Assembly: GCA_016192455.1 (NCBI GenBank)
Contig: JACPUC010000007.1
Span: 132,720-196,719 of the forward strand
Reading direction: 5' to 3'
DNA from: Candidatus Tectimicrobiota bacterium
Lineage (GTDB): Bacteria > JACPUC01
Length of the DNA: 64,000 nt
Each line of letters opens with the position of its first letter. Positions within the stretch are counted from its first letter, which is position 1. Both the position numbers and the translations under genes were made by a program. Below are positions 1-64,000 of this stretch, piece by piece. The notes beneath the pieces are model-generated. The model saw only the letters and a list, made by a program, of their open reading frames with translations, did no database searches and was not told where the DNA came from.

Positions 1-1
1 G

Positions 2-409
2 GATAACCGCGAGGCCTCGATCCGCATCCCCTCGAAGTACCGGCAACGCGAGATGGAGAGCACGAACCTCGAGCTGAAGCCGGTCGATTCCAGCTCGAAC
101 CCCTACCTGGCGCTTGGCGGGGTTCTCGCCTGCGGCCTCGATGGCGTGGCGCGCCGCCTGCCCCTGGGCGAGCCCGCGCGGCAGGACCCAGATGCGCTGC
201 CGCCCGAGGAGCGCCGACGCCTCGGCATCAGCCGCTACCCGCTGAACCTCGCCGAGGCCCTTGCCGCCCTGGAGGCCGATGCCGTGCTCCGCGACGCCCT
301 TGGCGCTGCCCTGCACCGTGAGTACCTGATCGTCAAGCAGGCGGAGTGGAAGGCCCTGAGCGAGATGGATGAAGCCTCGGAGATTGCCGCGCACTTCTAC
401 AAGTATTGA
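2..409 (+). CDS. Glutamine synthetase family protein, C-terminal part (5' end outside window)
   Basis: This is the last 135 codons of a protein whose start lies before the window. The motif NREASIRIPS followed by NPYLALGGVLACGLDG is the C-terminal signature of the glutamine synthetase catalytic domain, where the family carries substrate-binding Arg residues and the NPYLA helix. Enzymes of this fold ligate ammonia or an amine to the gamma-carboxyl of glutamate using ATP. The tail ends in a helix with an HREYLIVKQAEW segment, as in the GlnA3/FluG/gamma-glutamylamide synthetase branch rather than housekeeping GlnA. The next gene encodes an amidohydrolase like the N-terminal half of fungal FluG, which supports a gamma-glutamyl-amine role over nitrogen assimilation. 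The exact substrate cannot be read from this fragment. Confidence 0.85.
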   Translation, partial: DNREASIRIPSKYRQREMESTNLELKPVDSSSNPYLALGGVLACGLDGVARRLPLGEPARQDPDALPPEERRRLGISRYPLNLAEALAALEADAVLRDALGAALHREYLIVKQAEWKALSEMDEASEIAAHFYKY

Positions 410-540
410 GCCGCTCGACCCTCCGGCGCCTCGAGCCTGAACTGCGAGGTGTTGAGCGTGCGGGCGGCATGGCCGTCAGGAGCCGCCCGACCACCAGAGG
501 CTGGGGGTGCGGCGTTGCCCCCGCTTTCCAGTTGCGCTCC

Positions 541-1695
541 ATGCCCCTCGATCTCTCTCCCCTGCCGCTGATCGACGCGCACTGCCACAGCCTTCTCCGC
601 GACTTCACCCAGCTCGACGAGGCGGCGTTCCTCGGCCACTTCAGCGAATCGAGCGATCCTCAGCAGCTCCTCCACCACGTGCCGCACAGCCTCTTCTGGC
701 ACGGCGCGCAGCGACTCCTCTCCTCCCTCCACGGCTGCGCGCCGGAGCTGCCGGCGCTCCTCGAAGCGCGCCGCAAGACGGCGCCGGCCGAGCTCATTAC
801 TCGGCTGCTCAGCGGTCAGGGGTATCAGGCGATGCTCGTCGATCGCGCCTATCCGCCGCACGGCCTTCCCCTGGAAGAGCTCCAGGCGCTCCTCCCCGCG
901 CGGCTCTACGAGGTGGTGCGCATCGAAGCCGTCGCCGAGGAACTGTTGCCGCAAACCTCCGGCTTGCGCGCCTTGCAGCGCGCCTTCGGGGAGGCCCTGC
1001 GGCGCGCCGTCGAGGCCGGCGCGGTGGCGTTCAAGAGCATCATCGCCTACCGTGCCGGCCTGCGCCTCGACGCGCCGTCGGAGAGCAAGGCGCGGGCCGC
1101 GTACAAGCGCGAGATTGAGGCGGCCGAGCAGAGCGGCAGGGTGCGTCTCCAGGAGGCCCCCCTACTTGCCATCCTGCTGCGCCAGGCCCTCGAGATCGCG
1201 GCGGAGCATGGCTTGCCGTTCCAGTTCCACACCGGCTTTGGAGATCAGGACCTCGACCTGCGGCTCGCCGATCCGCTCCACCTGCGGCCGATCCTCCGCG
1301 ACCCCGGCCTCGCCGGCGTGCCGATCGTGCTCCTCCACGCCGGCTACCCCTACGTGCGTCAGGCCGGCTACCTGGCGAGCACCTACCCGCAGGTGTACGT
1401 CGACTGGTCCCTTGCGGCGCCCTTCCTGCACCTGGGGCTCGAGCCCCTGCTGGCAAGCCTGCTGGAGCTGGCGCCGTTTTCCAAGCTCCTCTTCGGCTCC
1501 GACGCGCATGGCATCCCGGAGCACTGGTTGCTGGCGGCGCGCTGGAGCAAACGCGCCCTTGGGCAGGTGCTCAACCGCTACGTTGAGCGCGGCTGGTTGA
1601 GCACCAGCCAGGCCTCTGACGCCGCGCACCTCATGCTCTGGAAAAACGCCGCCATCCTCTTCCGCCTGCCGTCGAGTCCGTCAGCGCGCGGCTGA
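541..1695 (+). CDS. Amidohydrolase (amidohydrolase-2 / FluG N-domain-like)
   Basis: A 384-residue TIM-barrel metal-dependent hydrolase. Metal-ligand motifs are in family order: DAHCH (His14, His16) at the start of strand 1, FHTGFGD (His230), LLHAGYP (His266) and FGSDAHG (Asp321, His323) near the C terminus. The ATG at 541 was chosen because it leaves the usual short lead before the first HxH. The frame is open back to a TTG at 406, but that extension is Arg-rich and resembles no domain. It follows the glutamine synthetase-like gene after 131 bases. FluG fuses these two domains in one chain, so the pair may act on the same gamma-glutamyl or amide compound. The substrate is not identifiable. 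Confidence 0.88.
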   Translation: MPLDLSPLPLIDAHCHSLLRDFTQLDEAAFLGHFSESSDPQQLLHHVPHSLFWHGAQRLLSSLHGCAPELPALLEARRKTAPAELITRLLSGQGYQAMLVDRAYPPHGLPLEELQALLPARLYEVVRIEAVAEELLPQTSGLRALQRAFGEALRRAVEAGAVAFKSIIAYRAGLRLDAPSESKARAAYKREIEAAEQSGRVRLQEAPLLAILLRQALEIAAEHGLPFQFHTGFGDQDLDLRLADPLHLRPILRDPGLAGVPIVLLHAGYPYVRQAGYLASTYPQVYVDWSLAAPFLHLGLEPLLASLLELAPFSKLLFGSDAHGIPEHWLLAARWSKRALGQVLNRYVERGWLSTSQASDAAHLMLWKNAAILFRLPSSPSARG

Positions 1696-2222
1696 GATGC
1701 CGCTCCGCGGCCCACGCGACGTCCCAGAGACCCGCCCGCGACGCTTGCCGGCGCTTCGGCGGCGCCTGGGGGGGCCGCGCGGCGGGCTGGGAGGAGACTG
1801 CGGCGGCGACAGCACGCTGCGGGGCGCCGCTGGAGAGCCGAGAAAATAATGTGAATACTGTAACGAGGCAGGAGCTTGGTAGTCTAATATAGACCGTAGG
1901 TGTGCGGCGAGGGTCCCGAAGAAGTTTGCGGCAGGGCGCGGAATTGGCCATACTGTGGCGCAGTCGAGTGCGGCTCCTGCCAACGGGCGCGAAGGCCAGA
2001 GAGCGGTAAGCTCTCTGTCTGCGTTCGGGGCGGCTGGCCGAGGGGCACGTCATGGCGCCGCCCGGATGTTCTCCTGGCGACAGCCGCGCCTGTCCTCTTA
2101 CCATCACCTCATGTGCCAGCTCTCGCAGTTACCAGTCTCACGATCGCAGAGGCGCGGGGACGCGTAAGGGTCTTGTTGTGAGAGGGAGAGGAGGGAGGGA
2201 GCGGGCCCTCCGAGGAGGTCGC
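1696..2222. other. Intergenic region upstream of the DUF4175-MoxR-VWA operon
   Basis: About 530 bases without a convincing gene. Base composition drops to AT-richer sequence around 1840-1900, which includes a TAATAT hexamer (1885-1890) that could be a -10 box, but no good -35 lies at the right distance. A purine-rich stretch ending in GAGGAGG (2212-2218) is the ribosome binding site of the next gene. An upstream extension of that gene's frame (from 2052) is Arg/Ser-rich and is considered non-coding. Confidence 0.5.
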
Positions 2223-5200
2223 ATGCAACCACCGAGCCGTGCGTATCCCTCTGATTTTCAAGCGGTGCGCGGCTACTTCACGCAGCTTGCGCGGCGCCTT
2301 CGTAGGCTTGCCGGGCTGCACGTGCTCCTCCTCGCCCTCCTCGGCGCGGCAGCCCTGATCCTCCTTGGTCCGGCCGCCGCCACCCTCAAGCACCTTTTCC
2401 CCTGGGCCCCGCTGTTCTATGCCGGTCTCGGCCTCCTCCTCGCCGGCGCCTTTCTCGTCCAAGCCTTCCGCTGGTTGCTGCGACACTGGCGAGCGGAAGA
2501 CCTCGCCCTGCGGTTGGAACAGCTCTACCCCGGCCTGCGCAACGACGCCATCAGCTCGCTGCAGCTCGAAGCCTACACACAGCCCGCGCCGGAAGAGGCG
2601 GGGAGTGCAGCGGCCCCCGCCCGTCCCGCGGACGGGGAGGCCGAACCGCGTGCCGGCCGCCGGGGCGCGGCACGGCGCGGCAGCGTCTCCACCAGCCTCA
2701 TCCACGCTCTCCAACGCGCCACGCGCCGAAAGCTCGAGGCGATCGACGCCCAGGTGCTCGTCCCCATCCGCAACCTCAAGTGGCTCAGCGTCGCCTGCGC
2801 GCTGGGTCTGGCCGCGCTGCTCGTGACGCTGGCGATGCAGCCGCAGACGCTGCGCCTGGCGACGGAACACCTCTTTCACCCCCTTGCCAGCATGCCGCCG
2901 CGCCATTTCACCATCACTATGGAGCCGGGCGACCGCCAGGTGGCGCGGGGGCAGGCCGTCACCCTCACCGCCCAAGCCCATGAGCGCCAGCCCGCCAGCA
3001 TGCGCCTTGCCTTGCGCTTTGCCGACGGCAGCCGCCGCGAGATGGTGATGCAAGCCGCCGCCGCATCCGGGGCTGACGCCGCCGCGATCGACCCGCAACG
3101 CGGCGGTCGCTTCACGCACACCCTGGCGCGGGTTCAGCAGTCGTTCCGCTACCGCGCCGCCTCCGGCGTTTCCCAGTCGGAGGAGCACGCCATCACCGCG
3201 GTGGACCCGCCGCACCTCGGCAACGTGCGGGTGAGCTACGTCTTCCCGAAGTACACCGGTCTGGCGCCGAAGGCGGAGGTGCCGAGCGGCCACATCCAGG
3301 CCCTGGTGGGCTCGGAAATCACCATCCACTTCGACGCCGACAAGGAGCTGCAAAACGGCAAGCTCGCCTTTGACGATGGCTCGGAGGTACTCCTCGAGGT
3401 CCAGAGGGAGGCCCAAGCGAGCGACAGGCCGGCGAACGAGGCCAAAGCTCCGGCGGTGGACTCCTTCCGGGGGATGAGCGTCACCGGCGTCTTCATCCTG
3501 ACGCGCAGCGGCACCTATCGGGCCGAGGTCACCGACACCCTCGGTTTCCGCAATCCCGAGCCGGTGGTCTACTCGATGAAGGCGGTTCCCGACGCCTCCC
3601 CGCAGGTGGAGATTCTCGAGCCGGCCACCGATCTCGTAGTCGACGAAGGGCAGAACCTGAACCTCGTCTTTCTGGCTCGAGATGATTTCGGCATCAGCCA
3701 GGCCACGCTCGTCTACCACAAGGGAAACAAGGAGGCGCAGCGCCTCCCTGTCGAGACGCTGCGCGAGCGCAAGACCCTCTACAAGAGCTCGTATACGTGG
3801 TCCCTGGCTGGTCTCGGCTTGGAGGCCGGTGAAGAGATCACCTACTTCCTCGAAGTGGAAGACAACGACATCATCTCCGGCCCCAAGAAAGGTGTCTCGA
3901 AGACCTACCGGCTGACGCTGCGCAGTCGCGAGGCGGTCCACGAGGAAGCGCAGAAGAGCCAGGAGGAGATCACCAACGAGCTCCTCGATCTCCTTGCCGA
4001 GCAGCTCGAGATGCAGGCCGACACGGAGAAGCTCGCGACCCAGGCGTTGCCGCGAAGCCTCGATGAGGCCGAGCCGTATCGCAACCTCCTGGAGCGCGAT
4101 GCAAGACTCCAGGAGCGCGTCGACCGCCTGAGCCAGAAGGTGTCCGAAGCGCAGCAGCGCATCCAGCAGGACCCCCTCAATAACTACGGGGCTTACCTGG
4201 ATATGAACACCCTGCGGCAGAACCTCCAGTACCTGCGCCAGACGTTGCAGCCGCAGGCCTCCAAGGCCCTCGAAGGTCTCAGCAGCCGCGAACCGCCGCC
4301 CTCTCCGAGCTCCGAGCCGCAGGGGCTGCCGGAAGAGCTGCAGCGGCGCGCCAGCCGGCCGGATGCCCGGGCGGGATCGCCCCCCCAGCCCGAGCGCCGC
4401 TCCGATCAAGCCTTTGAGTCGCGCCTCAACGATCTCCTGTCGCAGCAGGAGCAGGTGACCTCCGAGATCGAGCGCCTCAGCTCCTTCAGCGAGGAGATGC
4501 AGCAGCGGCAGCAGATGTCCGATCTCGGCAACCTCGGCAAGCAGCTCACCAACCTCCAGAACCGGCTCCTCGATCGTCTCGACGCCATGCAGAAGGGCAT
4601 GGACGCGGCCGCTCGCGGCGCCCTCGAGAAGGAGCTGCAGCAGGTCCAGGACCTCATGGCGAAGCTCAGCGAGGCGCTGCGCAAGCTGCCCAGCCAGCTT
4701 CCCGACGAGTTCCTCAACCAAGCCAACGTCAAGGAGCTTGGCCTCGACCAGATTCAGCAGGGGCTCGACGAGGTGCGGCGCAAGCTCGCCGAGGGAGACC
4801 TGGAGGGGGCGCGCCAGGCACTCGAGCGCATGATGCAGAAGCTCTCGCAGATGCTCGCCATGCTGCAGAACGCCCAGCAGATGGCGGAGCGGAATGCCAT
4901 GGGCGGCATGCAGAACTCGGCGCAACGCTCCTCCAGCGAGATGGAGGAGATCATCAAGGAGCAGGGCGACATCCTGCAGCTCACCCAGGCAGTCGAGAAG
5001 GCGCTTGCCGGGCGACTCATGGAGGCGCAGAAGGAGGCGCTTGAGCGCCTTGTCCCGAAGACGAAGGCGCAGCTCGAGGCCCTCCGCAACATCAACCGCA
5101 ATGCCTGGCGGGATAGCACGCTCGACCCCAGCTTGCAAATCTGGAGTTTCGACCAGTTCAACGCGGTCGATAAAGCCGTCACCTCGATGAAGGAGAGCCT

Positions 5201-5975
5201 CGACAATCGCCGCATCGCCGAGTTCGCCGAGCAGGCGCGGGCGGCGCTCGAGGAGTTTGAGCAGCTCGGGCGCGCCGCCGAGGCCGAGCCGCGCCCGCCG
5301 CTGCGCGACGATCCGCTGGAGCCGATGCGCCGTCGCGCCAGCGTGGCGCAGCGCACCCTGAAGGAAATCCTGCAGGCCCTCGAGGGTCTGGAGGTTTCGC
5401 CGCGACGCCTCCTGAGCGAGGCGGAGCTCCAGGCTCTCGAAAAGCTCACGGGCCGCGAAGGCGACCTGCGGGAGCGCACCGAGCGCTTCCACGAACGCCT
5501 GCGCGAGATCGCCAAACTCCTGCCGTTCCTGCCGCAGGAAGTGGTGGATCAGATCGGCGCCGCGGTTCCCAACATGGCCGCGGCAACCAAGGAACTCTCC
5601 CACCAGCGCCCCCGCCAGGCCGCCGTGCAGGAGACGGAGGCGCTGCGGCATCTCTTGCAAAGCCAGCAGAGCCTGCAGCAAGCGCTCCAGCAGATGGCGC
5701 AGCGGGGAACCATGGGTGGCATGGCGATGCCGCTCATCCTGCAGTCCCGGGCGCAGCCGCTCCTCCCCGGCATGCCGAACATGCCGCCCATGCAGCCGGG
5801 ACAGCTCCAGGAGGGGGTGATGGGGGTGAACCGCGAGAACTTCCGGCTGCCGCAAGCGGGGGAGTACCAAGTGCCGAAGGTCTTCCGCGAGGAGATCATG
5901 GAGGCGCTGAAAGAGGGAGTCCCCGAAAGCTTCCGCGAGCAGGTGGAGCAGTACTACCAGAACCTCGTCGAGTGA
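2223..5975 (+). CDS. DUF4175-family membrane protein with long coiled-coil region
   Basis: A 1250-residue protein. Hydrophobic segments lie at about residues 31-53 and 60-84, with a third at about 180-203 (after VPIRNLKWL). An extracytoplasmic beta-rich part follows (roughly 220-560). A very long Gln/Glu/Leu/Arg-rich helical region (about 570-1170) is predicted to form coiled coils, and the tail is Met/Pro/Gln-rich. This is the DUF4175 architecture, which is found next to MoxR, DUF58, BatA-like and DUF4159 genes. Here it is the first gene of that operon. The start is fixed by GAGGAGG four bases upstream of the ATG at 2223. It may act as a large envelope-spanning scaffold for the ATPase/VWA partners, but that is inference; no enzymatic motif was seen. 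Confidence 0.8.
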   Translation: MQPPSRAYPSDFQAVRGYFTQLARRLRRLAGLHVLLLALLGAAALILLGPAAATLKHLFPWAPLFYAGLGLLLAGAFLVQAFRWLLRHWRAEDLALRLEQLYPGLRNDAISSLQLEAYTQPAPEEAGSAAAPARPADGEAEPRAGRRGAARRGSVSTSLIHALQRATRRKLEAIDAQVLVPIRNLKWLSVACALGLAALLVTLAMQPQTLRLATEHLFHPLASMPPRHFTITMEPGDRQVARGQAVTLTAQAHERQPASMRLALRFADGSRREMVMQAAAASGADAAAIDPQRGGRFTHTLARVQQSFRYRAASGVSQSEEHAITAVDPPHLGNVRVSYVFPKYTGLAPKAEVPSGHIQALVGSEITIHFDADKELQNGKLAFDDGSEVLLEVQREAQASDRPANEAKAPAVDSFRGMSVTGVFILTRSGTYRAEVTDTLGFRNPEPVVYSMKAVPDASPQVEILEPATDLVVDEGQNLNLVFLARDDFGISQATLVYHKGNKEAQRLPVETLRERKTLYKSSYTWSLAGLGLEAGEEITYFLEVEDNDIISGPKKGVSKTYRLTLRSREAVHEEAQKSQEEITNELLDLLAEQLEMQADTEKLATQALPRSLDEAEPYRNLLERDARLQERVDRLSQKVSEAQQRIQQDPLNNYGAYLDMNTLRQNLQYLRQTLQPQASKALEGLSSREPPPSPSSEPQGLPEELQRRASRPDARAGSPPQPERRSDQAFESRLNDLLSQQEQVTSEIERLSSFSEEMQQRQQMSDLGNLGKQLTNLQNRLLDRLDAMQKGMDAAARGALEKELQQVQDLMAKLSEALRKLPSQLPDEFLNQANVKELGLDQIQQGLDEVRRKLAEGDLEGARQALERMMQKLSQMLAMLQNAQQMAERNAMGGMQNSAQRSSSEMEEIIKEQGDILQLTQAVEKALAGRLMEAQKEALERLVPKTKAQLEALRNINRNAWRDSTLDPSLQIWSFDQFNAVDKAVTSMKESLDNRRIAEFAEQARAALEEFEQLGRAAEAEPRPPLRDDPLEPMRRRASVAQRTLKEILQALEGLEVSPRRLLSEAELQALEKLTGREGDLRERTERFHERLREIAKLLPFLPQEVVDQIGAAVPNMAAATKELSHQRPRQAAVQETEALRHLLQSQQSLQQALQQMAQRGTMGGMAMPLILQSRAQPLLPGMPNMPPMQPGQLQEGVMGVNRENFRLPQAGEYQVPKVFREEIMEALKEGVPESFREQVEQYYQNLVE

Positions 5976-6011
5976 TTCCCGAGCGAAACCGGCAATGACC
6001 GGCACGGCGTT

Positions 6012-6041
6012 GGGGTTGGGGTTGGCAGAGGAGGGGCGGGG
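6012..6041 (+). other. G-quadruplex-capable G-tract cluster
   Basis: Four GGGG tracts at 6012-6015, 6018-6021, 6033-6036 and 6038-6041, with loops of 2, 11 and 1 bases. They sit just after the DUF4175 gene and before the preferred start of the peptidase-MA gene (6127). In mRNA this could fold as a quadruplex and affect translation of the downstream gene. In a high-GC genome it may also be chance. Confidence 0.35.
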
Positions 6042-6126
6042 CGTGCGGACCGCGGTTCACTGGCGATCGGAACATGACGGGCATCGCAAGGGTCTCGTGG
6101 CCGGGCGGGATGCTGCGGCGGGCGGC

Positions 6127-7893
6127 ATGGCCTGCCTCGGCGACCGGCCAGGGTCTGCGTGGCCCCGCAGGCTGCTGCGCGATCGACTCCGCGGGCGGAC
6201 TGCCTGGGCGTTGATCTTCGTCGCGCTGGCGGCTGCCGTCGCCGGCTTTTCGGGGCCGGGACGCGCCTCCGTCCTTGCCGCCTCGGCACCTTCGGCCGCA
6301 CCTTCGGCGCCGGCGGGTTCGCCAGCAATCCCCGCGGAGGTCCTCCCTCCCCCGGCGCTGCCGCCCGGGGCGCGCGCCGCGCTCGACACGACGGAGCGCC
6401 GCCTCGAAGCCTGGGACTTGGCGGCCGCCCGAGAGGCCCTGAAGGAGGCCACAGCCGCGGCGCCGCGGCACCCGGAGACGCTCGTCATGCAGGCGCGCCT
6501 GGCCTTCTACGCCGGTGAGTACGAGCGCTCCGTGCAGCTCTTTGAGGAGGCGCTCGCGGCGGGGGAGAAGCGTGCCGAGATCGAGTCCTCGAAGGAGTTC
6601 GTGCGCGCCACGGGGGAGGCCACAAAATCCCTCACCCGGCGCGAGAGCAGGCACTTCATCCTGGCGCTGGATGAAGCGAGGGACGGCATCCTGGCCGAGT
6701 ACGCGCTCGACACGCTCGAACGCGCCCAGGCTGCGCTGGCGGCGATGCTGGGTTTCGAGCCGACGCAGAAGGTGCGGGTGGAGATTTTACCGGATCACCA
6801 GAGCTTCCACGCCGCCTCGAGCCTATCGGTGCGGGATATCGAGGTCATCGGCGCCATCGGCATCTGCAAGTTCAACAAGGTGATGCTGCTCACGCCGCGG
6901 GCCCTGGCGCGCGGCTACCGCTGGCTCGACGCCCTCGCCCATGAGTACGTGCACTACGTGATCGTGCGTCTGTCGAACAACCATGCGCCGATCTGGTTCC
7001 ACGAAGGGCTGGCGAAGTACGCCGAGGCCCTCTGGCGGCTGCCGGCGAGCAACTACCTGGCGCCGGTGAACCAGAACCTGCTGGCGCAGGCGAGCTCCGC
7101 CAACCGCTTCGTCGGCTTCGACCGCATGGAGCCCTCCCTGGTTGATCTCGATACCGCCCAGGAAGCGCAGCTCGCCTACGCCGAGAGCGCCTCGGCCATC
7201 GCCTACATCCTCGAGCGTTACGGCAACGCCGCCCTGCGCCAGGTGCTGGCCGCCATGCGCGAGCAGAAGGAGGAGGGCGCCGCCCCGGCGATTGCGCAGG
7301 TGCTCAAGGTTCCCTTTGAGCAGTTTCAACGCCAGTGGAAGGAGTACGTCGCGCAGCTCAAGTTGAAGCCGATTGAAGGGTTGGAGCTGCTGACGCTGAA
7401 GGTGAAGGGGAATGAGGGCACCGACGAGCGCCAGGAGCTGGCGGAGATCAAGTCGGCGGTGGCGCGCAACCACGTGCGTCTGGGGGACCGCCTGCGCGAC
7501 CGCGGTCGCAGCGGCGCGGCGCTGATCGAGTACCGCCGCGCCCTCAGCAAGAGCCCGTACTCCCCCCCCGTCATGGCGAAGCTGGCGCGCTCGCTGCTGC
7601 GGCACGGCAAGGTCGAGGAGGCGTCGGAGCTTCTGCAGCGAGGCGCGTCGCTCTACCCCGACTACGGGCCGCTCCACGTCAGCCTGGCGGACGCCTTGCA
7701 CCAGCGGCAGCGCTATGACGAGGCGGCCGAGCACTACCGCGAGGCGGTCGCCATCAACCCCTATGACCCGCTCATCCACCGCAACCTGGCGGTCATCGCG
7801 CGGCTGCAGGGCCGCAGCGACGAGCTGGCGCGCGAGGAGGCGGTGCTGCGCAAGCTCCTCGGCGGGTCGCCGGAGCGCCGCTCCAGCCCCTGA
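6127..7893 (+). CDS. Peptidase-MA-like gluzincin with TPR repeats, membrane-anchored or secreted
   Basis: A 588-residue protein with an N-terminal hydrophobic signal/anchor (WALIFVALAAAVAGF, about residues 27-41) followed by an Ala/Pro-rich linker. A TPR-like helical segment comes next, then a zinc-protease core with HEYVH (His272, Glu273, His276). The third-ligand glutamate is probably Glu293 in WFHEGLAKY. This is the gluzincin pattern of the peptidase-MA family. Two to three TPR-like repeats follow at about 460-570. The frame is open to an ATG at 5995; 6127 was preferred because it gives a normal signal N-region, but the longer form is possible. It lies between DUF4175 and MoxR in the same operon, so it may process an envelope substrate of that system. 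Catalytic residues look intact. Confidence 0.8.
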   Translation: MACLGDRPGSAWPRRLLRDRLRGRTAWALIFVALAAAVAGFSGPGRASVLAASAPSAAPSAPAGSPAIPAEVLPPPALPPGARAALDTTERRLEAWDLAAAREALKEATAAAPRHPETLVMQARLAFYAGEYERSVQLFEEALAAGEKRAEIESSKEFVRATGEATKSLTRRESRHFILALDEARDGILAEYALDTLERAQAALAAMLGFEPTQKVRVEILPDHQSFHAASSLSVRDIEVIGAIGICKFNKVMLLTPRALARGYRWLDALAHEYVHYVIVRLSNNHAPIWFHEGLAKYAEALWRLPASNYLAPVNQNLLAQASSANRFVGFDRMEPSLVDLDTAQEAQLAYAESASAIAYILERYGNAALRQVLAAMREQKEEGAAPAIAQVLKVPFEQFQRQWKEYVAQLKLKPIEGLELLTLKVKGNEGTDERQELAEIKSAVARNHVRLGDRLRDRGRSGAALIEYRRALSKSPYSPPVMAKLARSLLRHGKVEEASELLQRGASLYPDYGPLHVSLADALHQRQRYDEAAEHYREAVAINPYDPLIHRNLAVIARLQGRSDELAREEAVLRKLLGGSPERRSSP

Positions 7894-7956
7894 GATCAGC
7901 CGGAGACATGCGTCATCCCTTCAGTTCCCGAGCCTGACGGCAGCCGGAGAATCTCC

Positions 7957-9012
7957 ATGTACGACGAGACCACTGAGCCAACAATCCCTGACCTTGAGCC
8001 GACGGACGCGGACCTGGCCGCAGTGGCCGACCTGCATGGCAGGCGCGACGCCATCGTGCATGAGCTGCGCAAGGTGATCGTGGGGCAGGAGCAGATCATC
8101 AACGAGCTCCTCGTTGCCCTCTTCTGCCGCGGCCACTGCCTCCTCGTCGGCGTGCCCGGGCTGGCGAAGACCCTGCTCATCAACTCCCTGGCGAACATCC
8201 TCGACCTCACCTTCAACCGCATCCAGTTCACCCCCGACCTCATGCCGTCGGACATCACGGGCACCGATATCCTCGAGGAGCATCCCGAAACCGGCCAGCG
8301 CTCCTTCCGCTTCCTGAAGGGGCCGATCTTCACGAACATGTTGCTTGCCGACGAGATCAACCGCACGCCGCCGAAGACGCAGGCGGCCCTCCTGCAGGCC
8401 ATGCAGGAATACCGCGTGACGGCGGGAGGCCAGACGTACCCCCTCACCCTCCCCTTCTTCGTGCTGGCGACGCAGAACCCGATCGAACAGGAGGGGACCT
8501 ACCCCCTGCCCGAGGCGCAGCTTGACCGCTTCATGTTCCACATCGGGGTGGACTATCCCAGCTTTGACGAGGAGGTGGAGATCGTTGCCAGCACCACCTC
8601 GCAGTATGAGCCGCGGCTCCAGCACGCCCTCGATGCGCCGCGCATTCTCGATCTGCAACGCTTGATCCGCCGCGTGCCGGCGGCTCCCCACGTGGTGCAC
8701 TACGCGGTGCAGCTCGTGCGGCTGTCGCGGCCGAACGCCAGCGACGCGCCGCAGTTCGTGAAGGACTGGGTGAGCTGGGGCGCCGGGCCGCGGGCCTCGC
8801 AGTTCCTCATCCTGGGGAGCAAGGCGCGGGCCGTCTTGGACGGCCGCTTCGCCGCCTCCGTCGAGGACGTGCGCGTCCTCACCGTGCCGGTGCTGCGGCA
8901 CCGCGTGTTGACGAACTTCAACGCCGAGGCCGACGGCATTCAGTCCACCGACATCATCGAGCGCCTGCTCGAGGAGATGGAGCGCCGTGGCGCGGCGGCA
9001 CTCGCCGCCTAG
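7957..9012 (+). CDS. MoxR-family AAA+ ATPase
   Basis: A 351-residue AAA+ ATPase. Walker A is GVPGLAKT (65-72), Walker B LLADEINR (129-136), and the sensor-1 region ATQNPIEQEGTYPLPEAQ (171-188) is the hallmark of the MoxR branch. MoxR proteins act as chaperone-like remodelers working with VWA-domain partners, for example in metal insertion or complex assembly. A GGAGA lies upstream of the ATG at 7957. DUF58 follows 26 bases later and two VWA membrane proteins are downstream, the classic MoxR-VWA linkage. The protein has no membrane segment, so it is cytoplasmic. Confidence 0.95.
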   Translation: MYDETTEPTIPDLEPTDADLAAVADLHGRRDAIVHELRKVIVGQEQIINELLVALFCRGHCLLVGVPGLAKTLLINSLANILDLTFNRIQFTPDLMPSDITGTDILEEHPETGQRSFRFLKGPIFTNMLLADEINRTPPKTQAALLQAMQEYRVTAGGQTYPLTLPFFVLATQNPIEQEGTYPLPEAQLDRFMFHIGVDYPSFDEEVEIVASTTSQYEPRLQHALDAPRILDLQRLIRRVPAAPHVVHYAVQLVRLSRPNASDAPQFVKDWVSWGAGPRASQFLILGSKARAVLDGRFAASVEDVRVLTVPVLRHRVLTNFNAEADGIQSTDIIERLLEEMERRGAAALAA

Positions 9013-9038
9013 CCTCGCTGCCGCGCCGTGAGGCACCT

Positions 9039-9932
9039 ATGCCGCCGAGCCTGACCCAACAGCGCTTCTTCGATCCCCTCGTGCTGGCGAAGATCGCCAA
9101 CCTTGCCCTGCGCGCCCGCTACGTGGTCGAGGGGCTGCTCACCGGCCTCCACGACAGCCACTTCAAGGGCTTCAGCGTCGAGTTCGCCGAGCACCGGGAG
9201 TACGCCCCCGGCGACGATCTGCGCCACCTCGACTGGAAGGCCTACGCCAAGTCTGACCGGCACGTCATCAAGCAGTACGAGGAGGAGACGAACCTGCGCA
9301 GCTACCTCCTCCTCGATACGAGCGCCTCGATGGACTACCGCTCGGACGGGGTCAGCAAGTTCGAGTACGCCTCGATGCTGGCGGCCTCCCTTGCCTACCT
9401 GATGCTGAAGCAGCAGGACGCGGTGGGGCTCTTCACCTTCGCCGAGGATGTGCGGCAGGCCGTGCCGCCGCGCTCCGGCCTCGACCACCTGCAGGCGCTC
9501 GCGCACTGCCTGGAGGGCGCCACCCTCGGCGGCCGGACGCACTTCGTCACGACGCTGCGCAACGCCATGAACCGCATCCGCCGGCGTGGCCTCATCATCG
9601 TCATCTCCGACCTCTTCGATGATCCCGAGCGGCTGATCCGCGGCTTGCAGCACCTGCGCCACAAGAAGAACGAGGTGATCGTCTTCCAGATTCTCGACCG
9701 CACGGAAGTCGAGTTCCCCTTCAAGGAGATGACCCGCTTCGAGGACCTCGAGGATGAGCTCTTCGTCAGCACCGATCCGCGGGTCATCCGCGATGAGTAC
9801 CTGCGGGCCCTGGAAGAGTTTCAGAATGCCTACAAGACGGCCCTGAACGCCCACATGGTCGAGTACGCGTTGTTCACCACCCACACGCCCCTCGACAAGG
9901 CCCTGGTGCGGTTCCTCTCCCGGCGGCGCTGA
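9039..9932 (+). CDS. DUF58 domain protein with VWA-like MIDAS
   Basis: A 297-residue soluble protein. The DUF58 signature REYAPGDDLRHLDWKAYAKS spans 53-72, and a VWA-like metal-ion-dependent adhesion motif DTSAS is at 93-97 (DxSxS). A later conserved stretch reads IIVISDLFDDPE. DUF58 proteins are near-constant partners of MoxR ATPases and are thought to link the ATPase to membrane VWA proteins. Unlike many DUF58 proteins it has no N-terminal transmembrane helices, so it is the compact cytoplasmic form. It begins 26 bases after moxR, with a weak AGG before the ATG. Confidence 0.93.
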   Translation: MPPSLTQQRFFDPLVLAKIANLALRARYVVEGLLTGLHDSHFKGFSVEFAEHREYAPGDDLRHLDWKAYAKSDRHVIKQYEEETNLRSYLLLDTSASMDYRSDGVSKFEYASMLAASLAYLMLKQQDAVGLFTFAEDVRQAVPPRSGLDHLQALAHCLEGATLGGRTHFVTTLRNAMNRIRRRGLIIVISDLFDDPERLIRGLQHLRHKKNEVIVFQILDRTEVEFPFKEMTRFEDLEDELFVSTDPRVIRDEYLRALEEFQNAYKTALNAHMVEYALFTTHTPLDKALVRFLSRRR

Positions 9933-10142
9933 GGGCGGCGGCTCGGCCGCCTCGGGGCGCGCGGAGCGGGGCGCGCCGGTGAGGCGGCGGGGCGGCAGGC
10001 GGCAATCCGGGAGCCGCCGGACGGTCGTTCCGCTGGCGGCAGCAAGAAGTGCGACGCCGCGTCAGCTTGGTAACCTGGAAGCAGACTTGCCATGGCAGGC
10101 GCCGGGCGCTCGCGGGACATCAGGGAGTAGCACGCAGGGACC

Positions 10143-12275
10143 ATGAGCCTCGCCTTCCTCAACCCCCTCTTCCTCTATGGCTTGGCAGCGGCGAGCCTGC
10201 CGTTGCTCATCCACCTCATCAATCGGCGGCGGGCCAAACCCCTGCGCTTCCCTGCCGTGCAGTTCGTTCTGCGCGCCAACCGGCGCATCGCCCGGCGCTA
10301 CAAGCTGCGCCAGCTCCTCCTCATGATCCTGCGGACGCTGGCGTTGCTGGTCCTGGCGGCGGTGATGGCGCGCCCCGTGCTCACGGAAGAGGGCGCCCTG
10401 CTGTCGGGCGGCGGCCCGCCGGTGGCCCTGGCGGTGATCCTCGATACCTCGATGAGCATGGGGTACCGCAGCGGCGCGGGCGACCGCCTCGACCACGCGC
10501 GCACCCTCCTCGACAGCTACCTCGCCCAGCTCCGCGGCGAGGACAGTGTCACCCTCATCCCCACCGCGCGCCTCGAGGCGACCGGCACGCGGCAGGCGCC
10601 GCAGCTCGTCCACGACGGCCGCGCGCTGCAGACCGCCGCCGCCGACCTGCGCCCAACCTTCGGGCGCGCCGACTTCCGCGGCAGCTTCATGGCCGCCTAC
10701 GAAGCGCTGGCCGCCTCGGCGGCGCCGCGCAAGCAGATTCTCCTTCTCACCGACCGGCAGCAGGCGGGTTGGGCGGAATTCGACGCCGCGAGCCTCGGCA
10801 AGGTTGACCCCAACGTCCTCATCCACATCCTCCGCCTGGGAGGCGCGCAAGCCGACGAGAACCGCACCGTCGAGCGGCTGGCCCTGCAGAGCAACGTGGT
10901 GGGGAGCGACATCCCGACGGTACTCGAAGCAACCCTCCTCAACACGAGTGGCACGCCGCACCGCCGCGTCTTGGCGCAGCTTCTCATCGATGGGGTGAAG
11001 GTGGACCAGCAGCTCGTCGATCTGCCGGCGGGTGGACGCCTGCCGGTGCGCTTCGAGGTCGCCTTCGAGAAGCCGGGGCGGCATGCGGGGGTGGTGCAGC
11101 TCAGCGCGGACAAGCTGCAGGCGGATGACGAGTACCACTTCAGCCTCGAGGTGAATGACCGGATCGCGGTGCTCGTGGTTGATGGTGATCCGCGCACGTC
11201 GCTGGTTTACAGCGAGACCTACTTCCTGTCGTACGCCTTGAACCCAGGCGCCGCGATGAGCCGTTCCCTCATCCGGCCGCGGGTCATCACCGCCTCGGAG
11301 CTGGAGGCCGCGGAGCTGGGGCGTTACCAGGTCATCGTGCTGGCGAACGTGCCGAGTCTCGGCGAGGAGCAGCGGCAGCGCCTTTTCCGTTACGTGCGGG
11401 ACGGCGGCAGCCTGATCTTCTTCCTCGGCACCCAGACCGAGGCCGCCGTGTACAACGACACGTTCTACGCCTCGACGACGCGCCTGCTGCCGGTGCCCCT
11501 CGTGGAGCGCAAGCAGGCCCCCAGCGGCCAACCGTGGCATATCAGCACGGTGGAGGCGGCGCACCCGGCGCTGCGACTCTTCCATGACAGCCTCGCCGGC
11601 TTGCTGCAGCGCGCCAGCTTCTACAGCTACATGCAGACCTCGTCACAGGCGCTGGCGGGGGGCGGCAAGGCCCTCCTCGCCCTGGATAACGGCGATCCCT
11701 ACTTGGTGGAAGGGCAGATCGGGGCGGGCAAGGTCCTGCTCTTCACCTCCAGCGCGGACCGGGATTGGAACGACTTCAGCACCAAGACAACCTACCTACC
11801 GCTCATGCAGAATCTCGTCCTCTACCTCTCGGGAGCCCAGGCCAATCGGCTGCAGGACAGCCTGGAGGTGGGCGACGCGAAGCAGATCATCGCCGAGGGA
11901 CGCTATGCCGGGTCCGAGGTGACGGTGACGGACCCGCGCGGCATGCCCCGCCTGCTGCGCCTGCAGCCGCAGGGGTCGCACGCCGAGGCCATCTTCGATG
12001 CCAATACGCTGCCGGGTATTTACCTGATCAGCGGCGCCGGCAAGCAGCAGAGCTACCAGGTGAACGTGCCCCTGGAGGAGTCCAATCTCACGGAGTTCCC
12101 GGCGGCGCGCTTGCGCGACAAGTTTCAGCATCTTCCCGTCACCATCTCGGACGTGCCGGAAGAGCAGCCTGAGGTGGCGGAGCCTGCCGCGCAGCGCTAC
12201 GACCTCTGGCCCTATTTCTTCGCCACCCTCTTCGGCCTCCTCGTGATGGAGACAATCGTGGCGGCGCGCTTCTGA
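10143..12275 (+). CDS. BatA-like VWA membrane protein
   Basis: A 710-residue protein. The N terminus (FLNPLFLYGLAAASLPLLIH) is the BatA-type double-transmembrane module, with helices at about 8-26 and 57-78. A VWA domain begins with AVILDTSMSM, with an intact DxSxS MIDAS at 101-105. The central extracytoplasmic part includes a GATase-like segment (AVLVVDGDPR, then YVRDGGSLIFFLG). A C-terminal helix lies at about 689-708. Such proteins are membrane clients of MoxR/DUF58. A CAGGGA lies upstream of the ATG at 10143. The 210 bases between DUF58 and this gene hold no other gene. Confidence 0.88.
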   Translation: MSLAFLNPLFLYGLAAASLPLLIHLINRRRAKPLRFPAVQFVLRANRRIARRYKLRQLLLMILRTLALLVLAAVMARPVLTEEGALLSGGGPPVALAVILDTSMSMGYRSGAGDRLDHARTLLDSYLAQLRGEDSVTLIPTARLEATGTRQAPQLVHDGRALQTAAADLRPTFGRADFRGSFMAAYEALAASAAPRKQILLLTDRQQAGWAEFDAASLGKVDPNVLIHILRLGGAQADENRTVERLALQSNVVGSDIPTVLEATLLNTSGTPHRRVLAQLLIDGVKVDQQLVDLPAGGRLPVRFEVAFEKPGRHAGVVQLSADKLQADDEYHFSLEVNDRIAVLVVDGDPRTSLVYSETYFLSYALNPGAAMSRSLIRPRVITASELEAAELGRYQVIVLANVPSLGEEQRQRLFRYVRDGGSLIFFLGTQTEAAVYNDTFYASTTRLLPVPLVERKQAPSGQPWHISTVEAAHPALRLFHDSLAGLLQRASFYSYMQTSSQALAGGGKALLALDNGDPYLVEGQIGAGKVLLFTSSADRDWNDFSTKTTYLPLMQNLVLYLSGAQANRLQDSLEVGDAKQIIAEGRYAGSEVTVTDPRGMPRLLRLQPQGSHAEAIFDANTLPGIYLISGAGKQQSYQVNVPLEESNLTEFPAARLRDKFQHLPVTISDVPEEQPEVAEPAAQRYDLWPYFFATLFGLLVMETIVAARF

Positions 12276-12586
12276 GACACCGGCGTGGTGAGAGCGCCGC
12301 GGACCGTTCGGCTGGCAAGGGAGTGACGAGCGTGGCGCCCCCTGCGAGGCGTGCCGCGTCGCAGGCCGGGCGACCGTGGCGGCCCGCCGTTCGCGGTGGC
12401 GAAAGACAGGCGGAGCCGACGAGGCGATCACGAGAGGAGTGGTGCCAAGGTATGGAGCAAGTTCGGAGTTCGTTAACGAGTGGCAGGTCGGACCTTGCCC
12501 CCGGGGAGGGGGGATCGTTGCGCCCGGCGCGCTTTCCTGGGGCTCACGATGTGGGCTGGCACGAGGCGCTCGGCGACTCAGCCCGC
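12276..12586. other. Gap between BatA-like and DUF4159 genes
   Basis: About 310 bases with no recognisable gene or site. The frame of the following gene is open back to 12323, but the translation is Arg/Gly/Pro-rich and unlike a signal sequence. It is therefore treated as non-coding leader. Confidence 0.5.
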
Positions 12587-13378
12587 ATGGATCGGCGCAC
12601 CTTTGGGCGTCGCCTCCTCCTGGCGACCGCAAGCCTCCTAGCCGGCGCTCTCGTCCCCTCTCCGCGGGGCGCTCGAGCCCAGCTCCAGCCCCAAGAGGGG
12701 TTCCAGCCCCGGCCTCGCGTCACCTTCGCGCAACTGCGCACTCGCGGGGCGGAATGGGATGCCCATCCTACCGCCTACGTGACCCTCATGGAGGAGGTGC
12801 GCCAGCGCACCAGCGTCGAGGCCGGCACGGATCGCAAGGTTCTCGACGTGCTCGACCCGCAGCTCTTCTCCTACCCCTTCCTCTACCTGAACGGCCGACA
12901 GGCGTTCAGCCCGTACACCGATGAGGAGGTGGAGGTGCTGCGCCGCTTCCTCTCCTTCGGGGGGTTCCTGTTCATCGACGATGCAGCCGGGTTCAACGGG
13001 GTGGGATTCGATCAGCGCGCGCGCGAACTGGTGGGGCGCATCTTCCCGCAACGCGACCTGCGCCGCTTGCGCTCCGACCATACGATCTTCCGTTCCTTCT
13101 ACCTGGTGCGGCGAGTCGGCGGGCGCCAGCTCATCAGCCCGTTCCTGGAGGGGGTGGACCTCGACGACCGCTCGCCGATCATCTACTGTCGCAACGATCT
13201 GGCGGGCGCCTGGGCGCGCGATTACCTGGGGAACTGGCTCTACCCCTGCGTTCCAGGCGGCGAGGCGCAGCGCTTCGACGCCCTGAAGCTGGGGGTCAAC
13301 ATGGTGCTCTACGCCCTCACCGTGAACTACAAGCAAGACAAAATCCACCTCCCCTTCTTGCGCCGGCGCATGGGCTAG
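12587..13378 (+). CDS. DUF4159 domain protein exported by the TAT pathway
   Basis: A 263-residue protein starting with a twin-arginine signal: MDRRTFGRR, then a hydrophobic stretch, with likely cleavage after ARA (residue 31). The mature part contains VEVLRRFLSFGGFLFIDDAAGF and ends in LPFLRRRMG, as expected for DUF4159, a GATase-like fold domain seen next to BatA-type VWA proteins. The ATG at 12587 was chosen because it places the twin-arginine motif at the N terminus; the longer frame from 12323 would bury it. It precedes the second VWA membrane protein by 16 bases, so the two are translated from one transcript. TAT export implies folding, perhaps with a cofactor, before export. No catalytic motif was identified. 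Confidence 0.85.
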   Translation: MDRRTFGRRLLLATASLLAGALVPSPRGARAQLQPQEGFQPRPRVTFAQLRTRGAEWDAHPTAYVTLMEEVRQRTSVEAGTDRKVLDVLDPQLFSYPFLYLNGRQAFSPYTDEEVEVLRRFLSFGGFLFIDDAAGFNGVGFDQRARELVGRIFPQRDLRRLRSDHTIFRSFYLVRRVGGRQLISPFLEGVDLDDRSPIIYCRNDLAGAWARDYLGNWLYPCVPGGEAQRFDALKLGVNMVLYALTVNYKQDKIHLPFLRRRMG

Positions 13379-13394
13379 GCGGCAGGAGGCGTCC

Positions 13395-15770
13395 ATGCTC
13401 AATTGGCTCATCACCCCCGCGGAGGCCAGCTCTCACCTGGTGGTGCGCACGAGCTTGCTGCTGCGCGGCGGCGCGCCGCTCTGGCTGGCGGCGCTCCTCG
13501 GCCTCCTCGCCCTGGCGCTGGTCGTGTATGCCTGGCCCTCGCTGCGGCGGCGCGTGCACCGGCCCCTGGCGCTGGCGCTCTCCGCGATGCGCCTGCTGGC
13601 CCTGCTCTCCATCCTCTTCTTCCTCCTCAACCCGACCCTGCTGCGGCAGACCTTCCAGCGCATGCGTCCGCGCCTGCCGGTGTTGATCGACGTCTCGCGC
13701 AGCATGGAGATCAATGATGGGACCGAGGGACGGACGCGGCTCCAGGATGTCCAGCATTTCCTGCAGGACCCGTCCCTGCGTTTCTTTGAAGAACTGGCGC
13801 AGGACTTCGTCGTCGAGCCGCTGCAGTTCCATGAAGAGGTGGAGCCGTTGCCGAACGAGGGGCTTGGGCAGCTCGGCGTGCGGGGCAAACGCACCAACAT
13901 CCTGGGCGCCCTGGCTTCCGTGGATCGCCCCCGGGTCGGCAGCGAGCCGAGCCCTCGCGACACCGCGGCGACGAGCGGGCGCGAGGTGGCGGGGGTCGCG
14001 GCCGATGCGCCGCTTGCCGGCATCGTGGTGATCAGCGATGGAGCGCACAACGCCGGCGTGATGAACGAAGCGTTGCTGCGCGCCGTGCGGGCGCCCGTGG
14101 CGGCCATCGGCGTGGGAGATGCCGCCTCGTTCCGAGACATCCGCCTCGCCGACCTGAAAGCGCCGGGCTTCGGCTTCCTCCATCATCCCCTCAGCATCGA
14201 AGCGGAGATCGTGGTCGATGGATTCAGCGGCCTGAACCTGCCGGTGGTCCTGAAGCAGGAGGGGACGGTTCTGCAGACCAAGGTGGTCATCCCGCAAGCC
14301 GGCAAACGCAGCACCGCGGTGAGCTTCTCGTACACGCCCACCAGCCTTGGCGAGCGGCACTACTCCCTGTCGATCCCGGTGCAATCCGGCGAGCGCATCA
14401 AGGCCAACAACACCGTCACGTTCAAGATCAACGTGGTGCGCGACAAAATCCGGGTGCTGCTCGTCACCGGCACGCCGTCCTGGAACTACCGCTTTCTGCG
14501 TCGCACCCTGCGCGGCGATCCGACGATCGACCTCATCTCCTTCGTCATTCTGCGCACGCCGTTCGACCAGGTGAACGTACCCCAGGATGAGCTAAGCCTC
14601 ATCCCCTTCCCCACCGACCGGCTGTTCACCGAAGAGCTGCAGAACTTCGACATCATCATCTTCGACAACTTCTCGTACCGCTTCTACTTCCCGCTCCAGT
14701 ACCTGGAGAACGTGCGGAAATACGTGGAAGAGGGGGGCGCCTTCGTGATGTTCGGCGGCGATCGCTCGTTCTCAGCCGGCGGCTACGCGGGGACGCCGGT
14801 GGACGACCTGCTGCCGGTCACCCTGGAGCAGGTTGGCAGCAGCTACGAAGAGCAGCCGTTCAGGATGGAGCTCACCGAAGCGGGAAGGCTCCACCCCATC
14901 ACGCGCCTCGTCGATGACGAGGAGGAGAACGTCTCGATCTGGAGACAGATGCCGAAGCTGGAGGGGTACAACCTTGCCCTGCGCACGAAGCCGAATGCGA
15001 CGTTGCTGGGCGTGCAGCCCGGCAAGGCGAACCAGTACGGGCAGTTGCCGATCTTCGCCGTTACGAAGTACGGCAAGGGCCGCTCCCTGGCGCTGCTCTC
15101 CGATTTCTTCTGGCGCTGGAACTTTCAGATGATCGGCGAGCAGAAGAGCAATCGCCCCTACCTGAAGCTCATCCGCCAAATGATCCGCTGGCTGATCAAT
15201 GAACCGCAGTTCCGCCAGGTGCGCCTCTTCGCGGCGAAGGACGCCTATGAGCCCGGCGAGGAAGCGAACCTGAAGGCCTATGTGATGCGGGATGACGGCG
15301 GCCCGGCGGCGAACGCGGTGCTCGAGGTGGGGGTGACGGACCCGTCCGGCAGGGAGATCAGGGCGCCGTACAGCAGCAGCGAGCGCCCGGGTGAGTTCAA
15401 TGTGCCCCTGAAGCTGGCGGAGTTCGGCTTCTATCGGGTGCGGGCGCGCGCCATGGTGGATGGCAAGGAGGTGGGCGAGAACTCCCTCGTCGTGGCGGCG
15501 CAGACGCCCGACTGGGAGCTGCGGGACGCCGCCATGAACGAGGCCCTCCTGCAACGCCTGGCGCGGCAGACGGGCGGCATGTACCGGCCTCTGAAGAGTT
15601 TCGACCGCGGCGCCCTGCGCGAGCTGCGCCAGGCCCTGCGCACGCAGTTCCAGCCGAAGATCGTCGAGGAGAGCCGCTGGCGGTTGTGGCACAACGTCGT
15701 GACGCTCCTCGGTCTCGTCCTCCTCCTCGGCAGCGAGTGGTACATCCGGCGCCGCAACAGCCTGCTGTGA
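13395..15770 (+). CDS. Membrane protein with VWA and glutamine amidotransferase-like domains
   Basis: A 791-residue protein. There are two N-terminal helices (about 28-48 and 62-80), then a VWA-like segment with IDVSRS (DxSxS at 99-103). A central class-I GATase-like domain (IRVLLVTGTPSWNYRFLRR and GGAFVMFGGDRSFSAGGY) lacks an obvious nucleophilic Cys, so it is probably non-catalytic. A Big/FN3-like beta domain precedes a C-terminal helix (about 765-783). Proteins of this layout close the MoxR-DUF58-BatA-DUF4159 operons. GGAGG precedes the ATG at 13395. It is the last gene of the operon, and 250 bases without features separate it from the convergent kinase gene. Confidence 0.88.
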   Translation: MLNWLITPAEASSHLVVRTSLLLRGGAPLWLAALLGLLALALVVYAWPSLRRRVHRPLALALSAMRLLALLSILFFLLNPTLLRQTFQRMRPRLPVLIDVSRSMEINDGTEGRTRLQDVQHFLQDPSLRFFEELAQDFVVEPLQFHEEVEPLPNEGLGQLGVRGKRTNILGALASVDRPRVGSEPSPRDTAATSGREVAGVAADAPLAGIVVISDGAHNAGVMNEALLRAVRAPVAAIGVGDAASFRDIRLADLKAPGFGFLHHPLSIEAEIVVDGFSGLNLPVVLKQEGTVLQTKVVIPQAGKRSTAVSFSYTPTSLGERHYSLSIPVQSGERIKANNTVTFKINVVRDKIRVLLVTGTPSWNYRFLRRTLRGDPTIDLISFVILRTPFDQVNVPQDELSLIPFPTDRLFTEELQNFDIIIFDNFSYRFYFPLQYLENVRKYVEEGGAFVMFGGDRSFSAGGYAGTPVDDLLPVTLEQVGSSYEEQPFRMELTEAGRLHPITRLVDDEEENVSIWRQMPKLEGYNLALRTKPNATLLGVQPGKANQYGQLPIFAVTKYGKGRSLALLSDFFWRWNFQMIGEQKSNRPYLKLIRQMIRWLINEPQFRQVRLFAAKDAYEPGEEANLKAYVMRDDGGPAANAVLEVGVTDPSGREIRAPYSSSERPGEFNVPLKLAEFGFYRVRARAMVDGKEVGENSLVVAAQTPDWELRDAAMNEALLQRLARQTGGMYRPLKSFDRGALRELRQALRTQFQPKIVEESRWRLWHNVVTLLGLVLLLGSEWYIRRRNSLL

Positions 15771-16022
15771 TCCCGGCGTTCAGTATTTCGGAACAATTCT
15801 CCGCGGCGCGGGCTTGGCGCGCATTTCCCGCCGTGCCAGCGGCGCCGCTGCTCGTCATCTCAAGGCTCGCCAGTATCACCGCCCTACCGCCACGCGAGCG
15901 TCCAATCAATCCCGCGATCGGTAGAAAGCTCAGGGTGGATGGTGGGGAGCGGAGCCAAGGCTGGCATCACGTCGGCTGGAGGTGGGTGAGACGACTCCCT
16001 CGAGGCGCGCCTAGTCCGGCCC

Positions 16023-17882
16023 TCACACCTTCCCCGTCAACAGCTTCACCTGCGCCAGGATTTCCCGCACCTGGAATGGCTTGGCGAGAACGTGGTCGAT
16101 ACCGCTGGCGCGCACTTGGGCATCCTCGATCTGCACCCCCCAGCCGGTGATGAGCATGATCTTCGTGGCTGGCGCCTGGATCTTCACCTGCCGCGCCACA
16201 TCCCAGCCTGAGATGTCGGGAATGCCGAGATCGGTGATGACAACGCCGCAGGGGCTCTCCTGAAACGCGGCGAGGGCCGGGCGGCCGCGATCGAAGCTGA
16301 GGACGCGGTAGCCCTCCGCGGTGAGGAGATCGTGCAGGAAGTCGCGGATGCCGTCGTCGTCGTCGATGAGCATGATGTCGGAGCGCAACGCAACCTCGGC
16401 TTGCTGCGCTGGAGGCTGCATGATCTGGTCGGCGGCGCCCGGATGCTGATGGAAGACAATGTTGACGGTCGTGCCGACACCAGGCTTGGAGGTGAGGGAA
16501 ATCTCTCCGCCGTGGCGGTTGACGATGGAGTACGCCATGCTCAGCCCGAGGCCGGAGCCGCGGAGCTGCTTGGTGGTGAAGAACGGCTCAAAGACGCGCC
16601 AGAGGATATCCTCGTCGATGCCGATACCGTTGTCCCTCACCTGCACGTGGAGGTTCTCGGCGTCGGCGAAGGTGAGAATCGTGATCCGCCCCCCCTGGGG
16701 CAGGGCGTCCACGGCGTTGAAAATGAGGTTGGAGATGACCTCGCGCAGCTCCTCCACGTTGCCCCGCAAGGGCCGCAACGGCTGCGGCTCGAAGCGCAGG
16801 TCGATGCTGAGGCCGGCCGCCAGGGGCTCCTGTTTCCAGCGCTGCTCGGTGAGCTGAATCGCCTCTTCGATGAGGGCGTTGAGGTCCAGCTCCTCATGCA
16901 CGCGGTCGCGGCGCGTGCGCGTGAACTCCTGAATGCGCCGCACGGTCTTGGCGCCATCGAGGGTGAGCTTCTCGATGATTTCAAGCCCCTTGCGAAGCTG
17001 CGCCTCCTGCGTTTGCATGAGGAGCAACTGGGTGCGGCCGAGTATTCCCCCCAAGATATTATTGAAGTCGTGCGCCACACCGCCAGCCATTTCGCCCAGG
17101 GCGCGCATCTTCTCCGCCTGCACGAGTTGCTGCTCAAAGGCCTTGCGGGCGCTCACATCGCGCAGCACGGCGAGGTAGGCATGCTGCTCCTGGTGCTGGA
17201 AAGCCTTGAGATGCAGCTCAAACTCAGTGCGCCGGCCACTTCCGTCCTGCAGGGTTAATTGCAGGATGTCCTGATCTCTGCCGTCCTCCCTCCCCTGCCG
17301 CAGGAAGCGTTCCCAGATTTCCAGATGTTCCCGCGCCACCCAGGAGGAGAAGAGCTGCCCCCGCACGGTGTCCGGCGTTCCTCGCAGGGCCGTGAAAAAC
17401 GCCCCATTGGCGTAGGCGATGCGTTCGTTCTGGATGACGCAGATGGGATCGCCGATGGCTTCGGCAAGGGTGCGATAAACCGATACCTCACGAAGCTTTT
17501 CCTGGGAGCTGAGCGCCAGGTTCGCCGCCTCTCCAAAGAGGAAGGCCATAAGCTCCTGGTACCTGTCATCCTGCACACCGGCAATGCGGCCCCCACAGAG
17601 GTAGTGGCGTTGACCGTTCAGTTTCTTGCACCAGACGATGACGACGCGGAGTCGCAACGAGCTGGAGTGGGACGCTTCCGCGGGCTGGCTCGGCATCGCC
17701 GGGACCATGAGCTCAAGCTCAATCTCCTCCCCGACCTGGAGTCTCCTCCTGCTGCGGAACGAAATGCCAAAGAGGGACACATCCTCGAGCTGCCCCGCCC
17801 CATAACGTGACTGATACGACAAAGAGAGTCGCAAGCGGGGACATCTGCGTCGTTCCGACGGCAGAGTGATCTCGTCTTCCAT
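16023..17882 (-). CDS. Hybrid sensor histidine kinase: PilZ-PAS-HisKA-HATPase-REC
   Basis: A 619-residue soluble signalling protein. Residues 11-125 look like a PilZ domain, with RRRCPR at 11-16 and DVSLFG at 34-39 (the RxxxR and D/NxSxxG cyclic-di-GMP motifs). A PAS domain covers about 133-255. HisKA carries GGVAHDFNN with His271. The HATPase domain has N389, DNGIGID (418-424) and GSGLGLS (442-448). A C-terminal receiver has Asp508/Asp509, phospho-acceptor Asp551, Thr579 and Lys601. All phosphorelay residues are present. No transmembrane segment is seen, so the input is cytoplasmic. The start at 17882 was chosen because the PilZ domain follows directly; the frame is open to 17948. No cognate regulator is adjacent; the NtrC-type gene is 6 kb away. 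Confidence 0.92.
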   Translation of the reverse strand: MEDEITLPSERRRCPRLRLSLSYQSRYGAGQLEDVSLFGISFRSRRRLQVGEEIELELMVPAMPSQPAEASHSSSLRLRVVIVWCKKLNGQRHYLCGGRIAGVQDDRYQELMAFLFGEAANLALSSQEKLREVSVYRTLAEAIGDPICVIQNERIAYANGAFFTALRGTPDTVRGQLFSSWVAREHLEIWERFLRQGREDGRDQDILQLTLQDGSGRRTEFELHLKAFQHQEQHAYLAVLRDVSARKAFEQQLVQAEKMRALGEMAGGVAHDFNNILGGILGRTQLLLMQTQEAQLRKGLEIIEKLTLDGAKTVRRIQEFTRTRRDRVHEELDLNALIEEAIQLTEQRWKQEPLAAGLSIDLRFEPQPLRPLRGNVEELREVISNLIFNAVDALPQGGRITILTFADAENLHVQVRDNGIGIDEDILWRVFEPFFTTKQLRGSGLGLSMAYSIVNRHGGEISLTSKPGVGTTVNIVFHQHPGAADQIMQPPAQQAEVALRSDIMLIDDDDGIRDFLHDLLTAEGYRVLSFDRGRPALAAFQESPCGVVITDLGIPDISGWDVARQVKIQAPATKIMLITGWGVQIEDAQVRASGIDHVLAKPFQVREILAQVKLLTGKV

Positions 17883-18464
17883 GCTCGTTGTCCTGAAAGG
17901 AGATCGCCATGATGCGAAGCGGCTGGCTCCCCCGGCCCAGGAAGCCATGCCTCCATCGTACCAAACTCCTACCGCTGACCCTTCCCCCTACTATCCTTGT
18001 CCATACACTTTAGTATCGGCTTCCTGCACATGAACTTGACGACCGGAGCGAGAAAAACTAAGCCAATGAAGTTGAACAAGTACATTCATTATCCTTAACA
18101 ATCATGCCTTTACCCATATCACAACTCACTTGATACTGGGAGATGCGACGTTCAGCTCCATGATGATGCGGCAGTAACAGCGGCGCCCTTCAGCTTCCTT
18201 GAAGAGCGGTTGCCGAAGTCTTGCGTTGAGGTGCGTGGATGGGGAGAGCGGAGTGCATGGCGATGGGGAGATGGGGGTTCCACCTCACCCGGACTGCGGC
18301 CTGCCTCTGCCGGTTGGGGCTGCCCGCCGACGCGCCTGTCACCGGCGCGAGGCGCAACGGCATTGAATGCCTCGGCAGACACCATAGCCCGCAACCAGGA
18401 GAGATCTCCGAAGACGAGCATGGTTGCCTGTGCTGCGCCCCGATCGAGCTCGCCGAGCGCCGCC
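17883..18464. other. Intergenic region, AT-rich in its left part
   Basis: About 580 bases without a supported gene. Bases 17970-18150 are strikingly AT-rich against the surrounding sequence and could hold the promoter of the minus-strand kinase gene. No clear -35/-10 pair was found on the minus strand. Plus-strand frames across 18210-18674 run into the opposite-strand gene and have no recognisable product. Confidence 0.45.
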
Positions 18465-19055
18465 TTACCCTGCGGCTTTCTGCGCATTGCGCTGCGCTTT
18501 GGCAGCTTTTGCCGCGGCCACCTTGGCGGCGATATCAGCCTTCGCCGACTCGTCAAGACCGCCACCCGTGGCCTTTTGAGGCGCGGCTGCTGCCGGGGTG
18601 GGTTTCCCCTTCTCTTTCCTGGACTCGGCGGCTGCCAGCGTAGCAGGATCGACGCGCGGCAATGGGTTTGTTGACTGAATTGTCACCATCCACTTCGACA
18701 TGGCGCGTTCATGAATTTCCAGGGTGCTCTCCGTGAGCGACTGCACGAGCTGCTGCAGCTCCGGATAATCGCCAATGTGGTTCTGCATGCTGCGGAGCTG
18801 GCTCGTCTTGTAGTAGATCAAGCCCTCCAGCTTGAAGAGCCCAAGTTTCTCCAGGCGATCGAACCAGGCGAGGATCTCATCGCGGTGCGCGTCAAAGGAG
18901 ATGCGCACACGATCGGCAATGGCATCAGGGCAGCCTATGCAGATGGTAGGCTCCCGGAAGGCATGCGTGAGGAACCTGCGGGTGACGTCGGTCTCGCTGG
19001 CCTCCAGGACCTCCTGCGCCAACCGGGCGTAATCGACTGCGGTGGCGTTCCCCAT
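18465..19055 (-). CDS. Unrecognised protein with Ala/Lys/Pro-rich tail
   Basis: A 196-residue protein not recognised as any family. Residues 1-135 look helical and globular (for example ILAWFDRLEKLGLFKLEGLI). From about residue 140 it becomes an Ala/Lys/Gln-rich low-complexity tail (AAKVAAAKAAKAQRNAQ), like the tails of histone-H1-like or phasin-like proteins. A single CIGC near residue 40 is the only Cys pair. The start at 19055 was chosen over the open frame to 19205 because the upstream residues are Arg/Ser/Thr-rich. The IS256 remnant and repeat island lie just upstream. It could be a nucleoid, granule-associated or phage-related protein. The coding call rests on the compositionally normal N-terminal domain. 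Confidence 0.6.
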   Translation of the reverse strand: MGNATAVDYARLAQEVLEASETDVTRRFLTHAFREPTICIGCPDAIADRVRISFDAHRDEILAWFDRLEKLGLFKLEGLIYYKTSQLRSMQNHIGDYPELQQLVQSLTESTLEIHERAMSKWMVTIQSTNPLPRVDPATLAAAESRKEKGKPTPAAAAPQKATGGGLDESAKADIAAKVAAAKAAKAQRNAQKAAG

Positions 19056-19229
19056 GGTCAGCCTCGTCCCTGTCGAATTGGATCCATGATGGAAGTAATC
19101 AACCGTGCGGAGGTTGAAGAGCTGTATGCGTCTGGGTTCGGTGCCACTAGAACGCCACTGCCCTCTTGGTGGAGAGAGTATAACCTGCTTCTTGCGGCGA
19201 AGCAAATCGAGACGCTGCCAGGGGTACTG

Positions 19230-19499
19230 TCAAGAGTTTTGTGTGAAAGAGCGTTTGCGAGGGCGGTGCTCCCACTGGGTGTTGAGATGGTGCGGGACGC
19301 GGTAGCTGATGCGCTCCAGGGAGTCCTTGTTGGTGAAGCCTCCCATCGCGCGGCTGCGGCGGCGCGCCTCGCGGCAACAGCGCTCGGTAGGGTTGTTGGT
19401 CCGGAGCGTCGGCCGCAAGGCGGGCGGCCGACGGAAGTGCGCCGGCAGTTCCCCACGGGCCTTCGGCCCACCCGCAAGGTGATGAAAATAAGCGGACAC
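19230..19499 (-). pseudogene. IS256-family (mutator-type) transposase remnant, C-terminal end
   Basis: About 60 residues at the 3' end of this frame match the pattern of IS256-family transposase C termini: LRTNNPTERCCREARRRSR, then MGGFTNKDS and LNTQWEHRP before the stop. In the family this is the R(T)TNxxERxNRExRRRxxxxGxFP region. The catalytic DDE domain is absent and upstream sequence is replaced by repeats, so this is a dead fragment. Just past the stop, TACTGTCAAGAGTTTTGTGTGA (around 19226-19247) resembles the terminal inverted repeats often found on such elements. The element therefore seems to have lost everything but one end. Confidence 0.65.
19464..19489. repeat. Imperfect direct repeat, copy 1
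   Basis: TCGGCCCACCCGCAAG followed by a GTGATGAAAAT-like end is repeated about 340 bases downstream (19805-19830) with only a few differences. The two copies flank the palindrome and inverted repeats of the repeat island, so they may be ends of an older inserted element. Confidence 0.5.
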
Positions 19500-19531
19500 T
19501 TCTTTCTCGGCAGCCTTTCATCCCATCGACC

Positions 19532-19559
19532 GTAGGGGCGGTTCGCGAACCGCCCCTAC
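19532..19559. repeat. Perfect 28-bp palindrome with GTAGGGGC ends
   Basis: A perfect palindrome: arms GTAGGGGCG and CGCCCCTAC around the palindromic core GTTCGCGAAC. It is bounded by the same GTAGGGGC/GCCCCTAC termini as the element at 19883-19961, so both look like members of one small REP/MITE-like family. It could form a cruciform or a very stable RNA hairpin. Confidence 0.8.
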
Positions 19560-19572
19560 CATCGGCATGCTA

Positions 19573-19636
19573 GGAACCACAGATGAACACTGATGGACAC
19601 TGATATTTGTGTGAACCCGTGTCCATCAGTGGTTCC
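19573..19636. repeat. Inverted repeat of the 'ACCACAGATGAACAC' type
   Basis: GGAACCAC (19573-19580) pairs with GTGGTTCC (19629-19636), and CACTGATGGACAC (19588-19600) pairs with GTGTCCATCAGTG (19619-19631). Sequences of this kind (ACCACAGATGAACAC...) recur between genes in many environmental bacterial genomes. No function is known to me. Confidence 0.65.
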
Positions 19637-19657
19637 TTCCCCTACCTTCTAATCGCC

Positions 19658-19703
19658 CTCTGCGTCTCCGCGGTGCACTCCATTGAACCGCAGAGACGCA
19701 GAG
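19658..19703. repeat. Inverted repeat of the 'CGCAGAGACGCAGAG' type
   Basis: CTCTGCGTCTCCGCGGT (19658-19674) and ACCGCAGAGACGCAGAG (19687-19703) are inverted copies matching at 16 of 17 positions with a 12-base loop. It is another widespread intergenic repeat type, adjacent to the previous one. Confidence 0.65.
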
Positions 19704-19804
19704 CACGCAGAGGTGAAGGACGCTGGCCGCGCGACCGTCAGCCTCATCATCGCGTAAAATCAAACACTTAGGGGTGATTTTTCCAAACAGTTCCGATGTG
19801 CCTC

Positions 19805-19830
19805 CGGCCCGCCCGCAAGAGCGTGAAAAT
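19805..19830. repeat. Imperfect direct repeat, copy 2
   Basis: CCGGCCCGCCCGCAAG followed by AGCGTGAAAAT is the second copy of the repeat at 19464-19489. It marks the other side of the palindrome and inverted-repeat block. Confidence 0.5.
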
Positions 19831-19882
19831 GGGGTTTACAGTGAGCGACCGTCTCTCATGTCGAAGGGTTCGGCCCCCAGGT

Positions 19883-19961
19883 GTAGGGGCGCCGCTTGCT
19901 GCGCCCCAGCCTGGAGGCTCAAAGAGGGTGACTCAGCGGGCGGGGCAAGCCCCGCCCCTAC
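19883..19961. repeat. 79-bp element bounded by GTAGGGGC / GCCCCTAC with two internal hairpins
   Basis: The ends GTAGGGGC (19883-19890) and GCCCCTAC (19954-19961) are exact inverted repeats. Inside are two GC hairpins: GGGGCGC/GCGCCCC (19886-19892 with 19901-19907) and GGGCGGGGC/GCCCCGCCC (19938-19946 with 19949-19957). The shared ends with the palindrome at 19532 suggest one repeat family, possibly mobilised as miniature elements. The remainder of 19056-20399 holds no supported gene. Confidence 0.65.
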
Positions 19962-20399
19962 GGCTCTGCACATCCCGGCCGCTGTGACTCGTACGGTGGC
20001 AAACCTGCAAGGTCGTCAAATCAACCACTTCGAGGTTCTTTTTCCCAAGCGTGGCGGCGAGGTTCTTCTCCGGGTGCTGCAGGACCTCGGGGTAGGCAGG
20101 GGGCTGAGGCTCCTCCCTGGAGGAACTCTCTCCGGCGCGGCAGAGGGCGCGCCTCGAGAGCGCAGCCTTTGGCGTTCCAGGCTTGTCCTTCGCCGGCGGC
20201 GAGGTTATATTGGTGGGCAGCGAGGTTGTCTGTTGTGACGTGGGGTGGCGCCGGTGGGTGGTGCGCCCCTTTTATCTTCGGGCAGGCATACTTCCAAAGA
20301 GGCGGCGCCTGCCTTCTTGCTGAATAGGGTCGGGTGCGGAAGGGCCAGGCCTTCAGGGTGGGGCCGGCGCGATGTCCTGCAATCTGCGGGGGTAGAGCG

Positions 20400-21032
20400 A
20401 TGCCAACGTTAAAGCAGCAACTCTTTCAACAGAGTGCCGCAGAGAGGGTGAAGCGCCTCGTTGCCGAGTACAAGAAGCGTTACGAACCGAAGAAAGAAGA
20501 CCGCTTTCACTTTGACGGCATCACCTATGAGTTTGGCCCGCCGGTCGCGGCCCAAGGGGGGATCGAGTTTGAGATCAGCTCGAAGATCCCGCATGAAGAG
20601 TTCGTCGATGCCGAGTTTCGCAAGCGCTACTTCAGCGAAGTTCGCAAGATTATGATGAAGGGCGAGAAACGCCCCATCGCCATTGACATGGAAAACATCA
20701 TCCGCGAGCTCGGCAGCGATGAGGTGAAGGCGCGGGAGTATGTCAAGCTTCGCTACTTCTATAAAGACAGCGAGCTCTATGACGAGGAGGAAATTCGCTG
20801 CCAAGCCGACGACTATCGCAAGCCGGGGAGCAAGAAAACGCCGCCCAAGTACAATGGCATCAACACGCTGGAAGGAAACCTGCTGGTTGATGCGGTGGCG
20901 GAGAAGATCTGCGAGCAGGCCAGGCTGACGATGGATGCCTTGGTAGCCGCCAACCAGGAGGTGCGGGTCAGCCTTGGCAAGCAGCGCGGCTCGAAGAGCG
21001 GCAAGGAAAAAGCGACAACCTCGGCTTCCTGA
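20400..21032 (+). CDS. Unrecognised conserved-looking protein
   Basis: A 210-residue charged soluble protein. It opens with MPTLKQQLFQQSAAERVKRL, a helical lead. A mixed alpha/beta middle follows (FHFDGITYEFGPPV; MENIIRELGSDEVKAREYVK), then RCQADDYRKPGSKK and a Lys/Ser-rich tail. No signal peptide, membrane segment or catalytic motif was seen and I do not recognise the family. The start at 20400 follows a GGGGG ribosome binding site; the frame is open to 20334. A strong intrinsic terminator lies 34 bases after the stop, so this is a single-gene transcript. It sits immediately beyond the repeat island, so it may belong to an accessory segment with the protein at 18465-19055. Confidence 0.7.
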   Translation: MPTLKQQLFQQSAAERVKRLVAEYKKRYEPKKEDRFHFDGITYEFGPPVAAQGGIEFEISSKIPHEEFVDAEFRKRYFSEVRKIMMKGEKRPIAIDMENIIRELGSDEVKAREYVKLRYFYKDSELYDEEEIRCQADDYRKPGSKKTPPKYNGINTLEGNLLVDAVAEKICEQARLTMDALVAANQEVRVSLGKQRGSKSGKEKATTSAS

Positions 21033-21066
21033 GGGTAGCCGAGTTAACCGCTCACGATAGCGCCGC

Positions 21067-21097
21067 AAACGGGAGGAACTCCACATCCTCCCGTTTT
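21067..21097 (+). terminator. Intrinsic terminator after the 20400-21032 gene
   Basis: Stem AAACGGGAGGA (21067-21077) pairs perfectly with TCCTCCCGTTT (21086-21096) around an 8-base loop, followed by T. The U-rich 3' side and position 34 bases after the stop codon fit Rho-independent termination. The rest of the gap to 21352 shows no other feature. Confidence 0.85.
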
Positions 21098-21352
21098 CGC
21101 TGTTCCGGAGTGGTGTTGAGAGCAGGGAATGAAGCCGTGGCGGCAGGCACCTCATCTCGCCAGGCTGCGCCTTCCCGGGTAGGGAGCGCGGGCGAGGGGC
21201 TTCCACTCTTTGTTGATGACGAGACCTTCCGCCGCCGCGGCGCCGCCACCCCGGCGCCAGCCCTCTCCCCCCGAGACCTCCCCTCCTGACGGCAGCGTTC
21301 GTCTCCTCGGCGCTCAACTCCCTGCCGACCTCAGGTGGCCGGCGGGCGTCCC

Positions 21353-22048
21353 CTACCTGCGCCTCGCGTCGCCGTTGCGAGAGACACGCCTTGCCGTATT
21401 CCACATCCGTCCGCTCGCGGTGTGCGCACTCATGGCCCGGCTGACTTTCTTCAAGGCGTTGTTCTGAATCTGCCGCACCCTCTCCCGCGTCAGCCGCAGG
21501 GAACGACCAATTTCCTCCAGGGTGCGCGGCAACGAACCATTCAATCCCAGCCGATGCAGCAGAACATGCACTTCCATGGGACTCAGGCCGTCGCCAAGGT
21601 TCGTGAGGCGGTGGCGGTTCTTCTGCAGGTAGGCCACAACGCCGGGATGAGAGCTCGGCGCCTGGGGGCCGGAATGACCAAACTGCGGACGTCGCGGTAT
21701 GTCGTACTCGCGCAGGCGAGCGAGGATGGTGGACTTGCTGATTTTGCATTGCTGCGCAATGCGGCTGGCGGTGGCGCCAAGATCCTGGTACTGATGCCGC
21801 AACCAGCCCTCCTCGACGGCGATCTTCCGGGAGTGCGGCTTGTGCGGCATCTCGATGTCCGCCTCGAACTTCGCCTCATCGAGGTGCAACGTCTCGATCA
21901 AACGGTGTAAACTCTTGCGACTAGGAATGCGGTTCTTCTTCTCGAAATAGTAGATCGTCGTTGCGCTCAGTCCACTGAGCCGGCTTAACTCCTTTCGTGA
22001 GATGCCCAGAACCTTGCGAATTTCCTTCAGCTTCTGATCAATCCGCAT
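21353..22048 (-). CDS. Regulator with XRE HTH, middle HTH and sigma-70 region 4-like C-terminal HTH
   Basis: A 231-residue DNA-binding protein with three helix-turn-helix units. Residues 8-55 form an XRE/Cro-like domain (ISRKELSRLSGLSATTIYYF). Residues about 78-120 look like a second HTH (TASRIAQQCKISKSTILARL). Residues 177-202 (TLEEIGRSLRLTRERVRQI, then ALKKV) match sigma-70 region 4.2, the -35 recognition helix, almost word for word. There is no region 2, so it is not a sigma factor. It could bind DNA through several elements or mimic sigma at -35. The tail is Arg-rich. The start at 22048 follows a GGGGGG stretch. The gene stands alone and diverges from the PilZ gene across an AT-rich 800-base gap. 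Confidence 0.85.
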   Translation of the reverse strand: MRIDQKLKEIRKVLGISRKELSRLSGLSATTIYYFEKKNRIPSRKSLHRLIETLHLDEAKFEADIEMPHKPHSRKIAVEEGWLRHQYQDLGATASRIAQQCKISKSTILARLREYDIPRRPQFGHSGPQAPSSHPGVVAYLQKNRHRLTNLGDGLSPMEVHVLLHRLGLNGSLPRTLEEIGRSLRLTRERVRQIQNNALKKVSRAMSAHTASGRMWNTARRVSRNGDARRR

Positions 22049-22846
22049 AGCATTGCACCCCCCAACATGCTTCGCCCAGGCGATAGCAGGGGACCACGCC
22101 CAGCACCTCCAGGCCCGAACCGGGGAACGTTTCGGGGCGCCAGGCTCCTTGATGATCAGGATGAGACTAACGTAAACGTGCTTGCGGCAGCTTTACAGAA
22201 ACTTAATTAACGCAGGGATAGTTTTGCAGAAAAGTTGTGTCAAGTCAACAAGATTTCCGCATCAATCTTAAGGTAAAATCTAGGATAACATTGGAAAGAT
22301 ATTGAAAAGTCTGCATAATGTTAATATGTAGAATTTCTTCCCTAAGATGCCTTGCCGCTGGGACTTCGAGGAGAAGGGGAGGAATTGCTGTCAGGGTGAC
22401 AGCGCTAAACCCTTACAAAATCGGGGAAAAGGTTCAACTGCTCTGGAGCCACGCTCAAGGTCCACGCCGCAGCGTCCGATACAACCAGAGGAGGCCGCTG
22501 CGCGATTGCCGCTGCCGCGGTCCGCAGGCGTGCCGGGGATCGCACCTCCTGATAGCATGACTGCCATGGCCGCCCGCTCAGGCAAGACCTCTCTGCAGAT
22601 AGACAGGAGAGGAGCGCTTCGGTATCGGTCACTGCGGCAGCGCGCCGCCGCCTGGTGGAGACCGCTTCAGACACTCCTCTGGAGCGCTTCACCCACCAGG
22701 CGTCCCCTTCTGGCGTGCCAGTCCCGGCGTTGCGGTGCCGGCAAGGCCAGCAGGTTGAGCCGCGCCCGATTACAGGCTAGGGTGAAGATGCGAATTCGCC
22801 GCCAAGCCGAGAACTCCCCCCCCACGAAGCCACAGGTGTTCCGGAG
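22049..22846. other. AT-rich intergenic region and long leader before the PilZ gene
   Basis: About 800 bases. 22150-22330 is strongly AT-rich and carries a plus-strand promoter candidate (22291-22319). The following 500 bases up to the PilZ start have no convincing gene; the frame 22347-22850 encodes an Arg/Ser/Pro-rich sequence without domain character. The stretch may be a long 5' leader, an sRNA or decayed sequence. No known riboswitch class was recognised in it. Confidence 0.5.
22291..22319 (+). promoter_or_regulatory. Sigma-70-like promoter candidate upstream of the PilZ gene
   Basis: TTGGAA (22291-22296), a 17-base spacer and CATAAT (22314-22319), in an AT-rich island. It matches the -35 consensus at 4 of 6 and the -10 consensus at 5 of 6 positions. 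Transcription would begin near 22326, giving a leader of about 520 bases to the PilZ start. Confidence 0.5.
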
Positions 22847-23467
22847 ATGAATGGAGCCTTGCGTCACTTGACCATCGGCGCCCAGCTTGAGTTGCTGGAG
22901 CACCGCCTGCGGGCTACGCAGCAGTATGCCAGCACCCTGATTGGATGGAAACCCGAGACGTTCATCATTGTGGACGTTTCCGGCGCTTCGCCGGAGAGTC
23001 TCGAGCTTCCCCTCGGGGCTATCCTGCACGCGCGCTTTGAGAGGTCCAGCAAGCTCTTCACCTTCGAGACCAAGGTGATCAGCCTGGAGCCCAAGCCATG
23101 TCCCCTGCTCTTCCTCAGCTACCCCAGTCTGGTGAAGGAGCTAGCGATGCGGCGGCATCGCCGTATGCTTACGACGATCCCGGTCACCATCTTCAGTGTG
23201 CTGACGAACAAGGGGACCATCCTCGACCTGAGCGAGGGGGGCGCACTCGTCCATACGGACACGGAGATTCCCTCCGGGAGCACCGTCTTCCTCTCCTTCC
23301 AGCTCCCGAACGGCGACCGCGTCGAGCATTGCAAGTGCTGGGTACGCCACACCAAGCTGGCTACGGCGCAGCCGGGGTATCAACTAGGGCTGGAGTTCGT
23401 TGACATCGAAAACTCCTTCGAGCGCCGCAGCCTGCAGCCCGAGCCCGGCTACTCCTTCATCGGCTAG
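22847..23467 (+). CDS. YcgR-like PilZ domain protein (cyclic-di-GMP effector)
   Basis: A 206-residue protein. The N-terminal half (about 1-95) resembles the YcgR/PilZN beta domain, with LGAILHARFE and LFTFETKVISL. The C-terminal half is PilZ with RRHRR (102-106) and DLSEGG (127-132), the RxxxR and D/NxSxxG cyclic-di-GMP contacts. YcgR proteins brake flagellar motors on binding cyclic-di-GMP; other family members act in polysaccharide export or regulation. No flagellar gene is nearby, so the output is unknown. The ATG at 22847 has only a weak AGG upstream. The second PilZ protein of the window is the kinase at 16023-17882. Confidence 0.88.
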   Translation: MNGALRHLTIGAQLELLEHRLRATQQYASTLIGWKPETFIIVDVSGASPESLELPLGAILHARFERSSKLFTFETKVISLEPKPCPLLFLSYPSLVKELAMRRHRRMLTTIPVTIFSVLTNKGTILDLSEGGALVHTDTEIPSGSTVFLSFQLPNGDRVEHCKCWVRHTKLATAQPGYQLGLEFVDIENSFERRSLQPEPGYSFIG

Positions 23468-23769
23468 CGCCGCGTCTGACACGTTCGCTGACAAATTCGA
23501 TCCGTGGCGCCTGGCAGGTCCCGCGCTGTCCGCGGGCGAGCGCCACAGCGCAGGCTCATGAAGCCGCGCCTCGGCTCGGCTCTCCTTGCTCCTCGACACC
23601 CCCAGGCGCCGCAACGCCTGCTTCCCCAACCGGCGCCGGACCACCCGCCTGAGCGCTGTTCCTCCTCCATCCTACCCCGCCCAGCAAACTGGGGACCGAT
23701 CTCGTCCTTTGCGTCCCGGTGTGTCCCGGGCTGGAGAGCGCAACGCCCCTTGGGGTGAACTCGGTTCCT
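23468..23769. other. Convergent intergenic gap
   Basis: About 300 bases between the ends of the plus-strand PilZ gene and the minus-strand NtrC-family gene. No hairpin terminator, repeat or gene was found; the open frames here are Arg/Pro/Ser-rich shadows. Confidence 0.45.
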
Positions 23770-25131
<1,362 letters not shown>

Positions 25132-25330
25132 GGAACCCCCTCTCGCCGCATCCCACCCCTGCCCGCAGCAGCAGAAGCCTCTCACGCACGGGCCGAAGAC
25201 GTGCTATCTTGAATATACTCCCATCGTGGGACAAAATGACACATTCTTTTCCCATCTTCAACGTTCAGGAAGCGCCGTTTGCTCTTTGGGCCGTGCCAGG
25301 CCCAGGAACGCAGGTGCGGCGGCGGAAGCG

Positions 25331-25924
25331 ATGCGTATCCAATCGGCAGAGCACGTAGCCAGCGCCGTCTATCCCGGCCAGTACCCGCGCAAGCCCCTCC
25401 CCGAGGTCGCCCTGGTGGGGCGCTCGAACGTGGGCAAGTCGTCGCTGCTGAACGTGCTCATGAACCGCAAGGGGCTGGCGCGCACCAGCTCGGAACCGGG
25501 CAAGACGCGGCTCGTGAACTTCTACGAGGTCAACGGCAGGCTGCGTCTGGTCGACCTCCCCGGCTACGGCTACGCCAAGGTGCCGGAATCGGTGCGGCGC
25601 TCCTGGATGGGCATGATCGAGAAGTACGTGGCGCGCGAAGGATTCCTGCGGGCCGTCCTGCATATCCTCGATGCCCGCCACGCCCCCTCGGCCAACGATC
25701 TCCTGGTGCGCGACTTCTGCAGCGACATGCCCTACGAGGTGATCACCGTCATCACCAAGATGGACAAGCTCAAACAGAGTGAACGGCAGCGCCAGGTGCG
25801 CCTCATCGCCGATTCCCTGGCGCTAGCCGAGCAGCCAATCTGCTTCTCAGCGGTGACAGGGGAAGGGAGGAGCGTGCTCTGGCAGGCAATCACGCAGATT
25901 CTCGCAGCGGCGCCAAAGCCGTAA
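25331..25924 (+). CDS. engB: Ribosome biogenesis GTPase EngB/YsxC/YihA
   Basis: A 197-residue single-domain GTPase, the usual length. G1 is GRSNVGKS (30-37), the switch-I Thr is in GKTR (57-60), G3 is DLPGYGYA (75-82), G4 is TKMD (142-145) and G5 is SAVTG (173-177). The GYGYAK after G3 is diagnostic of the EngB group, which helps assemble the large ribosomal subunit. The start at 25331 gives the family's normal short N terminus; the frame is open to 25130, but that extension overlaps the divergent regulator's start. It stands alone, divergent from the sigma-54 regulator. Confidence 0.96.
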   Translation: MRIQSAEHVASAVYPGQYPRKPLPEVALVGRSNVGKSSLLNVLMNRKGLARTSSEPGKTRLVNFYEVNGRLRLVDLPGYGYAKVPESVRRSWMGMIEKYVAREGFLRAVLHILDARHAPSANDLLVRDFCSDMPYEVITVITKMDKLKQSERQRQVRLIADSLALAEQPICFSAVTGEGRSVLWQAITQILAAAPKP

Positions 25925-26084
25925 CTGGTTCCGCTGCTCCGGCTCGGCATGGAGAGCAGAGCGGCGGGATTTCCATAGAAAGGCCGGAAATCGCCTCAGG
26001 ACGATGCGGGTCGATTCGCCACCTCAGTGGTGAAGCAGGCCCTGCGCGCCTCCTCGCAGTGGAGGCGGTGCAGAGGAGGAGGTC

Positions 26085-26462
26085 ATGATAAAACTGGATC
26101 ACTTCCACCACGCCACCCTCCCCATCACCGACAAGGGGCGGGCGGATGCGTTCTATGAGGAGCTGCTCGGCTTCCACCGCTTGCCACGCCCGCAGCTCAG
26201 CTTTGATGGCACCTGGCTGCGGCTCGGCGACATGCAGCTCCATCTCGTGGTGGTTGATGAGGAGGAGATGCGCACGCTGCGCCAGGGACGACAGGCGGTG
26301 CGGCACCTCGCCTTCATGATCAATGACTACGACGCCACCAAGCAGGCGCTGCAGGATGCCGGCATGCCCTTCCGTGAAAGTGTCGCGGGTACCAATCGCC
26401 AGCTCTTCTGCCAGGATCCGGATGGGAATGTTCTCGAGTTCATCCACCCCGGACCGGCTTGA
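26085..26462 (+). CDS. VOC-family (glyoxalase/bleomycin-resistance-fold) protein
   Basis: A 125-residue single VOC module: two beta-alpha-beta-beta-beta units. Likely metal ligands are a His near the N terminus (DHFHHATL), the His in MQLHLVV and the Glu in VLEFIHP; a further His lies in VRHLAF. The family includes glyoxalase I, extradiol dioxygenases, epimerases and fosfomycin or bleomycin resistance proteins, and sequence alone does not choose among them. GAGGAGG sits before the ATG at 26085. The nearest genes are engB upstream and the convergent RND permease downstream, neither of which suggests a pathway. Confidence 0.9.
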   Translation: MIKLDHFHHATLPITDKGRADAFYEELLGFHRLPRPQLSFDGTWLRLGDMQLHLVVVDEEEMRTLRQGRQAVRHLAFMINDYDATKQALQDAGMPFRESVAGTNRQLFCQDPDGNVLEFIHPGPA

Positions 26463-26662
26463 AGAAAGAGGCTGGAAAAGCTGGGGTGGGATCGAGGCCA
26501 GCCTCGGCGCCGGCGCAAAGCCAGTTCCTCCTTCGAACAGAAGGACTTCCGGTCGGCGGGCAAGGATTCCCCGCCGGGACGCGCCGCCGCGCGCCTGCAT
26601 GGCGCCACCTTCCTCCCCGTCACCGCGGCTCCAACTCAGAAGAAGAGTTTCCGGCTCGCTCC

Positions 26663-29600
26663 TTAGCTTCTTTCCGAAGTCTCCTCAGGCGTGCTTGGTG
26701 ATGCGTCGCTTGGGGTGCGGTCTGACTTTTGTGGAGCATCGTTCCCCGCCTGCGCGGCAGGGGCGTCGGAGGCCGCCGCCGCAGGAGAGCCTTCCTCCAT
26801 CTTGATCGCTTCCGAGGCGACCTTGCCAGCCCTCGTCTTCTCTTCCCTCGGAAGGACGTCTCCGTCCATGGGAGGAGAGACCATCACCGACATCGGTGCG
26901 CCCTCTGCACGCGCCGCGCGCACTGGCGAGACGCCTGCCTCCTCGCCACCGTCTCGCGCCGCCTGCGCGGGGCCCCTCGCCGCCTGCCGAAGGGTTCCGC
27001 TCACCTCCCAGCCGAGGAGACGCTGCACCCATGAGAGCAGATCATCGAGCACGGCGTAAAAACATGGCAGCACCACCAGCGTCAGGATGGTGGAGAAGGT
27101 CAGCCCCCAGATGATCGTCTGCGCCATCGGCGACAGGAAGCGGGCCTGGCCGGAGGCGAAAAAGGCCAGAGAAAAAAGACCGCCCACGGTAGTGATGCTG
27201 GTGAGGAGGATCGGCCGCATGCGCAAGATGCCTCCCTGCACCAGAGCCTCCTGCAGGCCGACCCCCTGGCGTCGCAGACGGTTGACGAGATCGACCAGCA
27301 CCAGGGAGTCGTTCACCACGATCCCTGCCAGGGCCACCAGCCCCAGCATGGAGAGGATGGTGAGGCTCTGTCCCATCACCACATGGCCGAGGATGACTCC
27401 ATTGACGGCAAACGGAATGGCGAAGAGCACCACGAGCGGTTGCAGGTAGGACTTGAACAGGCCGCCCAGGATGAAGTAGACGAGGAAGAGAGCCACGATC
27501 GAGACCCGCAGCAGCGATTGGAACGATTCCTCCGTCTCCTTGCGTTCGCCCTTCACGATCAGCCGGTAGCCGGGGGAGCGCCGCTCAAGATCGGCAAATC
27601 GGGATAGGACGGCGTTGGTAACCTGCAGAGCATTGCCACCCTTCTGATCAATATCCGCCAGCACGGTGATAGCCCGCTTGCGATCCCGCCGCACGACCTT
27701 GCTCTGGCCCGGCTCCTCCTTCAGCTCCGCCACCTCGTTGAAATAGACCTTCTCCCCGGAGGCGGTGGTGATGAGCAGGTCCTCGATGGAGCGCAGCGTC
27801 CGCCGCTCGGCCTCCGGAAACTTGACCACGATCGGGATGTCCTCGTAGCTCGTCTGGATTTTCGACGCCTCCTCCCCGTAGAAGCTCTGGCGCACCTGCC
27901 TGGCGATCTCCGCCACGCTAAGACCGAGGTTCCAGGCGCGCTCCTTCGGATAGATCTTCACCTCGGTCTTCCCCGGCGTGTAGTCGTCGCGGATATCCTT
28001 CACGAAACGGAACGAGGCGAGCTGCGCCTTGAGCTGCGTGGAGAGGTGCTGCAGAACCTCGTAATCTTCGCCGACGATGACGACTTCGATCGCCGCGCCG
28101 ACCGGCCCGGCCTGCAGCTTGACGACCTGCAACTTTCGCAGGCCGGAGACCGCCCGCAAGCGTTCCCGCACCTCCGCGATGATCTCCTCGCTGCTGCGTT
28201 TGCGCTGGGTGACCTCGCGCAGTTCAACGATAAGCTGAGCCAGGTGCGAGCCCAGTTCGAAACGGTTTGAATCGAGGTAGGTCACGCCGGCATTCGTGGA
28301 GACGGAGACGAGCTCCTCCGGCGGCAGGCTGCGGAAGAGCAAGCTCTCGATCGGTCTCACGCGCTCGGCGGTCGCTTCCAGGCTGGAGCCGATGGGGGTT
28401 TCGACGTTGATGAAAAACTGCGTCGCCTCGAACTCGCTGAAGAGCTGGAAGGGCAGATGCACGAAGGCGAAGAGGACGAAGAGCACCGTGATGCAGACGG
28501 AGATGACGACGCTGACGTAGCGCCAGTCGAGCAGGCTGCGCAGCATCCTGGCGTAGAGGTCGAGGGCACGCTTGAAACGCCGTTTCGAGCTCTGAAAGCG
28601 TTGCCGCACCTTTTCGCCATTCACCCAATCGGCGAGGTGCGAGGGGAGGATGAAGAGCGCCTCGAAGAGCGAGGCCGCCAGGGCAAAGCTTACCACGATC
28701 GGGATGACCTGCATGAACTTCCCCAAGTTGCCGGTCATCAACAGCATCGGCAAAAAAGCGGCGATTGTCGTGGTGACCGTGGCGATCACCGGCCAGGCCA
28801 CCTCTTGCACCCCGCGCACCGCCGCCGCGGCGGGTTCCATCCCCTCCTCGATATAACGGTAGACGTTCTCGCCAATGACGATGGCGTCATCGACGATCAT
28901 GCCCAGTACCAGGATGAGGCTGAACATCGACAGCATGTTCAGGCTGATGCCGGTGAAGTTCATCAGCACCAGGGCGCCGAGAAAGGCGAAGGGGATGCCG
29001 ATGACCGTCATCAGCGCCAGGCGCAGATCGAGCACCAGGTAAAGGATGACCAGGACGATCACCAGACCGACGGCGCCGTTGTTCTTCAACGTGTTGAGCC
29101 GGTTGCGCAGGTAGATGGAGAAATCATTGAAGACGCCCAGTTCGACGCCGGGGGGCAGCTCCCGCTGCAGTCGCTGGGCAAGGTCGCGCACTCGCCTGGC
29201 GATCTGGATGGCGTCGCCGGCCTTCGTCTTGGTGACCGTGAGGTTGATGGCGGGCTTGCCGTTGAAGCGGCCCAGCGTCGTCGGCTCCTCGAAGGTGTCG
29301 TGCACCCTGGCAAGATCACGCACGTAGAGGTGGTTGCCGAGGGGATCGGCGCGGACGATGAGGTTCTCCACCTGCGCCGCGGCCGTCACTTCACCGACGG
29401 TGCGCACGAGCAGCTCGCCGCGCGCCGTCTTCAGCGTACCACCCGGCACGTTGAGGTTGCTGCTCAGCAGGGCGCGGCGAACGTCCTCGAGACTCAACTG
29501 GTAGCGCTGCAGCGCCGCCGGCACCACCTCCACCCACACCTCGCGCTTGCGCAGGCCGGCGACGCCGACCCGAGCCACTCCCGCTAGATCGCTGATGCGC

Positions 29601-30076
29601 CGCTCGGCCTCGTCGGCGATGCGCTTCATGGTCAGCTCGGGGAGGTCGCCGAAGATGGACACGGTGATGACCGGGAAGCGGGCTTTCAGCTCGCTCACCT
29701 TCGGGTCTTCCGCGTCGGCCGGCAGGTCGTCGATGGTGTCGATCTCCGCCTTGATGTCATCGATGGCGCGCGCCACCTCCTCGCCATGCTTCAGCTTCAC
29801 CACGATGGTGGAGAGCGATTCCTGCGAGGTGGACTCGATGGACTCGATGCCGTCGACCCGGTCGATCGCATCCTCGAGCTTGATCGTGAGGAGCTGCTCG
29901 ACCTCCTCCGCCGAAGCGCCGCGATACTCGGTCACCACGCGAATGGCATCGAAGGAGAACTCCGGGAAAATCTCCCGCGGCATGGTGAGGTACGTGACCA
30001 CACCCGCCACCATGATGACCACGAAGAGGAGGTTGACGAGCACGGAGTTGGCGATGACGGTACGGAAGACGGACAT
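26663..30076 (-). CDS. RND efflux transporter permease (AcrB/HAE family)
   Basis: A 1137-residue inner-membrane pump subunit. The N-terminal helix (VLVNLLFVVIMVAGVVTYLT) and MPREIFPEF are typical of the family. Two large periplasmic loops alternate with helix bundles. GMIVDDAIVIGENVYRYIEE in the TM4 region carries the proton-relay Asp pair, and the second half has LVALAGIVVNDSLVLVDLVN. It probably exports drugs, lipids or metabolites by proton antiport. The start at 30076 gives the normal N terminus; the frame runs open to 30322 into the adaptor's end. The C-terminal 110 residues after the last helix are Ala/Glu/Pro-rich and disordered. The adaptor gene is 94 bases upstream, but no TolC-type outer-membrane gene is present. 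Confidence 0.95.
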   Translation of the reverse strand: MSVFRTVIANSVLVNLLFVVIMVAGVVTYLTMPREIFPEFSFDAIRVVTEYRGASAEEVEQLLTIKLEDAIDRVDGIESIESTSQESLSTIVVKLKHGEEVARAIDDIKAEIDTIDDLPADAEDPKVSELKARFPVITVSIFGDLPELTMKRIADEAERRISDLAGVARVGVAGLRKREVWVEVVPAALQRYQLSLEDVRRALLSSNLNVPGGTLKTARGELLVRTVGEVTAAAQVENLIVRADPLGNHLYVRDLARVHDTFEEPTTLGRFNGKPAINLTVTKTKAGDAIQIARRVRDLAQRLQRELPPGVELGVFNDFSIYLRNRLNTLKNNGAVGLVIVLVILYLVLDLRLALMTVIGIPFAFLGALVLMNFTGISLNMLSMFSLILVLGMIVDDAIVIGENVYRYIEEGMEPAAAAVRGVQEVAWPVIATVTTTIAAFLPMLLMTGNLGKFMQVIPIVVSFALAASLFEALFILPSHLADWVNGEKVRQRFQSSKRRFKRALDLYARMLRSLLDWRYVSVVISVCITVLFVLFAFVHLPFQLFSEFEATQFFINVETPIGSSLEATAERVRPIESLLFRSLPPEELVSVSTNAGVTYLDSNRFELGSHLAQLIVELREVTQRKRSSEEIIAEVRERLRAVSGLRKLQVVKLQAGPVGAAIEVVIVGEDYEVLQHLSTQLKAQLASFRFVKDIRDDYTPGKTEVKIYPKERAWNLGLSVAEIARQVRQSFYGEEASKIQTSYEDIPIVVKFPEAERRTLRSIEDLLITTASGEKVYFNEVAELKEEPGQSKVVRRDRKRAITVLADIDQKGGNALQVTNAVLSRFADLERRSPGYRLIVKGERKETEESFQSLLRVSIVALFLVYFILGGLFKSYLQPLVVLFAIPFAVNGVILGHVVMGQSLTILSMLGLVALAGIVVNDSLVLVDLVNRLRRQGVGLQEALVQGGILRMRPILLTSITTVGGLFSLAFFASGQARFLSPMAQTIIWGLTFSTILTLVVLPCFYAVLDDLLSWVQRLLGWEVSGTLRQAARGPAQAARDGGEEAGVSPVRAARAEGAPMSVMVSPPMDGDVLPREEKTRAGKVASEAIKMEEGSPAAAASDAPAAQAGNDAPQKSDRTPSDASPSTPEETSERS

Positions 30077-30170
30077 GCTTCGCTCTACCCGAGCTTCCTG
30101 TTCAGCAAGCGCGACGGGGAAGCCCGCCTCATCTCCCAGGGTTCGGCTTGCTCTCTCCCGGCTTGGCCGC

Positions 30171-31571
30171 TCACGGCCTGGAGTCGGTCGGCGCCACCGG
30201 CGCCGCGGCACCCACGCCAGGAGCCGCCGGGGTCCCCTGCTCGGAGCGCTCCCTGCCGCGCGCCGCCGCGGCGCTTCTGCCGCTGCGCTGCGCGTCGCCC
30301 GCGAACGAGGGGCGCGCGCCATCCTGTCGGCTCAGCACCTCGATGAAGTCCCCATCGGTAAGGAGCTCCTGGCCTGCGGAGACGATGCGTTCTCCCGGCC
30401 GCAGCCCGCTGCCGACAAGGTACTGCGTCCCGAACCTTGGGCCGAGGGTGATGAAGCGTTTGACAGCGACCTGCCGCTCGAGGTCGGCGACAAACAGGTA
30501 GGCGCTTGAATCAGCATCCTGCATCACAACGTGCCGCGGGATAAGGAGCGCCTGCGGGTAGTCGCGCACCTTGATGCGCAGCTCCACGAACATGCCGGGA
30601 AGCAGCGTATGCTCGGCATCGTTCGGCACCAACACCTCAATGGGGAAGGTGCGGCTGCGCAGGTCGCTCTCCACGCCGATGTTGTCAAGCACCCCCGAAA
30701 AGCGACGCGGCGGATTCCGCTCCAGTACCGCCACGACTTCTTGACCGGAGCGAAGCAGGGCGACGTCCTGCGCCGAGACGGTCGCCACCCCCTTGACCTT
30801 CGAGAGATCGACCACCGTGAAGAGAAGTTGGCCGATGGCGACCCGATCGCCGACGTTGACCCGCTTCTCACTCAGGAACCCCTCGAAAGGGGCATGCACC
30901 CTGGTATCGCGCAGGGCTTCGTCGGCCCGGTCGAGGTCGGCCTTGGCGGAGGCCAGCTCGGCCTCAACCAGGCGCAGCCGGGCATCGCCCCCCTCGAGGT
31001 TGGAGACGGCCTGCTCGTACTCCCAGCGCGCATTTTCCAGGTCGCGTCGGGCGAGGTCCACGGCCTGCCGCGACACGAAGCCGCGCTCCTCCATCGCCAG
31101 TTTGCGCTGCAGCTCCGTCTGCGCCAGCTTCAGCTTCTCCCGGGCGATTTCGAGCAGCTTCTGCTTGCGGCGCAGCTCGGTTTGCTCCAGCTCCACACTC
31201 GCTTGCTGGCGAGCCAGGAGGGCGCGTTTCTTGTCGCGATCGATGCGGAACGGCACATCCTTGATCTGCAGGAGGAGCTGCCTGGGGCGCACGCGAGCCC
31301 CGAGTTCGACGCCGGGCGGCATCGCCACCACTTCCCCCGGCACCTCCGCGGCCAGGCGCGCCCGGCTGAGCGGCTCCACGGTGCCGTTGACGCGCACGTA
31401 CTGCGTGAAGGGGAGCTGCTCCACCTGCTCCACCTGCACCGCGACACGGCGCGGCGGCGGCGCAACAGAAGGCGGCGGCTGAGGCTTCAGGGTGACGATG
31501 AGATACCCGCCCACCCCGGTGGCCAGCGCCGCCGCACTCATCAGGAGACCGCTCAGCACCCTCTTCGTCAT
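30171..31571 (-). CDS. RND efflux periplasmic adaptor (membrane fusion protein)
   Basis: A 466-residue HlyD/AcrA-type adaptor. It has an N-terminal membrane anchor (about 5-27) and a lipoyl half-motif VNGTVEPLSRARLAAEVPGE. A long alpha-hairpin (about 115-225, RKQKLLEIAREKLKLAQTEL) is followed by the second lipoyl half (VHAPFEGFLSEKRVNVGD) and a beta-barrel segment (LLPGMFVELRIKVRDYP). The C-terminal about 50 residues are Ala/Gly/Arg/Pro-rich. It bridges the inner-membrane pump encoded next (26663-30076) to an outer-membrane channel. Both genes read from the minus strand, adaptor first, as one operon. Confidence 0.94.
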   Translation of the reverse strand: MTKRVLSGLLMSAAALATGVGGYLIVTLKPQPPPSVAPPPRRVAVQVEQVEQLPFTQYVRVNGTVEPLSRARLAAEVPGEVVAMPPGVELGARVRPRQLLLQIKDVPFRIDRDKKRALLARQQASVELEQTELRRKQKLLEIAREKLKLAQTELQRKLAMEERGFVSRQAVDLARRDLENARWEYEQAVSNLEGGDARLRLVEAELASAKADLDRADEALRDTRVHAPFEGFLSEKRVNVGDRVAIGQLLFTVVDLSKVKGVATVSAQDVALLRSGQEVVAVLERNPPRRFSGVLDNIGVESDLRSRTFPIEVLVPNDAEHTLLPGMFVELRIKVRDYPQALLIPRHVVMQDADSSAYLFVADLERQVAVKRFITLGPRFGTQYLVGSGLRPGERIVSAGQELLTDGDFIEVLSRQDGARPSFAGDAQRSGRSAAAARGRERSEQGTPAAPGVGAAAPVAPTDSRP

Positions 31572-31973
31572 CGTCCCTTGTACTCGCCTCGCACCTCTTC
31601 CCCCTCTTCTGTCTCGTGATCACCGTGCAGGGCGTCGGTGCCTGCTCCTGACAGAAGGGCTGCAGCGATGCGACGTTGCCCTCTCCTGGCTTTCTCCAAC
31701 CTCCCTTGCAGGCAGTTGCCGGCGATGGGATAATCCTTTTCTACTCCTGAATGTTGCACCGCCGTGGGGTGGCCGCCAGCGCAAAGCGCGCGGCAGGAAA
31801 CCGAAGCCGGGTGGGGCGACGCGGTGCTGGCGCCGCGAGCGGCAACCGGCGCCGCAGGAGAGGCCGGCAGGAGAGGGAGATCAACGCGTCCCAGGGGGGT
31901 GAACCGCGCCTGTGGCACGTCCCCTCGCCGGCGCCCCGCGTAGCGGTCCTTGAAGCCTACCTCAGGACGCGCC
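31572..31973. other. Divergent intergenic region between adaptor and DUF72 genes
   Basis: About 400 bases holding the promoters of the two divergent genes. No clear -35/-10 pair, operator or hairpin was found. Confidence 0.4.
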
Positions 31974-32984
31974 ATGGAAAACGTTGCGCTCCCCTTTCAA
32001 AACCCGCGCGCCGCGGAGCTGCAGGCCTTGGCCGAGTCCCTCAGCCCTCTCCTCTTCTTCGGCACCTCCACCTGGACGTACGAGGGCTGGCAGAACCTCG
32101 TCTACTTCCGCTCCTACGCCCGGCATGAGTTTGCGCAGCGTTGCTTGGAAGAGTACGTCCAGTTTCCGCTCTTCCGCACCGTCGGCATCGACCGCTTCTT
32201 CTACGCCCCTCCTGAGCGCGCCGACCTGGAGCGTTACGCCGAGCAGCTCCCCGAGGGGTTCCCCTGCGTCATCAAGGTCTGGGAAGAGATCACCGTGCCG
32301 CGCTTCGCAAAGCTCCCGAAACGGTACGGCGAGCGCGCCGGCAAGCCCAACCCGAATTACCTCAACGCGGACCTCTGCTGGAGCGCCGTCCTGCAGCCGT
32401 TTGCGCGCTTCCTGCCGAAGCAGCCGAAGGTCTTCGTGTTTGAGTTCCAGCGCGCCTTCCCCGGCTGGGACGCGGATTTGCCGGAGTTCCTTGACCGTCT
32501 CGATCGCTTCCTCGGCGAGCTGCCGCGCCGCTATCGCTATGCCGTCGAGCTGCGCACCGCGGCGTTCCTTCACCCTGACTACGTCGCGTGCCTGCGCCGG
32601 CACAATGTGGCCCACTGCTTCAACCACTGGACCCATATGCCGCCGCTGGGCGAGCAGCGCCGGCGCCTTGGAGAGGCTTTCGGCAAGGTGCCCGGAGGGT
32701 TCCTCCTCTGCCGCCTCCTCACCCCCGTCGGCCTCGAGTATCGCGATGCCGTGGCTCGGTTCGAACCCTACGAGCGTTTGCAGCTCGATCTCCCCTCCAT
32801 GCGGCGCGAGGTGCTCGAACTCTGCGCCGAGGCCGCCCAGGACAAGCTGCCGGCCTTTGTCCTGGTCAACAACCGCTCCGAAGGCTGCGCGCCGCTGACC
32901 ATTGAAGCGCTGGCGCACCTGGCCCTCGCCTATGAAGCTGCCGATGGAGCGACGCTGTTGGCACGGAAGAGGGTCGAGCGCTGA
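31974..32984 (+). CDS. DUF72 domain protein (TIM-barrel, YecE-like)
   Basis: A 336-residue protein with the DUF72 pattern: FFGTSTWTYEGWQNLVYF near the N terminus, then GIDRFFYAPP and FPCVIKVWEEIT. Later come VFEFQRAFPG and YAVELRTAAFLHPDYVACL, with FVLVNNRSEGCAPLTIEAL near the C terminus. The family is a TIM barrel of unknown biochemical role. At 336 residues it is about 80 longer than typical members; the extra length lies mostly in the middle. The start at 31974 is preferred over the ATG at 31950 because the conserved region follows soon after, although neither has a strong ribosome binding site. Single gene, convergent with the di-iron protein. Confidence 0.88.
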   Translation: MENVALPFQNPRAAELQALAESLSPLLFFGTSTWTYEGWQNLVYFRSYARHEFAQRCLEEYVQFPLFRTVGIDRFFYAPPERADLERYAEQLPEGFPCVIKVWEEITVPRFAKLPKRYGERAGKPNPNYLNADLCWSAVLQPFARFLPKQPKVFVFEFQRAFPGWDADLPEFLDRLDRFLGELPRRYRYAVELRTAAFLHPDYVACLRRHNVAHCFNHWTHMPPLGEQRRRLGEAFGKVPGGFLLCRLLTPVGLEYRDAVARFEPYERLQLDLPSMRREVLELCAEAAQDKLPAFVLVNNRSEGCAPLTIEALAHLALAYEAADGATLLARKRVER

Positions 32985-33228
32985 GGCTGGGGCGGCGAAG
33001 AGATTCGCTGCGGACCGCTTCGGTGGGCCAGCCCGCTTCTGGCAACGCCGCGCGCCGCGCGGATGGAGAGGAGCTGAGCCGGCAGCGGGCACCCCGAGGA
33101 TTGCGAGAGCCTGCTCTCCCGAAGCTGCGCCGCTCCGGGATGCAAAACGCCGACGGTCAGGCGGAACACGGCGGCGGGGGAGCCGTTCGAGCTTCGTCAG
33201 CCGCCGCCCCCCGGGCGCGCCAAGCGAC

Positions 33229-33256
33229 AGCGCCGCCACGGCGACGTGGCGGCGCT
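33229..33256. terminator. GC hairpin with GCGA tetraloop between convergent genes
   Basis: Twelve perfect base pairs, AGCGCCGCCACG (33229-33240) with CGTGGCGGCGCT (33245-33256), closed by GCGA, a GNRA tetraloop on plus-strand RNA. It lies 30 bases after the stop of the minus-strand gene and 245 bases after that of the plus-strand gene. No U-tract follows on either strand, so it is a stabilising 3' hairpin or an atypical bidirectional terminator. The remaining part of the 32985-33285 gap is featureless. Confidence 0.6.
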
Positions 33257-33285
33257 GCATCCCCTCGATCTCCGCGGCGCGACGA

Positions 33286-34035
33286 TTACCCCATGGAGAG
33301 ATTGCACTGCGGAGGCACGTCGATATCGAGTTCCTCTCGCCTCGGCAAGCGCAGGCCCGCTCTCTTCAGGACGGGGCGCACATCGTCGAGCCAGGCGGCG
33401 GCGATCTCGCCGCTATCGCGCGTCTTCAAGCCGACCTCCAGACAGTAGCGGTTGCCCGGCGTGCCGGCGCGTCCGAAGATGCGCATGGCGCCGACGAACC
33501 AGGTCTTCAGCCGCGCCTGGAACTGGGCGCGCACCGCTGGGTCCTTGCAGAGTTCCAGCAGGCACGCCTCGCCAAAGTTCTGGTGCCCCTCTTCTTCGGC
33601 GACGATGCTGCGGTTGGCTCGCGCCAAGGGCTCGTAGGTCCCCTTCACGTACTCGCTGAGCTGGAACGTGGCCGCCCGATCAATGAAGAAGTTGAAGAGG
33701 GTCGCCTCGATCCAGTCATGGATCTGCTCATTCGCGGGGTCGTGCGTGAAGCGGCTGCCGGCAGGGAGGCGGTTCTTCAGGTAGGCGTCGATGTCAACGC
33801 CCAACTCCGCCATGAGATCCGCGATTGCCTTGAAGTGCCGGACCTCCTCCCCGGCGAAGCGCAGGAGGCGGAGCTTATCCTCCACCGTCGGCGCGAACTG
33901 CAGACACTGACCAAAGACCTCGGAGGTGGAAATTTCCCGGCTCGCCTGCCGGTCCATGAGGGTGATCACCATCTTCCGATAGGCGTCGGTCATCTCCCGC
34001 GGCTTCGTGATCATTTTTTGGGTCGCTTGGCTCAT
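33286..34035 (-). CDS. Phenylacetate-CoA oxygenase-like (PaaA/PaaC) di-iron ferritin-like protein
   Basis: A 249-residue four-helix protein of the phenylacetic acid catabolic family. Two ExxH motifs, GEEVRHFK (Glu64, His67) and AEEEGHQN (Glu148, His151), plus acidic residues on the intervening helices (Glu39, Glu110) would bind a carboxylate-bridged di-iron site. In PaaABCDE the subunit PaaA uses it to epoxidise phenylacetyl-CoA. No paaB, paaC, paaD or paaE genes lie nearby, so it is either a stand-alone oxygenase or a related ferritin-like enzyme. A GGAAGGGAG ribosome binding site supports the start at 34035; the frame is open to 34107. Convergent with DUF72, divergent from the aminotransferase. 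Confidence 0.85.
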   Translation of the reverse strand: MSQATQKMITKPREMTDAYRKMVITLMDRQASREISTSEVFGQCLQFAPTVEDKLRLLRFAGEEVRHFKAIADLMAELGVDIDAYLKNRLPAGSRFTHDPANEQIHDWIEATLFNFFIDRAATFQLSEYVKGTYEPLARANRSIVAEEEGHQNFGEACLLELCKDPAVRAQFQARLKTWFVGAMRIFGRAGTPGNRYCLEVGLKTRDSGEIAAAWLDDVRPVLKRAGLRLPRREELDIDVPPQCNLSMG

Positions 34036-34398
34036 CACGCTCCCTTCCCTTTCGCAAGGATTGCAGAATGCATCAGGTCGTTGGCGCCGCAACACACCAA
34101 ACTCCAATGACGCGGGTTCACAAAGTTGTTAGTGTAGGAATTTGAGCCAGACCCGTCAAGCTGCTTGCAACCTTGGAACGCGTTCCTTCGCCAGCACTCC
34201 GGCGCGGCGTTGTCCCACTTCGCGCCCGCGGCAAGCGTGGCGCGCTCGTTCTCCTGGCGAACGATGAGCGGCTTCGGTATCCTCGATCCCCGTGCCAGCG
34301 CAGCGGCTTGACCCGGGCGTCCACGCGTGACCTTCCCCTGCGCCGCCGACGTTTCCATCGTGAACGCTGGATCGACGCTCTCCGTTGAGGTTCCTGAC
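34036..34398. other. Divergent intergenic region (di-iron protein / aminotransferase)
   Basis: About 360 bases. The stretch 34080-34150 is AT-richer and may carry the minus-strand promoter. The aminotransferase frame is open back to 34327, but that extension has no resemblance to the family. No repeat or hairpin was recognised. Confidence 0.4.
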
Positions 34399-35547
34399 AT
34401 GCCCCTGCCGACGCCTTTCTTCAAGCGAGAGCTGTTCAGCGGCATTCGCGCCGTGGAGCTCTATGTGCCAGGCCGCGGCAATGACGAGGTGGCGAAGGAG
34501 TTTGGACTTGATGCCGCGACGGTTCTGAAGCTGGCCTCGGCCGAGAACCCGCTGGGACCCTCCCCCCTCGCCCTGGCGGCCATGCAGCGCGCCCTTGCCG
34601 GCGCGCACCAGTACCCCGATATGCAGCAGCAACGGCTGCGCGAACGAGTCGCGGCGTACAATGGCATCGACCCCAAGAACGTGTTCGCCGGTGCCGGCGA
34701 GACCGAGATCATGTCGCTCATCATCCGCACCTTCTCTACGGAGGCCCAGGAGGTGCTCACACCGTTGCCGGGATTCCCGATGTACGAGCTCTACACCCGT
34801 GCGCTGCGCCGGCGTCCCGTCCACTACCCTCTCGATGATGCCTTCGACCTTGAGGTGGAGGCCCTGCTCAGCGTCGCCGGCGAAGAGAGCGCCATCGTCT
34901 TCATCACCACGCCGAACAACCCCACCAGCAAGACGGTGCCGCGAGCGACCATCGAGGAACTCATCGAGCGCTTGCCGAATCACGCCGTTCTGGTGGTTGA
35001 CGAGGCTTACAACGACTACTCCAACCAGCCTCCCTGCCACGATCTCGTGCGCCGCTGCGAGCGGCTCATTGTCCTGCGCACCTTCTCAAAAGCGTTCGGC
35101 CTGGCTGGGATGCGGGTTGGCTATGCAATCGCCGACGCGCAAGCGATCGACCTGCTGCGGCGCGCCTCGAATGCCTGGAACCTGAGCACCCTGGCGAGCG
35201 CCGCGGCCATTGCGGCGCTGGACGACACCGAGCACCTCCGGCGCAGCATCGACACCGTGCGTCTGAGCCGCAGCCGTCTTGTCGAGGCCTTCGCGTCGCA
35301 CCCCTCCTTCTCCATTGTGCGCGAGCCCGAGGCCAACTTCATCCTCGTGAAGAGCCTTGAGCCGAGGTGCACCTCAGTGGCGCTCTTCAAGGCGCTCCTG
35401 AAGCTCGGCGTCATCGTCAAGGACTGCGCCGTCGGGTACCGGGGCCTGGGCCGCTACCACCTGCGCATCGACGTGCCGCGTCCCGAGCGGATCGATGAGC
35501 TGATGGGGCGCCTTGACCGTGCCCTGGCAGGCATTCCGAAGTACTGA
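34399..35547 (+). CDS. Histidinol-phosphate aminotransferase family protein (PLP, fold type I)
   Basis: A 382-residue aminotransferase. ASAENPLGPSP at the substrate-binding N terminus, TTPNNPTSK, VVDEAYNDYSN and the PLP lysine in TFSKAFGLAGMRVGY (Lys231) are those of HisC-type class I/II enzymes. HisC swaps amino groups between histidinol phosphate and 2-oxoglutarate, but many paralogs act on aromatic amino acids or make secondary metabolites. No other his gene is here, so the role stays open between histidine synthesis and a paralog. The start at 34399 gives the usual length. It is monocistronic. Confidence 0.9.
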   Translation: MPLPTPFFKRELFSGIRAVELYVPGRGNDEVAKEFGLDAATVLKLASAENPLGPSPLALAAMQRALAGAHQYPDMQQQRLRERVAAYNGIDPKNVFAGAGETEIMSLIIRTFSTEAQEVLTPLPGFPMYELYTRALRRRPVHYPLDDAFDLEVEALLSVAGEESAIVFITTPNNPTSKTVPRATIEELIERLPNHAVLVVDEAYNDYSNQPPCHDLVRRCERLIVLRTFSKAFGLAGMRVGYAIADAQAIDLLRRASNAWNLSTLASAAAIAALDDTEHLRRSIDTVRLSRSRLVEAFASHPSFSIVREPEANFILVKSLEPRCTSVALFKALLKLGVIVKDCAVGYRGLGRYHLRIDVPRPERIDELMGRLDRALAGIPKY

Positions 35548-36531
35548 GCGCCCAGGCCCCTTCCTGCTTGAGCGAAGTTCCGCCGGAGATCAGCCCAGCG
35601 GGCGGCAGTCGCTCAATCCCCCCGTCAGTGGACCGGCGGCAGGGAGGTCGAGCGCTCGAGCACCACTATGCTCAACGCCCACCTCCGTCGGCGCCTCCCC
35701 GCCTACCTTGCCGGACTCGGCACGCTGCTAGCCGAGGGCGGCGAGACCGAGAGCAGCGGCGTGGCGTCGTTCAACGTCGTCAGGTCGAACGACGGTTTCA
35801 GCGCCGCGCGCCAGGCCCCGAAGCTGCCCGCCCACCTCGGTGAGTCCGGCGTCGCGGAAGTTCTCTTCCTGCCGCTGGTCGAGTTTGAGCGTAGGCGAGA
35901 CTACCGCGCAGGCTGGCGAAGCCGCACGCTCCGGGAGCGAGCCTTCATCCCGCACCTGCGTGTCGGTAATGGCACGCAGACAGGTGCAACAGCCAGGCAG
36001 GCAAGGGACGCGATCTTTCGCGGCACGACGTCTAGCAAGGGCGGTAACCAACGTTATGCCCGCTTCCAGAAACTTGTGAAAATTCGCGTGCATAGCATAA
36101 TTCTATGTATGAGAGTATCGTTGAAATCTTCGACCTCTTGGGGAGTGCTGGAGACGGCGTCCCGAGGGGCGTTACCCATGATCGCAAACGTTCTCGTTGG
36201 AGAGGTGGCAGCCGTTCGAGATTCCCATCAAACGTCGATGGGGCGCGGTCTGTCGCAAAAAATGCTTCAACCTGCCTGCGTGAGATGGGGGAGGACAGGA
36301 CCGCAAGGATATGTCGTAACGAGGGGGGCTGAGGAGAAAGGCGCCAAGGTTCATGACTGGCACGTTGAGATGTGGTGATGCTGACACTGCCTGTCGGGGA
36401 CAGCGCGGGGTGAGCTTGCGCCCCGATCTCCTGTCGGCAGTTGTAGCGGCGGCCTGCCTTGCTACCCACGTGCTCGGGTCTGGGGGCCGCCGGATCCCCC
36501 TCTCTGAAAGCCTCATCGGGAGGATGGAATC
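35548..36531. other. 984-bp intergenic region
   Basis: The largest unexplained gap. Frames of 120-236 codons exist on both strands (35668-36378 plus, 35728-36093 minus), but their translations change character along their length and match nothing I recognise. AT content rises near 36050-36130, where a promoter candidate (36074-36101) and the short inverted repeat CATAG/CTATG (36091-36107) occur. It may contain decayed genes or a regulatory RNA. Confidence 0.45.
36074..36101 (+). promoter_or_regulatory. Promoter candidate in the gap before the repeat membrane protein
   Basis: TTGTGA (36074-36079), a 16-base spacer and CATAAT (36096-36101). The -35 matches at 4 of 6 and the -10 at 5 of 6 positions. 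CATAG...CTATG, an inverted repeat, overlaps the -10 and could be an operator. It would give a 420-base leader to the gene at 36532. Confidence 0.4.
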
Positions 36532-37383
36532 ATGGCGAACAGTTCGGCTCAGCCTGGGAGCTCAAGCTATGGCCAACTCTTTGCGCGCGAGTGTATTCGC
36601 GCCGTGCCATGGCTTGTCATGTCTTTCATCATCCTCATCCTGGCCTATGCGATTGTGGTGCGTCCCATCAACAACGCCTATCAACGCACCGTTGGCCAGT
36701 TCATCTCCTTCGCGATCGGCAAACCCGTGGACGGGCTGACGCCACTGAACGCGGCGCAGATCAAGGAGGTTCGGGAGAACCTCAAGACCGCGTTCAGGTA
36801 CGCAGCCGCCACCCCCATGCAGCAGGTCCTCACCTTCCTCGACAACAAAGAGAACCGCCAGCGCCTCGAAAAGAGCATGCGACGGGCGATTCGCATCGCC
36901 CTGACGGCCGGCCTCGAGGAGTCAGCCAAGGTGGTCAGGAAAAAGAATCTCGTCCAGCGCGCCAGCACGAAGGCAAAGAAAGGCCTTGAATTCGCCGCCA
37001 GCACGATGTTCGGGGAGGCCGCCGAAAAGGTGCCCACCGCGCTCGTGCCGAAGGTGAAACAGGCGATGAGAGAGAACATCGAATTCACCCTCGACACGTT
37101 CCTGCGCGGTCTCCAGACCTCGCCGCTGCTCCCAAAGGCAAAGCAGAACACGAAGGAAGCCATCGAGTTCACCAGCGAGACGCTGTTCCGCAAGATGCGC
37201 CACGTTTTCCTCGGCGACCCCAAGTTCGTCCAGGAGATGAAGCAGAACTTCAAGGAAGCGATTGACTTCGCCGCCCAGCGCTGGGCAGACTACATGCTGG
37301 AAGACTTCCAGGCGGCGCCCGCCGAAGGGGACAAGCAGCCTCAACGGAATGCCCCAGGTGGAAGGGCGACTCCAGGCAGGTAG
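36532..37383 (+). CDS. Single-pass membrane protein with tandem amphipathic repeats, family not recognised
   Basis: A 283-residue protein. A short polar N terminus is followed by one transmembrane helix (about 24-44, VPWLVMSFIILILAYAIVV). A long Lys/Glu/Phe-rich helical part contains four related blocks: KAKKGLEFAASTMF (147-160), VKQAMRENIEFTLDTF (175-190), AKQNTKEAIEFTSETLF (203-219) and MKQNFKEAIDFAAQRW (236-251). Their shared E/D-F pairs are 28-33 residues apart. The tail is Pro/Gly-rich. A GGGAGG precedes the ATG, so it is expressed. The repeats suggest lipid- or protein-binding amphipathic helices at the membrane surface. No family is recognised. It stands alone, convergent with mobA. 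Confidence 0.8.
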   Translation: MANSSAQPGSSSYGQLFARECIRAVPWLVMSFIILILAYAIVVRPINNAYQRTVGQFISFAIGKPVDGLTPLNAAQIKEVRENLKTAFRYAAATPMQQVLTFLDNKENRQRLEKSMRRAIRIALTAGLEESAKVVRKKNLVQRASTKAKKGLEFAASTMFGEAAEKVPTALVPKVKQAMRENIEFTLDTFLRGLQTSPLLPKAKQNTKEAIEFTSETLFRKMRHVFLGDPKFVQEMKQNFKEAIDFAAQRWADYMLEDFQAAPAEGDKQPQRNAPGGRATPGR

Positions 37384-37471
37384 CACGGCCGCCATCCATG
37401 CCCACCCACGACGGGAAGAGGGCGCCGCTCTCCGGCAAGCACCGCACCCTGGGCCGGACGGGCGGAGCGGC

Positions 37472-38179
37472 TCAGCCCTCGGCGCGCAGCAAGGCGTTGG
37501 CTTGCCGCAAGTCATCGCGGGTATTGATATTGAAGAGCGAGCGGCGTAGGACGGCGAGTCGGGCGACGCCGCCCCAGGCAGGATCAACCGCATCGACGAC
37601 GCGCGTCGCCACCATCGCGTAGAGGACGTCAATGCGCAGTCGCCGCGCCTCCAGGAGGTGCTCAACGGCGGGCAGACAGCGGCGGTGATAGAAGGCGTGG
37701 AGCGTGTGGAAGCGACCGTCAACGAAGGGGACGACCACGTCCGGGAGCGTTGCCTCTCCACGATCGCACCAGGAAGGCTCCGGCGCGGCGGCTGCGGCGC
37801 TGGGCAGCGGCGTTCCGCGGCAGGCCGCCAGGGCGCGGACGGCGTCCGCTGCGAGGAAGGGCATGTCGCAGCCGACGATGAAGCACCAGGGACTGTCGGC
37901 ATGCCGCAACGCGGTGTAGATGCCACCGAGTGAGCCGAGCCCGGGACGGTCATCAACCACACTTGGGATGCGGAGCGAAGCATAGACCTCCGGCGTATTG
38001 GTGACGAGGAGCTGGGCGCGAAAGAGCTCGCGCAGCACGCGCGCGACGCGCTGCGCCAGCGGCATGCCGGCAAGGGGTTCCAGCGCCTTGTTGCGACCGA
38101 ACCGGCGGCTCTGGCCGCCGGCAAGGATGACGCCGGTGCAGTCATCGAGAGCTGGAATACTCCTTCCGCGGCTGGCCAT
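37472..38179 (-). CDS. mobA: Molybdenum cofactor guanylyltransferase MobA
   Basis: A 235-residue nucleotidyltransferase that adds GMP to molybdopterin to form the bis-MGD cofactor. The GTP-binding loop LAGGQSRRFGRNKAL spans 19-33. GLGSLGGIYTAL and VGCDMPFL are the MobA catalytic and metal-binding segments. The start at 38179 was chosen because the loop normally begins about 15 residues in; the open frame to 38392 overlaps the divergent MaoC gene. A xanthine dehydrogenase-type molybdoenzyme subunit is encoded at 45561-47957. That family usually uses the cytosine form (MCD), so the link is not firm, and MobA must also serve bis-MGD enzymes elsewhere. Confidence 0.93.
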   Translation of the reverse strand: MASRGRSIPALDDCTGVILAGGQSRRFGRNKALEPLAGMPLAQRVARVLRELFRAQLLVTNTPEVYASLRIPSVVDDRPGLGSLGGIYTALRHADSPWCFIVGCDMPFLAADAVRALAACRGTPLPSAAAAAPEPSWCDRGEATLPDVVVPFVDGRFHTLHAFYHRRCLPAVEHLLEARRLRIDVLYAMVATRVVDAVDPAWGGVARLAVLRRSLFNINTRDDLRQANALLRAEG

Positions 38180-38321
38180 GGGGGAATCCTCAGGAGCGCC
38201 GCCGTGCCCTCTGCGCGCTGGGCCGGCAGGCGCCCGTGCCTGTAGTATGGCATGAAGCAGCCGCTCCGCAAGGCGAGAATCGAACGCCGCCGCGCCTTGC
38301 GGCGTCTTCGAGGGAGGGACG

Positions 38322-38771
38322 ATGGACGCCTCGCCAACAATCTTCGATGACGCCATCCCGGTGGGCACCACGTTTCCACCCTGCGAGTTCATCCTGGAGC
38401 CGGAGCGGGTGCGCCATTACGCCGCCGCGGTGGAGGCCGACAACCCCCTCTACCATCAGGCGGCCGTCGAGGCTAGCGGGCCGCACCCCGGCGCCGTCGC
38501 CCCACCGACCATCGCGGCAATCTACGTGCGGCACGCCTACAGCAAGGCTGCCAGCCCCATCCCCGGCACCGTCCATGCCAGGCAGGCGTACCGTTTCCAC
38601 CGTCCGCAGCGCGCCGGGGACCGCTTGACCCTGACCGCAACGCTGGTGGAGCGCTACGTTCGGAAGGAGCGCATCTACGTCGTCATCAGGACTGTCGCTA
38701 CAAACCAGCATGGCGAGCTCGTCACCGAGGCAACGAACACGGTCTTTCTGCCGCACAAGAAGGCGACGTAG
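38322..38771 (+). CDS. MaoC-like dehydratase, FAS1-type N-terminal (HadA-like) subunit
   Basis: A 149-residue hot-dog-fold protein of the MaoC N-terminal (FAS1-like dehydratase) type: FILEPERVRHYAAAVEADNPLYH near the N terminus, APPTIAAIY in the middle and RAGDRLTLTATLVERYVRKE. It lacks the catalytic D-x4-H hydratase motif, which the next gene supplies. This is the HadA/HadB arrangement, in which the non-catalytic subunit binds the acyl chain and the two form an (R)-specific enoyl hydratase. AGGGAGGG precedes the ATG at 38322. It is divergent from mobA with the catalytic subunit 147 bases downstream. Confidence 0.88.
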   Translation: MDASPTIFDDAIPVGTTFPPCEFILEPERVRHYAAAVEADNPLYHQAAVEASGPHPGAVAPPTIAAIYVRHAYSKAASPIPGTVHARQAYRFHRPQRAGDRLTLTATLVERYVRKERIYVVIRTVATNQHGELVTEATNTVFLPHKKAT

Positions 38772-38918
38772 CGGCGTCGCCGCGGCGGCGCTGCCAGGAG
38801 AGTCAACGTTGGCGACGTGGTCTGGCGCAGCCGCGGCGCCGGCCCGCGGACTGCTCTCCCGTCGGGCGACAGCGGCGAGGTGCTCCAACGACGCGGAAAC
38901 CAAGCCAGGAGAAGCGCG

Positions 38919-39326
38919 ATGTTCACCGAGTTTGTCGCTGGGACCCCTCTCCCGGTGCGGCAGCGCCTGGTGACGCAGGAGAAGATCAACGCCTACGCCG
39001 AGGCGTCGGGAGATCATAACCCCATCCACACCGATCCTGAGTTCGCCAAAACGACGATGTACGGCGGCACCATCGCGCACGGGCTCTACACCCTTGCCTT
39101 CCTCTCGGAGATGTTGGGGAGCGTTTTCGGGCCGGCGTGGCTCAGCGGCGGAAGTATCGACATCGCTTTCTTGCGCCCCGTGCGCCCCGGTGACACGATC
39201 AGGACCGGCGGCGCGGTCACCCGCGGCGAACAGGTCGAGGGAAAGCAGAGGCTGCTGTGCGAGGTCTATTGCGAAAACCAGCACGCCGAAAAAGTCCTTG
39301 CCGGCTCCGCAACCATCGAGTACTAG
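38919..39326 (+). CDS. MaoC-like (R)-specific enoyl hydratase, catalytic (HadB-like) subunit
   Basis: A 135-residue hot-dog-fold hydratase. YAEASGDHNPIHTDPEFA carries the catalytic Asp and His of the MaoC hydratase 2 motif. GGTIAHGLYTLAF and FLRPVRPGDTI complete the family pattern. It adds water to enoyl-CoA or enoyl-ACP, or removes it from the 3-hydroxy form. An AGGAGAAG ribosome binding site lies 5 bases before the ATG at 38919; the frame is open to 38817, which has no site. It forms a likely heterodimer with the preceding gene product. No acyl-CoA ligase or ketoacyl synthase lies nearby to fix the pathway. Confidence 0.92.
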   Translation: MFTEFVAGTPLPVRQRLVTQEKINAYAEASGDHNPIHTDPEFAKTTMYGGTIAHGLYTLAFLSEMLGSVFGPAWLSGGSIDIAFLRPVRPGDTIRTGGAVTRGEQVEGKQRLLCEVYCENQHAEKVLAGSATIEY

Positions 39327-39780
39327 CAGGCGCCGCAGCAGAAGCGGCTCAGAGCCGACTGTAACGGATGGTGAGCAAATTCCCTCCTGGCACTGAGAAA
39401 AGACATCGGATCGACTTCGCGGCGCCGGGTCCACCCTCTCCTTTTCGGGTCGGGAGGTGATCCGCAGATTGCGCAGATTTCACGGATTGAATCGGCGTAA
39501 GAGGATGATCCGCCCCGTCAGTCTTCCTGTCATCCTCCTCTCACGAGAGCAACTCGGTACCTCCTGTCGCCGCGCGGCGCGTCCCGTCAAGAACTCCGCC
39601 ATCAAAAACCTCGTGTAATATCTTAAATTTACACTCGTATACTATTGATGTAATTGATATCTAGTTCAAGTTTTTTACTGCCGTGTTAGGGCTTTGAGTA
39701 GCTGTGCTTCTGCCGCTCAGTTGCTTCTCGAGGAGTGCGCCGCCGAACTGTTCCCGGCGATGCCTCGACTCGTGAGGAGA
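39327..39780. other. Intergenic region with AT-rich island upstream of the pst promoter
   Basis: About 450 bases. A repeat of the 'CCGCAGATTGCGCAGATT' type is at 39460-39488. 39600-39690 is a sharply AT-rich island with TTTACA (39628-39633) and TAATTG 17 bases later, a weak promoter candidate. No gene is supported; the plus-strand frame beginning at 39694 belongs to the pstC frame but precedes its Pho-box. Confidence 0.45.
39460..39488. repeat. Intergenic repeat of the 'CCGCAGATTGCGCAGATT' type
   Basis: ATCCGCAGATTGCGCAGATT followed by TCACGGATT. Imperfect tandem units of GC(A)GATT recur every 9-10 bases. Similar short tandem sequences recur between genes in many environmental genomes, and this kind of sequence belongs with the repeats at 19573-19703. 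Confidence 0.5.
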
Positions 39781-39836
39781 TTGTTACAGGGATGTCACGC
39801 GGCGTTCAAGGAAATGTCACACGGGTGTGAGATAGT
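39781..39836 (+). promoter_or_regulatory. Tandem PhoB-box array and -10 element upstream of pstC
   Basis: Four half-sites at exact 11-bp steps: TTGTTAC (39781), ATGTCAC (39792), CGTTCAA (39803) and ATGTCAC (39814). The PhoB half-site is CTGTCAT; these match at 4, 5, 4 and 5 of 7 positions. The two best copies share TGTCAC. GATAGT (39831-39836) lies 10 bases after the last copy, where PhoB-dependent promoters keep a -10 but no -35. It sits 150 bases before pstC, so phosphate-starvation control is likely. Confidence 0.7.
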
Positions 39837-39987
39837 AGGCTCTCGGCGGCAGCCAGCGACCCCTCTCCGGGATCACCGTCTGCCGATGAGCCTTGCTTGG
39901 ACGTTCAGGATGCAGCGAGGTAGGCTCGTTGCGGCGCGCCCCTTGTGCCGCAGGCACAGCCGCCACCTCACGGAGAGTGTTCCAGCC

Positions 39988-42312
39988 ATGGGGCAGCGAC
40001 GGCGCAGTGCTGATCTCATCGACTCGCTGGCGCGGCACGTCATCTCCGTTGGCGGGCTTTGCGTCATTGTGGCCGTGCTTGCCATCATCTTTTTTATCCT
40101 GCGCGAGGGCTTGCCCCTCTTCTACCCAGCCAAATCATCACCCCAGCCTCCCTTGCCAATCCCCCTTCAAGCCGGCCAAGGAGCGACATCACTCCTCGTC
40201 ACCTCGGACGAGTACCGTGAGTTCGTGGTCACCCTGGATCGCGACGGCGTCGTGCGTTTGCGCTCCCCGCAGGACGGCGCGTTGAAGCAGGAACTCCGCA
40301 CGCCGCTCCTGAAAGGAGAGGTGCTGACTGCTGCGTCCGAGCCGACCATGGGCAGCTTCATCGCCGCCACCGAGAGCGGGCTGGTTGTGCCGCTGCGCTT
40401 GCAGTTTCAGGTCCGCTGGGAAGGAGGGCGGCGAGTCCTCCAGCCAAGGCTTTCCGGCGGTCCGGTGCTCGATTTCGAGCGCCCGGAAGACCCCATCCGC
40501 AAAGTCTCCGGAGCCAGGCTCGAGGGGGGAGGTGCGCAAGCCGCCATCGTCACCGCCTCGGGCGAGCTCCTTTATGGCGTCTTCAATGCCGTGGAAGAGA
40601 AAACCACCATCTTCAGGCTAACCGACGAGGTCTCGCCACGACGCCTCAGTGCGCTCGCCATGAGCAGCAACGGCGAGTGGCTCGTCGCCGGAGCGGAAGA
40701 GGGCACGTTCAACGTCTGGCAGCTCGAGGCGGGTGAAGCCCCCAGCCGCATCCAGTCGAGCGAGGCGAGCGCCGCCCCCATCACCGCCCTGGCGTTTCTC
40801 CTGGGGGACGAGTCGCTCATCGTGGGAGATGCGGCTGGGGGCGTTGCCGTATGGTTTCCCCTTCGCTACCTTCAGGTTGCGAATACCGCCGAGGCGCCGG
40901 TGCGCTTTGAAGGCACCCTCCTCCGTCCCGGTGAGCAGCAGCGCATCCTGGACCGTGGCTATGCCACTGAATACAGCCATATCCCCGCCCTCACCTTCAC
41001 GACTGCAGGCCGCTCATTCCGCAAGATCCACACCTTTGCCCCCCACCCCCACGGCGTGACGGCGCTGGCTGCCTCGTCCCGAAACAGGGGATTCATCTCA
41101 GCCGACACGGCCGGCGGGGTTTGGCTGCGCTACGCTACCACCGAGAGCACCCAGGCGCGGCTTCACGCCGGCAAGGATGCGATCCGAAGCGTGGCCTTCA
41201 GTCCGCGCCTGGATGGCATCTTCGCCCTCGATGCCGCGGGCCGCGTGCATCGCTGGAGCCTGCAGAACTCCCACCCCGACGCCACCCTGGAGAACCTCTT
41301 CACGAAGGTGTGGTACGAAGGCGCCATGGAGTCGGCGCACGTCTGGCAATCGACGGGCGGCAGCGACGCCTTCGAGCCGAAGTACGGCCTCTGGCCGCTC
41401 CTCTTCGGGACCTTCAAGGGCACCTTCTATGCCATGATCTTTTCCGTGCCGCTGGCGATCGTGGCGGCCCTCTACCTGTCGCAGCTCGGCCCTTCGCGCC
41501 TGCGCGACGTTTGCAAGCCGGTGATCGAAATCATGGCGGCGCTGCCCAGCGTGGTGGTGGGATTCCTGGCGGCTCTCTGGTTCGCGCCCCTGGTCAGTCA
41601 ACACCTGGCGACCGCTCTCCTCTGGCTCCTCCTCATGCCCCCCTGCTTGGGAGCGGCGCTGGGAGTCTGGTACCTCACCGCAAAGGTGCTGCGGGCAACG
41701 CTGCGTCCCGGGGTGGAGCTCGTCTTCATCTTCGCGGCCTTCGTCGTCGCCTTCCTCATCGCCTCCTCCCTGGGGCCGTTCCTCGAGAACGCCTTCCTCG
41801 GGAAGGACCTGGCGACCTGGCTCTTCGAGCGCTTCGGCATCGTCTACGATCAGCGCAACAACATCGTCGTGGGGGTGGCCTTGGGGTTCGCCGTCATCCC
41901 GCTGATCTTCAGCATCTGCGAAGACGCCATGTGCAGCGTCCCCCCCGCTTACACCTCCGCCGCCTTGGCGCTGGGCGCGAGCAAGTGGCAGACCGCCATC
42001 TACGTGGTGCTGCCGGCGGCGAGCCCGGGGATTTTCGCCGCCATCCTCCTTGGGCTGGGGCGCGCGGTCGGCGAGACGATGATCGTCCTGATGGCCACCG
42101 GCAACACGCCGATCCTCGACCTCTCGCCGTTCACCGGCATGCGCACGATGTCGGCCACCATCGCGGTGGAGATTCCTGAAGCGGCGTATGGGGGAACCTT
42201 GTACCGCGTACTCTTCGCCACCGGCTTCCTCCTCTTTGCCATCACGTTCATGATCAATACGATAGCCGATACAGTGAGCTACCGGCTGAGGCGTCGCTAT
42301 GGTCGATACTAG
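39988..42312 (+). CDS. pstC: Phosphate ABC transporter permease PstC with beta-propeller-like insert
   Basis: A 774-residue protein against about 300-320 for Escherichia coli PstC. After the first helix (about 22-45, LCVIVAVLAIIFFIL) comes an extra domain of some 400 residues with repeated WD40-like strands, for example LSALAMSSNGEWLVAGAEEG, ITALAFLLGDESLIVGDAAG and VTALAASSRNRGFISADTAG. The permease core follows from about 460 and ends in the EAA loop YTSAALALGASKWQTAIYVV. PstC and PstA form the membrane channel for phosphate. The start at 39988 lies after a GGAGAG site and after the Pho-box; the open frame to 39694 would cover that box. The insert is probably periplasmic because it follows one helix. 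Confidence 0.92.
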   Translation: MGQRRRSADLIDSLARHVISVGGLCVIVAVLAIIFFILREGLPLFYPAKSSPQPPLPIPLQAGQGATSLLVTSDEYREFVVTLDRDGVVRLRSPQDGALKQELRTPLLKGEVLTAASEPTMGSFIAATESGLVVPLRLQFQVRWEGGRRVLQPRLSGGPVLDFERPEDPIRKVSGARLEGGGAQAAIVTASGELLYGVFNAVEEKTTIFRLTDEVSPRRLSALAMSSNGEWLVAGAEEGTFNVWQLEAGEAPSRIQSSEASAAPITALAFLLGDESLIVGDAAGGVAVWFPLRYLQVANTAEAPVRFEGTLLRPGEQQRILDRGYATEYSHIPALTFTTAGRSFRKIHTFAPHPHGVTALAASSRNRGFISADTAGGVWLRYATTESTQARLHAGKDAIRSVAFSPRLDGIFALDAAGRVHRWSLQNSHPDATLENLFTKVWYEGAMESAHVWQSTGGSDAFEPKYGLWPLLFGTFKGTFYAMIFSVPLAIVAALYLSQLGPSRLRDVCKPVIEIMAALPSVVVGFLAALWFAPLVSQHLATALLWLLLMPPCLGAALGVWYLTAKVLRATLRPGVELVFIFAAFVVAFLIASSLGPFLENAFLGKDLATWLFERFGIVYDQRNNIVVGVALGFAVIPLIFSICEDAMCSVPPAYTSAALALGASKWQTAIYVVLPAASPGIFAAILLGLGRAVGETMIVLMATGNTPILDLSPFTGMRTMSATIAVEIPEAAYGGTLYRVLFATGFLLFAITFMINTIADTVSYRLRRRYGRY

Positions 42313-44008
42313 GAGCGCCAGCGGCGGCGACGCCGCCGAGGCGAGGACGCTGCGGGCCGCCAGCCGGCCCTCGGGCGAAGGGGCGCCTTATATCTGGACC
42401 ACCAGCCTCGCCGTGGTGCTCGTGCTCGTGATGCTGGTCGGCATCGTCGTCCTCATCCTGGTGAATGGCTTGCGCACCTTTTGGCCGTCCCCCCTCGTGG
42501 AAGTTCTGCTCAGGGATGGAACGCGTTACCTGGGAGAGGTCCACGCCCAGGAGGCCAAGCCCCAGGCCCAGCGCACCGGGCGCGCCGGCGCGCCTGCCGA
42601 GTACCGCACGAAGCTGAAGATCGGCAACCGCGATCTCGGCGCGGCGGATTTCGTTTGGATTGACAATGCAAGTATCAAGGCGCAGCGCCCGCCGAGCGAC
42701 GCCCTGGTGTTCGAGCGCCTGGAGTACGGCAACTTTTACGGTCGCCTCAAAGAGGTACGGGCGGGCGAACGACCGGTTGCTGGTGGCGGAGAAGAGGGCA
42801 TCGCAACGCTGCGCCGCTTCCACCGCACTGCCGCCGGCAAACGGCAGAAACTTGACGATCTGCGCCGTGAGCAGCTAAACATTCGCCAACCACTCACGAA
42901 CCTGGAACGGGAAATCAGCGCCCTCAGAGGGAGCCGCTTTGCCGTCTCCGAGGAGGGGGCCGCTGAACTTCGCCGCCTGGAGCCGCAGCTCGGGCCCTTG
43001 CAGAACCAGCTCAATGAGAAGGTGCGGCCTCTGGTGGTAGAGCAAGAGCGCCTGCGGCGTGACCTCGAGGGCCTGCGCGTGGTGATGGAGACGGCCAACG
43101 GCAAGATCGCCTCCATCGCCCTCGCCGACATCGTCCGTGTCACACAACCCAACACGATGGGAATGCATCACAAGGTCCTTCATTACCTCGGCAAGCTGAT
43201 CGAGTTCATTTGGCAGCAGCCCCGTGAATCGAATACGGAGGGAGGCGTCTTCCCCGCCATCTTCGGCACCGTTCTCCTCGTCTTCCTCATGACGATTGCG
43301 GTGGTGCCGTTCGGCGTCGTTGCCGCCGTCTACATGCACGAGTATGCCCGACAAGGACGGCTCTTGCGCATCGTGCGCGTGGCCGTGAACAACCTCGCCG
43401 GCGTTCCTTCCATCGTCATCGGCATGTTCGGACTCGCCTTCTTCGTCTATGGGGTCGGAGGCACCATCGACCAGCTCTACTACAGCCGCTACCTCCCCAC
43501 CCCGACGTTCGGCACCGGCGGCATCCTCTGGGCGTCGTTGACGCTTGCTCTCCTGACGCTGCCGGTGGTCATCGTGGCGTCGCAGGAGGGCCTGGCCGCC
43601 GTTCCCCAGGCGTATCGCGAAGCTTCCCTCGCTCTCGGCACAACGAAGTGGCAGACGATCCATCGCGTGGTGCTGCCGAACGCCACACCCGGCATCCTGA
43701 CAGGAATCATCCTGGCCATCAGCCGGGCCTCGGGGGAGGTGGCCCCCCTGATGATCACCGGGGTGGTGAAACTCGCTCCCTCGCTGGCCATTGATGGAAG
43801 CTGGCCTTTCCTCCACCTCGATCGCAAGTTCATGCACCTCGGATTCCATATCTACGACGTGGCCATGCAGTCGCCCAACGTCGAGGCCGCCATGCCGATG
43901 GTTTACAGCACCACGGCGCTCCTCCTCCTCCTCGTGCTGGCGCTCAACTCGGTGGCCACCATCGTGCGCGGGAAACTTCGCCAGCGCTACGCCGGCTCGA
44001 AGCTCTAG
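42299..44008 (+). CDS. pstA: Phosphate ABC transporter permease PstA with coiled-coil insert
   Basis: A 569-residue permease against about 290-300 in E. coli. The first helix (about 35-58) is followed by roughly 230 extra residues, including an Arg/Glu/Leu-rich coiled coil (about 177-265, [20 protein letters not shown]). Five helices with the EAA loop [20 protein letters not shown] form the permease core. It overlaps the end of pstC by 14 bases, so translation is probably coupled. The enlarged first loops of both permeases would face the periplasm and could contact each other. PstA pairs with PstC and is driven by PstB. Confidence 0.93.
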
Positions 44009-44051
44009 ACACCGCCAGGGAGTGGCGCAACGCGTTCCAGGAGTATCGGTG

Positions 44052-44900
44052 ATGGCAGGAAGCACCCTCGAGAAGCTCACGACGGGCATGCAAGAAGCGG
44101 CCAGCGAGACCTCGTCGAGGTCGCCGCAGGCGCACCGCCCCGAGCACCTCGCAGCTATCCACTGCGAAAATCTCTCCGTCTTCTACGGAGCGCAGCAGGC
44201 CCTCTTCAACATCTCCATGGATATCCCCCGGCATCGCGTGACCTCCTTCATCGGCCCTTCCGGCTGCGGCAAGTCCACCCTCCTGCGGAGTTTCAACCGC
44301 ATGAACGACGTCATCGAGAACGTCCGCCTGGAAGGCAAGGTGCTCATCGAGGGAGAGAACATCTATGAGCCCGGCACGCACCTCCCCACCCTGCGCAAGA
44401 ACGTCGGCATGGTGTTCCAGAAATCCAACCCCTTCCCAATGTCGGTCCGCGACAACATCCTCTTCGGTCCACGCCGCCAGGGGGTGAAGAACCGCGCGCT
44501 CCTCGAGCAGATCATTGAAGACTCGCTGCGAAGAGCGGACCTCTGGAATGAGGTGAAAGACCGCCTGCACACCTCCGCCCTCGACCTCTCCGGCGGGCAG
44601 CAGCAGCGGCTCTGCATCGCCCGCGCCCTGGCAAACTCGCCGCGCATCCTGCTCATGGACGAGCCGGCGTCCGCCCTCGACCCCATCTCCACCGCCAAGA
44701 TCGAGGAGACGATCTACGAGCTGAAGGATGAGTACACGGTCGTCATCGTCACCCATAACCTGCAGCAGGCGGCGCGCTGCTCCGACATCACTGCCTTCCT
44801 GTACCTTGGCAAGCTCATCGAGATGAATGAGACGGCCAAGGTATTCCGCAACCCCTCGAACAAACAGACCGAAGACTACGTCTCCGGCAGGTTCGGATAG
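44052..44900 (+). CDS. pstB: Phosphate ABC transporter ATP-binding protein PstB
   Basis: A 282-residue ABC ATPase. Walker A is GPSGCGKST, the signature LSGGQQQRL, Walker B ILLMDEP, and the H-loop lies in [15 protein letters not shown]. The [14 protein letters not shown] segment is that of PstB rather than other ABC ATPases. It is normal in length apart from about 25 disordered N-terminal residues. The start at 44052 was chosen because the open frame upstream overlaps pstA. It follows pstA by 43 bases and completes pstCAB. The window holds no pstS, phoU or phoBR, so the binding protein and regulators are elsewhere. Confidence 0.97.
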
Positions 44901-45050
44901 TTCATCCTATACTGAAGGCGTGACCTTGGTTTCCGCTCCGAGCTTACGAGGAGGGGCGCGGTGGCGTGCCCTTCGTGTGCTCTTCCCGCGTCCCGTCGTG
45001 CGCGATTCATCCCTGAAGCGCGGCACGCGAGACGCGAGGGGTCCCACGCC

Positions 45051-45326
45051 ATGATCTGTCCGAAATGCGGCGCGCAGATGGCGCGGGCGCGCGAAGCTGA
45101 CGCGGCTGCCGCAGCGCTCTCCCCGCCCCGCCAACCAGGCGAACAGGGCGACGAGTCTGAGACCAAGCCGCACGCAGCGGAGAGTCGTTGGCGCTGCCTT
45201 CGTTCGAGTTGCGGCTTCGAACACCGGCTTGCCACACCTGACGAGCAGCGCGCGCAGACCCAAGCAAGCGCCGATCACTTCGCCGCCAGAATGCTCGACC
45301 GCGATCCGCCCATGTTCGAAGGCTGA
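45051..45326 (+). CDS. Small putative zinc-ribbon protein
   Basis: A 91-residue protein. CPKCG at its start (Cys3, Cys6) and WRCLRSSCGFEH near the middle (Cys49, Cys54) could bind one zinc, although the second pair is spaced Cx4C rather than Cx2C. A charged linker lies between, and a helix (TPDEQRAQTQASADHFAARML) follows. The frame is open to an ATG at 44961. The ATG at 45051 was preferred because it starts directly at the zinc motif. No ribosome binding site is clear for either. It follows pstB by 150 bases and may share its transcript. Function unknown; it could be chance. Confidence 0.5.
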   Translation: MICPKCGAQMARAREADAAAAALSPPRQPGEQGDESETKPHAAESRWRCLRSSCGFEHRLATPDEQRAQTQASADHFAARMLDRDPPMFEG

Positions 45327-45560
45327 CCCTGCCGCCGACGCCAGGGAGTCTCCCTCCTCCACACCTCAGGACTCCCATGGTGCAATGGAGCGCAGGCACC
45401 ATGCCTGCCCCCCACAATCGCACCTGGCAGGGACCGTTCCGCCCACCCTTGCGGATGTTCGGCCAATCCTGCCTCTATCCGGCCTGCCTTCTTGACCTGG
45501 CACGCCGCACTGTCTACCATCCCTCGTAATCGTGACGACTTTCAGGGGGGATAAGCAGGC

Positions 45561-47957
45561 ATGACCTACCAGGTCATCGGGCATTCAGTGGCGCGGCGTG
45601 ATGGAGTAGAGAAGGTGACCGGCCTGGCGGCCTATACCTCAAACCTCAGCCTGCCGCGCATGCTGCATGGCAAGATTCTCCGCAGCCCCCTGCCGCATGC
45701 CCGCATCGTCGCCATCGACGCCTCGCGGGCGCGGCGTCTGCCGGGAGTGAAAGCCGTCTTGACGCGCGACACACTCCTCGGCGACGCCTCGCTCACCTAT
45801 CGTTACGGCCACGTCCTTGCCGATCAGGCGATTGTCGCCGTGGACCGCGTGCGCTTCGTGGGAGATGCCGTGGCGGCCGTCGCCGCCGTTGACAGGGACG
45901 TTGCCGAGGAGGCGCTGAGCCTGATCGATGTCGAGTATGAGGAGCTGCCGGCGGTCTTCACGGCGGAGGAATCGTTCGGGCCCGCCGCCCCGCTCATCCA
46001 CGAGACCCCGCCCGAGGTGCAGGCGCGCGCCGCCATGAAGTTCGATGGGCCGCGGCCCGGAACGAACATCTGCGCCTCCCTGCACATTCGGCACGGCGAC
46101 ATCGACCGCGGCTTCGCGGCGGCCGACTTCATCTTCGAGGATACCTACAGCACACCGATGCAGGCGCACTGCCCCTTGGAGCCCCACGTCACGGTCGCCG
46201 ACTGGCATCCCTCGGGGCGCCTCACCGTCTGGTCCTCGACGCAGATGCCGTTCCAGGTGCGGGATCACCTGGCGCGCATCTTCCGCCTGCCGAAGAGCCA
46301 GGTCTGCGTGCTGGTGGACAACGTGGGCGGCGGCTACGGCGCCAAGACGGGCATCAGGCTGGAGCCGATCACCAGCCTCCTGGCGCGACTCAGCGGCTGC
46401 CCGGTGAAGACGATGCTGAACCGCGAGGAGGTCTTCCTCACCCTGACGCGGCACGGCAACACCTTCTGGGTGCGCACCGGCGTCAGCAGGGACGGCCGAC
46501 TGATCGCCCGGCACATCCGCATCCTGTGGGACACCGGGGCCTACGCCGACGCCGGCCCGATTGTCATCTTCAAGGCCGGCTACACCGCCAGCGGGCCGTA
46601 CAACATCCCCAACGTCGTCATCGATTCCTACTGCATCTACACGAACAAGCCACCCGCCGGGCCGCTGCGGGGCATGGGCGTGCCGCAGACCACCTGGGCC
46701 TACGAGCCCCATCTCGACCGCATCGCCGCGGAGCTTGGCTTCGACCCCATCGAGCTGCGGCGCCAGAACATCTACCGCAACGGCGACACCTTCGTGAGCG
46801 GCGAGACGCTGCACAGCATCGATCTCGCCGGCTGCTTCGACCGCGCCTTGGAGACGGACGACTGGCAGCCCCTCGGCTACGGACGGCGGAGAACGTCACC
46901 GTCGAAGGCGGCGAGCTTGGAAGCGGCGAACACGGCAGGCTCAAGCGTGGCGCGCGGCCGCGGCCTGGCCTGCGCCCTGAAAAACACCTCGACGCCCTCC
47001 TACAGCGGCGCAACACTGAAGATGAACGAGGACGGCACGGTGGTCCTCTTGACCGGCGCGGTGGAGATCGGCCAGGGATGCAAGACCGCCCTGGCGCAGA
47101 TAACCGCCGAGGCGCTGAGCCTGCCCCTGGAGCGGGTGCGTGTGGCGACGACGAACACCGACGTGGTCCCCTTCGACTGGGGCACCATCAGCGGCCGCAC
47201 CATCTTCCATGTCGGCAAGGCCATCCAGGAGGCCGCCGCGCAGCTTCGCGAGCAGCTCATCGCCCTGGCCGCCGATGTGCTGGAGGCGGCGCCGCAGGAC
47301 CTCGAGCTGGCGCAGGGGCGGATCGTGGCGCGGGGTGCGCCGGACAAGGGGATCACCTACGAGGATGCCCTGCTGCGGCGCCTGGGGATCAAGGGGAGCG
47401 GCCTCATCGCCCACGGGGAGTTCCGCACCCACTGGTACAAGGCGGACCCCGGAATCGAGGGATGCACCTCGCCGTTCTGGGATGTGGGGCTGGGGCTCGC
47501 CGAGGTGGAGGTTGACCGCGACACGGGCAAGGTGCGTCTCCTGCGTTACCGGTGCGTTGCGGATGTCGGCACCGCCGTCAACCCGGCGCTCTGCCGCGGG
47601 CAGCTCAGCGGCGCTACCCTCATGGGGCTCGGCCAGGCGCTCTTCGAGGAGATGCTCTTCGACAACGGCCAGCCGATCAACCCCTCGCTGGTGAACTACA
47701 AGATTCCCTCCTCGCGCGACATCCCCGAGGTCCTCGAGGTGAACTACATCGAGAGCGGCCACCAGGAGGGGCCGTACGGCGCTAAGGGTATCGGCGAGAT
47801 CGGCGTGGCGCCCGCCGCGCCAGCCGTCGCCAGCGCCATCCATGACGCCCTCGGGGTGTGGATCGTCGATCTGCCGATCACGCCGGAGAAGATCCTGCGC
47901 GCCCTCGAGGCGCGCGAGGCGACTCTGCGGCGAGAAGCCGGAGCCGGCGCCGGGTAA
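45561..47957 (+). CDS. Xanthine dehydrogenase/aldehyde oxidase-family molybdopterin-binding subunit
   Basis: A 798-residue molybdenum hydroxylase large subunit (CoxL/XdhA-like). The N-terminal a/b hammerhead domain (DGVEKVTGLAAYTSNL) precedes the molybdopterin domain, with GGGYGAKTG, a variant cofactor loop PPAGPLRGMGVPQ, GAVEIGQGCKTALAQI and the catalytic glutamate Glu746 in GAKGIGEIG. All expected motifs are intact. It would hydroxylate a heterocycle or aldehyde using water. The usual [2Fe-2S] and FAD subunits are not adjacent, so it either borrows subunits encoded elsewhere or is a diverged member. A GGGGGG site precedes the ATG at 45561. The hydantoinase genes downstream act in related purine and pyrimidine breakdown chemistry. 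Confidence 0.93.
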   Translation: MTYQVIGHSVARRDGVEKVTGLAAYTSNLSLPRMLHGKILRSPLPHARIVAIDASRARRLPGVKAVLTRDTLLGDASLTYRYGHVLADQAIVAVDRVRFVGDAVAAVAAVDRDVAEEALSLIDVEYEELPAVFTAEESFGPAAPLIHETPPEVQARAAMKFDGPRPGTNICASLHIRHGDIDRGFAAADFIFEDTYSTPMQAHCPLEPHVTVADWHPSGRLTVWSSTQMPFQVRDHLARIFRLPKSQVCVLVDNVGGGYGAKTGIRLEPITSLLARLSGCPVKTMLNREEVFLTLTRHGNTFWVRTGVSRDGRLIARHIRILWDTGAYADAGPIVIFKAGYTASGPYNIPNVVIDSYCIYTNKPPAGPLRGMGVPQTTWAYEPHLDRIAAELGFDPIELRRQNIYRNGDTFVSGETLHSIDLAGCFDRALETDDWQPLGYGRRRTSPSKAASLEAANTAGSSVARGRGLACALKNTSTPSYSGATLKMNEDGTVVLLTGAVEIGQGCKTALAQITAEALSLPLERVRVATTNTDVVPFDWGTISGRTIFHVGKAIQEAAAQLREQLIALAADVLEAAPQDLELAQGRIVARGAPDKGITYEDALLRRLGIKGSGLIAHGEFRTHWYKADPGIEGCTSPFWDVGLGLAEVEVDRDTGKVRLLRYRCVADVGTAVNPALCRGQLSGATLMGLGQALFEEMLFDNGQPINPSLVNYKIPSSRDIPEVLEVNYIESGHQEGPYGAKGIGEIGVAPAAPAVASAIHDALGVWIVDLPITPEKILRALEAREATLRREAGAGAG

Positions 47958-48169
47958 GGCCCGTCGCCGAGCCGGCGCTGCCGCTGGGGATTTTTCGCGG
48001 CTCGGAATACGACAGGCGGGGCATCATGCGGGGGCTGACGAAGCACACCATTGCCCTGGCGGCTGGGATGCGGAAGCGGGCGGGCGGGCCGGCTCATGCA
48101 TGACCATGGGGAGAAAGTTCTGCAGCCGCCATGCTACGAGGAATGCAGTACGCAACAAAGGAAGAGCAT

Positions 48170-48877
48170 TCACGTTTGTCGAAGCGAAGCTTGCAAGAGC
48201 TCAAATTTGACCGGGTAAGAATGCGGAATCTCCATCGCCGCAATTATTGTTACAGCAAACCCTGTTTGCCTCAGCAGATTCCTTAGCACGTCTTCCTGGC
48301 CAAGCGTTGGGGAGAAACAGAGCAGGAGTCTCCCTGATTCCTTCAGGTGCCGTGGTGCTCCTGAGAGGAATTTCTTGATCGACCGATAGCCGGGATCAAA
48401 AATGGCCTTTTCCATCATCAAAACTTCCTGACGATCGGTATAGCCGGAAGGTATATTCCAGAAGATCGTGTCAAAGGTCGCCGCGGGAGCCAGCGCGTCG
48501 TACACGTCCCCAACAAACGCACGAAGTTTGCCAGCCACGTTGTGAAGCCGACCGTTTTCGAGCGTGTTCTGCACGGCGCGCGGATTGATATCGATGGCCA
48601 CGGCGCGGCCTGCTCCACGCAGCAGCGCGAAGACCGAGGCGACGCCCGTGCCGCAACCAATCTCCAGGAATTCTTCACCCTGGCGGATGGACATTTCCCG
48701 GACGCTGAATTCGGTATCGGCAAAGTATTTTGGCGAGAAGACGCCGGCACGGACGACAAATGTCTTCGAGAGAACTTTGCAGGTGTACTGCTCAGGTTCC
48801 TGCTGGCTTGCTTTCAGAATCTTGCCATATCGAAGCAACCGCGCAGTGTGCCTGAACGCGTCGCGATCCGTAGTCAT
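48170..48877 (-). CDS. Class I SAM-dependent methyltransferase
   Basis: A 235-residue methyltransferase. Motif I is FLEIGCGTGVASVFAL, followed by an acidic motif (AVAIDINPRAV) and NIPSGY, a variant of the NPPY motif of amino- or N-methyltransferases. The layout is like the HemK/PrmC or RNA/protein methyltransferase group. The start at 48877 was chosen because earlier residues in the open frame (to 49015) overlap the preceding permease gene. It is the last gene of the minus-strand hyu-transporter operon, 91 bases after the permease. Its target is unknown and may be unrelated to the transport genes. Confidence 0.85.
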   Translation of the reverse strand: MTTDRDAFRHTARLLRYGKILKASQQEPEQYTCKVLSKTFVVRAGVFSPKYFADTEFSVREMSIRQGEEFLEIGCGTGVASVFALLRGAGRAVAIDINPRAVQNTLENGRLHNVAGKLRAFVGDVYDALAPAATFDTIFWNIPSGYTDRQEVLMMEKAIFDPGYRSIKKFLSGAPRHLKESGRLLLCFSPTLGQEDVLRNLLRQTGFAVTIIAAMEIPHSYPVKFELLQASLRQT

Positions 48878-48968
48878 GGGTGAGCACCCGTCCAGTCCAA
48901 GAACGAAAATTCCTTGCTGCACCCTTACGTGCTGCAATGCGGCTCGCACGTTATGGAGACAGCGGGGT

Positions 48969-49769
48969 TCATTTTTGCGAGGCGCCGCGATGCCAGACCA
49001 TGAGGCGTCGTTCAACCTTCTCGAACAAGAGGTTCAAAAGGTAACTGAGCAGAGCAAGCGTCGCGACGCCGGCATAGGTCTCCGCAATCTTAAAATCACG
49101 CTGGCTCCTTAGAATGAAGACGCCGATGCCGTTCGAGCTGCCGACCATCTCAGCCGTCACCACCAGGATGAGCGCAATCGGCAGGCTAACCCGTAGGCCA
49201 CTCATGATATAGGGTGACGCCGCCGGCAGCACGATCTTGCGCAGCGTGCTCCAGCTCCGCAAGCCAAAGATGCGCGCCGTATCGAGCAGCGCTGGATCGA
49301 GATTGCGGGTGCCGTCCATTGTATTCACCAGGATAGGAAATCCGCAAGCAAAGAAGATGACGAAGTAGCGCATCCACTCGTTGACCCCAATGAAAAACAT
49401 GGCGAAGGGAATGATGGCCGGCGGCGGAATCGGGCGCAAGAACTCGACGAGGGGCTCGAGATAGTTGTAGGTCGGCGTGTGGTAGCCCAACAAGATGGCT
49501 GGCGGCACCAGCAGCACGATGGCGAGCAGGTAGCCGACCATCGCCCGCCCCAGACTGATGCCGAGGGCACTCGGCAGGCTCAAGTCGGCCGCCAGCCTGC
49601 CGAGCGCTTCCAGAACCTTGGTGAAGGGCGGCAGGTATGACGAATCCAGCAAACCCGCGCGAACGATCACTTCCCACATCAGCAGCAAGAAGAGGATGAA
49701 GGCGAAGCCGAGGGCGCGTTCGAGCTTCAGCCGACCCCACCTTGGCGTGGTTGCGATCAGAGCGGCCAT
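48969..49769 (-). CDS. NitT/TauT-family ABC transporter permease (second of two)
   Basis: A 266-residue permease. There are about six helices, beginning with GFAFILFLLLMWEVIV, and the SsuC/TauC-type EAA region ends in LRKIVLPAASPYIMSGLRVS. The C terminus closes with VERRLMVWH. GAGGAGG lies before the start at 49769; the frame is open to 49910 but overlaps the neighbouring permease. Nineteen bases separate it from the first permease, which it resembles closely in length and motifs. Two different permeases point to a heterodimeric channel rather than the usual homodimer. It would take the substrate from the binding protein at 51012-51998. Confidence 0.93.
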   Translation of the reverse strand: MAALIATTPRWGRLKLERALGFAFILFLLLMWEVIVRAGLLDSSYLPPFTKVLEALGRLAADLSLPSALGISLGRAMVGYLLAIVLLVPPAILLGYHTPTYNYLEPLVEFLRPIPPPAIIPFAMFFIGVNEWMRYFVIFFACGFPILVNTMDGTRNLDPALLDTARIFGLRSWSTLRKIVLPAASPYIMSGLRVSLPIALILVVTAEMVGSSNGIGVFILRSQRDFKIAETYAGVATLALLSYLLNLLFEKVERRLMVWHRGASQK

Positions 49770-49788
49770 CTCGCACTCAACCTCCTCA

Positions 49789-50622
49789 TCAGCGCTGCAG
49801 GGCAGCGAGGTTAGCCAGGCGCACGTGCCAGCCAAGGATGCGGCGCTCACTGTACAGGAAAAGGCGGTTGAGGAGGTAGCCGAGGATGGTGATGGTGAAC
49901 AAGCCAGCAAACATCTCCTTCACTTCGAGGGCGCGCTCCGCATCAAGGATGAAGAAACCAAGGCCATTGTCACTCACGACCATCTCGGTGATGACCACAA
50001 AGATCCAGGCAATCGAGAGACTGACGCGCAGGCCGCTCAAAATGAACGGCAGCGATGACGGGACGATGATCTTGCGGACGATGCTCCAAGGCCCCAGGCC
50101 GAGCACGCGGCCGGTCTGCACCAGGATGGGATCAACACCGTGCACCGCATCGACCGTATTGATGAGCACGGGCCACATCGCACCCCAGACGATCACCGCA
50201 ACGTTCAAACGGGTATCAAGCCCGAAGAAGAGCAGAGCGATCGGTATAAGGGCGACCGCCGGTAACGGGCGCAGCAGCTCGATCAGGGGCTTGAGCAGCG
50301 CGTAGGCGAATCGCCAGGACCCCATCAGCACGCCGAGGATGATGCCTACTAGGATACCGATGGAGTAGCCAAGGAAGAAACGCATCAAGCTGATCAAGAT
50401 ATTCTGAAGCTGCCGCGGCGTGCCGAGGCTGGCGGCGAAAGTCTGAGCGATAGCGGAGACCGGGGGAAAGAAGAACTGATACTCCGTAACAAGGCGGGAC
50501 AGGACTTCCCAGAGACCAAGGAGGAAGAGAACAACCAGGTAGCCTGAAATGCGGCTCTGTCCCTTGAGAATGTGCAGGATCACGTGGTTTCCGTCGTGGC
50601 GCTTGCCCGTTGAGGAACTCAT
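49789..50622 (-). CDS. NitT/TauT-family ABC transporter permease (first of two)
   Basis: A 277-residue permease with six helices, from YLVVLFLLGLWEVLSRLV to the EAA loop IVRKIIVPSSLPFILSGLRV and a terminal SERRILGWHV. It is paralogous to the next permease in the operon. The ATG at 50622 was preferred; a GTG at 50643 is in frame, and neither has a clear ribosome binding site. Upstream, 389 bases separate it from the binding-protein gene, a gap unusual inside such an operon. Together with the next permease and the ATPase it forms the importer. Confidence 0.92.
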   Translation of the reverse strand: MSSSTGKRHDGNHVILHILKGQSRISGYLVVLFLLGLWEVLSRLVTEYQFFFPPVSAIAQTFAASLGTPRQLQNILISLMRFFLGYSIGILVGIILGVLMGSWRFAYALLKPLIELLRPLPAVALIPIALLFFGLDTRLNVAVIVWGAMWPVLINTVDAVHGVDPILVQTGRVLGLGPWSIVRKIIVPSSLPFILSGLRVSLSIAWIFVVITEMVVSDNGLGFFILDAERALEVKEMFAGLFTITILGYLLNRLFLYSERRILGWHVRLANLAALQR

Positions 50623-51011
50623 CAGGAGGATGCAGCGCTCCACCCGGCCAGCCAGGGTTTCCCGTCGCCGGGAGATGGGGAGGCCGCGGCGGCAGGCTTA
50701 CCCGTAGCTTCAGGACGAAACCCCGCGGCGCACCACCACTCCGTTTCCGACCTTCAAGGTGGGCTGCGACCCCACCGAGGCAGCGCCCTCCTCACCTCCC
50801 CGGCATGAGCACGGAAACGGGCACCGCCGTACCCCGAGTGAGGCGAGGAAGGTTTCGCCGGCGCCGCCTCCTTCCCCACGGCAAGGGGCCTGCCACTGCT
50901 TCAGCCTGGCGAGAACCTCGGCTCGTCTCCCTGCGCGGCGATCCTGGCGTTTTGCCAACCAGTGAGGGTGCGCCCCTCAAGCCTCCTCCCTCAGCTTCGC
51001 GGCAGACTTTC
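50623..51011. other. Gap inside the transporter operon
   Basis: About 390 bases between the binding-protein and permease genes. No gene, repeat or clear terminator was found. The GC-rich sequence contains only shadow frames. Confidence 0.4.
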
Positions 51012-51998
51012 CTAGTTGACCTTGGCATGCCGGCTTACGAGCTTCCGCATGTCCATCTTTTTGTCAATAAACTTCAGCTCGTGCATGAAGTTTTGCATGC
51101 CCTCGAGCAGGTTCAATCGCACGCCTTTCCCCCAGCTCGTCAAGTTGATCTTCTGCGCCAGCGGGGCCTCGATCCGGGTGAATTTCGGCAGCACCGCGCG
51201 CGCCTCCGTCTCCTTCTGCTGCGTAAAGTCCACCCCCTTATCGTAGGCGCGGATGAAGCCCTTCACGATCTCGGGGTTCGCCTCGATCCATTTTTCCCGG
51301 CCGAAGTACACCGCGATGCTCCAGGTGCGATCGGTGTCCCCCGTCAAGTACCCCAGCACGCGGCCGATCTTGAGTTGATCTTTGTAGAGGGTGACGAAGG
51401 GTTCCACCTGGGCGATGGTGTCCACCTGCTTCTGTTTCAACGGCGCGGCCATGCGCGGGAAAGGCACCTCGAAGAGCTTCAGCTTCTTCCAATCGGCGCC
51501 GTTATCGATCATCCAGCCATAGGTCATCATGGTCATGATGGCGCCGGCATTCGCCGTTCCCAGGGTCTTGCCCTCGAGGTCCTTGGCCGTCTTGATCGGT
51601 GAATCCAGCGGCACCATTAACGCAGTCGCCTTCGAGGTGCGGGCCTGACCCACCGAGGCCTCGGCAATGACCTGGAAGTCAAACCCCTGGATGGCCCCGG
51701 CGATGACGTTGTTAGTGGAGAAAGCCCCCATCTGGGCGGAGTCGGAGGCCACCGCCGTGCCCTGGTTCACCCCGCCGCCGCCGGGGGTGTCCTTCAGGGT
51801 GATCTTGATGCCGGCCTCGGCGAAGTAGCCCTGGTCGATGGCAACGTACATCGGCAGGAAATCGCCGATCGGCAGGTAAGCCATGATGATCTCTTTCAGC
51901 GGTTGCTGGCTGAGGGCGGGCGTGCGACCGAGCAGGAGACCAACGCCGCCGAACAGAACAAGGACCATGCAAGCGAGTACACGACGCTGCGCTTTCAT
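51012..51998 (-). CDS. NitT/TauT-type ABC transporter substrate-binding protein
   Basis: A 328-residue periplasmic binding protein of the NMT1/SsuA-like fold. A Sec signal peptide (MKAQRRVLACMVLVLFGGVG) has likely cleavage near ALS-QQ (residue 31). GDFLPMYVAIDQGYFAEAGI and DTPGGGGVNQGTAVASDSAQ match the family's ligand-binding lobe. It would deliver a small organic anion or heterocycle to the permeases downstream. The hydantoinase A/B genes upstream suggest a cyclic amide or its precursor. GGAGG precedes the start at 51998. Confidence 0.93.
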   Translation of the reverse strand: MKAQRRVLACMVLVLFGGVGLLLGRTPALSQQPLKEIIMAYLPIGDFLPMYVAIDQGYFAEAGIKITLKDTPGGGGVNQGTAVASDSAQMGAFSTNNVIAGAIQGFDFQVIAEASVGQARTSKATALMVPLDSPIKTAKDLEGKTLGTANAGAIMTMMTYGWMIDNGADWKKLKLFEVPFPRMAAPLKQKQVDTIAQVEPFVTLYKDQLKIGRVLGYLTGDTDRTWSIAVYFGREKWIEANPEIVKGFIRAYDKGVDFTQQKETEARAVLPKFTRIEAPLAQKINLTSWGKGVRLNLLEGMQNFMHELKFIDKKMDMRKLVSRHAKVN

Positions 51999-52052
51999 CG
52001 GAGACCTCCTTCCCTGCCGAAGCTGTTGCTCCGGACCCTCTCCAGCGGCGAC

Positions 52053-52853
52053 TCAACCGGGCATCACGGGATGCTGCCGCTCACCACGGATCTTGGCATA
52101 GAGGTGGTGCCGGTACTCTATGAATTTCGTATTCTCACGCGTCGCCAGTTGATCGCGCGGTCGAGGCAAATCAATGGGGAGCTCGTCCACCACCACCGAG
52201 GGGTGGGTGCTGAGCACGATGACGGTATCGGAGAGGTAAATCGATTCATCAATATCGTGGGTCACAAAGAGGACGGTCTTGTCAAAGCGCCGCCAGACAT
52301 CCAGCAGCAAATCCTCAAGGTCTTCCCGGGTTTGGGCGTCGACGGAGGCGAACGGTTCGTCCATAAGCAGAATCTCGCACTGGTAAGCGAGGGCGCGGGC
52401 GATGGCGGCGCGCTGCTGTTGCCCGCCGGAGAGCTGCCAGGGGTACTGCTGCTCGAATCCCTTCAACCCCACGCTGGCAATGGCTTGCATGGCGATCTCG
52501 TGCTTCTCCGCCTTCGTCAGCCGCGGCTTTTCCTCCACCCCGAGCAGGGTATTCTTCAAGAGAGTGCGCCAGGGCAGCAACGAGCGGTTGTAGTCCTGAA
52601 AGACGAGCACCATCTCCGGCGGGGGGCTGGCCACCTCGTTGCCGTTCAGCAGCACCCGGCCCGTCGTCGGCCTGAGAAGTCCGCAGACGCATTTCAACAA
52701 GGTCGTCTTGCCGCATCCAGACGGACCGACGATGGACACGAACCGCCGGCGCTCAATAACGAAGGCGACCTCCTTGAGGGCGACGACGGCGCGGCCGGAA
52801 AAGGGCTCGTACTGCTTCGAGAGCCGATCCACGGTCAGCATGGTCCCTACCAT
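52053..52853 (-). CDS. NitT/TauT-type ABC transporter ATP-binding protein
   Basis: A 266-residue ABC ATPase. Walker A is GPSGCGKTT, the Q-loop is in VLVFQDYNRSLLPWRTL, the signature is LSGGQQQR, Walker B is ILLMDEP and the H-loop is in FVTHDIDESIYLSD. The QDYNRSLLPW segment is typical of SsuB/TauB-type ATPases. The start at 52853 was chosen; an ATG four codons in (52841) is equally possible and both precede the conserved core. It lies between hyuB and the binding-protein gene in one minus-strand operon. Confidence 0.95.
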   Translation of the reverse strand: MVGTMLTVDRLSKQYEPFSGRAVVALKEVAFVIERRRFVSIVGPSGCGKTTLLKCVCGLLRPTTGRVLLNGNEVASPPPEMVLVFQDYNRSLLPWRTLLKNTLLGVEEKPRLTKAEKHEIAMQAIASVGLKGFEQQYPWQLSGGQQQRAAIARALAYQCEILLMDEPFASVDAQTREDLEDLLLDVWRRFDKTVLFVTHDIDESIYLSDTVIVLSTHPSVVVDELPIDLPRPRDQLATRENTKFIEYRHHLYAKIRGERQHPVMPG

Positions 52854-52919
52854 TTCGCGTCGCCCGGGTCGGCCGCGCCGCCAGCGGCGCGCGGGGTTGG
52901 GGTTGGCGCTGGGCAAGCG

Positions 52920-54704
52920 TCACGCCGCGGCGGGCTGGTCTCGCCCGCCCAGGTGGCGACGGCGCGCCCTGGTTGCTTCCTCATCCACCTCGAGCGTGCC
53001 ATCCCGCAGCACCACGCCGTAGTCATCGCGGGCCTGCTCGCGGGAGACATAGCCATCCAACACATCGCGGCGCACGCTCTCGACGTCGCGCTCCCAGGCC
53101 GGCCCATAGCCGCCGCCGCCAGGCGAGGAGAGGGTGACGACATGCTGCGGCTGCAAGGGATAGTTGACGAGCTTCAGCGCCAGCTCTTCTTCGGCGGCTT
53201 CGGGATGGCGGCGCAAGGTGACGCGGTTCACCTTCCCTTCCCCGCCTCCCGCCAACCCCCAAGGCGGCGCCTGGACGCGCTCGTACTGCCCCATGTACTC
53301 GCACGGAGCCAAGGCTTCCGTGGCCCGCACCACGCCGAGACCGCCGCGAAACCTGCCGGGTCCGCCGGAGTCCTGGCGCAGGCGGAACTCGCGCACGCGC
53401 ACCGGGTAGGTGGTCTCCTCCGTCTCCACCGGCAGGTTGTGCACATCCCCCTGATTGAGGGAGACCACCGCATTCATGCCGTCGTGCTTGGAGGTCGCGC
53501 CCCAGCCGCCGATCTCCGGGTCCATGATGTGGAACCGGCGTCCGCTGCGCGGGTTCACCCCCATGAACATCGCCCCCGAGATGTTCGCGTAATGCCCGGC
53601 GGTCACCTGCTCGGGGATGGCTGGGTGCAGGGCTTTGAGGATGAGATCGATGACCGAGACGATCGGCATCATCCACCAGCCCATGGCGGCATTCTCGTCG
53701 GCGCTGAGGATCGTGCCCTCCGGCGCCACCACCTTGAGGTTGCGAAAACAGCCGTCGTTCGCCGGCAACATGGGACAGGTGAGGCACTTGAACGCCACCC
53801 GCGCGGCTCCCACCGCCCCCCGGGAGTTATACGGCCCGCTCACCTGGCGCGGCATCTCGGAGAAGTCGACGGTCATCTCGCTGCCCTCGACGATGACGCG
53901 CACCTTCAGCGGGATCGGCTGCCGGAGGTTGACTCCATCATTGTCCAGGAAAGTTTCGGCCATGAAGATGCCATCAGGGATGGCTTCGACGGCGCGCCGG
54001 GTCAGCAGCTCGGCCTCATCCCAGATGCGCTGGATGCACGCGAAGACCGTCTCCTTGCCGTATCTCGCCACCAGCTCGGTGAACCGTTTCTCACCCAGGC
54101 GGCAGGCGGAGATTTGCGCCCGCATGTCCCCCAGGATGAGATCAGGGAAGCGCACGTTGTGCCGGATGATGCGCACGATATCCTGATCGGGGAGACCGCG
54201 TCGATAGACCTTGACCGAGCGGAGCTGCAGCCCCTCCTCGAAGATCTCGCGGCTGTCATGGGCTAGGGAGCCGCTCACCTTGCCCCCCACGTCGATCCAA
54301 TGGGCGCGGACCGCGGGGAACGCCAGCAGCTCGCCGGCCACGAAGATCGGTGAGTGCGCCACGACGTTGTTGAGGTGCTGTCCGTTCACTCCCGAGTAGT
54401 TCGAGAGGAGGACGTCGCCCGGTTCGAGCCCCTCAGGCCCGTGGAGGGCCAGGCTATCCGCGATTGGCGGCCCAAGGTCGGCGAGGAATACCGGCAGGCC
54501 GGCGAGGGTCTGCGCGATGGAGCGCGCCCGCGCGTCCACGAAGCCGACCCCGAAGTCCTTGATCTCAGAGATGATGGGGCTATAGGAGGTGCGGGTCAGA
54601 TTGCTCGTCATCTCATTGACAATGGCGATGAGAGCGTTGCGGACCACCTCCAGCGTCACCGGATTGACCGCCAGCTCCTGGATTGCCGCCTGTGGCGCGC
54701 TCAT
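52920..54704 (-). CDS. hyuB: Hydantoinase B/oxoprolinase (N-methylhydantoinase beta-type) subunit
   Basis: A 594-residue hydantoinase B family subunit: PVTLEVVRNALIAIVNEM at the start, SYSPIISEIKDFG, DVLLSNYSGVNGQHLNN in the middle, GAVGAARVAFKCL and SSPGGGGYGPAWERD toward the end. With HyuA it hydrolyses hydantoins, 5-oxoproline or N-methylhydantoin using ATP. Its ATG overlaps the stop of hyuA by one base (TGATG), so it is translationally coupled, with GGAGGGAG in front. The family also contains acetone carboxylase subunits, so substrate is not certain. The ABC importer genes follow in the same operon. Confidence 0.94.
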   Translation of the reverse strand: MSAPQAAIQELAVNPVTLEVVRNALIAIVNEMTSNLTRTSYSPIISEIKDFGVGFVDARARSIAQTLAGLPVFLADLGPPIADSLALHGPEGLEPGDVLLSNYSGVNGQHLNNVVAHSPIFVAGELLAFPAVRAHWIDVGGKVSGSLAHDSREIFEEGLQLRSVKVYRRGLPDQDIVRIIRHNVRFPDLILGDMRAQISACRLGEKRFTELVARYGKETVFACIQRIWDEAELLTRRAVEAIPDGIFMAETFLDNDGVNLRQPIPLKVRVIVEGSEMTVDFSEMPRQVSGPYNSRGAVGAARVAFKCLTCPMLPANDGCFRNLKVVAPEGTILSADENAAMGWWMMPIVSVIDLILKALHPAIPEQVTAGHYANISGAMFMGVNPRSGRRFHIMDPEIGGWGATSKHDGMNAVVSLNQGDVHNLPVETEETTYPVRVREFRLRQDSGGPGRFRGGLGVVRATEALAPCEYMGQYERVQAPPWGLAGGGEGKVNRVTLRRHPEAAEEELALKLVNYPLQPQHVVTLSSPGGGGYGPAWERDVESVRRDVLDGYVSREQARDDYGVVLRDGTLEVDEEATRARRRHLGGRDQPAAA

Positions 54705-56785
54705 CACGCCGCTCCCTCCACGTGCACCACGATGTACCCGAACTCATTCACTTCCGCGGCATCGCCGGGGCCGAGGACCAGTGTCGAAGCGTATTCCTCG
54801 ACAATGGCCGGCCCCGTAAAGCGATCACCGCCAAGAAGGCTGCGCCGGTCGTAGATCGGGCATTCCACGAATCCCAGCCCCGGATAGTAGACGAACCGCC
54901 GGGCGGCCTTGATCGGCGCCGCGGCGGCGGGGCCGCCGCGTCCCGGCAACTTGGCAAAGGCAGGCTTCTGGCCCTTGCCAAGCGCAATCACCCGTGCATT
55001 CACCACCTCGACCGGCACCTCGCTGAAGGAATGACCGTAGCGCACCTCGTAGAGCCGATCAAACTCGGCGCGCGTGCGGTCGCGATGCTCAGGAGTGATG
55101 GTGTCGCCGCCGAGGGGGGTGGTCACGGCGTATTCCTGCCCGACGTAGCGCAGGTCAAGGAAGGCGGCGCAGGCGATGTTCTTCGGCGCGACCCCCTCGG
55201 CGCGGAGCCAATTCCGCCCCTCCTCCTTCAGCTCCGTGAGAAGCGCGTTCAGGTCCTGGAACGCGTCCCCCGAGAACGGCCGCACGCAGGTGCGCACGAA
55301 ATCGCGGCGCAAATCCGTGAGCACCATGCCGAGAGCGGAGAAGTGAGCCGGCATGGTGGGAATGATGACGCGCGGAATGGCCAGCTCGCGGGCGAGGGAG
55401 AGGGCGTGCATGGGACCGGCCCCGCCAAAGACCATCAAGGCGAAATCGCGCGGATCATAGCCCTTCTCGATGGTGATGGCGCGGACGGCCAGCGACATGT
55501 TCGACTCGGCGATGGTGAGGATGCCGGCGGCGGCCTCCTCCACCTCCAGCCCGAACGGCGCCGCGATGCGCTCCCGGATCGCGGCCTTGGCTTGCGCCGC
55601 CTCGAGCGGCATCTCGCCGCCCAAGAAGCGCGCGGCATCCACTCTTCCCAACGCGACGTTCGCGTCGGTGACCGTGGGTTCGCCGCCCCCCTTGCCGTAG
55701 CAGACAGGCCCCGGCTCGGCGCCGGCGCTGCGCGGCCCCACCTTCAGCGCGCCGGTTTCGTCAATCCAGGCGATGCTGCCGCCGCCGGTGCCCACCTCCA
55801 CGACTTCAATGACGGGCAGTTGCAGGGGATAGCCATCGGCGTAGCCGCCGAGGTAGTAGATCGGCGTCGTCTTCGGGATGCCGTGCTCAATGAGCGACGC
55901 CTTGGCGGTCGTCCCTCCCATGTCGAAGGCGATCAAGAACGGCTCATCGAGCTGGGTGCTGAGGTAGGCGGCCCCGATGACCCCCGCGACCGGCCCCGAC
56001 TCCACCATGCTCACCGGGAAGCGGCGCGCCGCATCCGAAGTCATCACCCCGCCGTTCGACTGCATGATGAGGAAGCTGCCGCGAAACCCCAGGCTGCCGT
56101 TCATCGCCTCCAGCCGGGCCACGTAGCGCTCCACGCGCGGCCCGACGTAGGCGTTCATGACCGTCGTGGAGGTGCGCTCGAACTCGCGCCATTCCCTGAC
56201 GATGTCACTCGACTCGCAGATGTACACCCCAGGCAAGGCGGCGCTCAGCGCGGCGCGCACCTGCTCCTCATGGCGCGGGTTGGCATAGGCGTGCAGCAGG
56301 CAGACGGCCACCGCCTCCAGACCATGCCGGCGGGCTGCATCGATCACCGCTTCGACGCTCTCCTCGGTCAGCGGCACAAGGACCTCCCCATCGGGAGTCA
56401 TCCGCTCCTCGACCTCGAAGCGCAGGTGCCGAGGCACCAGCGGCGTGGGCTTCTGATAGAAGAGGTTGTAGTTCTGGGGGCGATTGGCGCGACCGATTTC
56501 CAGGACGTCGCGGAAGCCGGCGGTGGTCACCAGGCCCGTCTTCGCGCCGGTCTTCTCGATGACCGTGTTGATGACCTGGGTGGTGCCATGGAAAAACGTC
56601 GCTACCTCGGTTAACGGGACGCCCGACTTCACCAGGCAGCTCCGGATGCCCTCGGTCAGATCGTTCGGCGTACTCGAAGACTTGCTGAGCGTGATCTGAC
56701 CATCCTCGAGGTTGAACGCGACGAGGTCCGTAAAGGTGCCGCCGATGTCAACCCCGAGAAGGCAGCGCGGAGCAGGTGCCGGCAT
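54704..56785 (-). CDS. hyuA: Hydantoinase A/5-oxoprolinase (N-methylhydantoinase alpha-type) subunit
   Basis: A 693-residue ATP-dependent hydantoinase A subunit of the ASKHA fold. GVDIGGTFTDLVAF is the N-terminal phosphate-binding motif and FDMGGTTAKASL a second. NTVIEKTGAKTGLVTT, VVEVGTGGGSIAWID and MVFGGAGPMHALSLA are family landmarks. The subunit supplies ATP hydrolysis to the HyuAB pair. GGGGAGAA precedes the start at 56785; the frame is open to 56839. It is the first gene of the operon, which runs hyuA, hyuB, ATPase, binding protein, two permeases, methyltransferase. Confidence 0.95.
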   Translation of the reverse strand: MPAPAPRCLLGVDIGGTFTDLVAFNLEDGQITLSKSSSTPNDLTEGIRSCLVKSGVPLTEVATFFHGTTQVINTVIEKTGAKTGLVTTAGFRDVLEIGRANRPQNYNLFYQKPTPLVPRHLRFEVEERMTPDGEVLVPLTEESVEAVIDAARRHGLEAVAVCLLHAYANPRHEEQVRAALSAALPGVYICESSDIVREWREFERTSTTVMNAYVGPRVERYVARLEAMNGSLGFRGSFLIMQSNGGVMTSDAARRFPVSMVESGPVAGVIGAAYLSTQLDEPFLIAFDMGGTTAKASLIEHGIPKTTPIYYLGGYADGYPLQLPVIEVVEVGTGGGSIAWIDETGALKVGPRSAGAEPGPVCYGKGGGEPTVTDANVALGRVDAARFLGGEMPLEAAQAKAAIRERIAAPFGLEVEEAAAGILTIAESNMSLAVRAITIEKGYDPRDFALMVFGGAGPMHALSLARELAIPRVIIPTMPAHFSALGMVLTDLRRDFVRTCVRPFSGDAFQDLNALLTELKEEGRNWLRAEGVAPKNIACAAFLDLRYVGQEYAVTTPLGGDTITPEHRDRTRAEFDRLYEVRYGHSFSEVPVEVVNARVIALGKGQKPAFAKLPGRGGPAAAAPIKAARRFVYYPGLGFVECPIYDRRSLLGGDRFTGPAIVEEYASTLVLGPGDAAEVNEFGYIVVHVEGAA

Positions 56786-57242
56786 GGGTTCTCCCCAGGC
56801 ATGCGCAGACGCTACCAGGTCCTCGGCAGGCGACCCCACGGCGGCTGCTGAGCGCCTCCGGCGGGGGACCTCGCCACCGTCAACGTCATCACCTCCAGCC
56901 GCCGCGCGTCATGCTCCGCCGACGCGGCGCCGCCAGGCCATGGGTTCATCAGCAGCCATCGGCAGAGGATGACGGTGATCATTCTACATCGTGGTCCAAC
57001 GTTGGGCAACGCTAGGCCGCCGGCGGTGGACCGGCGGACAGCCGAGGCGGTCTGCTCCTGCGGCGTGCAACCAGGCACTGCGTCTACTTGCTGAGCAAGT
57101 CGATGCGGCACGCCGACAGGGGGGGAACAAAGCCGTCACTGGATGCCATGGGAGGACATGCCGGCTCCCCGCGGAGGCAAGATGGAGGGGCGGTGACGCG
57201 GGTCGCCCAGCGGGGTCGGCGCGGGCTGGCTTGAGGCCCTGG
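56786..57242. other. Intergenic region upstream of hyuA
   Basis: About 460 bases containing the hyuA promoter by position. No recognisable promoter pair, operator or riboswitch was found. Open frames across it have shadow composition. Confidence 0.4.
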
Positions 57243-57920
57243 TCACAGGTGCGAGCGGAGGAACGCCAGCGTCTTCTCCCAGGCGTCCTTCGCCGAGGCT
57301 GGGTGGTAGCGGCGTGGACTGGTGTCATTAAAGAAGCCGTGCATGGCGCCGGGATAGATGTGGAAGGTGGCCTTCTTGCCGTGCGTACGCAAAGCACTCT
57401 TCAGGGACTCCACGGTAGCCAGGGGGATGTACTCGTCGTTTTCGGCGAAGAGGCCCAGGACGGGGGCTTGAAGGCCGGCGAGATCAGGCTGCACCTTGGG
57501 GTGAAAACCGTAGAAATCAACGCAGGCTCGAATGCCGGCGTTGGCGCAGGCGGCGAAAAGGGCAAGCTGCCCCCCCATGCAGAAACCGAGGATACCGACT
57601 CTCGCGGAGGCGACGGCTTCGTGATCCAGCAGGAACTGCACCGCGCCGCGCAGGTCCTTCTCAGTCTGGGCGATGTTGAGGGCCATCATCAAGCGTTCCG
57701 CGTCGTCCGGCTCGGAGGTCCTCTTGCCGCGATAGAGGTCGGGCGCCAGGCCCACGAATCCCTCGCCGGCGAGACGATCGGTCACCCCCTTAATATGGTC
57801 GACAAGCCCCCACCAGCCTTGGATGACAATGACCGCCGGGGCGGGCAGGCTCGCCGGCAAACTCAGATAGCCGTCGCACGTTCGGCCGTTCGCCCGAAAG
57901 GTAATCAGCGCTCCGCGCAT
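57243..57920 (-). CDS. Dienelactone hydrolase family protein
   Basis: A 225-residue alpha/beta hydrolase. The triad is Cys114 in GILGFCMGGQ, Asp162 in AENDEYIP and His194 in GAMHGFFND, the Cys-Asp-His arrangement of dienelactone hydrolases. QGWWGLVDHIK is the oxyanion/lid region, and the length is normal. Classical members open dienelactones in chloroaromatic breakdown; many relatives are broad esterases. The triad is complete, so it should be active. It is monocistronic and divergent from selD, with 249 bases between the starts. Confidence 0.93.
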   Translation of the reverse strand: MRGALITFRANGRTCDGYLSLPASLPAPAVIVIQGWWGLVDHIKGVTDRLAGEGFVGLAPDLYRGKRTSEPDDAERLMMALNIAQTEKDLRGAVQFLLDHEAVASARVGILGFCMGGQLALFAACANAGIRACVDFYGFHPKVQPDLAGLQAPVLGLFAENDEYIPLATVESLKSALRTHGKKATFHIYPGAMHGFFNDTSPRRYHPASAKDAWEKTLAFLRSHL

Positions 57921-58169
57921 CGTCAGTCCTCCCTGAGAATCACCTTAGTCACAAAAATGTGAGGTACGCCGCGGCTTGTCGCACCGCCCTGGCTGCCGCC
58001 GAGGCGCTCTGAAGAGTGCGCCGCGAGGCCATTCCCCTTGTTTCTCCTCAGGCCGCTCGTTATCATTGACGGGGCGCGAGAGAATCGAGGTGAGCTAAAC
58101 GAGAGGCGTACGCAGCTCCGGCGGCTCGCAACATCATACACGCGACCAGAGGATGAGCAGGAACGATCC

Positions 58170-59213
58170 ATGGCAACGTCTTCCGTTAAGCTGACGAGTA
58201 CCGTGAAGGTGGCTGGCTGAGCGGCGAAGCTGGGTCCGGGGGACCTTGAAGAAGCCGTCCGCGGCCTGCCAAGGCGCGATGATCCGAATCTCCTCGTGGG
58301 ACTGGAGTTCTCCGACGATGCGGGAGTCTACCGCCTGCGCGACGACCTGGCTATTGTGCAAACGGTCGATTTCATCACCCCGATCGTCGATGACCCTTAC
58401 ACCTTCGGCCAGATTGCCGCAACCAACGCCATTAGTGACATTTACGCGATGGGGGGCAGGCCGGTCACGGCGATGAACGTGGTGGCCTTTCCTGCCGGGA
58501 AACTCGACATCGAGGTGCTGCGGGACGTCCTGCGTGGGGGTGCGGAGAAGATCCACGAAGCCGATGCCGTCTTGGTGGGGGGGCATACGATCACGGATGA
58601 GGAGTTCAAGTACGGTCTCTCGGTGACCGGTGTCGTGCACCCGCAGAAGATTCTGAGAAACGGCGGGGCGCAGGTGGGCGATCTGCTGATCCTCACCAAG
58701 GCGGTCGGCACGGGTATCGTGAACACCGGCGTGAAGCGCGGCGCCGCCACGGACGAGGCGGTCCAGGATGCGATCACGAGCATGTGCGAGCTGAACCGTT
58801 ACGCCGCCGAGGTGATGAGCGAGTTTCCCGTGCACGCCTGCACGGACATCACCGGCTTCGGTCTGCTCGGCCATGCCAAGGAGATGGCGGTGGCCAGCGA
58901 AGCCGGGCTGATCATCAACGCCGATCGGGTGCCCCTCCTTACGGGAGCCCTTGAGTTGGCGCGGCAGAAGATGATCCCCGGCGGGTCCCTTCGGAATCGG
59001 GACTACCTGGCGCGCTACGTGGAGGTCAGCGCGCGGGTTCCCGAAGCCCAGGCGATGCTCCTCTTCGATGCCCAAACCTCCGGCGGCTTGCTCATCTCCC
59101 TCTCCGCCACCCTGGCGGATGAACTGCTGGCCGGGTTGCATGCCCGTGGCATCAAGTCCGCCGCCATCATCGGCGAGGTGACGGGGGCGCCCGTCAAGGT
59201 GAGGGTGCGCTAA
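58170..59213 (+). CDS. selD: Selenide, water dikinase SelD with in-frame UGA (selenocysteine) at residue 17
   Basis: A 347-residue protein when the UGA at 58218-58220 is read as selenocysteine. It makes selenophosphate from selenide and ATP, the donor for selenocysteine and selenouridine. The N terminus reads MATSSVKLTSTVKVAG-Sec-AAK. Sec17 and Lys20 fall exactly where E. coli SelD has catalytic Cys17 and Lys20. DDPYTFGQIAATNAISDIYA, FEFPVHACTDITGFGLLGH-type and FDAQTSGGLLIS motifs follow in the same frame. AGGA lies 8 bases before the ATG. Gene finders would start it at 58296 and lose the active site. Sec-containing SelDs are known in several bacteria and archaea. The organism should therefore have selA, selB and selC, none of which is seen here. 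Confidence 0.9.
58218..58262 (+). promoter_or_regulatory. UGA selenocysteine codon with bacterial SECIS-like hairpin
   Basis: The UGA is at 58218-58220. The upper stem GGTCC (58233-58237) pairs with GGACC (58241-58245), extended by a G-U pair (58232-58246), around a GGG loop (58238-58240) starting 18 bases after the UGA. GCGG (58221-58224) can pair with CCGC (58259-58262) as a lower stem. Bacterial SECIS elements place a G-bearing loop at about this distance, where SelB binds. Confidence 0.7.
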
Positions 59214-59242
59214 GGTTGGGAAAGCACCCGCCGAGGCGGAGT

Positions 59243-59267
59243 AAAGCCGGAGACGCTCTCCGGCTTT
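59243..59267 (+). terminator. Intrinsic terminator-like hairpin after selD
   Basis: A perfect 10-bp stem: AAAGCCGGAG (59243-59252) with CTCCGGCTTT (59258-59267), 5-base loop, 30 bases after the selD stop. The A-rich 5' and T-rich 3' arms fit a Rho-independent terminator, although no further T-run follows. The rest of the gap to 59561 shows no gene. Confidence 0.75.
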
Positions 59268-59561
59268 GCCATGTCACACGACCTGCCCTTCCACCGCCAA
59301 CGCTGGGGCCGTCGCGCGGCGGGGGGCGCCGCGGCCCTTGCGGCATGCCGGACGCATGCGCCGCGGCCCGCGCTGCGAGACTGGACCGGCGAGCACCCGC
59401 AGTCCTTCGTCTCTCCGCCAACTCGAGAAACAACCGCCTCGCCGCGGCAATACTTCACTCCGCGGGGAAGAAAGGCCTCCGCTTCGAGGCTCCCCGCGAG
59501 GTCTCCGCATGCTGTCGCCCGTCGCGCCGCAAGGTGGCCTGCCCGCGACTCGAACAGGCGG

Positions 59562-60686
59562 TTAGTGCTCCATGCGTTGCGGGCTCGACGCCAGGCGCTG
59601 CTCGGCGGCGGCCCGCATGATCGTATCCGGGATCACACGGCGCGTGCCGAGGCCGAGGATGAAGTGGTTCGGTCTGCTGAAGATGCGATCGGTGATCGTG
59701 CCGATGGCTTTCCAATCAACGGGGCAGAGCCGCAGCTCGCGGCTGAGGGCTTCAATGGCGTGCGCGCTGGCAAGGAAATCGCCGCTGAACTTCACCTCCT
59801 TGAGGAATCGCTGGTTGTGCAGGGTGACGCAGGCCTCGAAGGCGCCGAATTGAATAGGAGTCGTGGCGCTGCCGAATGGCTGCTCACTCATCGCGCTGGA
59901 AGCAAGCCAGGCAGGTTCCTGGAACGTGCTCGTGCGCATCACCTCGAGGTAGGAGTGCTCCAGGTGATTGAACTCTCGTTCCTGGACCTGCATGGCGTAG
60001 TGCTCGGCGTAGCCGTGGACGATCGCCGCCACCAGCTCATCCCGCGGGATGGCGCGTCCCACCGCCTCCTCCAGCGTGCAGCACTCCGTCTCCTGCGGGA
60101 GGTCTTCCCGCCCGGCGGGATCAACTCCAGCCTCCGCCAGCCAGGCGGCCGCCACGGCGAACGACTGGCGCCAGGCCAGGACGCACTCGAGGAGAACCGC
60201 GCCCGCTTCATCCACCTCGAAGGAGACCCAGCCCACCTTCTTGCTCTGCGCGGTAAGAAAATCTCGCCCCGGGTAGAAGGAGCGCGCACCAAGCCGATTC
60301 AGCCCCTTGAGGATACCGCGCACGTAACGGTTGATTACCTTTTCGGGCGGCAGGGGCTTGGGAAAGCTGTTGGGAAGCATCTCTACGGCGCGCGGCATGA
60401 CGAAGGAGACGTGCAGGAATTCCTCGCCACCGGGGATAAGCCGGCCGCCGGTGAGGCGTCGCTGCGCCTCCACCGTAGCCGCGCCGGCCTGGCGCTCGAA
60501 GAACGGCGCCGGCAGGCGCTGGTAACGACCGAAGCGTAGGCTGGGGCCCGCCATGGTCGAGCAGCGCAGAACCGGCTCGCGCGACCTCGCCGCCTTCTGC
60601 GTGGCATGCATCAGATAGCGGTCGATCGCGAGACTCTGGGCCGCCGTCTGCTCAAGGAAGGGAACGACCTGGAGGATGAGCGTCAT
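59562..60686 (-). CDS. Lipoate-protein ligase A family protein
   Basis: A 374-residue BPL/LplA-fold protein. RFGRYQRLP (51-59), RRLTGGRLIPGGEEFLH (76-92, the family's RR-GG loop binding the acyl-AMP) and RDFLTAQSKKVGWVSFE (141-157, with the likely catalytic Lys149/150) are those of lipoate-protein ligases. The acylation loop has GGRLIPGGEE where LplA has GGGxVxHD, so it is a divergent branch. About 150 C-terminal residues extend beyond the catalytic core. GGGAGAAG precedes the start at 60686. It may load lipoate or an octanoyl group on carrier domains. No lipoylated enzyme gene is adjacent. Confidence 0.82.
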   Translation of the reverse strand: MTLILQVVPFLEQTAAQSLAIDRYLMHATQKAARSREPVLRCSTMAGPSLRFGRYQRLPAPFFERQAGAATVEAQRRLTGGRLIPGGEEFLHVSFVMPRAVEMLPNSFPKPLPPEKVINRYVRGILKGLNRLGARSFYPGRDFLTAQSKKVGWVSFEVDEAGAVLLECVLAWRQSFAVAAAWLAEAGVDPAGREDLPQETECCTLEEAVGRAIPRDELVAAIVHGYAEHYAMQVQEREFNHLEHSYLEVMRTSTFQEPAWLASSAMSEQPFGSATTPIQFGAFEACVTLHNQRFLKEVKFSGDFLASAHAIEALSRELRLCPVDWKAIGTITDRIFSRPNHFILGLGTRRVIPDTIMRAAAEQRLASSPQRMEH

Positions 60687-60934
60687 CTTCTCTCCCTGCA
60701 CGGGAAGAACTCCGCACCACACCCTTGGACAGGAACAGCTCGCAGGCTCTTGTACCAGCTCCCTGGCGCCCCCCACCCTCATCAGGTGCGCTGCTGCCGG
60801 GGTAGAGCTTCCTCCTTGGCCCCGTCGCCCCTCCGCAAGCAGCTCATGCGGGCCGCCCGCATCGCGGCCCCGGTCAGGGAGTTCACCGGCGGGCGCAGCC
60901 GCACCAGCGCTCCTCCTCTTTCAAGCCCCCCGCG

Positions 60935-60963
60935 TTGCGCGCTCCTTCACCTGACAGTATAAT
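60935..60963 (+). promoter_or_regulatory. Sigma-70-like promoter of the queuosine-precursor transporter gene
   Basis: TTGCGC (60935-60940), a 17-base spacer and a perfect TATAAT (60958-60963). Transcription from about 60970 gives a leader of about 115 bases before the ATG at 61083. No preQ1 riboswitch fold was recognised in this leader. Confidence 0.65.
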
Positions 60964-61082
60964 GGCTGACGATGCGCTGTCGAGCGCGCAGTGACGCCTT
61001 GCCAACCCCATGCTCCGGGTGGCTCACCTTCCTCGCGCCAGCAGGCGCGAAGCGCCGCAATTCCCGCCGGACGATTGATCCC

Positions 61083-61769
61083 ATGAATGAGATCCTCTTC
61101 TTCGCACTCACCCTCATCGGCTTGGGCGCCAGCCTCATTGCGTTCAGAGCCGGGAAAGTGTGGCTGACGGCCTTGGTGGGCGTGAATATCGTCCTCGCCA
61201 ACATCTTCGTGACCAAGCAGATCGACATCTTCGGCCTGCAGGGAACCGGCGGCATCGTCCTCTACGCGGCAATCTTCCTGTCAACCGACCTGCTCTGCGA
61301 GCATTACGGCGAAGAGGAGGCGCGCGACGCCGTCTACGTAGGCTTCTTCTGCGCTCTGCTCTTCCTGCTGACCTCGCAGGTGCTGCTCCTCTTCACCCCC
61401 GCGCCGCGGGATCAGGCCCACCCCGCCATGCAGGTTCTCTTCGGGGCGCAGCCGCGCATCATCGGCGCCAGCCTCCTTGCCTACCTCGTCTCGCAGCTCC
61501 ACGATGTGTGGAGCTTCGGCCTCCTGCGCCGACTCACACAGGGTCGCCACCCATGGCTGCGGAACAACGGCTCCACTTGGGTGAGCCAGGCGATCGACAC
61601 CGTCCTCTTCAACGGCCTCGCATTTGCCGGCGTCTTTCCAGCGCGCGTCGTGGTGCAGATCATCATCTCGTCCTACATCCTGAAAATCATCGTGGCGATC
61701 ATCGACACGCCGTTCTTTTACGCTGGCTTCTGGCTGCACCCCGCGACCGACCGCAGCAAGGCGAGGTGA
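61083..61769 (+). CDS. yhhQ: Queuosine precursor transporter (VUT/YhhQ family)
   Basis: A 228-residue inner-membrane protein with about six helices. LTALVGVNIVLANIFVTKQI opens the family-typical stretch. GGIVLYAAIFLSTDLLCEHYG, LVSQLHDVWSFG and WVSQAIDTVLFN carry the conserved polar residues of the VUT/YhhQ family, which imports preQ0/preQ1 for tRNA queuosine synthesis. The start at 61083 was chosen because the conserved part follows directly; the frame is open to 60972. It has its own promoter (60935-60963) and is convergent with the EamA gene. No queuosine biosynthesis genes are adjacent. Confidence 0.92.
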   Translation: MNEILFFALTLIGLGASLIAFRAGKVWLTALVGVNIVLANIFVTKQIDIFGLQGTGGIVLYAAIFLSTDLLCEHYGEEEARDAVYVGFFCALLFLLTSQVLLLFTPAPRDQAHPAMQVLFGAQPRIIGASLLAYLVSQLHDVWSFGLLRRLTQGRHPWLRNNGSTWVSQAIDTVLFNGLAFAGVFPARVVVQIIISSYILKIIVAIIDTPFFYAGFWLHPATDRSKAR

Positions 61770-61829
61770 GCGGCGCCGGCGACAAGCTGGGGAATTAGTC
61801 CTGCTTGCGAGTGGCCGCTGATGAGTCGA

Positions 61830-62243
61830 TCAGAGCGATACGAGGATGCCTGCCAGGATTGCCAGGCCGATCCCCAGCAACTGCAGGCCGCTCAGAGGTT
61901 CCTTCAGGATCACGACGCTCAGCAAGAGCGTGACGACAGGGTAGAGGGCCGTCAGGGGGACGATGATGGCAACTTTCCCCATCTCGATGGCGCGAAAGAA
62001 GAAGTACACCGCCCAACCGGTCAAGGCGCCGCCCAGCATGCCCCACAGCGCTCCCGCCAGGTTCAGGTTCCGGTGCGGTTGCCCCGAAGAAAGCACCATG
62101 TAGAGGACCACGCTGAAGTAGCCGACGTACCCCATCAGGAAGACCGACTTCGCGGTGATATGCTCCACCGCGAGCTTCCCGACGATTCCCCACAACCCCC
62201 AGAAGAGGATCACCAGCAAGCTGTAGAGAAGCCAGGTTTCCAT
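61830..62243 (-). CDS. Small EamA/DMT-family membrane protein
   Basis: A 137-residue protein with a single EamA module: ILFWGLWGIVGKLAVEHIT in the first helix, GALTGWAVYFFFRAIEMGKV and VVTLLLSVVILKEPLSGLQL toward the end. DMT transporters usually carry two such modules; this one-module form (four to five helices) would work as a dimer. Its substrate is unknown. AGGAGAGG precedes the start at 62243; the frame is open to 62342. It stands alone on the minus strand, convergent with yhhQ. Confidence 0.9.
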   Translation of the reverse strand: METWLLYSLLVILFWGLWGIVGKLAVEHITAKSVFLMGYVGYFSVVLYMVLSSGQPHRNLNLAGALWGMLGGALTGWAVYFFFRAIEMGKVAIIVPLTALYPVVTLLLSVVILKEPLSGLQLLGIGLAILAGILVSL

Positions 62244-62647
62244 ATTCACCTCTCCTGCGTCCCGGCTTGCGTCTGCTCGAAGCACGCGAGTTCGCGCGCG
62301 CGGCCTGCCCCAGCAATGGAGCTGGAACGATAGCGCGACCAAACCGTCGCCCCCCTCAAATCCACATCACGTCTCTCCCATCAGAGCTGCCCGCCGATGC
62401 GCCAACGGCAGCGCTCCCAACCTTTTTCCGGACCTAGCGCGCAAAGAGACGGAGCCGAGAGGGCTTCTGGAGTGCCCAAGGCGAGTGGCCGCGGAATCGC
62501 CGCCGGGCGCAGAAGCAGACAGGCCGACCCGTGGCCCGGATCGGCCTGCCCGCGCTGCGCTGGAGCTTTGTTCTCCTGCGTCGCCGTGCCGGCGCGGGAA
62601 CGGCGTGGTGGAACTCTCATCCCCGCCCCAACGTGGCCGCCGCCTGT
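62244..62647. other. Intergenic region with hairpin after the Ig-repeat gene
   Basis: About 400 bases. CAGGCCGA (62520-62527) pairs with TCGGCCTG (62541-62548) around a 13-base loop, about 100 bases after the Ig-repeat gene's stop on the minus strand; it may act as a weak terminator. No gene is supported. Confidence 0.45.
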
Positions 62648-64000
62648 TTACTGCAGGGTGATCACCCGCGAAGCGACAGCGAGCTGGTTGGCGCGGACCA
62701 GCGGGTCGGTGCCCGGCGGAGTGATGACGCTCACCACGTTGAACTGCCCCCGCACCGGCAGTGGCGCCGGCAAAGGGATGGCAATCACCGGAAGGGAGAC
62801 ACCGGCGGGGTTGAGGAGCGTGCCGCCACCGCGATACACCGAGAGCACCCCGATCTCCCCGGCGACATTCACGTCGGTGAAGAGGGCGAAGAAGTTATCG
62901 GGGAAGATGATGGCGGCATAGACGTCGACGACTCCCTCGCCGCTCACCTGCAGGTTCACCCGCAGAAAGTCACCGCCGGTGAAGCTGTTCGCATCGTTCG
63001 CGGTGGTGATGCTGACCTGCGCATTGCCGAGCACCTCTACCTCGGTCTGGGCGCTGTTACCGGCTGCATCGGTCACGGTGACAAAGTAGGAGCCGCGCAG
63101 GCTGGCGGCGGTGTGCTGGACCGTCGCCCCGGCTGTGGCGCTGAGGTTGCCGGCGTCGGCCTGCCACGAGTAAGGCGACACGCCGCCGGCGACGTTGAAA
63201 CGCACCGTCTCGCCGGCCGCCAGGGTGGCCCGCCGCGGCGTCGGCCGGGGGACCTCGCTGACGGTGACGACCGCCACCCCGGTGCTGCCCGCGGTATCGG
63301 TGACCACGAGGTTCGCCGTTCCGGTCACCGTCGGAGCTGTGTAGGTGATGCGCGCCCCGGTGGTGGGGCTTACGCTGCCGGCGGTTGCCGACCAGACAAA
63401 GGAGCCGGAGCCGCCGGCGGCAAAGAAGGAGGCGGTGTCGTTCGTCGCCACCACCGCCTGCGCGGGCGAGATGCGGATGCGCGAGTTCACGTTGATGTTG
63501 ATGATCGCCTGATTGCCGGCGTTATCCGCCACCCCGACGTTGAAGACGCCGGCCAGGGAGGGGGCGGTGTAGGTGATCGCCACATTCTCGGCGCTGGTGG
63601 TGGCGCTCAACTCGCCGCGCTCGGCGGTCCAAGTGTACGGCGGGGTGCCGCTGAGCGCGCGCAGCTCGCCGCTGCCGCCGAGATCAAGGCGCAGCACGGC
63701 GGGGCTCACCCGGATCGTGCCGCTGGCCACGCTCACCTGGCCGAAGGCGCTGTTGCCGGCGGAGTCGGTGACGATGACCGTCTGGTTGCTGATCTGGGCC
63801 GGGGCGGTGAACGTCGTCGTCTCGCCGGTGATGGGACTGACCTGGCCGGCGGAGGCGGTATAGAAGTAGGTCCCCGTGCCCCCACTGGCGGTGAACGTAG
63901 CAGTCGCCCGCGGCTGCACGTTCGCGGTCTGCGGCGTGAGCGCCAGCGGTTGCGTGACGTTGATCGCCGCCATCACCTCGCTGCCGCTCGAATCCCGCAA
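62648..64000 (-). CDS. Extracellular Ig-like repeat protein, C-terminal part (5' end outside window)
   Basis: The last 450 residues of a larger protein whose start lies beyond 64000. Four tandem Ig/Big-like beta domains of about 75-85 residues share the pattern of a GGxGxYxWxA core, then TTGxxxTYTAP and a closing VTDxAGNSA. Examples are VIVTDSAGNSAFGQVSV, VGVADNAGNQAIININV and VTVTDAAGNSAQTEVEV. A distinct C-terminal beta domain (about 330-450) lacks the repeat and may be the anchor or cap. The sequence is Thr/Ala/Gly/Val-rich with no Cys, as usual for cell-surface stalks. It is probably secreted or outer-membrane anchored; binding partner unknown. Confidence 0.8.
   Translation of the reverse strand: MRDSSGSEVMAAINVTQPLALTPQTANVQPRATATFTASGGTGTYFYTASAGQVSPITGETTTFTAPAQISNQTVIVTDSAGNSAFGQVSVASGTIRVSPAVLRLDLGGSGELRALSGTPPYTWTAERGELSATTSAENVAITYTAPSLAGVFNVGVADNAGNQAIININVNSRIRISPAQAVVATNDTASFFAAGGSGSFVWSATAGSVSPTTGARITYTAPTVTGTANLVVTDTAGSTGVAVVTVSEVPRPTPRRATLAAGETVRFNVAGGVSPYSWQADAGNLSATAGATVQHTAASLRGSYFVTVTDAAGNSAQTEVEVLGNAQVSITTANDANSFTGGDFLRVNLQVSGEGVVDVYAAIIFPDNFFALFTDVNVAGEIGVLSVYRGGGTLLNPAGVSLPVIAIPLPAPLPVRGQFNVVSVITPPGTDPLVRANQLAVASRVITLQ

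Follow-up and report, generated by a model that had tools for sequence, protein, structure and literature searches.

In a survey of 223 reference genomes, ~19% of detected SelD genes had selenocysteine (Sec), always at the position discussed here (Mariotti et al. 2015, PMC4561486). Among prokaryotic selenoprotein families, SelD has been described as ranking second in size. Of the bacterial selenoproteins, FdhA and SelD are the most widespread (Zhang et al. 2006, PMC1794560), and all Sec-decoding organisms without FdhA in that 2006 survey had a Sec-SelD (PMC1794560). GrdB is also listed among the known prokaryotic selenoproteins, and Prx-like UxxU forms and deiodinase-like proteins are included among them (PMC13188914). 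The published bSECIS model specifies a loop of 3 – 9 nt with a G within its first two positions, a stem of 4 – 16 bp, a spacing of 16 – 37 nt and an MFE of -7.5 kcal/mol or lower (PMC13188914).

The window analyzed here (64,000 nucleotides of a contig from a Candidatus Tectimicrobiota bacterium) carries a selD frame that runs from ATG 58170 to a stop at 59211-59213. In the sequence and its read-through translation, the sole interruption of this frame is a TGA at 58218-58220, codon 17 (Table 1). Codon 20 encodes Lys, and the read-through protein begins with MATSSVKLTSTVKVAG-U-AAKLGPGDL.... An earlier sequence-only reading had described the frame as open from this ATG if the UGA is read through, with the UGA as residue 17 and Lys at 20, and all of these are present in the sequence. 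Scans for promoters and terminators around selD returned no result on the + strand. At 59562-60782 of the window (- strand) lies a 406-aa ORF, for which only a sub-threshold lipoyl-ligase-like match was obtained (PF21948, 23.7 bits).

Table 1. Features of the selD locus (window positions) and further genes of the same genome with in-frame TGA (contig and position).
Feature	Position	Strand	Basis
selD CDS (selenide, water dikinase), 347 residues with Sec17	58170..59213	+	Read-through translation; TIGR00476; solved SelD structures
In-frame TGA, read as Sec17, at the catalytic Cys17 position	58218..58220	+	Sequence; 3u0o alignment; relatives' codon 17
Frame expected from a conventional gene finder, GTG start, 305 aa, without active-site loop	58296..59213	+	Mechanical ORF list
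bSECIS apical stem-loop, 6 bp (58232-58237 with 58241-58246), loop GGG 58238-58240	58232..58246	+	Folds; relatives' pairing; published model
Likely bSECIS extent, including lower stem 58221-58225 with 58254-58258 in a longer fold	58221..58258	+	Single-sequence folds only
Three GrdB-like genes (PF07355), probable selenoproteins	C31:29680-30738 (L146), C30:92888-93931 (L147), C5:56068-57129 (L148)		TGA in ILT[S/A]TUGT..RCG
Seven AhpC/TSA-fold genes	C31:75970 (L151), C5:40802 (L153), C30:65892 (L155), C27:116562 (L156), C23:22490 (L157), C20:47929 (L160), C9:76107 (L159)		TGA at catalytic thiol
Deiodinase-like protein, one of eight AhpC/TSA-fold	C1:78518-78919 (L161)		PF00837, 48 bits; TGA in ITUPPY

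The 347-residue read-through was compared with the SelD equivalog model TIGR00476 (curated cut-off 125 bits) and scored 395.5 bits over residues 7-313. Among solved SelD structures it matched 2yye (E 2e-77) and 3u0o (E 2e-67), and alignment with SelD families, proposed as a check on the reading, gave a full-length match to SelD models and solved structures. The alignment with 3u0o, which we take to be E. coli SelD, was full-length, began at residue 1 in both proteins, and placed U17 on Cys17 and K20 on Lys20, the catalytic residues of the E. coli enzyme; the two proteins differ at position 17, where 3u0o has Cys and the window's SelD has Sec. 2yye, presumably Aquifex aeolicus SelD, is the nearest solved structure by sequence and shares the G-x-A-A-K-x-GPGDL loop, but its crystallized chain has Cys at the position aligned to Sec17. 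By its equivalog score, and by Sec at the Cys17 position and Lys20 in the N-terminal loop, the gene is classed as SelD, and synthesis of selenophosphate is predicted for its product. The described Sec-SelD/SPS proteins (TIGR00476) have the same enzyme family, Sec position and downstream bSECIS and show no difference of substance from the window's SelD, which is at most ~59% identical to the relatives found.

The same alignments bear on where translation starts. Standard gene finding had been expected to begin at 58296, and the mechanical ORF list does give the GTG at this position. If translation began there, the upstream part would be untranslated and the product would be a SelD lacking both catalytic-loop residues, Sec/Cys17 and Lys20. 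The homology, however, reaches residue 1 of 3u0o, an AGGA motif is present 7 nt upstream of ATG 58170, and conservation covers the residues before and around the UGA: of the TGA-containing relatives described below, 74/99 have Ala at -2 and 99/99 have Gly at -1, and L-T recurs near -9/-8. We regard initiation at the GTG as barely credible.

Codon 17 was readable in 106 related SelD genes (from Thermodesulfobacteriota, Chloroflexota, Acidobacteriota, Bacillota and others) and was TGA in 100 and TGC or TGT in 6. The 100 include the window's own gene re-fetched (L098), leaving 99 independent genes, and the relatives were chosen by similarity to a Sec-SelD, so that 94% TGA does not represent the overall rate. 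On a quick SelD tree, no well-supported kin of the window's SelD were found. No further genome of the source phylum was among those compared, and the lineage appears poorly sampled.

A point mutation or a sequencing or assembly error could have made a Cys codon (TGC/TGT) into TGA, in which case the true gene would be a Cys-SelD or a pseudogene. TGA is one base from either codon and Cys-SelD does exist (6/106 relatives), but TGA occupies the same codon in 99 independent genomes and the remainder of the selD frame is intact. The hairpin kept across relatives, together with the Sec machinery and the other candidate selenoproteins of the genome (all described below), also argues against such an artefact, which we consider very improbable.

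A hairpin with a GGG loop had been reported to start 18 bases downstream of the UGA. The hairpin exists, but its stem starts 12 nt past the UGA and only the loop begins at the 18th base, for a UGA-to-loop spacing of 17 nt. With this spacing, a GGG loop, a 6-bp stem and an MFE of -8.1 (apical 27 nt) to -18.0 kcal/mol, it falls within the published bSECIS model on every count, and the proposed bSECIS fit is thereby confirmed. Taken singly, the hairpin of the window's gene is not significant and constitutes weak evidence (fold z-score -0.84; all six pairs also form in ~9% of random synonymous recodings). Rfam yielded no SECIS match at this locus, whether the gathering threshold was applied or E values up to 10 were admitted; this was counted as uninformative.

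Across the 99 TGA relatives, standard pairs were observed at 484/594 stem positions, as compared with 394 ± 8.6 under synonymous recoding (500 trials; maximum 429 pairs); because the relatives share ancestry, this excess of ten standard deviations overstates independence and the figures are upper bounds on strength. Pairing fell from 81% to 57% or less when the 3' side was slid by 1 – 3 bases. Mean MFE of the 99 relatives was -8.3 kcal/mol, versus -4.5 ± 0.3 kcal/mol after synonymous recoding, and each relative's own MFE fold fitted the bSECIS model in 83/99. Together these measurements are strong evidence that the hairpin structure is kept across relatives beyond coding need.

On the quick tree, five label changes are required to account for the six Cys forms, and two Terriglobia Cys sequences are nested among Sec ones. 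Codon 17 of selD is TGC in these two (L059 and L065) and TGA in their near relatives L058 and L069. In both Cys-SelD genes much of the hairpin survives at the sequence level, which is what a Sec-to-Cys change would be expected to leave, and such a change is probable for L059 and L065 on the basis of these sequences.

Searches of the window's own genome for selA, selB and selC, to which the sequence-only reading had pointed as a further check, recovered all three, and neither selB nor selC was lacking. selB (366 bits) has winged-helix domains 2 and 3 and is adjoined by selA (596 bits), and the tRNA-Sec (selC, 75.5 bits) has a UCA anticodon. Genome completeness is rated at 88%, and absences are therefore provisional. 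Within these limits a single selD was found in the genome. The other SelD-like matches (E 1e-8 to 1e-7) are distant proteins of the general AIR-synthase fold, so no Cys copy was found as a fall-back. The best match to selenouridine synthase (SelU) in the genome was 21.8 bits, under the cut-off of 219.75. The artefact and the downstream start were both rejected, on the relatives' TGA, the hairpin, the machinery and the N-terminal homology.

Two family searches recovered at least 11 further genes with an in-frame TGA at a catalytic-thiol position (3 GrdB-like and 8 AhpC/TSA-fold; Table 1), the selenoproteome having been sampled via family searches and targeted stretches only. From their sequence motif, the three GrdB-like genes probably encode selenoproteins. 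TGA motifs of the AhpC/TSA-fold genes include YWUPYC, TWUPYC and FTPGUENE, and in the gene on C9 two TGAs lie three codons from each other (YWUPKU). No Sec-FdhA was found in the genome, where 0/17 molybdopterin-oxidoreductase matches (PF00384) had an internal TGA. Many molybdopterin oxidoreductases without an in-frame TGA are unusual in a Sec-decoding genome, Sec-FdhA being the commonest selenoprotein in such genomes. Rdx/SelW was absent from the search of this genome, and the single HesB-like match was without TGA.

Homology, hairpin, decoding genes and the relatives' TGA support the original claim that SelD is itself a selenoprotein, with UGA replacing catalytic Cys17. We place at about 0.97 the probability that this is a functional, single-copy selD whose codon 17, UGA, specifies selenocysteine, and from the same evidence we infer both Sec insertion and enzyme activity. 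In the proposed mechanism, SelB with Sec-tRNA-Sec and GTP would bind the small hairpin just 3' of the UGA and deliver Sec, and the resulting full-length SelD would carry Sec near Lys20 in its N-terminal selenium-binding loop. This Sec-SelD would make selenophosphate from selenide and ATP, and SelA would use the selenophosphate for more Sec-tRNA-Sec. Because SelA needs selenophosphate for Sec-tRNA-Sec, SelD output would depend on its own product in a feedback. Selenophosphate would then supply the genome's other predicted selenoproteins (GrdB-like and peroxiredoxin/thioredoxin-fold).

A broader reading, which we hold tentatively and at somewhat less than even odds, is that the Sec trait has been kept without Sec formate dehydrogenase or selenouridine synthase, on a Sec-SelD without Cys back-up and several Sec peroxiredoxin-fold and GrdB-like proteins, in a lineage without another genome compared at the phylum level. 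If so, the lack of a Cys back-up would make selenophosphate supply wholly dependent on decoding SelD's own UGA. The genome, in which Sec-SelD is present and no Sec-FdhA was found, fits the pattern of the 2006 survey (PMC1794560).

SelD with Sec at position 17 is a long-described and widespread selenoprotein, and the window's gene adds one more lineage to the known pattern. Many bacteria use UGA/Sec at the same SelD position, which makes the reading of the window's gene sound but ordinary. Its practical value lies in correct annotation: there is no truncation of selD, although standard gene calling drops the active-site loop, and an in-frame TGA would likewise mislead gene calls for at least 11 other genes of the genome.
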